A model generated the notes under the pieces. That model was not told where the DNA came from, did no database searches, and saw only the letters and a program-made list of their open reading frames with translations. The position numbers and the translations under genes are program-made. Below, one piece after another: positions 1-32,485 of a DNA stretch of 32,485 bases. Positions within the stretch are counted from its first letter, which is position 1. Each line of letters starts with the position of its first letter. Location: NCBI GenBank assembly GCA_902546145.1, contig CACCIT010000007.1:1-32485 (forward strand), read 5' to 3'. The DNA is from an uncultured Pelagibacteraceae bacterium (GTDB taxonomy: Bacteria > Pseudomonadota > Alphaproteobacteria > Pelagibacterales > Pelagibacteraceae).

Positions 1-1155
1 ATTTTCAACCAACACATCAATTGTTCTATTTTCTAATTTTTTGTTCATTTGGGTTTGATTTTCAGATAATAAATTTTGAATAAATTCTAATCTTTTCATT
101 GAAATTTTTTTATCAATTAAATCTAAACCTTCTGCCTTTGTCCCAGGCCTTGGACTAAAAATAAATGAGTAAGAATTTATAAAATTAACTTTTTTAATTA
201 AATCGACTGTACTTTGGAAGTCTTCTTCAGTTTCACCTGGATAACCAATAATAAAATCACTTGAAAATTCAATTGATTGATTAATTTTTTTCAATTCGTC
301 ATAAACTTTTAAATAATGATCTATTTTATGTTTTCTATTCATTAACTTTAAAATCCTATCTGATCCACTCTGAACTGGAAGATGGACTAAAGGCATTAAC
401 TTTTTAGAAATTTTATATACTTCAATTAAATCATCAGTCATATCTTTTGGATGCGAAGTTGTGTATCTAATTCTTTTTACATCTTTAATCTTTTCAATTT
501 CTATAATCAAATCAGATAGTCTTTTACTATTATCATTGTAAGCATTTACATTTTGTCCCAAAAGTATGATTTCTTTTGCTCCATTATCTGTCAAATAATT
601 TGCCTCCTCAACTATTTGATTGAATGGTCTAGAATATTCTGGTCCACGAGTATATGGAACCACACAAAAATGACAAAACTTATCACATCCTTCTTGAATA
701 GTTAAAAAAGACGAAACCTTGCCTGACTCATTCTTTATTTTACTAAAATATTTAAATTTTGAAACAGCATCAAAATCTGTTTGTTCAATTTTTTTTCTTT
801 TTTCAATATGATCCAGAATTGTTTCGTTAATCTTATGATAGGCTTGAGGGCCAATTACTAAATCTATATAAGGCTCACGTTTAAGCATCTCTTGGTTTTC
901 TGCTTGAGCAACACACCCTGCTATTATTACTAATGGTTTTTTTTTGGCTCTAAAGCTTTTTTTAACCCTTCCTATTTCAGAATAAACTTTTTCTTTTGCT
1001 TTATCTCTAATGTGACAAGTGTTTAATAAGTAACAGTCAGCTTCTTCTAGGTTTTCACTTTTTTGATAACCAATTTTCTTTACTGAATCAAAAATTCTAT
1101 TTGAATCATATTCATTCATTTGACAACCAAACGTTTTTATGAAAATTTTTTGCAT
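1..1155 (-). CDS. miaB: MiaB, tRNA 2-methylthio-N6-isopentenyladenosine synthase (3' end cut by window)
   Basis: This radical-SAM methylthiotransferase adds the 2-methylthio group to i6A37 of tRNAs that read UNN codons. The start is the ATG at 1153-1155, and the frame stays open to base 1, giving 385 visible residues. The N-terminal domain carries the three cluster cysteines C11 (FGCQMN), C47 (NTCHIR) and C81 (AGCVAQAE). The radical-SAM motif CxxxCxxC is EGCDKFCHFC, with C157, C161 and C164, the same numbering as I recall for E. coli MiaB. The visible end (NRTIDVLVEN) is the beginning of the TRAM domain, so only the last part of the protein is missing. It lies 6 bases after fur and is probably cotranscribed with tsaB and fur. 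Confidence 0.97.
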   Translation of the reverse strand, partial: MQKIFIKTFGCQMNEYDSNRIFDSVKKIGYQKSENLEEADCYLLNTCHIRDKAKEKVYSEIGRVKKSFRAKKKPLVIIAGCVAQAENQEMLKREPYIDLVIGPQAYHKINETILDHIEKRKKIEQTDFDAVSKFKYFSKIKNESGKVSSFLTIQEGCDKFCHFCVVPYTRGPEYSRPFNQIVEEANYLTDNGAKEIILLGQNVNAYNDNSKRLSDLIIEIEKIKDVKRIRYTTSHPKDMTDDLIEVYKISKKLMPLVHLPVQSGSDRILKLMNRKHKIDHYLKVYDELKKINQSIEFSSDFIIGYPGETEEDFQSTVDLIKKVNFINSYSFIFSPRPGTKAEGLDLIDKKISMKRLEFIQNLLSENQTQMNKKLENRTIDVLVEN

Positions 1156-1161
1156 TTTAAT

Positions 1162-1572
1162 TTAGGATTTTTTTTTTATCCCATAGAGTTCAAGCTTATG
1201 ATCAACTAAAGTGTAACCATATTTATCTGCTACCTTTTTTTGAAGTTTTTCGATTTCTTCATCTACAAATTCTATTATTTCACCTGACTTCACATCTATT
1301 AAATGGTCATGATGTCCTTCATTAAGCTCTTCATACCTAGCTTTTCCTCCTTTAAACTCATGCTTAGTAAGTATTCCAGATTCTTCAAATAATTTTACTG
1401 TTCTGTAGACGGTAGCAATACTTATTTTATTATCAATCTTTGAAACTCTATTGTAAAGTTCATCAACATCAGGATGATCAGTAGACTCGGACATGACCTG
1501 AGCAATTATTTTTCTCTGATCTGTCAATTTCACACCTTTTGCTAAACATTTTTGCTCAATTGTTTCAGACAT
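1162..1572 (-). CDS. fur: Fur-family metalloregulator
   Basis: A 136-residue Fur-family repressor, the normal length. Residues 1-80 form the winged helix, with the recognition-helix signature ISIATVYRTVK at 50-60. Residues 81-136 are the dimerisation domain with the metal-binding HHDH at 87-90. The CxxC structural zinc motif that follows HHDH in enterobacterial Fur is absent; the sequence reads HHDHLIDVKSGEIIEF, as in alphaproteobacterial Fur/Mur proteins. Iron or manganese sensing cannot be told apart from sequence. The gene sits between tsaB (9 bases upstream) and miaB (6 bases downstream). This matches the alphaproteobacterial tsaB-rimI-fur-miaB order except that rimI is missing. With 9 bases upstream there is no room for its own operator, so any autoregulation would act on a promoter further up. 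Confidence 0.95.
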   Translation of the reverse strand: MSETIEQKCLAKGVKLTDQRKIIAQVMSESTDHPDVDELYNRVSKIDNKISIATVYRTVKLFEESGILTKHEFKGGKARYEELNEGHHDHLIDVKSGEIIEFVDEEIEKLQKKVADKYGYTLVDHKLELYGIKKKS

Positions 1573-1581
1573 AATTTAATT

Positions 1582-1968
1582 TTAACTTATATAAATAGGG
1601 TTAATCAAATTTTTTTTAATTTTAAATTTATCACACAAATAAGGGACATTTTCATATTTTACATCTTTTTCACCTTTAAAATCTTCTAAGCTATAGCAAT
1701 AATAATCAATATTTTTTGCTAATTTGAGAGCCTTCACAACAGAAATAGAATTTCTAATCCCTGCAAAACTTCCTGGGCCTCTGTTGATGTATATTTTATT
1801 AATATCCTTCAATTCAAATTTATTTAATTCTAAAAATTCTTTTATTATCAAAGTTAATTTTTCGTAATTTATTTTAGTATTCTCATGAGTAATATTGTAA
1901 ATATGATCATTAGCTATGATCATTAAAAAAATTTTATCTCCAGCTACATCAATTATAAGTTTATTCAT
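1582..1968 (-). CDS. tsaB: Short TsaB-like protein (tRNA t6A biosynthesis)
   Basis: TsaB is the non-catalytic partner of TsaD in making threonylcarbamoyl-A37 of tRNA. The diagnostic motif is INRGPGSFAGIRNSISVVKAL, close to the family GPGSFTGIR...KGLA. The open frame reaches 2019, but the ATG at 1966-1968 puts MNKLIIDVAGD at the N-terminus, as expected for the first beta strand of the actin-like fold. This gives 128 residues, against about 230 in E. coli TsaB. The end NLINPIYIS resembles the usual C-terminal P-x-Y-L/I element, so the middle of the second subdomain appears deleted rather than the end lost. Usually rimI follows tsaB in this gene order; here fur follows after 9 bases. The start overlaps the deacetylase start on the other strand by 53 bases. 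Confidence 0.85.
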   Translation of the reverse strand: MNKLIIDVAGDKIFLMIIANDHIYNITHENTKINYEKLTLIIKEFLELNKFELKDINKIYINRGPGSFAGIRNSISVVKALKLAKNIDYYCYSLEDFKGEKDVKYENVPYLCDKFKIKKNLINPIYIS

Positions 1969-2977
1969 TTTATCTTTGTTTTTTAGTTTTAGTTCTAAAT
2001 CAGATGAAAATAATATCAAATTTTATTCAGAAGATAATGGGATTTTATCAATAATGTATCATCGTTTTAATGAACGTAAATACCCGTCAACTAATATTAA
2101 TATGGAGGTATTTAAGAAGCACTTAGAAATTGTTAAAAATTCTAAATATAATTTTCTTAATCCTAATGAATTTGATTTAAAATTTAAAACTTCAAAATCA
2201 GAAAAAGAAGTTTTGATAACAATTGATGATGCATTTGAATCATTTTACAGTGAAGCTTGGCCATATTTAAGAGATAACAAAATTCCATTTATACTTTTTG
2301 TTTCAACAGAACCAGTTGGGAACAAAGGTTATATGACCTGGGATCAAATTAGAGAAATTGATGCAGTGGATTTTTCTTTAATTGGACATCATTCACATAG
2401 CCACGAATACCTAATAGAAGAAACTGAAGAAAATTTCATTTTAGATATAGAAACTGCAAACAAGATTTTTAAAAAAGAACTTAATTATATTCCTAGTCTA
2501 TTCTCTTATCCATTTGGCGAATATTCTAAATTTATGAGAGATTATATTTCTCAAAACTTTGAATACGCATTTGGTCAACATTCGGGGGTTATTGATCTTA
2601 ACAAAAATAAATTTGAACTACCAAGATTTCCGATAAATGAAAAATATGGAGAGCTTAAAAGATTTAAATCTATAATTAATTATTATCCTTTAGAATATAA
2701 AAGTTTATCTCCAAGTGAAAAACAACTTACAATAAATGACAATCCACCAAATTTTAAAGTTGAATTTTTTAAAGAACAAAAAAATTTAAGCAATATTACA
2801 TGTTATTCCAACGAAGGAGACCAGTGGGATAAATCTAAAACTAATTTATCTAATCAAATCTTAACTATTGAATTTAGAGAACCTTTTAAACCTAGAAGAG
2901 GCAGAATAAACTGTTCTTTAAACGATAATGGCAAATGGAGATGGTTTGGAGTTCAATTTCCAATCAAGAAAAATTAA
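1916..2977 (+). CDS. Secreted polysaccharide deacetylase (NodB-like, CE4 family)
   Basis: A 353-residue protein with an N-terminal signal sequence (KK then LFILSLFFSF, about residues 4-29) and a polysaccharide-deacetylase domain of about residues 40-240. Metal and catalytic motifs are visible: LITIDDAFESF (the Asp pair of motif 1), GHHSHSHEYL (His motif 2) and FSYPFGEY (motif 3). The last 100 or so residues are an extension I do not recognise. It probably removes N- or O-acetyl groups from an envelope or extracellular glycan; the substrate is unknown. I kept the ATG at 1916 because it yields a complete signal peptide, although it lies antisense inside the tsaB start. The next in-frame ATG (2054) would cut into the domain. 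The stop overlaps that of the convergent bax-like gene by 4 bases. Confidence 0.85.
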   Translation: MIIKKILSPATSIISLFILSLFFSFSSKSDENNIKFYSEDNGILSIMYHRFNERKYPSTNINMEVFKKHLEIVKNSKYNFLNPNEFDLKFKTSKSEKEVLITIDDAFESFYSEAWPYLRDNKIPFILFVSTEPVGNKGYMTWDQIREIDAVDFSLIGHHSHSHEYLIEETEENFILDIETANKIFKKELNYIPSLFSYPFGEYSKFMRDYISQNFEYAFGQHSGVIDLNKNKFELPRFPINEKYGELKRFKSIINYYPLEYKSLSPSEKQLTINDNPPNFKVEFFKEQKNLSNITCYSNEGDQWDKSKTNLSNQILTIEFREPFKPRRGRINCSLNDNGKWRWFGVQFPIKKN

Positions 2978-4041
2978 ATCAAGCTTTCTAGATCCTTACT
3001 AGATGGCAATAACCTAGCCTCATCAAAATCTTTCAATTTATTTTGACTGATTATTTTTTGTAATACTTCAATGTACTGACTTCCAGTTTCTGCATATTTA
3101 TCTAAATGTTTAGATAAAATTAAACTATCAAGTGGTTTATCATCACTTCTCAATTCACTTCTAGCTTTTCTCAGATTTATGTAGGATTTATGAGTATTTA
3201 AATTTCTTAAGTATGCTCTTACAGATAATTGTAAACTATTAAATTTCATTACTTTATGAGTTTCGCCTTTCTCAGCTTCTTTGGGCTTTAAACCTTCACC
3301 TGACCATGTCCATTGACCAAATAAAGCATTTCCTTTTCTTGCAAATCTTGAAGTTCCCCAACCTGTTTCTTTTGCTGCTTGTGCAATTGCTAACGAAGCT
3401 GGAATTTCATCCATTCTTACCTTTAATGATGAAAAATCATTTTGCCTAACACCATATTGCTTAAATTTTTTTTCAAGCCATTTTTTTTCGATGTCGGTAT
3501 TGCTACTTTTATTTAAAATCGTAAAGAGTCTTTTTCTATCTATTCTAATTTTAGTGTTTTCTTTAACAACCAATGGGAGGATTATTTTAATAAACATCTC
3601 TTTTTTTTTCTTTGAACTAGAGATGTCATTTATTTCGTTTGGAAGAAGTCCTATATCAATAGGCTTTACAAGTTTATTTTCTCTCACATCTTTTAAGTTA
3701 TAGTTTACTTCTTTAAATAATGAATTAATTTCTGAGGTTGTATACCTAACTAAATTAATTTCTGAATTATTTTCCTCTAAAATATCATAAAGTAAATCCA
3801 TCTCATCTACTTCACCTGAAACATCTTCTTCAATTAAGCTATTTGTATTAAGTTTTTTTAATAAAAGATTTTTAGAATTATTTGTAAATTCTTTATGATT
3901 AAAATTTTTTTCAGCAAAGTTAATAAAAATCGGTGTTACATAAAAAAATGAGATTAAAAAAATCCCACTTAACATAAATCTAGAAATAGAATTAATACTT
4001 TTATTTTTACTAAATTGAAATTTGATTAAATTTTTTTTCAT
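2974..4041 (-). CDS. Bax-like membrane-anchored glucosaminidase-domain protein
   Basis: A 355-residue protein with one N-terminal membrane segment (FMLSGIFLISFFYVTPIFI, about residues 22-40). A long charged linker follows, then a C-terminal glucosaminidase domain (PF01832, as in E. coli Bax and autolysins). The signature is ASLAIAQAAKETGWGTSRFA followed by GNALFGQWTW; the Glu of AKETGWG is the expected catalytic acid. It likely cleaves the peptidoglycan glycan strand in the periplasm while tethered to the inner membrane. It begins 6 bases after the NifU-like gene, so it is probably the last gene of the murJ-trpS-nifU-like transcript. Its position beside a deacetylase, and downstream of the lipid II flippase, fits cell-wall remodelling. 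Family assignment is firm; the exact cleavage specificity is inferred. Confidence 0.85.
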   Translation of the reverse strand: MKKNLIKFQFSKNKSINSISRFMLSGIFLISFFYVTPIFINFAEKNFNHKEFTNNSKNLLLKKLNTNSLIEEDVSGEVDEMDLLYDILEENNSEINLVRYTTSEINSLFKEVNYNLKDVRENKLVKPIDIGLLPNEINDISSSKKKKEMFIKIILPLVVKENTKIRIDRKRLFTILNKSSNTDIEKKWLEKKFKQYGVRQNDFSSLKVRMDEIPASLAIAQAAKETGWGTSRFARKGNALFGQWTWSGEGLKPKEAEKGETHKVMKFNSLQLSVRAYLRNLNTHKSYINLRKARSELRSDDKPLDSLILSKHLDKYAETGSQYIEVLQKIISQNKLKDFDEARLLPSSKDLESLI

Positions 4042-4047
4042 AAACTT

Positions 4048-4587
4048 TTATATTGCAACAACTTCTTTTACCTCTGGAAGATAGTGACATAGAAGATTTT
4101 GTACTCCTTGCTTTAAAGTCATTGTCGAGCTTGGACAGCCTGAACAACTTCCTTGTAATTGTACTTTTACTATTCCGTCTTTAAATTCTTTAAATTTTAT
4201 ATCACCACCATCTCTTGCAACTGCAGGTCTAATTTTTTGGTCTAAAATTTTTACAATTTTTTCCTCAATTTCACTCAAATTGTTATTTTTTTCCTCTTCA
4301 TTTTCATCAATGACGTATTCTTTACCATCTAAATAAAAATCGTTTATTAATGAAATAACAATATGTTTAATTTCGTCCCATTTAATTTGGTCATTTTTGT
4401 TTACTGAAATAAAATCCTGTCCTAAAAAAATACCCTCAACCCCATTGACTGATAAGATATTTCTGACCAAATCATTATTTATTTGATCTTTATTTGTGAT
4501 TTCGTAAGGACCACTATTTGATACTTTCTTCCCAGGAAGAAATTTCAAAGAATTAGGATTTGGTGTTATTTCAGTTTGTACAAACAT
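4048..4587 (-). CDS. NifU/Nfu-type iron-sulfur cluster carrier
   Basis: A 179-residue protein with the two-domain layout of alphaproteobacterial and mitochondrial Nfu1. The N-terminal Nfu_N domain (about residues 1-88) opens with MFVQTEITPNPNSLKFLPG. The C-terminal NifU domain (about residues 108-178) carries the cluster-binding CxxC in LQGSCSGCPSSTMTLKQGV. It hands Fe-S clusters to client enzymes such as lipoyl synthase and other radical-SAM proteins; MiaB and Nth in this window are plausible clients, but that is inference. The gene lies 56 bases after trpS and 6 bases before the bax-like gene. The murJ-trpS-nifU-like-tsaB neighbourhood is common in alphaproteobacteria. Length and motifs are intact. 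Confidence 0.93.
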   Translation of the reverse strand: MFVQTEITPNPNSLKFLPGKKVSNSGPYEITNKDQINNDLVRNILSVNGVEGIFLGQDFISVNKNDQIKWDEIKHIVISLINDFYLDGKEYVIDENEEEKNNNLSEIEEKIVKILDQKIRPAVARDGGDIKFKEFKDGIVKVQLQGSCSGCPSSTMTLKQGVQNLLCHYLPEVKEVVAI

Positions 4588-4643
4588 GTTGTAATTATAT
4601 ATAGAGCTTATTTCTAAAATTTAAACTTGATATTTAAATTATA

Positions 4644-5645
4644 TTAAAATCCTAGTATTTCTTTAATTCTATCTATCTTTTTTGATGCAATTGAGTTTGC
4701 TTTTTCAACTCCTTCTAGAAGGATTTTATCTAAATAAGGTTGATCATTTAAAAGTTTTTTTATTTCCAAAGATATAGGTTCAATCTTTTTGACCAATAAA
4801 TCAGAAAGTTGATTTTTAAATTCAGAAAAATTTTTACCTGAAAAATTTTCGACTGTATTTTGTAAAGTTGAATTATTTAAGCTAGAATATATACCAAGAA
4901 GGTTTCTTGCTTCTAACCTCTCATTTAATTCTTCGACACTACTTGGCATTGGTAACGGATCAGTTTTTGCTTTTTTTATTTTGTTTACAATTGCATCTCT
5001 GTCATCTGTTAAATTAATTCTACTTAAATCTGATAATTCAGATTTACTCATCTTTTTTGATCCATCTTTTAAACTCATAATTCTAGAAAATTCTTTTTGA
5101 ATTAAAGGCTCAGGCACTTGCAAAAAATTATCTTGATCAAAATCGTTATTAAACTTTTGAGCGATATCTCTACACAGCTCAAGATGTTGTTTTTGATCAT
5201 CGCCAACAGGGACGTGAGTCGCGTCATACAAAAGAATATCTGCTGCCATTAAAACAGGATATGAGTACAGTCCTACGCTTGCTTTCTCTTTATCTTTACC
5301 AGCTTTTTCCTTGAATTGTGTCATTCTATTTAACCAACCCATTCGAGCAACACAGCTCAAGATCCAAGCTCCCTCTGAATGAGCTGCTACACCAGATTGA
5401 TTAAAAATAATGCTTTTTTTAGGATCAATTCCACTTGCTATAAAAGTAGCTACAGTCTCTCGAATATTATTTTTTAGCTCTTTTGGGTCTTGTTTAACTG
5501 TAATTGCGTGCAAATCAACCACACAGAATATGCAATCATTGTCAGCGTCATTATTAAGGTCTACAAAGTTTTTGATTGCACCTAAATAATTACCCAAGTG
5601 AAGATTACCTGTTGGCTGAACACCAGAAAATATTTTTTTACCCAT
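4644..5645 (-). CDS. trpS: Tryptophanyl-tRNA synthetase
   Basis: A 333-residue class Ic synthetase, full length for bacterial TrpRS, which charges tRNA-Trp in the cytoplasm. It opens with [21 protein letters not shown], whose HLGN is the HIGH signature (about residues 17-20). The second signature is intact as [10 protein letters not shown] (about 197-206). The segment [14 protein letters not shown] is the expected active-site stretch. The start codon is 4 bases after the murJ stop, so the two are surely cotranscribed. Nothing unusual was seen. Confidence 0.97.
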
Positions 5646-5649
5646 ATTT

Positions 5650-7179
5650 TTAATAGTTTAATTTAATATCACTAATTTTAAAAGCTTTGATCAAATAACA
5701 AATAAATATGTAAAAGAATAGTGCAAATAATACACTTAAGATTAGATAAATTGATTTAAAGCTATAATAAAATGAAAGTTGATTTTCAAAAAAGTTCAAT
5801 AGAAAATTAAAGAATAATCCCATTAAAATTGATGCAAAAATTATTTTAAAGAAATTTAAAAAAAAGTTATTTTGAAAGTAGAATAAATTATTATTTTTTA
5901 AATAAATAAATAACACTACTGCATTAAACCATGACGAGATTGAAGTTGCGATTGGAATTATAATAAAACCTATTTTGTTAAAATAATAAATACTGATCAA
6001 AATATTTAAAAAGACCGAAATTAACGAAATATAAAATGGTATTTTTGTATTATGATTAGCAAATAAAAAACTTGAAAAAACTTTTATCAAAGCAAAAGCG
6101 GGTAAACCTAAAGCAAAATAAAATAAAGCAAGACTTGAATTATTAACAGATTCTATATTAAAATTACCATAACCAAACAACGCTGAAATTATTTGCTCTG
6201 AACCAATCATTAAAGCTATTGTTGCTGGAATACTTAAAAATAAACTAAGCTCTAAAGCTTTGTTTTGAACAAGAGAAATTTTTTCTTCATTTTTAGAGTC
6301 TACAAACCTTGAAAGTTGTGGCAGAATCACAACTCCAATGGCAATACCAGCTATCGCTAGATTAATCTGATAAATTCTGTCTGCGTAATAAAGATAAGAA
6401 ACTGCGCTAGCTTGAAAGGAAGCAATAATTGTTCCAACCAAAATATTGATTTGTGTCACGCCAGATGAAAAAATGCTCGGTAATAGTTTTTTAAAAAAAA
6501 ACTTTACTTTTTCATCAATTGCTAACTTAAAATTAAATTTAAATGAAAAAAATCTTTTAACAAAATAATATAAAAAAATTAATTGTAAGAATCCTGCTAA
6601 AGATACACCATAAGATAAATAGTAAACAAGCTCATCTCCTAAAGCTTTAGAAAAAAATAAAACAATAATTAAAATAACATTTAATAGAATTGGTGCTGCT
6701 GAAGCTGCAGCAAATTTATTATGAGAATTTAATATTGCAGAAAAAAAAGATGCTAAACTAATAAATAATAAAAAAGGAAAAGTAATCCTTGTTAAACTTA
6801 TAGCTAAATCCATTTTTTCTAAATCATCTATAAAACCTGGGGCAATAATTGATACAAATCCAGGCATAAAAATCTGAACGAATATTGTTAAAATTAAAAG
6901 ACCTAAAAACAAAAGATTAAAAATATTATTTGCAAAATCGTTCGCAGATTTTTTTCCTTTGTTCATTTCAGAAGTATAACTAGGCACAAAGGCTGCATTG
7001 AAAGTTCCTTCTGAGAATAATCTTCTAAATGTATTTGGAATTCGAAATGCTACAAAAAAAGCATCTGCTAACAAACCTGTTCCAAGAAATATTGCAATTA
7101 ATATATCTCTAATATATCCAAGCAATCTGCTAATGATGGTATAAAAGCCAAATGTGCCTGTTGACTTAATTAAGTTCAT
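5650..7179 (-). CDS. murJ: MurJ (MviN), lipid II flippase
   Basis: A 509-residue polytopic membrane protein of the MOP/MATE-like superfamily, about 14 membrane helices as expected for MurJ. The N-terminal signature is present: [19 protein letters not shown], then [20 protein letters not shown] with the arginines of the MurJ cavity, and [14 protein letters not shown]. It moves lipid-linked peptidoglycan precursor across the inner membrane. The start is the ATG at 7177-7179. It heads the minus-strand run murJ-trpS-nifU-like-bax-like and is divergent from maeB across a 118-base spacer that must hold both promoters. The C-terminal helices are very rich in Phe, Ile and Leu with A/T-ending codons, as in the rest of this genome. 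Confidence 0.96.
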
Positions 7180-7297
7180 AAATCATATTAGTCTTAATTT
7201 TACCCTAATTGTATACTTATTATCAGAATATATAGATCAAATATTCCAAATAATAAAAAATATAAAATAGATAAAGTTTGTATTCAGTTTAATAAAA
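7180..7297. promoter_or_regulatory. Divergent murJ / maeB promoter spacer
   Basis: This 118-base A+T-rich gap separates two divergent starts, so both promoters should lie here. On the plus strand TTGTAT (7209-7214) and TATAGA (7231-7236), 16 bases apart, are a possible weak sigma-70 pair about 60 bases before maeB. No convincing pair was found for murJ, and no operator-like inverted repeat was seen. The region being regulatory follows from gene layout; the elements themselves are uncertain. Confidence 0.3.
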
Positions 7298-9586
7298 ATG
7301 AAAAAAACAAAGATTGATCATTACACAGATAAAGAAGCTTTAGATTTTCATAAAGATAAGAAACCTGGCAAGATCGAAATAATTTCTTCAAAGAACATGA
7401 CTACTAAAAGAGACCTTGCTCTTGCTTATTCTCCAGGGGTTGCTGCCCCAGTTAAAAAAATAAGTGAGGATCCAGAAGCAGCTTATGATTATACGAGTAA
7501 AGGAAATTTAGTAGCCGTAATTAGTAATGGTTCTGCAATTTTAGGATTGGGCAACTTAGGTGCATTAGCCTCTAAACCAGTTATGGAAGGAAAGGCAGTA
7601 CTATTTAAAAGGTTTGCAGATATAGATTCGATAGATTTAGAAATAGACTGTAAAGACGCTAATGAAATTATCAATTCAATTAAAAACTTTGCTCCGAGTT
7701 TTGGAGGAATAAATTTAGAGGATATAGCTGCACCAGATTGTTTTATCATAGAGCAAAAACTTAAAGAAATATTAGATATTCCAGTATTTCATGACGATCA
7801 ACATGGAACAGCAATTATCACAACAGCAGCTTTACTGAATGCACTCGACATAAGTGGAAAATCAATCAAAGATATAAAAGTTGTGGTTAATGGTGCGGGT
7901 GCTTCTGCTCAGGCTTGTACGGAGTTATTTATTAACTCGGGTGTTAAATCTGAAAATGTAATAATGCTAGATCGAAAAGGTGTGATTTATAAAGGAAGAG
8001 CGGAAGGTGTAGATCAATGGAAATCAAGATTTGCAATTAATACAAATTTAAGAACTTTAAGTGATGCAATTAAAGGGGCTGATGTTTTCTTAGGATTATC
8101 CTCAAAAGGTGTTTTGAAAAAAGAAATGGTTAAAAGCATGTCTAAAAATCCAATAATATTTGCATGTGCAAATCCTGATCCAGAAATTACACCAGAAGAA
8201 ATAAATGAAGTAAGAGATGATGCAATTATTGCGACTGGAAGATCAGATTATCCCAATCAAGTAAATAATTTAATTGGATTTCCTTACATATTCAGAGGTG
8301 CGCTAGATGTAAGATCGAAAACAATTAATGAGGAAATGAAGGTTGCTGCTGCTAAAGCTATTGCAAAACTTGCTAGAGAAGATGTCCCAGATGAAGTTGT
8401 GGCGGCTATGGGAGGAGAAAGACCTCATTATGGCAAAGACTATATTATCCCATCAACTTTTGATCCAAGATTAATTAGTGTTATTCCAGCTGCTGTAGCT
8501 AAGGCAGCAATAGAAAGTGGAGTTGCTAGAAAAAAAATTGATAATTTTGAAAACTATAAAGAGCAACTTAAACAAAGATTAGATCCAACAGTTACAATTA
8601 TGCAGGGTATAAATTCTTTCATTAAAAAAAATCAAAAAAGAATTGTTTTTGCAGATGGGGAAGATGAAAATACTTTAAAAGCTGCGATAGCATTTAAAAA
8701 TTCAAAACTTGGTATTCCAATTTTAGTTGGTAAAGAAAGTAAAATTAAAGAGCAGATTAAAAATATCGGATACAGCGAGAATTTTGATATTGAGATAACT
8801 AATTCAAAAGATGAGGAAAAAAGAAAAAAATACGTAAATCATCTATTCAAAAAACTTCAAAGAGAGCAAGGTTTATTAGAACGAGATTGTGATCGAATGG
8901 TCAGAAATGACAGAGTTGTTTGGGCTACAAGTATGGTTGCTTGTGGAGATGCAGATGGAGCTGTAACTGGAAATACTAGACGTTTTGGAGCATCCCTTGA
9001 AAAAATAAAACAAGTTGTAGATGTTAGAAAAGGTGAAATAATGTTTGGCCTTAACATGGTTGTTAATAAAGGAAAAACAATTTTTATTGCAGATACAAGC
9101 GTTCACGAATACCCAACATCAGAAGAAATGGCAGAAATAGCAATTTCAGCAGCTCGAGTAGTGAGACTTTTTGGAATTGATCCAAAAATTGCATTTGTTT
9201 CACACTCTACATTTGGACAACCTTTAACGAGTAGAACAAAACATATTCGTACGGCAGTAGATATTTTAAAAGATAAACAAGTTAATTTTGAATTTGATGG
9301 TGATATGCAGCCTGATGTTGCTCTAAATCCTGATTATAAGGAACTTTATCCTTTTGCAAAAATAGTAGGTAAAGCCAATATCTTAATTATGCCTGGACAA
9401 CATAGTGCAGCTATATCTTATAAACTAATGAAAACGTTAGGTGATACTAAAGTTATAGGACCATTATTAATTGGACTTGGTTTACCAATTGAAATTGCGC
9501 CTCTTAGGTCTTCAACATCAGAAATTATTAATTTAGCTTCAATTGCTGCTTATTCATCTGAGGTAATTGAATATAAAATTGATTAA
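7298..9586 (+). CDS. maeB: NADP-type malic enzyme with C-terminal phosphotransacetylase-like domain
   Basis: A 762-residue fusion typical of proteobacterial MaeB. It decarboxylates malate to pyruvate with reduction of NAD(P). The malic N-terminal domain (about residues 15-150) shows LALAYSPGVAAPVKKI and FHDDQHGTA. The nucleotide-binding domain follows (about 160-390), with VVNGAGASAQAC as the dinucleotide loop. The C-terminal 320 residues (about 430-760) are a phosphotransacetylase-like domain, with NMVVNKGKTIFIADTSV and VSHSTFGQP; in MaeB this part is regulatory, not catalytic. It is probably transcribed alone. Its stop overlaps the convergent BON lipoprotein by 4 bases. Cofactor preference is inferred from the domain layout. 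Confidence 0.95.
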   Translation: MKKTKIDHYTDKEALDFHKDKKPGKIEIISSKNMTTKRDLALAYSPGVAAPVKKISEDPEAAYDYTSKGNLVAVISNGSAILGLGNLGALASKPVMEGKAVLFKRFADIDSIDLEIDCKDANEIINSIKNFAPSFGGINLEDIAAPDCFIIEQKLKEILDIPVFHDDQHGTAIITTAALLNALDISGKSIKDIKVVVNGAGASAQACTELFINSGVKSENVIMLDRKGVIYKGRAEGVDQWKSRFAINTNLRTLSDAIKGADVFLGLSSKGVLKKEMVKSMSKNPIIFACANPDPEITPEEINEVRDDAIIATGRSDYPNQVNNLIGFPYIFRGALDVRSKTINEEMKVAAAKAIAKLAREDVPDEVVAAMGGERPHYGKDYIIPSTFDPRLISVIPAAVAKAAIESGVARKKIDNFENYKEQLKQRLDPTVTIMQGINSFIKKNQKRIVFADGEDENTLKAAIAFKNSKLGIPILVGKESKIKEQIKNIGYSENFDIEITNSKDEEKRKKYVNHLFKKLQREQGLLERDCDRMVRNDRVVWATSMVACGDADGAVTGNTRRFGASLEKIKQVVDVRKGEIMFGLNMVVNKGKTIFIADTSVHEYPTSEEMAEIAISAARVVRLFGIDPKIAFVSHSTFGQPLTSRTKHIRTAVDILKDKQVNFEFDGDMQPDVALNPDYKELYPFAKIVGKANILIMPGQHSAAISYKLMKTLGDTKVIGPLLIGLGLPIEIAPLRSSTSEIINLASIAAYSSEVIEYKID

Positions 9587-10179
9587 TTTTTTTGAATTCT
9601 CAAATCCTCAAGTAATAAAATACTTGCCACAACATCTTCAACATCTAGAATTTCTTTTGCTTCACTGATAACCATTTCTTTTTCTTCATCAGTTAAAGCT
9701 ATTCCATAAACATAAATTTTCTTTTTATAAGTATCTATTTGATAGTTAGTTGCTTTGATATTTTTATTAACTATTAAAGCTGTTCTTAATTGAGAAGTGA
9801 TAAGCAAATCTTTTGCTGATTGTTTAAAATTAAATTTCTCTTTTATTTTAATGTCATTTCTAACAGATCTAGCTCCTTTAGTTTCCCAAGCAATTTTTGT
9901 AATTTTTAATTTATCTTCAGGTTCATCTACTCTTCCAGTTATAAAAATTCTCCCATCTAAAACTTTTGATTTAACTTGTAAGAAATGTTTTTTGTCCAAA
10001 GCAAGTATTTTAGTTGAAATAGTTTTTTGCATAATAGAATCATCTATTTGAGTTCCAACTGTTCTTGGATCCATCGCAACTGATACACCAGTTCCAAATA
10101 AACCAGATGAACCAACTCCAGCAGCACAACCGGTCAAAACAATTGATAAAAGAATAATTATTAAATTTTTAATTCTCAT
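9583..10179 (-). CDS. dolP: Outer-membrane lipoprotein with two BON domains (DolP/YraP-like)
   Basis: A 198-residue lipoprotein. The signal peptide NLIIILLSIVLTGC ends in a lipobox with C18 as the lipidated residue. Two BON domains follow, about residues 48-117 (KISTKILALDKKHF..., DGRIFITGRVDEPEDK) and 122-193 (KKIYVYGIALTDEEKE). Length and layout match E. coli DolP, which supports outer-membrane integrity and cell-wall amidase regulation at the septum. E. coli dolP also lies in a cluster with rsmI and lpoA, and here rsmI overlaps it by 11 bases with an LpoA-like gene beyond. That shared neighbourhood supports the name. OsmY-like BON proteins are an alternative but usually lack the lipobox. 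Confidence 0.8.
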   Translation of the reverse strand: MRIKNLIIILLSIVLTGCAAGVGSSGLFGTGVSVAMDPRTVGTQIDDSIMQKTISTKILALDKKHFLQVKSKVLDGRIFITGRVDEPEDKLKITKIAWETKGARSVRNDIKIKEKFNFKQSAKDLLITSQLRTALIVNKNIKATNYQIDTYKKKIYVYGIALTDEEKEMVISEAKEILDVEDVVASILLLEDLRIQKN

Positions 10180-11029
10180 TTTTTAATTTTAAGCAAAAAT
10201 TATAAACTACTTTTTTTGAAATATTTTTATTACTGGTAATTAAGTCTGTAATTTCTTTCGTACTTAATTTGTTGATCATTTTTTTAATCAAATTAATATC
10301 TGATTCACTTAGCTTTTGTGAAGTATTTTCTTCTTTTTTTTCAGAAATTACTATTGTTAATTCGCCTTTTAATTCATTATTAAATAATTCTAATTCATTA
10401 ATATTCTTTCTAGTATACTCCTCGTATAGTTTGGATATCTCCCTACAAAACACTACTTTTCTTCCAGCAAAAAATTTTTTAAATCCTGGAATAATTTTGT
10501 TTACTTTTTTTGATGATGAAAAGAAAACTAAACTGTGGTTAAAGTTTGATAGTTTTTTTAATTCATCTTCTATTTGATTTTTTTTTTCTGGTAAGAAACC
10601 GTAAAAAAAATATTTGTCAGAAAATCCACTTGCTGCAACAGCAGTTGTGACTGCTGAGGGTCCAGGTATTGAAAATATATTAAGATTATTTTTTATACAT
10701 TCATTTACTAGAATTAAACCTGGATCAGAGATACCTGGTGTTCCTGCATCAGATATAAGTGAAATTAATTTACCTGATTTTAAATATTCAATTATCTGTA
10801 ATGAATTTTTTTTTTCATTAAATTTATGATTTGAAATTAATTTTGATTTAATTTGATATTTATCTAATAAATTCTTAGAAACGCGAGTATCTTCACAAAG
10901 TATATAATCTGATTTTTCCAGAACCTCTAATGATCTAAATGATATATCTTTTAAATTGCCTATTGGTGTTGCTACTAAATAAAGCCCATTTTTATAATCA
11001 TTTAATTTAAATTGTGTTTTTGTGATCAT
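10169..11029 (-). CDS. rsmI: RsmI, 16S rRNA (cytidine-1402-2'-O)-methyltransferase
   Basis: A 286-residue tetrapyrrole-methylase-fold enzyme that 2'-O-methylates C1402 of 16S rRNA in the decoding centre. Family motifs in order: GLYLVATPIGNLKDISFRSL (about residues 15-34), CEDTRVSKNLL (about 45-55), LISDAGTPGISDPG (about 91-104), IPGPSAVTTAVAASG (about 120-134) and FYGFLPEKK. The length is normal. It is the first gene of a two-gene run with the BON lipoprotein (11-base overlap). It is divergent from the LpoA-like gene, with only 33 bases between the two start codons. Confidence 0.96.
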   Translation of the reverse strand: MITKTQFKLNDYKNGLYLVATPIGNLKDISFRSLEVLEKSDYILCEDTRVSKNLLDKYQIKSKLISNHKFNEKKNSLQIIEYLKSGKLISLISDAGTPGISDPGLILVNECIKNNLNIFSIPGPSAVTTAVAASGFSDKYFFYGFLPEKKNQIEDELKKLSNFNHSLVFFSSSKKVNKIIPGFKKFFAGRKVVFCREISKLYEEYTRKNINELELFNNELKGELTIVISEKKEENTSQKLSESDINLIKKMINKLSTKEITDLITSNKNISKKVVYNFCLKLKNEN

Positions 11030-11062
11030 AATTCAGCTTTAAGATTATATAATAACATTAAA

Positions 11063-12217
11063 ATGAAAAAGATTATCAAAATTATTTCTATTTCTTTATT
11101 TCTCTTATTCTTAAACTTCTTAAACTTAGTTTATGCCAATGAAAAAATAAAAATTGGACTGTTGGTTCCGATGACTGGTGAAAATAAAGATCTAGGGTCA
11201 TCTATTATTAAGGCTGTCAATTTAGCTGTAAAAGACATTAATAATGATTTCATTGAAATTTATCCAAAAGATACCGCAACAAGAGCTAACCAAACTCTTA
11301 GGTCTGCTTTTGAATTAAAACAAATGGGAATAAAAATTGTTATTGGACCAATATTTCATGAAAGTTTAACTTATTTAGATGAGATGAAAGATTTAACTTT
11401 TTTATCATTAACAAATAAAACTTTAGATTTACCTGAAAATGTAATTTCTGCTGGAATAAATTCCACTTCACAGTTTAATACTATAAAAAAATTTTTAGAT
11501 AATAATGATTTACAAAAAACTCTTTTTTTAACACCAATTAAAAATTTTGAGTTTGAAGTCAAAGATGGTGTTAAAAATTCAAAAATAAAAGTTTTTAAAA
11601 ATTTTGAATACAATACTGAACCAACAAAACTTACAAAACAAATTGAGGAAATAACTAAATATAAAATTAGAAAACAAAATCTAACGGATGAAATAAGAAG
11701 AATTCAAGAGTCAAATGAACCAAATAAAGAAAGAAAAATAAAAAATTTAGAAAAAAGATACACGATTGGAAATGTAAATTTTGATGCAGTTGTTATATCT
11801 GACTTTGATGAAAGTCTTAAAAGTGTTGCAACTTCTTTACTCTACACTGATGTGTCTCCAAAAAATAAATACTTTATTACCCTTAACCAATGGTTTGATG
11901 AAAGTTTAATGGAAGAAACAAATATTCAACCAATTTATTATCCATCCATTAATAAAGAAAATTTTGATGATTATAAAATCAAATATTTTAATGCTTTTAA
12001 TGAAAACCCATCCCATCTCTCACTGTTAAGTTATGATTTAGTTGGTTTAGTATATTATCTTTCATTGAAATCAGATCTTTCGAAAATGGATAAATTATTT
12101 AAGAAAAAAAATTCATTTAAAGGAAAAATAGGAATTTTTGATATTCAAGATAACAAAATTAATCACAGATTAAATTTTTACAAAATAGAAGATAAAAAAC
12201 TTACAGAAATCTTTTAA
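11063..12217 (+). CDS. LpoA-like penicillin-binding-protein activator (periplasmic-binding fold)
   Basis: A 384-residue exported protein of the type 1 periplasmic-binding fold (Peripla_BP_6/LppC group). The frame opens at 11012, but the ATG at 11063 begins a clean signal peptide (MKKIIKIISISLFLLFLNF... ending near VYA-NEK). Mature residues start KIKIGLLVPMTGENKDLGSS, typical of branched-chain amino-acid binding proteins and of LpoA. No ABC permease genes are nearby, and the rsmI/dolP neighbourhood is that of lpoA, so a PBP-activator role is favoured over transport. The signal peptide has no lipobox cysteine, unlike E. coli LpoA, and the N-terminal TPR domain of LpoA is absent. The 3' end overlaps convergent rdgB by 17 bases. 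Confidence 0.75.
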   Translation: MKKIIKIISISLFLLFLNFLNLVYANEKIKIGLLVPMTGENKDLGSSIIKAVNLAVKDINNDFIEIYPKDTATRANQTLRSAFELKQMGIKIVIGPIFHESLTYLDEMKDLTFLSLTNKTLDLPENVISAGINSTSQFNTIKKFLDNNDLQKTLFLTPIKNFEFEVKDGVKNSKIKVFKNFEYNTEPTKLTKQIEEITKYKIRKQNLTDEIRRIQESNEPNKERKIKNLEKRYTIGNVNFDAVVISDFDESLKSVATSLLYTDVSPKNKYFITLNQWFDESLMEETNIQPIYYPSINKENFDDYKIKYFNAFNENPSHLSLLSYDLVGLVYYLSLKSDLSKMDKLFKKKNSFKGKIGIFDIQDNKINHRLNFYKIEDKKLTEIF

Positions 12218-12803
12218 GCTTTTTAAAAGCTTGATGGCGATGGTCTATTTTGTATTTTTGAGATGGTTTCATTTCACCAAATGTTTTAGATTTTTTTAGT
12301 GGGATAAAAATTGGATCATATCCAAATCCATTTTCTCCTTTTTGCTCATTTGATATTCGACCCTCAACTTTGCCTACGACACAAGCAATTTTTTTATTCA
12401 AATAAGATATTGATAAAGCACAAACAAATCTTGCTTTAATTTTTTTATTTTTCCAATTCTTATCTTTTTTATCCAACTCTCTAAATACTTTTTTAATAGC
12501 TTTATTAAAATCCCCCGATTTTCCTCCCCATCGTGCAGAATAAATTCCAGGTCTTTTGTCTAAATGATCTATCTCCAAGCCAGAATCATCAGCCAAACAT
12601 ATCAGGCCAGTCTTTCTAGAGAAATGTTTTGATTTAATAAAAGAGTTTTCCTCAAAAGTTTTTCCATTTTCAGCAGGACTTTTAAGTTTAAAGTTAGAAG
12701 TAGAGTAAATTTTAATATAATTTGGTAATAAACTCTTAATTTCTCTTAATTTACCCTTGTTGTTAGTACCTATTAGTAATTCTTTAATTTTTTGCTTAGA
12801 CAT
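12201..12803 (-). CDS. rdgB: RdgB/HAM1-type non-canonical purine NTP pyrophosphatase
   Basis: A 200-residue house-cleaning enzyme that hydrolyses ITP, dITP and XTP to monophosphates. Motifs: LLIGTNNKGKLREIKSLL at the N-terminus (substrate loop), CLADDSGLEIDHLDKRPGIY with the catalytic Asp pair, SARWGG, and GFGYDPIFIPL. The C-terminus KIDHRHQAFKKLKRFL retains the conserved S/D-HR-x-x-A-x-x-K element. The length is typical. It is divergent from grpE, with 36 bases between start codons, and convergent with the LpoA-like gene. Confidence 0.95.
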   Translation of the reverse strand: MSKQKIKELLIGTNNKGKLREIKSLLPNYIKIYSTSNFKLKSPAENGKTFEENSFIKSKHFSRKTGLICLADDSGLEIDHLDKRPGIYSARWGGKSGDFNKAIKKVFRELDKKDKNWKNKKIKARFVCALSISYLNKKIACVVGKVEGRISNEQKGENGFGYDPIFIPLKKSKTFGEMKPSQKYKIDHRHQAFKKLKRFL

Positions 12804-12833
12804 CTAGAAATATTTAAAATCCTTACCATATAT
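12804..12833 (+). promoter_or_regulatory. Possible weak RpoH-type promoter for grpE
   Basis: In the 36-base gap between rdgB and grpE, CTAG (12804-12807) is followed after 18 bases by CCATATAT (12826-12833). This loosely resembles the alphaproteobacterial heat-shock pattern CTTG-N17/18-CYTATNT seen before dnaK, with mismatches in both boxes. The -10 box would lie only a few bases before the ATG, which argues for an upstream promoter or a near-leaderless mRNA. It is a weak candidate. Confidence 0.2.
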
Positions 12834-12839
12834 GGGGTT

Positions 12840-13493
12840 ATGGAAAAAGAAGAAAACCAAAACAATACTCCAACAGACGAAAATCAAAATTTAGAAAAAG
12901 AAACAGAAAAACTCGAGGAAAGCTCAGCAGGTGAAAATAAACAAGAAACACCTCAAAAAAATAGAGAAGAGATTAAAGAACCAACTCCAGAGCAAAAAAT
13001 TGCTGAACTAGATGATAAACTGGCACGCACTTTTGCTGAAATGGAAAATCAAAGAAGAAGATTTGAAAAAGAAAAAGAGGATGCCTTTGAGTATGGGGGT
13101 TTTAGCTTTGCTAAAGAAGCATTAAATTTAATTGATAACTTAGATCGTTCCAAACATGTTTTAGAAAGCGATGACAAGTTAAAAGAAACAGACGCTTTAA
13201 AGAAGACACTGGAGCATTTAGAAATAATAAAGAAAGATTTAATTTCTATTTTTGAAAAAAATAATATTAAACCAATTGATTGTATTAACAAAAAACTAGA
13301 TCCTAACTTTCATCAAGCAATGATAGAGATTGAAGATGACGCTAAAGAAGCTGGAACAATTGTTCAAGAAATTCAAAAAGGCTTCACCATTAAAGATAGA
13401 CTTCTAAGACCTTCATTAGTTGGCGTCTCAAAAAAAGTTGTTAAAAAAGAAGAAAAAACTGAACAAAATCAAGAAAATTCAGGAGATAAATAA
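12840..13493 (+). CDS. grpE: GrpE, nucleotide exchange factor for DnaK
   Basis: A 217-residue GrpE. The open frame reaches back to 12792, overlapping rdgB, but the ATG at 12840 with GGGG just upstream gives the expected acidic, disordered N-terminus (MEKEENQNNTPTDEN). A long coiled coil follows (about residues 55-100, LDDKLARTFAEMENQRRRFEKE). The C-terminal beta domain (about 130-200) has the GrpE signature region DPNFHQAMIEI...GTIVQEIQKGFTIKDRLLRPSLVGVSK. It releases ADP from DnaK. Many alphaproteobacteria have hrcA before grpE; here rdgB lies there, so HrcA/CIRCE control is unlikely at this locus. dnaK follows after 63 bases. Confidence 0.96.
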   Translation: MEKEENQNNTPTDENQNLEKETEKLEESSAGENKQETPQKNREEIKEPTPEQKIAELDDKLARTFAEMENQRRRFEKEKEDAFEYGGFSFAKEALNLIDNLDRSKHVLESDDKLKETDALKKTLEHLEIIKKDLISIFEKNNIKPIDCINKKLDPNFHQAMIEIEDDAKEAGTIVQEIQKGFTIKDRLLRPSLVGVSKKVVKKEEKTEQNQENSGDK

Positions 13494-13505
13494 TAGTGAG
13501 ATCAA

Positions 13506-13533
13506 CTTGTAGTTTCAAATTTAAACCCTATAT
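13506..13533 (+). promoter_or_regulatory. RpoH (sigma-32) promoter of dnaK
   Basis: CTTG at 13506-13509 and CCTATAT at 13527-13533 are separated by exactly 17 bases. This matches the alphaproteobacterial heat-shock consensus CTTG-N17/18-CYTATNTNNG, except that the last base (13536) is C instead of G. It lies in the 63-base gap between grpE and dnaK, 24 bases before the ATG; the ribosome-binding stretch GAGAG sits between. It would let heat shock raise dnaK and dnaJ independently of grpE. Confidence 0.72.
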
Positions 13534-13556
13534 GACGAAAGAGAGACATTAATATT

Positions 13557-15482
13557 ATGAGCAAAATAATTGGAATAGACTTAGGAACAACCAATTCTTG
13601 TGTTGCAGTAATGGAAGGTACACAAGCTAAAGTTTTAGAAAATGCAGAGGGAGCAAGAACAACGCCTTCTGTAGTTGCATTTACTGATGAAAATGAAAAA
13701 CTAATAGGTCAACCTGCAAAAAGACAGGCAGTAACAAATCCGGAAAACACAATTTTTGCAGTTAAAAGATTAATTGGAAGAAATTTTGATGATCCAACAG
13801 TAAAAAAAGATGTTGAATCTGCACCATTTAAAATAGTTAACTCTGAAAAAGGTGACGCCTGGATTGAAGCAAAAGGAGAAAAATATTCTCCATCTCAAAT
13901 CTCTGCTTTCATTTTACAAAAAATGAAAGAGACAGCAGAAAAATATTTAGGATCAGAAGTAACAAAAGCTGTAATTACTGTACCAGCATATTTTAACGAT
14001 GCACAAAGACAAGCTACAAAAGATGCGGGTAAAATTGCAGGACTAGAAGTTTTGAGAATTATCAACGAACCAACTGCTGCATCGCTAGCTTATGGTTTAG
14101 ATAAAAAACAAAATAAAAAAATTGCTGTATACGATCTAGGTGGAGGAACATTTGATGTTTCTATACTTGAGTTAGGTGATGGTGTATTTGAAGTTAAATC
14201 AACTAATGGTGACACTTTTTTAGGTGGTGAAGATTTTGATAATGCTATCGTTGATTATTTAATTTCTGAATTTAAGAAAGATAATGGTATTGATCTTAAA
14301 TCAGATAAACTTGCTTTACAAAGATTAAAAGAAGCGGCTGAAAAAGCGAAAATAGAATTATCATCTGCAGAACAAACGGATATAAATTTACCATTTATAA
14401 CTGCAGATAAGACTGGTCCAAAACACATCAATTTAAAGATGACTAGAGCAAAACTTGAGGCTTTAGTTGAAGACTTAATTGCTAGAACAATGCCTCCATG
14501 TAAGACTGCTTTAAAAGATGCAGGAATTACTGCAAGTGAGATAGATGAAGTGGTTATGGTAGGTGGTATGACTAGAATGCCAAAAGTTATAGCAGAAGTT
14601 AAAAACTTTTTTGGAAAAGACCCTAATAAGAGTGTAAATCCTGATGAAGTAGTTGCAATGGGCGCCGCTATTCAAGCAGGTGTGTTACAAGGGGATGTTA
14701 AGGACGTTCTTTTATTAGATGTAACACCATTATCACTAGGGATTGAAACTCTTGGTGGAGTTTCAACAAAATTAATTGATAAAAATACAACAATTCCAAC
14801 TAAAAAAAGCCAAGTTTTCTCAACCGCTGAAGATAATCAACCAGCTGTTTCTATTAGAGTTTTACAAGGTGAAAGAGAGATGGCAACTGATAACAAGTTA
14901 TTAGGTAATTTTGAATTGGTAGGTATTGCGCCAGCTCCAAGAGGAGTTCCTCAAATTGAAGTTACATTTGATATTGATGCAAATGGTATCGTAAATGTTT
15001 CGGCAAAAGACAAGGGAACAGGTAAAGAGCAGAAGATACAAATTCAAGCTTCTGGTGGATTGAGTGATGAAGAAATTGAAAAAATGGTCAAAGATGCTGA
15101 AGCTAATAAAGAAGCAGACAAAAAGAAGAGAGAGTCAGTTGATGTTAGAAACCAAGCGGATACTTTAATACATTCAACAGAGAAGAACTTGAAAGAACAT
15201 GGATCAAAAATTTCAGATGCAGAGAAAAAAGCAATTGAAGATGCATCCTCTGCAGTAAAAGAAGCTCTAAAAGGTGAAGACGTTGAAGATATCAAGAAAA
15301 AAACAGAAACTTTAGTTCAAGCTTCAATGAAGCTTGGAGAAGCAATCTATAAATCACAACAAAGTGCTAAACCAGAATCAGGGAAAGATGATGGTGAAGA
15401 TGATACAGGTAAAAAAGACGAGAATGTTGTTGATGCTGATTTCGAAGAAGTAAAAGACGAGAATAAAGAAAAAAGCGCATAA
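13557..15482 (+). CDS. dnaK: DnaK (Hsp70 chaperone)
   Basis: A full-length, 641-residue Hsp70. The ATPase domain (about 1-385) opens with [18 protein letters not shown] and contains [37 protein letters not shown] and [14 protein letters not shown]. The substrate-binding domain follows the linker [16 protein letters not shown] (about 389-404). The C-terminal lid ends in an acidic tail ([16 protein letters not shown]). It folds and protects proteins in the cytoplasm with DnaJ and GrpE. The gene has its own RpoH-type promoter immediately upstream, and dnaJ follows after 29 bases. The sequence is highly conserved and shows nothing abnormal. Confidence 0.99.
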
Positions 15483-15511
15483 ACTGACATTTAATTGTCT
15501 GGGGTAATTTG

Positions 15512-16639
15512 ATGGCTAAAAGAGACTATTATGATGTCCTAGGCGTTAAGAAGAGCGCAAGTCCTGATGAGCTTAAATCCGCATATAGAAAACTAGCAGT
15601 CAAATATCATCCAGATAAAAATCCAGGTGATTCAAAAGCTGAAGAAAAGTTTAAAGAAGCTAGTGAAGCTTACGGAATACTCTCAGATAAAGAAAAAAAA
15701 CAGAACTACGATAACTTTGGACATGCTGCTTTTGAGAATGGCGGTGGTAGACCAGGCGGTGGTTTTGGTGGTTTTAGTGGAGCTGATTTTTCAGATATTT
15801 TTGAAGATTTTTTTGGAGATTTTGGTGGTGGAGGGAGATCAAGAAACAGAAGGTCAAATAATAGAGGTTCAGATTTAAGGTACGATTTATCAATTTCGTT
15901 AGAAGAAGCTTATCATGGGAAAAAACAAGATATAAAATTTGCAACTACTGAACAATGTGGAACTTGCAAAGGTAATGGTTCAGAACCGGGTTATTCTCCA
16001 GACAGATGTTCTTATTGTGGAGGAAATGGAAGAATAAGATCTAACCAGGGATTCTTTACTGTTCAACAAACATGTCCACAATGTAATGGTAATGGTGAGG
16101 AAATTACTAATCCATGTAATGATTGTAATGGTCAGGGCAAAAAACAAGCATCCAAAAAAATATCTGTGACTATTCCTAAAGGTGTTGATGATGGCACAAG
16201 AATAAGACTTGCCGGAAAAGGTGAAGCTGGCAGCAGAGGTGGTGCTACAGGTGATTTATATTTATTTATAAATGTTAATTCTCATGAACTGTTTAAAAGA
16301 TCAGACGAAAACCTATTTTTTGAATTTCCTCTATCTCTTGCTGATGCAGCTCTTGGAACTACCATTGAAATACCTACAATTGATGGTGGGCGAGCAAAAA
16401 TAAAAATTCCAGATGGAACTCAAAATGGTAAACAATTTAGATTAAAAGGAAAAGGAATGCCATTTATGAGAAGAGGTGATTTTGGTGATTTATATGTTCA
16501 GGTAAAAACAGAGGTGCCTGTATACCTAAATAAAAAACAAAAAGAATTATTGGAACAATTTAGAGAAATAGAAAACGACAAATCAAATCCAAGTATTAAA
16601 AAGTTTTTTCAAAAAGCTAAAGATTTTTGGAAAAACTAA
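15512..16639 (+). CDS. dnaJ: DnaJ (Hsp40 co-chaperone)
   Basis: A 375-residue class A J-protein. The ATG at 15512 is used; an in-frame TTG just before it would add only one residue, and GGGG at 15501-15504 is a suitable Shine-Dalgarno site. The J domain (1-70) has HPD at 33-35. A Gly/Phe-rich linker follows (about 75-120). Next are four zinc-finger repeats, [24 protein letters not shown] and CNDCNGQG, and then the C-terminal substrate-binding domains. It delivers substrates to DnaK and stimulates ATP hydrolysis. It is cotranscribed with dnaK and followed after 3 bases by a tiny membrane-protein gene. Confidence 0.98.
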
Positions 16640-16642
16640 ATT

Positions 16643-16810
16643 ATGGAAATAGAGGAAATAATTCCATCAATAGCTTTAATATTAATACTAATTCTAATTT
16701 TACCTAGCTTCATAAAATCAAACTTTAAGAAAAAAGTATTTTTTAAAAATTTAAGTATTTGGGGTGTCATTATAATTGTTCTTGTGATACTTCTATATTT
16801 TATCACTTAA
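16643..16810 (+). CDS. Small two-helix membrane protein, function unknown
   Basis: A 55-residue open frame, ATG at 16643 and TAA at 16808-16810, filling the space between dnaJ and dapB. Residues 8-24 (PSIALILILILILPSFI) and 38-54 (SIWGVIIIVLVILLYFI) are strongly hydrophobic and separated by a basic loop (KSNFKKKVFFKN). This predicts two membrane helices, probably with the loop in the cytoplasm. It starts 3 bases after the dnaJ stop, and its TAA shares one base with the dapB ATG, the spacing of a translationally coupled gene. I do not recognise the family. Fit into the operon and clean hydrophobic periodicity support it as real, but no homologue comparison was possible. Confidence 0.7.
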   Translation: MEIEEIIPSIALILILILILPSFIKSNFKKKVFFKNLSIWGVIIIVLVILLYFIT

Positions 16811-17586
16811 TGAAAAAAATTAATTTAGCTATTTCAGGATGCATGGGAAGGATGGGTCAACAACTCATAAAATCCTCAAAAAAAAATAAAAATTTTAAAC
16901 TAGTTACTCTTACAGAGAATAGATTAGTAAATAAAAAATTTAATGGAATTAAACCTGAATTAAATTCTGATAAAGCATTTAAAAAAACCGATGTAATTAT
17001 TGATTTCACAGTACCAATGTGTACGCTTGAAGTACTTAAAATAGCGTCAAAACTAAAAAAAAAAGTAGTAATTGGTACCACTGGATTTACTAGAGCCCAA
17101 GAAAATCAAATTAAAAAATATTCAAAGAAAATACCAATTTTAAAAGCTGGTAATATGAGCTTAGGTGTAAATTTATTGATGTATTTAACTGAGATTGCTT
17201 CAAAATCACTAAATGAAGAATACTTGAGTAAGATATTTGAAATACACCACAAACATAAAAAAGACTATCCATCAGGTACTGCTTTAATGCTAGGTAAAGG
17301 AATAGCAGATGGAAAAAATAAAAATTTATATAATTTAATTGGTAAAAAGTTCTTGAATAAAAAATCGTTTCCTTATGGAAAAAAGATTAATTTTAACTCT
17401 ATTAGAAAAGGTGAAATTATTGGTGAACATGAAGTAAAATTTTCAAGTGGAAAAGAAATAATTACTTTAAACCATGAGGCTTTTGATAGAGCACTTTACT
17501 CTGATGGAGCTTTAACTGCATCCGCATGGCTAATAAAGAAAAAACCAGGATTATATTCGATGAGAGATTTGCTTAACTTTTCATAA
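16810..17586 (+). CDS. dapB: 4-hydroxy-tetrahydrodipicolinate reductase
   Basis: A 258-residue DapB, making tetrahydrodipicolinate for lysine and meso-diaminopimelate (peptidoglycan). The frame is open from 16759, but the ATG at 16810 is chosen. It gives MKKINLAISGCMGRMGQQLI with the nucleotide-binding GxxGxxG at the N-terminus, and it overlaps the preceding stop by one base. Other motifs: VIGTTGF, AGNMSLGVNLL, and the active-site block EIHHKHKKDYPSGTAL with the catalytic His and Lys. GEHEVKFSS and the tetramerisation region follow. The length is slightly under the E. coli enzyme (273) and nothing essential looks missing. nth follows with a one-base stop/start overlap. Confidence 0.96.
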   Translation: MKKINLAISGCMGRMGQQLIKSSKKNKNFKLVTLTENRLVNKKFNGIKPELNSDKAFKKTDVIIDFTVPMCTLEVLKIASKLKKKVVIGTTGFTRAQENQIKKYSKKIPILKAGNMSLGVNLLMYLTEIASKSLNEEYLSKIFEIHHKHKKDYPSGTALMLGKGIADGKNKNLYNLIGKKFLNKKSFPYGKKINFNSIRKGEIIGEHEVKFSSGKEIITLNHEAFDRALYSDGALTASAWLIKKKPGLYSMRDLLNFS

Positions 17587-18239
17587 TGGATGAAAAACAA
17601 AAAGCAAAAATAATTATTAAGATTTTAAATAAAATTTATCCCAAAGCACCTGTTCCCTTAAAAAGTAAAAATACATTTACTTTATTGATTTCTGTATTGC
17701 TATCTGCTCAATGTACTGACGTAAATGTTAATAATGTGACTAAAAATATATATCCAAAATACTATAAACCTGAGCATTTTGTAAAATTAGGGAGAAAAAA
17801 AATTGAAAAATTAATTAAGAAGATTGGAATTTTTAGAGTTAAAGCCAAAAGTATTTATTTAATGTCAAAACAACTGTTAGAAAAACACAAGGGTAAAGTA
17901 CCTAAAACATTTGAAGAGCTCGAAAAACTACCTGGTGTAGGACACAAAACAGCAAGTGTTGTGATGTCTCAAGGTTTTGGATATCCAGCTTTTGCTGTTG
18001 ATACTCATATTCACAGACTTGCACAACGGTGGGGTTTAACAAATGGAAAAAATGTAGTTCAAACTGAAAAAGATTTAAAAAGAATATTTCCTAAAAAAAC
18101 CTGGTCCAAACTTCATCTCCAAATAATATTTTATGGCAGAGAATATTGTAAAGCTAGAGATTGTTATGGAGTGAGCTGCAAAATATGTACTACTTGCTAC
18201 CCAAATAGAAAAAAACCTGTTATTACCAAAAAAGCTTAA
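17586..18239 (+). CDS. nth: Endonuclease III (DNA glycosylase/AP lyase)
   Basis: A 217-residue Nth that excises oxidised pyrimidines in base-excision repair. The helix-hairpin-helix is LEKLPGVGHKTASVVM with catalytic K121, and the catalytic Asp is D139 in FAVDTHIHRLAQRW; both align with K120 and D138 of the E. coli enzyme. The C-terminal cluster cysteines are unusual. C188, C193, C198, C201 and C204 are present, so the usual C-x6-C-x2-C-x5-C spacing is absent; the closest reading is C-x9-C-x2-C-x2-C. A 4Fe-4S cluster is still plausible. The ATG overlaps the dapB stop by one base, and the next gene follows after one base. Confidence 0.93.
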   Translation: MDEKQKAKIIIKILNKIYPKAPVPLKSKNTFTLLISVLLSAQCTDVNVNNVTKNIYPKYYKPEHFVKLGRKKIEKLIKKIGIFRVKAKSIYLMSKQLLEKHKGKVPKTFEELEKLPGVGHKTASVVMSQGFGYPAFAVDTHIHRLAQRWGLTNGKNVVQTEKDLKRIFPKKTWSKLHLQIIFYGREYCKARDCYGVSCKICTTCYPNRKKPVITKKA

Positions 18240-18240
18240 C

Positions 18241-19170
18241 ATGAAAATTTTAGGAATAGGAAACGCTATAGTAGATGTCATTTGTAAAGTTGATGACAGT
18301 TTTATTGATCAAAACAATCTTACAAAAAGTACGATGAAATTATTTTTTAATGAAAATGAATTCAAAAACTTATTAACAAATCTAAAGATTGAAAAAACAG
18401 TTTCTGGGGGGTCTGTAGCAAACTCTATAGTTGGATTATCACAACTTGGCGATAAAGTTGGATTTATAGGCAAAGTTTCTGATGATGAATTTGGTAGTAG
18501 TTATGAAGAAGGATTAAAAAAAGAAAACGTAGAATATTTTTATTCAAAAAAAAAAGAGGAATTACCAACTGGAACATGTTTAATATTGGTAACACCAGAC
18601 TCAGAAAGAACTATGTGCACCTTCTTGGGTACGGCAGGAAAAATTAATGAAAATGATGTTAGTTCTAATGCTATTAAAAAATCTGAAATAATATTTTTAG
18701 AAGGTTATTTATGGGATGAGGGAGAGCCAAAAAAAGCATTTGATAAAGCAATAAATAATGCAAATAAAGTTGCAATGTCTCTTTCAGATCTATTTTGTGT
18801 GGATAGACACAAACCTCATTTTTTAAACTTAGTTAAAAACAAACTAGATATAACTTTTGCTAACGAGCAAGAAATAACATCTTTAATTGAAGCAAAAAAT
18901 TTCGAAGATGTTATAAACTTTTCAAAACAACTTAACAAGTTAGTCATTGTGACTAGAGGGGAAAAAGGTGCAGTTGCAGTCAATGGTGATGAAGTTGTTG
19001 AAAGTGATGTACAGAAAAATCTAAGAATTATTGATCTTACAGGTGCAGGAGATTTGTTTGCTGCAGGCTTTTTGCATGGATACATCAACAAATTATCTAT
19101 TAAAGAATGTCTTAAAAAAGGTACAGAAATGTCATCGAGAGTAATCCAACAAATTGGAGCAAGACTTTAA
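18241..19170 (+). CDS. PfkB-family kinase, adenosine-kinase-like
   Basis: A 309-residue ribokinase/PfkB-fold kinase. The N-terminus MKILGIGNAIVDVICKVDD and the substrate loop VSGGSVANSIVGLSQLGDKVGFIGKV are typical. The second PfkB signature, IDLTGAGDLFAAGFLHGY (about residues 262-279), holds the anion hole and catalytic Asp. The pattern NAIVDV, DRHK and FANEQE resembles the group annotated as adenosine kinase in alphaproteobacteria. A sugar or other nucleoside substrate cannot be excluded. It ends the plus-strand grpE-dnaK-dnaJ-dapB-nth run, and its stop is one base from that of the convergent ArfA-like gene. Confidence 0.85.
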   Translation: MKILGIGNAIVDVICKVDDSFIDQNNLTKSTMKLFFNENEFKNLLTNLKIEKTVSGGSVANSIVGLSQLGDKVGFIGKVSDDEFGSSYEEGLKKENVEYFYSKKKEELPTGTCLILVTPDSERTMCTFLGTAGKINENDVSSNAIKKSEIIFLEGYLWDEGEPKKAFDKAINNANKVAMSLSDLFCVDRHKPHFLNLVKNKLDITFANEQEITSLIEAKNFEDVINFSKQLNKLVIVTRGEKGAVAVNGDEVVESDVQKNLRIIDLTGAGDLFAAGFLHGYINKLSIKECLKKGTEMSSRVIQQIGARL

Positions 19171-19171
19171 A

Positions 19172-19291
19172 TTATCTTTTCTTTCTTTTAAAACTACCCT
19201 TACCTTTTTTTGGCTTAACTACTTTTGGTTTGTACTTTTTAGTAAATAAATCTTTAGCCATAAGATTTTTCTTATTTGATTTGATAGCCAT
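19172..19291 (-). CDS. arfA: ArfA-like alternative ribosome-rescue factor (39 residues)
   Basis: A very small basic protein: ATG at 19289-19291, stop at 19172-19174. The C-terminal half YKPKVVKPKKGKGSFKRK aligns without gaps to the functional core of E. coli ArfA (FRQRVEKNKKGKGSYMRK, recalled from memory). The segment KKGKGS is identical, and most other positions are conservative. ArfA places this basic tail in the empty mRNA channel of a stalled ribosome and recruits release factor 2 to free it. The upstream ATG is preferred over M11 (19261) because the ungapped match runs on to N9 (NLMAKDL). The gene starts inside the end of the regulator gene (20-base overlap) and ends two residues past the RK of the core, so it lacks the E. 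coli C-terminal extension. A basic ribosomal-type protein is the alternative. Confidence 0.72.
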   Translation of the reverse strand: MAIKSNKKNLMAKDLFTKKYKPKVVKPKKGKGSFKRKKR

Positions 19292-19835
19292 TTTTTCCAC
19301 TAATTATGAAATCTTTATCATTAAAGGTGTTTAAAATTTTTTTTCTCAATCGATAAATATGAGTTTCAACAGTATGGGTCTCTATATCAGACTGATAACT
19401 CCAAACCTTTTCCTGCAATTCATTAATACTGACGGGTTTATCTGATTTAGATAAATAAGTAATTGTATTAATTTCTTTCTCAGTCAACTTAATTTTATTA
19501 TCTTTTATTAACATCTCTCTAGAATTAAGGTCTATGATATAATTATTTACATTTACCTTGGACTGGCTGTTAAATTGTAATTTTAAAAATTCAATATTTA
19601 TTTTTTCAAGCAGCTTAAAAATATTAATTGGTCCATTATCTAAAACAAATTGATTATCTATGGCTGAATATTTTTTGTTTGAAATTACTAAATAATTAGT
19701 AAGATTTTTTACGGTGTCACTTAAATAATTCTCATTCTCTGCACAAATAATCTTAAAATTTAAATCTAAACCAAGTTCTTCAAGAATTTGATATAATCCA
19801 TTAAACTTATATATTATTAAATTTTGAACACTCAC
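19272..19835 (-). CDS. OmpR/PhoB-type winged-helix regulator with degenerate receiver
   Basis: A C-terminal Trans_reg_C winged helix (last 95 residues or so) is clear: LNSREMLIKDNKIKLTEKE, the recognition region HTVETHIYRLRKKI and the wing IISGKNGYQIK. The N-terminal 90 residues have the strand-helix pattern of a receiver (NLIIYKF, LVISNKK), but the Asp pair after strand 1 and the phosphoacceptor Asp at the end of strand 3 are not there. Phosphorylation control is therefore unlikely. There is no ATG; I chose GTG at 19833-19835 (MSVQNLIIYKF). A TTG at 19851-19853 would add six residues and overlap the divergent transpeptidase start. No sensor kinase is nearby. The target genes are unknown; the divergent neighbour is an obvious candidate. 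Confidence 0.8.
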   Translation of the reverse strand: MSVQNLIIYKFNGLYQILEELGLDLNFKIICAENENYLSDTVKNLTNYLVISNKKYSAIDNQFVLDNGPINIFKLLEKINIEFLKLQFNSQSKVNVNNYIIDLNSREMLIKDNKIKLTEKEINTITYLSKSDKPVSINELQEKVWSYQSDIETHTVETHIYRLRKKILNTFNDKDFIISGKNGYQIK

Positions 19836-19846
19836 ATACAGAGAAT

Positions 19847-20341
19847 ATGACAATTTTAGTAAAAAATAAACACACTCTTCAAATAGATGAATTTAAGTTT
19901 AAGTGTTGTATTGGAAAAAATGGTTCTACAAAAAGCAAAAAAGAGGGAGATAAAAAATCACCAAAAGGGACTTTTGAAATTGAAAATCTTTATTTTCGAA
20001 AAGATAGGATAGAAAAGCCATTAACTTTATTAAATTGTATACCAATTAAAAAAAGTATGGGTTGGTGCAACGATATTCGTTTTCCAAGAAAATATAACAA
20101 GCTTTTTAAAATAGAAAAAAGAATAAAACATGAAAAGTTAAAAAGAAAAGATTATAAATATGATTTACTTATTCCAATTAAATATAATTTTAAAAAACCA
20201 GTAACTGGTCTAGGTAGTTGTATTTTTATCCATCTAACTAAAGATTTTAAGCCTACAGCAGGATGTATTGCTTTAAAGAAAAAAGACTTTTTGATTTTGA
20301 TTAAATTAATAAAAAAAAATTCAAAAATAAAAATTTTTTAA
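19847..20341 (+). CDS. L,D-transpeptidase-fold (YkuD) protein without signal peptide
   Basis: A 164-residue protein of the short YkuD/ErfK-like group (COG3786 type). The substrate-side motif CCIGKNGSTKSKKEGDKKSP and the active-site block GSCIFIHLTKDFKPTAGCIAL are visible, with catalytic H129 and C140. L,D-transpeptidases cross-link peptidoglycan stems between diaminopimelate residues in the periplasm. Here the protein begins MTILVKNKHTLQIDEF with no signal peptide or membrane helix, as in other short members of this group, so either export is non-standard or the substrate is cytoplasmic. The ATG is 11 bases from the divergent regulator start. Its stop overlaps that of yggS by 4 bases. Confidence 0.85.
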   Translation: MTILVKNKHTLQIDEFKFKCCIGKNGSTKSKKEGDKKSPKGTFEIENLYFRKDRIEKPLTLLNCIPIKKSMGWCNDIRFPRKYNKLFKIEKRIKHEKLKRKDYKYDLLIPIKYNFKKPVTGLGSCIFIHLTKDFKPTAGCIALKKKDFLILIKLIKKNSKIKIF

Positions 20342-20997
20342 GATCTTTGACCAAAAATACTAGATCCAACTCTAACATATGTTGATAAATATTTTACAGC
20401 AGTGAGATAATCTGAGGACATTCCCATACTTAATTCTGTAAATCCAAGGTTTTTATTCAATTTATTCATCTCTTCAAAATAACTTTCTGGATCAAAATTT
20501 ATTGGAGGAATACACATCAAACCAATCAAATCTAAACCAATTTCTTTACAATATGAGGCTAGTTGACCTGTCTGAATTTTATTTACTCCTGATTTTTGAT
20601 CCTCATTGCCAATGTTAACCTGCAAAAATATTTTAATTTTTTTATTAATTTTATTTTGTTCGTCTGCAATTTTTTTTGCCAATTTTTGGCTATCTACAGA
20701 ATGAATGTAATCAAAAATTTGAACAGCATGCCTTACTTTGTTAGTTTGCAGTTTTCCAATCATGTGTAATTTTAACTTTGAATTAGTTTTTTTAACCTCG
20801 GCCCATTTTTCTAAAGCCTCTTGAACTTTATTTTCACCGTAATTTATGTGACCATGCTCAATAAGTGGTAATATTTTGTCTAATGTAAATGTTTTAGAAA
20901 CAGCAATAATTTTGGTGTGATTTGTAATATTTAATTTATTAATTTGGACTTTGATATTATTTTCAATGTCTAATAAATTTTTTATAATTCTGTGCAT
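20338..20997 (-). CDS. yggS: YggS/PLPBP, pyridoxal-phosphate homeostasis protein
   Basis: A 219-residue alanine-racemase-fold protein that binds PLP and buffers B6 and amino-acid pools; it has no racemase activity in studied members. The open frame starts at 21069, but the ATG at 20995-20997 gives the normal N-terminus (MHRIIKNLLDIENN). The PLP lysine is K35 in IIAVSKTFTLDKI. Other family motifs: HGHINYGENKVQEALEKW, HMIGKLQTNKVRHAV, VNIGNEDQKSGV, LMCIPP and LSMGMSSDYLTAV, the last of which holds the phosphate group. The start codon is 6 bases from the divergent ThiE-like start, and the 3' end overlaps the L,D-transpeptidase gene. Confidence 0.95.
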   Translation of the reverse strand: MHRIIKNLLDIENNIKVQINKLNITNHTKIIAVSKTFTLDKILPLIEHGHINYGENKVQEALEKWAEVKKTNSKLKLHMIGKLQTNKVRHAVQIFDYIHSVDSQKLAKKIADEQNKINKKIKIFLQVNIGNEDQKSGVNKIQTGQLASYCKEIGLDLIGLMCIPPINFDPESYFEEMNKLNKNLGFTELSMGMSSDYLTAVKYLSTYVRVGSSIFGQRS

Positions 20998-21003
20998 ATA
21001 GAT

Positions 21004-21522
21004 ATGATTCAAAAATATTACTTTATTAATAAATTTGACACAAATAATATAGATAAACAAGATAAACAAACTGCTATAATTTACAGAAACTATTTAACTA
21101 AAACGCCTGACCAAACTCTTATTTTGAAAATTAAGAAATATTGTAAAAAAAAGTCAATAAAGTTTTACCTTTCGAATAACATTAAATTAGCAATTAAATT
21201 TGATCTAGATGGTGCTTATATCCCCTCCTTTAATAAAAGCTTAAAACATTTAGCCTATTCTTATAAAAGAAATTTCAGAATTATTGGATCAGCTCACAAC
21301 CTTAGAGAAATTAGGACTAAAGAAATTCAAAATGTTAAGAAAATTTTTTTATCTTCATTGTTTAAAAAAAATAAAAATTTTCTAGGAATAAATAAATTTA
21401 AATTACTTTCTAAACTTACTAAAAAAAAGATTGTTGTACTTGGTGGAATTTCGAAAAAAAATATAAAAAAACTTTCTCTATTAAAAAAATCTGAATTTGC
21501 TGGAATAAATTATTTTGAATAA
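21004..21522 (+). CDS. ThiE/TenI-like TIM-barrel protein lacking thiamine-synthase active-site residues
   Basis: A 172-residue protein similar in outline to thiamine-phosphate synthase. IIYRNY corresponds to the VQLREK strand, FYLSNNIKLAIKFDLDGAYI to the LIINDRVDLALALGADGVHL segment, IIGSAHNLREI to the GxSxH segment, and IVVLGGISKKNI to the VVAIGGI phosphate loop. The Asp of NDR, the Asp after GVHLGQ and the Lys of REK are replaced, so classical ThiE catalysis is unlikely. Similar divergent ThiE-like proteins lie next to yggS in other alphaproteobacteria, as far as I recall. I took the ATG at 21004; a GTG at 20992 would overlap the yggS start. The function is unknown. Lys content is very high. 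Confidence 0.65.
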   Translation: MIQKYYFINKFDTNNIDKQDKQTAIIYRNYLTKTPDQTLILKIKKYCKKKSIKFYLSNNIKLAIKFDLDGAYIPSFNKSLKHLAYSYKRNFRIIGSAHNLREIRTKEIQNVKKIFLSSLFKKNKNFLGINKFKLLSKLTKKKIVVLGGISKKNIKKLSLLKKSEFAGINYFE

Positions 21523-21551
21523 AAAAAAGGCCCCTAAAAAGGGGCCCTTTA
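21522..21551 (-). terminator. Strong Rho-independent terminator of the porin gene
   Basis: GGCCCC (21529-21534) and GGGGCC (21541-21546) form a six-base G/C stem with the loop TAAAAA. Read on the minus strand it is followed by eight T residues (21521-21528), a textbook terminator 20 bases after the porin stop. Read on the plus strand it can also end the ThiE-like transcript, with only a short T run. It is the only strong intrinsic terminator seen in the window. Confidence 0.9.
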
Positions 21552-21571
21552 AAGTATTTATTTAAGCTAAA

Positions 21572-22555
21572 TTAGAATGCAAATGATGCACCAATAACCC
21601 ATAGCTCTCTGTCTTCTGTTGCTGCAGTAGTGTAACTAATGTTTTCTCCTTCTTGCATTTTACCAGTAAGTGTCATACCACCTGCTGTGTAAGATACACC
21701 AAATCCTGAAAACTCAGCCGCTACAGCACCTGAAGCACCATCAGTTACTTCTTCAGAACCATATGATAATGAAATTTCATCACTTAAAGTATATGAAATA
21801 CCGATTGCTTCCATATCTCTATCTGATGTGTTTGTTCCATGATCATACTCTAGCTCAGTAGCTGTTACAGTTATTGGACCATAAGCATAAGAAATTTTCC
21901 ATGCAGTAGCATCCGCTTCTACTGTAGTTGTATTATCTTCACCAGCACCATACGCAAGTGTTAAACCTTCAATACCTGTGTAAGTAGCAGACCATGAAGT
22001 TGATGATGATTGTCCTGCATCACCAGTTGGTGCATAAGATGCGTTTAATGCTAAACCATCTAATAATGAAGGAAGAGCGTAAGTGATCATATCATTAGAT
22101 CCTTTACCTGATTTTCTTTCATCAGCAGAAGCTTGGAAATTATCCCACATATCACCTGCAGCAGAACTATCCATAGCAGCAACCGCAGCACTTCCACCTT
22201 CACCGTGGAATGTTACAGTTCCTAAACCATCCATTCCAATAGAAACAGAATGATTATCAAATGGAGCATTACTTCCAGATACAGAAGTAGATGAGTTTGA
22301 AGTTGATTTAGTGTCATCACCTTGGTCGATTACGAAAGATAATGAAACATTCATTCCATTATCTAGTTCACCACCACCTGTGAAAGTAAGTTGGTTACCC
22401 ATGTACCAAGACTTACCACCTGAAGCAGCACCACCATTGATGTGCTCAAGGCCTACGCTTGCGCTACCAGATACAGACATTTCACCTGCATTTGCAGCAA
22501 CAGCAACTAGAGAACCTGCTAATGCAGAAACTCCGATTTTTTTAAATTTGTTCAT
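21572..22555 (-). CDS. Outer-membrane porin (16-stranded-barrel type)
   Basis: A 327-residue porin-like barrel. The signal peptide MNKFKKIGVSALAGSLVAVAANA is cleaved after A23 (ANA-GEM). The mature protein starts with EMSVSGSASVGLEHING and ends in a strand with terminal Phe (LWVIGASFAF), the outer-membrane assembly signal. It is rich in Gly, Ser, Thr and Ala with alternating hydrophobic strands, and less A+T-rich than its neighbours. It probably forms the main small-solute channel. The start is fixed by a near-perfect Shine-Dalgarno site (AAGGAG, 9 bases before the ATG). It is transcribed alone, ending at a strong terminator. These features suggest high expression. Substrate preference cannot be read from the sequence. 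Confidence 0.88.
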   Translation of the reverse strand: MNKFKKIGVSALAGSLVAVAANAGEMSVSGSASVGLEHINGGAASGGKSWYMGNQLTFTGGGELDNGMNVSLSFVIDQGDDTKSTSNSSTSVSGSNAPFDNHSVSIGMDGLGTVTFHGEGGSAAVAAMDSSAAGDMWDNFQASADERKSGKGSNDMITYALPSLLDGLALNASYAPTGDAGQSSSTSWSATYTGIEGLTLAYGAGEDNTTTVEADATAWKISYAYGPITVTATELEYDHGTNTSDRDMEAIGISYTLSDEISLSYGSEEVTDGASGAVAAEFSGFGVSYTAGGMTLTGKMQEGENISYTTAATEDRELWVIGASFAF

Positions 22556-22764
22556 ATTAATTACTCCTTAATTTAATTGTTAATTATTAATAATAAACAT
22601 TGCATAATTAGCATTATCAGAGAAAAATTGGTTGGGTTTAAACAATTTAATCAATAAAAGATATATATTGTTGTATTTTTACAACAGTAAAAAACCTTGA
22701 AAAATCTATATTTCTCTCAATATTACTGTATAGATGGATTATTTTTAACTAATTTAAAATCAAA
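22556..22764. promoter_or_regulatory. Divergent porin / DUF3576 regulatory region
   Basis: This 209-base spacer is the longest gene-free stretch in the window. On the minus strand it has the porin Shine-Dalgarno site (AAGGAG on that strand, about 22565-22570) and a possible -10 box GATAAT within TCTCTGATAATGC (about 22615-22620). On the plus strand TTGAAA (22697-22702) with TATTAC (22721-22726), 18 bases apart, is a weak candidate promoter for the lipoprotein-leuS operon. A 7-base-pair inverted repeat TGTTGTA-TTTT-TACAACA lies at 22669-22686. The layout makes this regulatory; the exact elements are uncertain. Confidence 0.45.
22669..22686. repeat. Short perfect inverted repeat (7-bp arms, TTTT loop)
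   Basis: TGTTGTA and TACAACA flank TTTT between the divergent porin and lipoprotein genes. It lies upstream of both likely transcripts, so it is more likely an operator or a chance palindrome than a terminator. It has no G/C-rich stem. Confidence 0.35.
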
Positions 22765-23328
22765 ATGCTAAGTTTTTTAAAACTCACCAAGTTATTCCTT
22801 TATTCAATAATTTTCTCATTATTACTTATTTCCTGCAAAGGACCCGATGGTAAATTTAAATTACCTGGTGGTGATGCTAGAAAATTTCCGGCTGATCCCG
22901 CTTTAAGAGTTAAAAAAAATCTTGAGGAAGGAAGAGGCTTTAAGGTTAATGATGTATTTAAAGGTCCTAAAGGAGGTGTATTCGATTTTGCAAGTTCTAA
23001 TGAACTTTGGAGAGCTTCATTAGATACGATCGATTTTATGCCTTTAAGTTCAGTGAACTATAGTGGTGGTATTATTATCACTGATTGGTATGCAGCTGAT
23101 CGAAGTTTAAGTAGTGAAAGTATAAAAATCTCAATCAGATTTTTAACAAATGAAATAAGGTCGGATGCTCTAGATATTAAAGTCTTTAATAGAAAATGTA
23201 ATAATATGTCTAATTGTGTAGTAAAAGAAATTAACGATGAGTTGGCTCCAGAATTAAAAAAACAAATATTAAAAAAAGCTACTTTGTATAAACAAGAAGC
23301 TCAGAATAAAGACAAAAAAAATAACTAA
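22765..23328 (+). CDS. DUF3576-type lipoprotein
   Basis: A 187-residue lipoprotein with signal peptide and lipobox LLISC (C24). The central block [37 protein letters not shown] matches the alphaproteobacterial DUF3576 family, which is typically encoded just before leuS, as here. A C-terminal helix rich in Lys and Gln follows. The role is unknown. The SELWRASL-like domain and lipid anchor recall BamC-type outer-membrane accessory proteins, but that is only a resemblance. It is first in a tight plus-strand run with leuS (14 bases), lptE and holA, with two of the four genes encoding envelope lipoproteins. Confidence 0.82.
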
Positions 23329-23342
23329 TACCATCGATTAAA

Positions 23343-25880
23343 GTGGAAAGATATAATTTCAAAGAGATTGAGAATAAATGGCAAAAAATTTGGGAACAAG
23401 AAAAAACTTTTGTAACAAAATTAGATAAAACTAAAAAAAAATTTTATTGCCTAGAAATGTTCCCCTATCCATCTGGCAAAATACACATGGGGCATGTTAG
23501 AAATTATACAATAGGGGATGTTTTAGCAAGATACAAATCTTTAGAAGGTTATAACGTATTACACCCAATGGGATGGGACTCTTTCGGAATGCCCGCAGAA
23601 AATGCAGCAAGACAAAACAATTTAGATCCTAAAACCTGGACTGAAAAAAATATAAACACAATGAAAACTCAATTAAAAAAATTAGGTTTGGCAATTGATT
23701 GGGATAGAGAAATTTCAACATGTTCACCTGAATATTATAAACATCAACAAGAATTTTTTTTAGAATTATTTGATAAAGGTCTTGTTTACCGTAAAGAAAA
23801 TTACGTAAATTGGGATCCTGTTGACCAAACAGTACTAGCAAATGAACAAGTTATAGACGGTAAGGGATGGAGATCAGGCGCTGAAGTACAAAGAAAAAAA
23901 CTGAATCAATGGTTTTTTAAAATTTCAAAATTTTCAGAAGAGCTATTAGCTAATTTAGACAATCTTAAAGAGTGGCCAAATAAAGTAAAAATAATGCAAA
24001 AAAATTGGATAGGGAAATCATTTGGTTGTGAAGTAAAATTTAGAATAAATGATCCCTCAGAAAATATAAATGAAATTGAGTGTTATACAACAAGACCCGA
24101 TACTCTTTTTGGAATGTCATTTATAGCTTTATCTGTTGATCATCCTATTTCTAAATTCTATGAAAATGATAAAGAATTTTTAAATTTTAAACAAAAATGT
24201 TCTAAAACTGGTACTACTGAAGAATCAATTGCTAATGCTGAAAAAATTGGTTTTAAGACAAATCTTGTAGCGTTAAATCCGTTAGATCCCAATTTAAAAG
24301 TTCCAGTATATTTTGCAAATTTTGTGTTAATGGATTATGGATTAGGTGCAGTATTTGGATGTCCTGCACATGACCAAAGAGATTTAGATTTTGCTACAAA
24401 ATATAATTTAGAAGTTAAAACAGTAGTATCTCCTGAAAAAAATAAAACAGACTTTAAAGTAAATGATAAAGCATTCACAGATGAGGGTTATATTATTAAT
24501 TCTTCCTTTTTAAATAATCTTAAGTCACCTGGTGAAGCAATTTTAAAATCAATTGAATATTTAGAAAAACATCAACTTGGTAAAAAAAAAATTAACTTTC
24601 GCTTAAAAGATTGGGGAATTTCAAGACAAAGATATTGGGGTTGTCCTATACCAATTATCTATGATGAAGATGGAAACCCCCATAAAGTTCCAAAAAATAT
24701 GCTACCTGTTGAATTACCAAAAATAAATCAATTTACTTCAAACGGAAACCCTCTGGACGACGAAAAGGAATGGAAGAATATTAAAATTGAAAATAAAAAT
24801 TACACAAGAGAAACTGACACACTAGATACATTTGTGGATTCATCCTGGTATTTTTTAAGATTTTGTTCACCTAAGAAGACAAATTATGGATTTGATTATG
24901 AAGAAATGAAATATTGGATGCCAGTTGATCAATATATTGGCGGTGTTGAACATGCAATTCTTCACCTTTTATATTCAAGATTTTTCATGCAAGCACTTTC
25001 GTTCAATAATACTAATTTTGAAATAAAAGAACCTTTTAAAGGATTATTTACTCAAGGTATGGTTTGTCATGAAACCTATAAAGATAAAGATAACAATTGG
25101 CTAAGTCCTGATGAAATTGATCTTAAGGATGGAAAAAAAGTATTAAAAAGTGATCCCTCACAAGAAGTAAAGATTGGACCATCAGAATCTATGTCTAAAT
25201 CAAAAAAAAATACTGTAGACCCTGAAAAAATTATAAATATTTATGGAGCTGATGCTGCCAGACTATTTATATTATCAGATAGCCCACCTGAAAAAGATGT
25301 TCAATGGTCAGATGAAGGTATTATATCCTCATATAAATTTATTCAAAAGCTTTGGAATTTAAATCAAAAAGTAATTGAAGAAATTAAGAAAAATCATGAT
25401 GAAAAACAAGACAACAATTTAGAAAAATTTACTAATAAGTTTATAAAAAAGGTTAACGATAGCCTTAATAATTTTAGTTACAATATCTTAATTGCAAATT
25501 TACATGAAATGCAAAATTTCTTATCTAAAGAATTAATAAAAAAACATAAAAAAGAAACTTTAATTGAAAATTATGGAAAAATTCTAATCACGATGCTACC
25601 TATAATTCCACACTTTGCTAACGAGTGTCTTGAACTTTTAAATATAAATTTATTGAAATGGCCAAACTATAATGAGAAAATGTTACATGAAGAAACAATA
25701 AATTATGTAATACAGATAAATGGAAAAAAAAGAGGCATTATTAACTCTGAAAGAAATCTTAAAGAAGAAGATTTAATAATTAAGATACAAAACGATACAA
25801 GCTTAAATAAATATTTAACAAATAAAAATATTAGAAAAAAAATTTATATACCAAATAAACTTATAAATATTATAATCTAA
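23343..25880 (+). CDS. leuS: Leucyl-tRNA synthetase
   Basis: An 845-residue class Ia synthetase that charges tRNA-Leu and edits mischarged products. It starts with GTG at 23343 ([19 protein letters not shown]); no ATG fits upstream. The HIGH motif is [16 protein letters not shown] (HMGH, about residues 49-52). The CP1 editing domain spans about 220-420, with the threonine-rich motif [13 protein letters not shown] and the CPAHDQRD segment. The second signature reads [13 protein letters not shown], so the first Lys of KMSKS is Ser while the critical second Lys is kept. The anticodon-binding and C-terminal domains follow. lptE starts 3 bases downstream. Confidence 0.98.
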
Positions 25881-25883
25881 CCC

Positions 25884-26345
25884 ATGTTAAAGAAATTATT
25901 ACCAATAATCATATTACTATTCTTTAGCACTTCATGCGGATTCGAAGCTAAATATAAAGGCTTTGAGGGAGTTGATTTTGTTTTAAAATTACAAAATTCT
26001 AAAGGAGATCGTGAACTTAATAATGCAATTAAATCTCAATTATCAAGATATGATAAAGATAAAGATGATTACAATTTAATAAAATTAGACTTAGATAGTA
26101 AATTTGAGAAAATATCAATTTCAAAAAATTCTAAGGGAGAAATTACTAAATATAATTTAAAAGCAGAAGTAAATTTTAGGATTAGTTTAGATGAAAAAAC
26201 AAGAGAAATTTTTTTTATAGAAGAATTTAAAATTGATAAAATAAGCGATACAGTTCAAGAAAAAAATTATATTCAAATTATAAAAAAAGATTTTGCTCAA
26301 TCAATTGTGCAAAACTTAATTATAGATATAAGAAAAAATAAATGA
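25884..26345 (+). CDS. lptE: LptE-like LPS-assembly lipoprotein
   Basis: A 153-residue lipoprotein with signal peptide and lipobox FFSTSC (C18), followed by GFEAKYKG, the typical G-F/Y-x-P/A start of LptE. LptE plugs the LptD barrel that delivers LPS to the outer leaflet of the outer membrane. Sequence conservation in this family is poor, so the call rests on length, lipobox and position: it lies between leuS and holA, the standard place of lptE in proteobacteria. It overlaps holA by 4 bases. Confidence 0.85.
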   Translation: MLKKLLPIIILLFFSTSCGFEAKYKGFEGVDFVLKLQNSKGDRELNNAIKSQLSRYDKDKDDYNLIKLDLDSKFEKISISKNSKGEITKYNLKAEVNFRISLDEKTREIFFIEEFKIDKISDTVQEKNYIQIIKKDFAQSIVQNLIIDIRKNK

Positions 26346-27340
26346 TCTTAAAGTATTTTGAGACTGAAAAAATTAATAAAAAAGAAACAAAATTATTTCT
26401 ACTTTATGGAAAAAATAGTGGCCTTATAAAAGATACAATAAATAAAATTGAATTTAGTAAAGGAGAACGTTTTCAATACGATGAAAAGGATATTTTAGAA
26501 AATGAAAAATTATTTTTTGAAAATATACTAGTAAAATCTCTTTTTGTTCAGAACAAGACAATAATTATTAATAGATCAACTGATAAAATACTAAAAATTA
26601 TTGATCAAATTTTGGATAAAAATATAGAAGATGTTTTAGTTATTATCACAGCAGAAAACCTTGAAAAAAAATCAAAGCTAAGATCATTTTTTGAAAAAGA
26701 AAAAAATTTAGTATGTATTCCTTTTTATCCAGATACAGAAAAAACACTTTTAAAATTAGCAATGGACTTCTTTAAAAATGAAAAAATTGCAGTATCTCAA
26801 ATTAATTTAAATCAAATATTGAATAAAAACTTAGGTGATAGAGAAAATCTTTTAAATGAATTAAAAAAAATAAAGTATTTTGTTAAAAATGGCAAAAAAG
26901 TTACTACGGAAACTTTGTCAAAGCTGATTAACTTATCAGAAGATTATAGTACATCAGAACTTGTAGATAATTGTTTGGCAAAAAATAAAAATAAAACACT
27001 CACTATTTTAAATGAAAATAATTTCAAAAACGAAGACTGTATTGCAATATTAAGAATTTTTTTAAGTAAAACTAAAAGAATTCTAACTCTAGCTAAAGAT
27101 TATGAAAAAAATAAAAATATAGATTTAACAATTTCTAGTGCAAGACCTCCAATTTTTTGGAAAGATAAGGAAATTGTTAAACAACAAATAATAAGATGGA
27201 ATACAAAAAAATTAAAAAAATTAATTTTTGAAATAAGTGAAATTGAGATTTTAATAAAAAAAAATTTAAACTCTGGCGTTCACCTATTGTATAATTTTGT
27301 AATTAAACAAACATTACAAAAATTTAATAATGAGATTTAA
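26342..27340 (+). CDS. holA: DNA polymerase III delta subunit
   Basis: A 332-residue HolA, the clamp-loader subunit that opens the beta sliding clamp. The N-terminal region has the family pattern KLFLLYGKNSGLIKDTINKI, which replaces a Walker-type fold without a functional ATP site. SLFVQNKTIIINRST lies in the clamp-interacting part, and the C-terminal third (RIFLSKTKRILTLAKDY, ARPPIFWKDKEIV) is the collar domain. The length is close to E. coli HolA (343). The ATGA overlap with lptE suggests translational coupling. Its last 17 bases overlap convergent parB. Confidence 0.92.
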   Translation: MILKYFETEKINKKETKLFLLYGKNSGLIKDTINKIEFSKGERFQYDEKDILENEKLFFENILVKSLFVQNKTIIINRSTDKILKIIDQILDKNIEDVLVIITAENLEKKSKLRSFFEKEKNLVCIPFYPDTEKTLLKLAMDFFKNEKIAVSQINLNQILNKNLGDRENLLNELKKIKYFVKNGKKVTTETLSKLINLSEDYSTSELVDNCLAKNKNKTLTILNENNFKNEDCIAILRIFLSKTKRILTLAKDYEKNKNIDLTISSARPPIFWKDKEIVKQQIIRWNTKKLKKLIFEISEIEILIKKNLNSGVHLLYNFVIKQTLQKFNNEI

Positions 27341-28163
27341 TTATATCAATTATTTTATTAAGTTGATCTAAATCTTTATATTCAAAAGAAATTTTTCCTT
27401 TATTTCTTTTATTATTTTTTATATCTACATTTAATCCAATTTTATTGGATACTGATAATTCAAGTGCAATAATATTTGTATCTTTTGTTAAACTTGATTT
27501 TTTTCTATTTTTGAAAATTTTAACAAAATTCTCTGCTTGTCTTACAGATAATTTTTTTTCAATGATTTTATTTGCTACAAAGCTGGCATTATCAAGCCCA
27601 ACTAAAATTTTAGCATGACCTGCGGTTAATTTTTGAGTTTCAATTAATTTAATTACTTCATGTGGTAAGCTTAAGAGTCTTAAGGAATTAGTAATATGAC
27701 TTCGACTTTTTCCAATAAATTTTGATACTTTTTCTTGATCATAAGAAAATTCATCAATTAATCTTTTATAACCTTGGGCTTCCTCAAGGGGGTTTAGATC
27801 ATGTCTTTGAACATTTTCTACAATTGCAAATTCTAAAGATTTTAAATCATCAGCTTCAGTTATAACAACAGGAACATTGTGTAAGCCAGCTCTTTGTGCT
27901 GCAAGCCACCTTCTCTCTCCTGCTATTATTTCAAATTTTCCTTCACTATCATTTGACTTTCTAACAATGATTGGTTGTATCATTCCCCTTTCTTTAATTG
28001 AATTTGTTAGATCAATTAAATTATTTTCATCAAATATTTTCCTTGGCTGATACTTGTTTGGAACAAGATCACTAATTTGCAATTGGTTTTTCTCTTGCTC
28101 TACTTTTGTTTCTCCTATCAATGATGATAAACCTCTTCCTAGACCCTTTTTAATTTTATCCAT
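27324..28163 (-). CDS. parB: ParB, chromosome-partitioning CTPase and parS-binding protein
   Basis: A 279-residue chromosomal ParB. The N-terminus KGLGRGLSSLIGE is the ParA-contacting motif. The CTP-binding domain has LVPNKYQPRKIF, IIAGERRWLAAQRAGL (GERRW box) and VENVQRHDLNPLEEAQGY. The helix-turn-helix for parS is around SKFIGKSRSHITNSLRLLSL, and a C-terminal dimerisation domain follows after a basic linker. It loads on parS and spreads along DNA. A perfect parS lies 1.4 kb away inside rsmG. Its start overlaps the parA stop by one base, and its end overlaps holA. Confidence 0.97.
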   Translation of the reverse strand: MDKIKKGLGRGLSSLIGETKVEQEKNQLQISDLVPNKYQPRKIFDENNLIDLTNSIKERGMIQPIIVRKSNDSEGKFEIIAGERRWLAAQRAGLHNVPVVITEADDLKSLEFAIVENVQRHDLNPLEEAQGYKRLIDEFSYDQEKVSKFIGKSRSHITNSLRLLSLPHEVIKLIETQKLTAGHAKILVGLDNASFVANKIIEKKLSVRQAENFVKIFKNRKKSSLTKDTNIIALELSVSNKIGLNVDIKNNKRNKGKISFEYKDLDQLNKIIDIIKSHY

Positions 28164-28957
28164 TAAGCAGCACTTCCTATTGTTGACTCTTGATTTATAA
28201 ATTCATCTGTAAAACTAAAATATGACTTACTGCCTGGGCATGATTTATCATAAATTAAAACTGGCATTCCATGCGAAGGTGCTTCTGATAATCTAACATT
28301 CCTAGGTATTACTGTTGAGTAAACTTTTTCACTAAAATAATCTCTTGCTTCTTTTTCAACTTGTGAAGATAACTTATTTCTCTTGTCATACATTGTTAAA
28401 AGTATACCTCTGATTTTTAATTCTGGATTTAAACTTACTTTTATTCTTTCAATTGTCTTCATAAGCTGCGTTAGACCTTCAAGAGCAAAAAATTCTGTCT
28501 GTAAAGGAACCAGAAGCGACCCTGAGCATACAAGGGCCATAACAGTCAACAGGCTAAGTGAGGGTGGGCAGTCTATCAGTATATAATCATAGGATCCTCT
28601 AGAATCGTTTAAATAAGCGGCTAATTTACGCTTTAAAATAAAAGCTCTATTTATATCATCAGCTGTTTCAACCTCTAGACCTGATAAGTCAACGTTAGAA
28701 GTTACCAAATCCAAATTTTCAAACTGGGTTTTCTTGATTACTTGATTAATTTCTTTAGTTCCATTCAAAACACCATAGATTGTATCGCTTGAGTTTTCCA
28801 TATTAGATAATCCAAGACCTGTAGTTGCATTTCCCTGAGGATCTAGGTCTATAACTAAAATTTTTTTATTATGTTGTGATAGTCCAGCTGCAAGATTTAT
28901 TACTGTTGTAGTTTTTCCTACCCCACCCTTTTGATTTATGACTGAAATAATTTGCAT
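28163..28957 (-). CDS. parA: ParA, chromosome-partitioning ATPase
   Basis: A 264-residue Walker-type ATPase. The deviant Walker A is NQKGGVGKTTTVINLAAGL, with signature K10 and catalytic K15. Walker A' is VIDLDPQGNATTGLG, and Walker B is YILIDCPPSLSLLTVMAL. ParA forms ATP-bound dimers on the nucleoid that move ParB-parS complexes and so separate the origins. It lies 21 bases after rsmG and one base before parB in the classic mnmE-mnmG-rsmG-parA-parB order found near the origin in many bacteria. The length is normal. Confidence 0.98.
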   Translation of the reverse strand: MQIISVINQKGGVGKTTTVINLAAGLSQHNKKILVIDLDPQGNATTGLGLSNMENSSDTIYGVLNGTKEINQVIKKTQFENLDLVTSNVDLSGLEVETADDINRAFILKRKLAAYLNDSRGSYDYILIDCPPSLSLLTVMALVCSGSLLVPLQTEFFALEGLTQLMKTIERIKVSLNPELKIRGILLTMYDKRNKLSSQVEKEARDYFSEKVYSTVIPRNVRLSEAPSHGMPVLIYDKSCPGSKSYFSFTDEFINQESTIGSAA

Positions 28958-28978
28958 TTAATTTTTTTCAATTTCCTT

Positions 28979-29623
28979 TTAATTTTTTTTTTTAATTTTT
29001 TTTATATTTATCAAGAATGAATCCTTACTTGTTAAACTTTTCTTTTCTATATATTCCAAATTCCATTTTTTTTTAGAATTTTCAAAAACTTTTTTTCCAC
29101 TTTTACCCATAAAGAAAATTAAATTTTTATATTTCGAAAAATTTTCATATACTAAATCTAAAACAACAGGCATAGGTTTAAATGCTCTCGACATAATTGT
29201 TCCTGTCTCTAAATTTTTTATCTCAAAAATATTTTTTTGAAAAACTTTTGTATTTAAATTTAATTTTTCTGAAACTTCTTTCAAAAAATGGCTTTTGTGG
29301 TAGCTTTTTTCATATAGATGCACATTCATTTTATTTTTCATGTTTTTTAGTATAATTGCTACTATAATTCCTGGTAAACCAGCTCCAGAGCCTAAATCTG
29401 TGGTTGTATTGCAATTTAAATCAACAAAATCAATTATTTGTGCTGAATCGATAATATGACGCTCAATTATTGCATTTTTTGATGCTGTATTTTGACCAAT
29501 TATGTTAATTTTTTTATTTTTTTCCAAAATCAGAGATATATAGTTTTCAAAGTCTAAAAATGTTTCACGTGAAACATTTAGATCATTAAGTCTAGAGTAA
29601 GAATTTAAAATTTCTTGATCCAT
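28979..29623 (-). CDS. rsmG: RsmG (GidB), 16S rRNA 7-methylguanosine-527 methyltransferase
   Basis: A 214-residue SAM-dependent methyltransferase acting on G527 of 16S rRNA. The SAM-binding motif is TTDLGSGAGLPGIIVAI (about residues 74-90). EKSYHKSHFLKEV and IMSRAFKPMPVVLDL follow, the latter containing the conserved SRA. The N-terminal NVSRETFLDF is encoded by DNA holding a perfect parS palindrome. The ATG shares a base with the mnmG stop, so mnmG-rsmG-parA-parB reads as one operon. The C-terminal tail is Lys-rich. Confidence 0.97.
   Translation of the reverse strand: MDQEILNSYSRLNDLNVSRETFLDFENYISLILEKNKKINIIGQNTASKNAIIERHIIDSAQIIDFVDLNCNTTTDLGSGAGLPGIIVAIILKNMKNKMNVHLYEKSYHKSHFLKEVSEKLNLNTKVFQKNIFEIKNLETGTIMSRAFKPMPVVLDLVYENFSKYKNLIFFMGKSGKKVFENSKKKWNLEYIEKKSLTSKDSFLINIKKIKKKN
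29558..29579. other. parS: parS centromere site (within rsmG)
   Basis: TGTTTCACGTGAAACA at 29561-29576 is an exact copy of the 16-base parS consensus bound by chromosomal ParB. Three more bases on each side keep perfect symmetry, so the palindrome is 22 bases. It lies in the coding sequence of rsmG codons 16-21 (NVSRET), about 0.6 kb upstream of parA. It is the only full match I found in the window. Confidence 0.93.
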
Positions 29624-31494
29624 TAAGCTATATGCTTAATAGACTTTCTTTTTACGTGTGACAACAAAATATATACAGCTGCTGGGGTTATTCCATCAAT
29701 TCTTAAAGCTTGACCCATAGTTTTAGGCTTTATTTCTTTAAATTTAGCTTTAACCTCATTAGACAAACCTGAAAGTGCATCATAATTAATTTTATCAGGA
29801 ATAATTAAGTTCTCATCCCTCTTAAATGCTAAAATATCTGCTTTTTGCTTCTTTAAATACCCCCTGTAATGGGCATTAATTTCTACTTGTTCATCAATTT
29901 CTTTACTAAAATAGGGTATTTCAGGCCATATTTCTCTAATTTTACTCATATTTACGTCTTTTTGAGTTAGAACCTCATTTGAAGACCTCAATATTCCATC
30001 TTTCGCTATTTTAATCCCAAATTTTTCTGCTTTAGATGGTGAAATACTAGATTTATTCATTTTTAAATTAATTTTTTCAATTTTGTCAAATTTATCCAAA
30101 TATAAAACTTTTCTTTCCTCTCCAATTAACCCAATTTCTATTCCCTTAGCTGTTAATCTTTGATCTGCATTATCTGCTCTCAAGCTTAATCGATATTCTG
30201 CTCTTGATGTAAACATACGGTATGGCTCCGCAACTCCCTTGGTAACTAAATCATCAATCATTACCCCAATATAGGCATCGGATCTATCAAGGATAAAAGG
30301 CTCAGAATTTTTAACAGATAAAGCTGCATTTATACCGGCTATGAGGCCTTGCGCAGCTGCTTCTTCATATCCTGTTGTTCCGTTGATCTGCCCAGCAAGA
30401 TAAAGATTGCTGATCTTCTTAGTTTCAAGGGTCAAGAATAGTTCACGTGGATCTATATAGTCATATTCTATGGCATATCCTGGTCTTATAATAGTTACAT
30501 TCTCTAAACCATTGATATTATTACATATTTCTTCTTGTACATCAGCTGGGAGCGATGTGGAGATTCCATTAGGGTAAATTGTGTGATCTTTAAGCCCTTC
30601 TGGCTCTAAAAAAATCTGATGACGAACTTTATCTGCAAATTTTACTATCTTATCTTCTATAGATGGACAATATCTTGGACCTACTCCTTTTATGTTACCT
30701 GAGTACATTGCACTTTTAGATAAATTTTTTTCTATAATTTTATGAACCTTCTCATTGGTATAAGTCATTCGACATGACACTTGTTTGTTTAAATTTTTTT
30801 TAGTTAGGAAAGAAAAAAAATAAGGATCATCATCTGCAAATTGTTCTTCAAGGTTTTCAAAATTAATCGTTCTTGCATCTAACCTGGGAGGTGTTCCAGT
30901 TTTTAATCTTCCAATTTTAAAATCATATTTTGCTAATTGTTCACTTAAACCTGTCGAAGGTTTTTCATCATACCTACCTGCTGGTGTTCTTTCATCACCT
31001 ATATGTATCAAACCATTTAAAAAAGTTCCTGTTGTTAGTATTAACTTGTTGCATAATACCTTTTTACCTTCCTTAGTTTTAAAACCGCTTATGGTGTTTT
31101 TATTAAAAATAAACTTTATTACAGGATCTGAAAAAATGCTTAAATTACAATAGTTTATAAGTTTTTCTTGCATAAATTTACGATATAGTGCTCTATCTGA
31201 TTGAGTTCTTGGTCCACGTACAGCTGGACCTCTGCTTCTATTTAATAATCTAAATTGTATGCCCGATTTATCTGCAACATCTCCCATAACACCATCAAGT
31301 GCATCTATTTCTCGAACTAAATGACCTTTACCCAAACCACCAATTGCAGGGTTACATGACATCTCACCAATAGTTTCTATTTTATGAGTGAATAGAGCAG
31401 TGTTAACTCCTAGTCGAGCAGAAGCAGCAGCTGCCTCACATCCTGCATGACCTCCACCAATTACAACTACATCAAATGACAAATCATTTTTCAT
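29623..31494 (-). CDS. mnmG: MnmG (GidA), tRNA uridine-34 carboxymethylaminomethyl-modifying enzyme
   Basis: A 623-residue FAD protein that, with MnmE, installs cmnm5 on the wobble uridine of several tRNAs. The FAD loop is [20 protein letters not shown] (residues 10-29). [27 protein letters not shown] follows in two conserved halves. [19 protein letters not shown] and the double-Cys-region segment [12 protein letters not shown] are present, and [20 protein letters not shown] lies near residue 370. The C-terminal MnmE-binding helices are intact. It begins after a 116-base spacer below mnmE and shares a base with rsmG. Confidence 0.98.
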
Positions 31495-31559
31495 GGGTTG
31501 AATTTATATGTGAATACATAATTTACAAGACAGGCTTAGTTTTTTGTAAATAAGCGTTA

Positions 31560-31590
31560 ATTATCAATAGTTTTGGATAAAAAATGTCAA
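31560..31590 (-). promoter_or_regulatory. Candidate promoter of the mnmG-rsmG-parAB operon
   Basis: In the 116-base mnmE-mnmG spacer, read on the minus strand, a perfect -35 box TTGACA (31585-31590) precedes GATAAT (31560-31565, five of six matches to TATAAT) with a 19-base spacer. This is about 65 bases before the mnmG ATG. The spacing is longer than the ideal 17, so the call is tentative. No terminator for mnmE was seen in the same gap. Confidence 0.4.
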
Positions 31591-31610
31591 AAATCAGGGA
31601 AAATAGGGGA

Positions 31611-32485
31611 TTACTTACCGATGCAAAAATCGTTGAAAATACTACCTAATATCTCTTCTACATCGACTTTTCCAACGATCATACCTAAATGCCTAGTAGC
31701 TAATCTTAAATCTTCTGCTGCTTTATCAAAATCTTCTATTTCTTTTTTTTGGTTAAAGTTATTCAAATGCTCTAAACACTGTTCTAAATGTTGTCTGTGT
31801 CTTTCTCTAGTAATTACAATATCATCACTAGTTATAAATTTATTTTTTAAATTATTTTTTATTTTTATAATTAGTTCATCAATATTTTGATTGTCTTTAA
31901 TTGAGATTAAAACATGATTTATATTTTTTATTTCTGAATCAATTTTTTTTTCTAACAAATCAGACTTGTTTATAACTAAAATTGCATTTTCATCTAATAA
32001 ACCCTTCAAAACATCAGTAAAATAGAGACTTTTAGCATCTACTACTACAAGCTTCAGATCTGCTTCTTCGGCTCTATTTAAAGATAATTTAATACCTTTT
32101 TTTTCTATCTCATCTTTAGATTCTCTTATTCCTGCGGTGTCAGATATTATTACAGGATAACCATCTATATTGAGATGAGTTTCGATAACATCTCTTGTAG
32201 TACCGGCTATTTCAGAAACAATTGCAACATCTCTATTTGATAAATGATTTATTAAACTAGATTTCCCTGCATTGGTAGGTCCAAGAATTGCAATCTTAAA
32301 ACCTTCTCTAATTCTTTCTCCAACTTTTTGATCATTTAAAATTTTTTCAATTTTTTGAATAACATCATTTGAATCATTTTTGATTTCATCCAAAATATTG
32401 TTGGGCAAATCTTCATCTGGAAAATCAATTTTAGCTTCAACATGAGCCAAAATTTTTAAAAGTTTTTCTCTTAAAAAATTGAATT
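31611..32485 (-). CDS. mnmE: MnmE (TrmE), tRNA-modifying GTPase (5' part outside window)
   Basis: The last 290 residues of MnmE; the frame is open to the right edge, so the N-terminal tetrahydrofolate-binding domain lies outside. The first visible residues FNFLREKLLKILAHVEAKID are the helical domain, so the apparent TTG start at 32450 is not real. The G domain has ILGPTNAGKSSLINHLSNRD (P loop), IAGTTRDVIE (switch I), ISDTAGIRES and VINKSDL. The C-terminus is NDFCIGK, with the conserved FCIGK cysteine needed for modification. It acts with MnmG, encoded 116 bases downstream. Confidence 0.97.
   Translation of the reverse strand, partial: FNFLREKLLKILAHVEAKIDFPDEDLPNNILDEIKNDSNDVIQKIEKILNDQKVGERIREGFKIAILGPTNAGKSSLINHLSNRDVAIVSEIAGTTRDVIETHLNIDGYPVIISDTAGIRESKDEIEKKGIKLSLNRAEEADLKLVVVDAKSLYFTDVLKGLLDENAILVINKSDLLEKKIDSEIKNINHVLISIKDNQNIDELIIKIKNNLKNKFITSDDIVITRERHRQHLEQCLEHLNNFNQKKEIEDFDKAAEDLRLATRHLGMIVGKVDVEEILGSIFNDFCIGK

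Follow-up and report, generated by a model that had tools for sequence, protein, structure and literature searches.

The window analysed here, a stretch of 32,485 nucleotides from an uncultured Pelagibacteraceae bacterium (assembly GCA_902546145.1, contig CACCIT010000007.1, positions 1 to 32,485), holds a short open frame between dnaJ and dapB. The dnaJ gene ends in a TAA at 16637-16639 and is followed, after a spacer at 16640-16642, by the ATG of the short frame at 16643-16645; the TAA of this frame at 16808-16810 has one base in common with the dapB ATG at 16810-16812 (TAATG). These coordinates agree with an earlier sequence-only reading, which had described a frame that fills the dnaJ-dapB gap, starts 3 bases past dnaJ and overlaps the start of dapB by 1 base. 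The features of the locus are:

15512..16639, plus strand: dnaJ, the upstream neighbour, given as context only (Pfam and NCBIfam DnaJ)
16643..16810, plus strand, stop codon included: gene for a 55-residue two-helix membrane protein, a standalone hairpin of the protease-anchor type (conserved frame)
16649..16723, plus strand: helix 1, residues 3-27 (AlphaFold2; F23 invariant and P21 nearly so in 69 sequences)
16715..16750, plus strand: basic loop region, residues 25-36 (from K+R content; cytoplasmic by inference)
16730..16804, plus strand: helix 2, residues 30-54 (AlphaFold2; N36 and W40 invariant)
16810..17586, plus strand: dapB, the downstream neighbour, given as context only (TIGR00036, Pfam DapB_N and DapB_C)

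Of 5000 dinucleotide shuffles made from the gap sequence, 4 contained a sense-strand stretch that stayed open for 55 or more codons after a start. Opposite the short frame, the antisense strand has an open frame of 56 codons as well (window 16636-16806, minus strand); openness by itself is thus weak proof of a gene, and conservation must decide. A protein search of 101 whole genomes of the genus gave 73 matches at E 5e-4 or better, in 72 of the 101 (89 of 101 in a looser tally of the same search, with E up to 1). None of the 73 contains an internal stop, and their open frames run to 52-83 residues, save for one of 41 at the end of a contig. In the dnaJ-dapB region all 43 copies, that of the window included, run 54-59 codons to the first stop; since these copies were cut at the first stop their openness is by construction, and the informative part is their uniform length. 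Within the same stretches the two remaining frames of the sense strand stay open in 0 and 1 of the 43 copies and the three antisense frames in 0, 20 and 0 of 43, the antisense frame open in 20 copies being probably a by-product of codon make-up.

The sequence-only reading had pointed to a comparison of the dnaJ-dapB gap across SAR11 genomes, looking for a conserved frame with synonymous-biased change, and the gap copies display both. Eleven of the other 42 copies from the gap region were each compared with the window copy: dN/dS was 0.23-0.35 in the 10 comparisons with dS above 0.2, and 0.68 for the nearest copy (L003), where dS is 0.06. Across 67 pairs differing by 3-25%, which are not independent of one another, the synonymous proportion was 0.39 and the nonsynonymous 0.12. 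In the alignment of the 69 copies, residues F23, N36 and W40 never vary, and P21 and N27 hardly do. Judged from these comparisons, the frame at 16643..16810 is a genuine gene under purifying selection. A chance open frame that is no gene could draw on the open antisense strand in the window, but it is refuted by the 43 copies of uniform length, a dN/dS of about 0.3 and a family found in the order and beyond, and we give it practically no credence.

The pair of hydrophobic segments with a basic loop between them that had been read from the letters is borne out by structure prediction and by composition. AlphaFold2, given 48 sequences, places helices at residues 3-27 and 30-54 with a mean pLDDT of 87.9 and a pTM of 0.43. 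In a hairpin profile built from Pelagibacterales sequences only (A1, from which the truncated copy L069 was left out), the loop carries a mean of 3.17 K+R per protein and the N-terminal tail 0.19 K+R and 1.36 D+E. The basic loop and the positive-inside rule together suggest a cytoplasmic loop with both the N- and the C-terminus in the periplasm. A search of solved structures returned one match, to a single helix of a light-harvesting protein (E 0.16), which was set aside.

The frame had also been described as unannotated-looking and without an obvious role. The first part stands, in that it is unnamed in the family libraries searched; the second does less well, as the protein resembles the membrane anchor of the TIGR02281 proteases (see below). 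Scans of the window protein against Pfam and NCBIfam returned no family at E up to 1, the AmaP anchor, SieB, SecG and other named small membrane families included. Its 69 aligned members did give scattered weak matches, to such named small membrane families too (best E 0.0006), and TIGR02281 is absent among the best 25 of the 31 families that they matched.

Profile A1 matched 77 of 147 genomes of the order, with one match per genome, a count that includes four partial matches at contig ends (G203, G219, G220 and G233) and a spurious one (G193). The 77 are made up of 65 of the 76 genomes of the same genus, ten of a sister genus, one of a second family and the spurious one; the named relatives retrieved are Pelagibacteraceae. 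The 11 of 76 same-genus genomes in which A1 found no match are 92-99% complete, so that their lack of the gene is likely real, and the hairpin gene is not required everywhere. A search with A1 across the class found standalone copies in several further families, while among viral contigs 153 pattern-matching stretches yielded no relative by tblastn.

The surroundings of the gene were determined by tblastn of neighbours for 70 of the 73 matches (the copies of G080, G086 and G089 were left out). Forty copies follow dnaJ and precede dapB, three have dnaJ only and one has dapB only. The remaining 26 lie between an ABC-2-type permease gene and a TauE-like gene (7), between nadA and ygfZ (7), beside DUF2237 and ETF-QO (7), or at other sites (5). 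In a second sample of 68 loci, which has four genomes in common with the first (G000, G009, G012 and G029), the dnaJ and dapB pair flanked 29 copies, nadA/ygfZ 9, ABC-2/TauE 9 and DUF2237/ETF-QO 6, with a single one of these neighbours in 10 and other surroundings in 5. The ABC-2 permease, TauE, nadA, ygfZ, DUF2237 and ETF-QO neighbours carry the names that we presume for them from their sequences. Distant standalone copies have yet other neighbours. The dapB locus was also obtained for 21 of the 29 genomes with no or only a weak hairpin match, and in seven of these loci (L072-L077 and L080) dnaJ and dapB are separated by 27-40 bases that contain no gene; in one of the seven, L072, DapB is 94% identical to that of the window.

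These counts bear directly on a role tied to the neighbouring genes, in which the protein, translationally coupled to dapB, would aid chaperone work or lysine/peptidoglycan synthesis. Such a role draws support from most of the listed gap copies, whose stop overlaps the dapB start or nearly touches it, and from the 40 of 70 copies flanked by both genes. With 26 of the 70 copies elsewhere, a general dnaJ/dapB role is already largely refuted, and the seven relatives with nothing between the two genes weigh against it further; we consider it very unlikely. The tie with the heat-shock operon, or with lysine and peptidoglycan synthesis, that the sequence-only reading had raised is likewise not supported, and a dnaJ/dapB operon protein of fixed position was rejected on the count of copies elsewhere. 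As the gene comes and goes and occupies several chromosomal sites, its neighbours give no definition of its role.

Several loci carry features of their own. A single genome among the 101, G070, has two good copies (L020 and L055), one in the dnaJ-dapB gap and the other beside nadA/ygfZ, which may be a relocation caught in progress or an assembly contamination. At L089, positions 964-1501, two opposite-strand membrane-like frames of 84 and 68 residues replace the hairpin between dnaJ and dapB. The interval between the hairpin gene and dapB at L047, L051 and L052 contains, on the opposite strand, a frame that would encode a small protein resembling a CxxC zinc ribbon, with palindromes TGATAATCATTATCA just upstream of dapB, which we take to resemble a Fur box.

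The resemblance to protease anchors emerged from a profile of 26 standalone hairpins (A2), 18 from Pelagibacterales and eight from other families, in which no protease was included. Of 385 genomes of the class, 140 had an A2 match with an E of at most 0.01. Among the matches listed, 33 of the 34 that cover the two helices and lie in frames of 150-420 residues are retropepsin-like proteases: 16 lie in frames previously found by their TIGR02281 domain and 17 others have the DTGA motif (5 + 12), and all seven of the 33 that were scanned against NCBIfam pass the TIGR02281 cut-off. The lone exception among these listed matches, L336, is without DTGA. At least 16 of the 46 TIGR02281 frames over the cut-off were found by A2 among the matches listed, a count that sampling also lowers. 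The N-termini of 46 proteases reached at most 6.1 bits when reversed and up to 36.9 bits in the forward direction, though those from L193 onwards were found with A2 and are not independent of it. The narrower profile A1 gave weak scores on 26 protease N-termini (best 8.8 bits, with reversed controls up to 4.2), and 5 of these 26 have no such hairpin. As far as these profile scores go, the link to the anchors is strong only when the profile includes distant standalone members.

The reverse search used a profile (A5) of the hairpins of 21 of 30 proteases that had first been chosen by their protease domain. Four of the 30 were left out as lacking the hairpin by eye (L153, L159, L164 and L171) and five as not placed (L148, L158, L166, L168 and L170), and L154 and L167 had their ranges moved manually. 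When A5 was run against 117 whole genomes of Pelagibacterales, all 28 of its matches at E below 1e-3 were the small hairpin gene, and the window copy is the sole match in its own genome (E 0.0076). At E up to 1 A5 found the hairpin in 32 of 50 listed genomes that have a full-length A1 match and missed it in 18. The first non-hairpin match, at E 0.00115, is a frame of 181 residues; four retrieved A5-matched frames of 172-181 residues, from the sister family, look like what we presume to be CvpA and were taken as chance.

A related model, built on 21 of 26 protease N-termini (the five dropped were the lowest scorers in an earlier N-terminus scoring), was applied to 5199 open frames, drawn from the window together with 120 loci. 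It placed 120 of the 121 hairpins at ranks 1-120, the window copy at rank 64 (E 2e-4), with the first other frame at E 0.32; the hairpin missed is the truncated L069. Because these decoys come from few kinds of locus, the A5 search of 117 genomes is the stronger control. Direct comparison of the profiles with hhalign aligned A2 to A5 over 56 columns (probability 97.6, E 3e-12) and A1 to A5 over 49 columns (probability 92.8, E 3.9e-7).

Transmembrane sequence is low in complexity and two hydrophobic helices can converge, so the SAR11 protein might be an unrelated two-helix protein that resembles the anchors only because both are short hydrophobic hairpins. The faint view that A1 alone has of the anchors, at 8.8 bits, and the 18 of 50 hairpins missed in the reverse direction would fit such a reading. 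It sits poorly with a specificity that holds both ways across whole genomes, 33 of 34 among the matches listed in one direction and, below an E of 1e-3, 28 of 28 in the other, with reversed controls that stay so far below the forward scores, and with a first non-hairpin reverse match that comes only at E 0.00115 in a frame presumably CvpA-like. We regard convergence of this kind as improbable.

The class searches with the standalone profiles A1 and A2 also returned, among the matches listed, a recurrent second kind of match, at profile positions of about 24-55 in frames of about 620-700 residues (from E 1.7e-5 up to the cut at 0.01). One of these frames, L130, was scanned and is FtsH, and the others are presumably FtsH from their length and the place of the match. 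This similarity raises an action on FtsH itself, in which helix 2 of the hairpin would imitate FtsH transmembrane helix 1 and bind or tune the FtsH complex. FtsH is a large AAA protease of which one helix matches, weakly, helix 2 of a protein that has two helices and 55 residues; the matches are mostly much weaker than the best retropepsin anchors, and convergence on an N-x-x-x-W interface motif would explain them. The window protein has no Pfam match at E up to 1, and so none to the AAA and M41 domains of FtsH, and by eye none of the neighbouring frames inspected was recognised as FtsH. On balance we think it unlikely that FtsH is the target of the hairpin.

No recognisable TIGR02281 protease accompanies the hairpin in the Pelagibacterales genomes searched. 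TIGR02281 was found in 0 of 61 Pelagibacterales genomes and then in 0 of 20 further ones, and PF13650 in 0 of 40 genomes of the genus, with a Caulobacter control positive in both TIGR02281 searches and in that for PF13650. Outside the order, of 28 genomes tested that have a small-frame match, 27 are without a TIGR02281 protease (the exception is G561), against a TIGR02281 match in 53 of 190 genomes of the class; as relatives are non-independent and not all 28 were read (G534, G508 and G413 are included with their sequences unread, and G469, which has a small-frame match, was left out), it is only suggestive that the standalone hairpin tends to occur without the protease there. A possible picture of how a hairpin may be left alone is offered by G342, where a locus of TIGR02281 type (L322, G342:C4:381900-383400) has a hairpin frame open for 142 codons with the catalytic part out of frame.

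The TIGR02281 proteases are clan AA aspartic proteases of Alphaproteobacteria, many of which likewise have a two-helix hairpin, with a similar loop length and a conserved tryptophan near the start of helix 2; their C-terminal end would lie outside, as would that of the SAR11 hairpin. They continue after helix 2 into a C-terminal domain, some 121 residues long, that bears the DTGA active-site motif, whereas the SAR11 protein stops there. By profile searches and profile comparison the window protein has the N-terminal membrane hairpin of the family; with 55 residues and no NCBIfam match at E up to 1 it lacks the clan AA domain, and no protease partner was found in the same genome in the Pelagibacterales searched. 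As the defining domain is absent, the window protein is not a member of the TIGR02281 protease family.

The Caulobacter match to TIGR02281 is presumably PerP, an enzyme with a known substrate, unlike the SAR11 hairpin with its lack of a catalytic part. PerP acts in the periplasm of Caulobacter as the protease that cleaves PodJ (PMC2714070) and is cited as a bacterial retroviral-type protease, a placing that is not universally accepted (PMC4140852). The latter source describes APRc (RC1339) of Rickettsia conorii as a retropepsin-like protein with three predicted N-terminal membrane helices and a C-terminal domain predicted to lie outside, of which a dimeric form accumulates and which is reported in the outer membrane (PMC4140852). 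APRc thus resembles the SAR11 hairpin in its predicted N-terminal membrane helices, which in APRc stand ahead of an outside-facing protease domain, and differs in having three predicted helices, an active protease and a reported outer-membrane location, the two being likened by description only. By analogy, the layout and the dimer of APRc fit an anchor reading, while its outer-membrane location sits badly with a plain inner-membrane anchor; the passages on which we draw make no mention of a hairpin on its own.

Our searches, taken with these comparisons, lead us to favour a reading in which 16643..16810 probably encodes an inner-membrane hairpin that is homologous to the TIGR02281 anchor, has no protease domain and may bind another envelope protein. 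The frame would be translated into a small two-helix hairpin of the inner membrane, which may serve as an element for protein-protein interaction within the membrane. It would probably self-associate in the manner of the anchor of a dimeric retropepsin, and it may bind or position another protein of the envelope. In origin it could be the survivor of a lost protease, or an older module that proteases also came to use. A bolder proposal, which we put forward as an outside chance, is that the anchor is an autonomous and old envelope regulator of Alphaproteobacteria, which SAR11 kept and relocated after the catalytic part was lost and which acts through another machine, possibly FtsH.

Our literature search returned no paper on a standalone form of a retropepsin-type hairpin, and nothing on a small membrane protein of SAR11 or on dnaJ together with dapB in Pelagibacter; TIGR02281 turned up in a single paper, which to judge by its title concerns Tilletia. 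SAR11 bacteria have some of the most streamlined genomes known, and in many of these genomes the 55-residue gene is maintained under selection, at several chromosomal sites. The hairpin profile can be used to annotate standalone copies in other Alphaproteobacteria. An anonymous small frame is thereby turned into a testable question: what function has the anchor when it stands by itself, and is this also its function within the full-length proteases?
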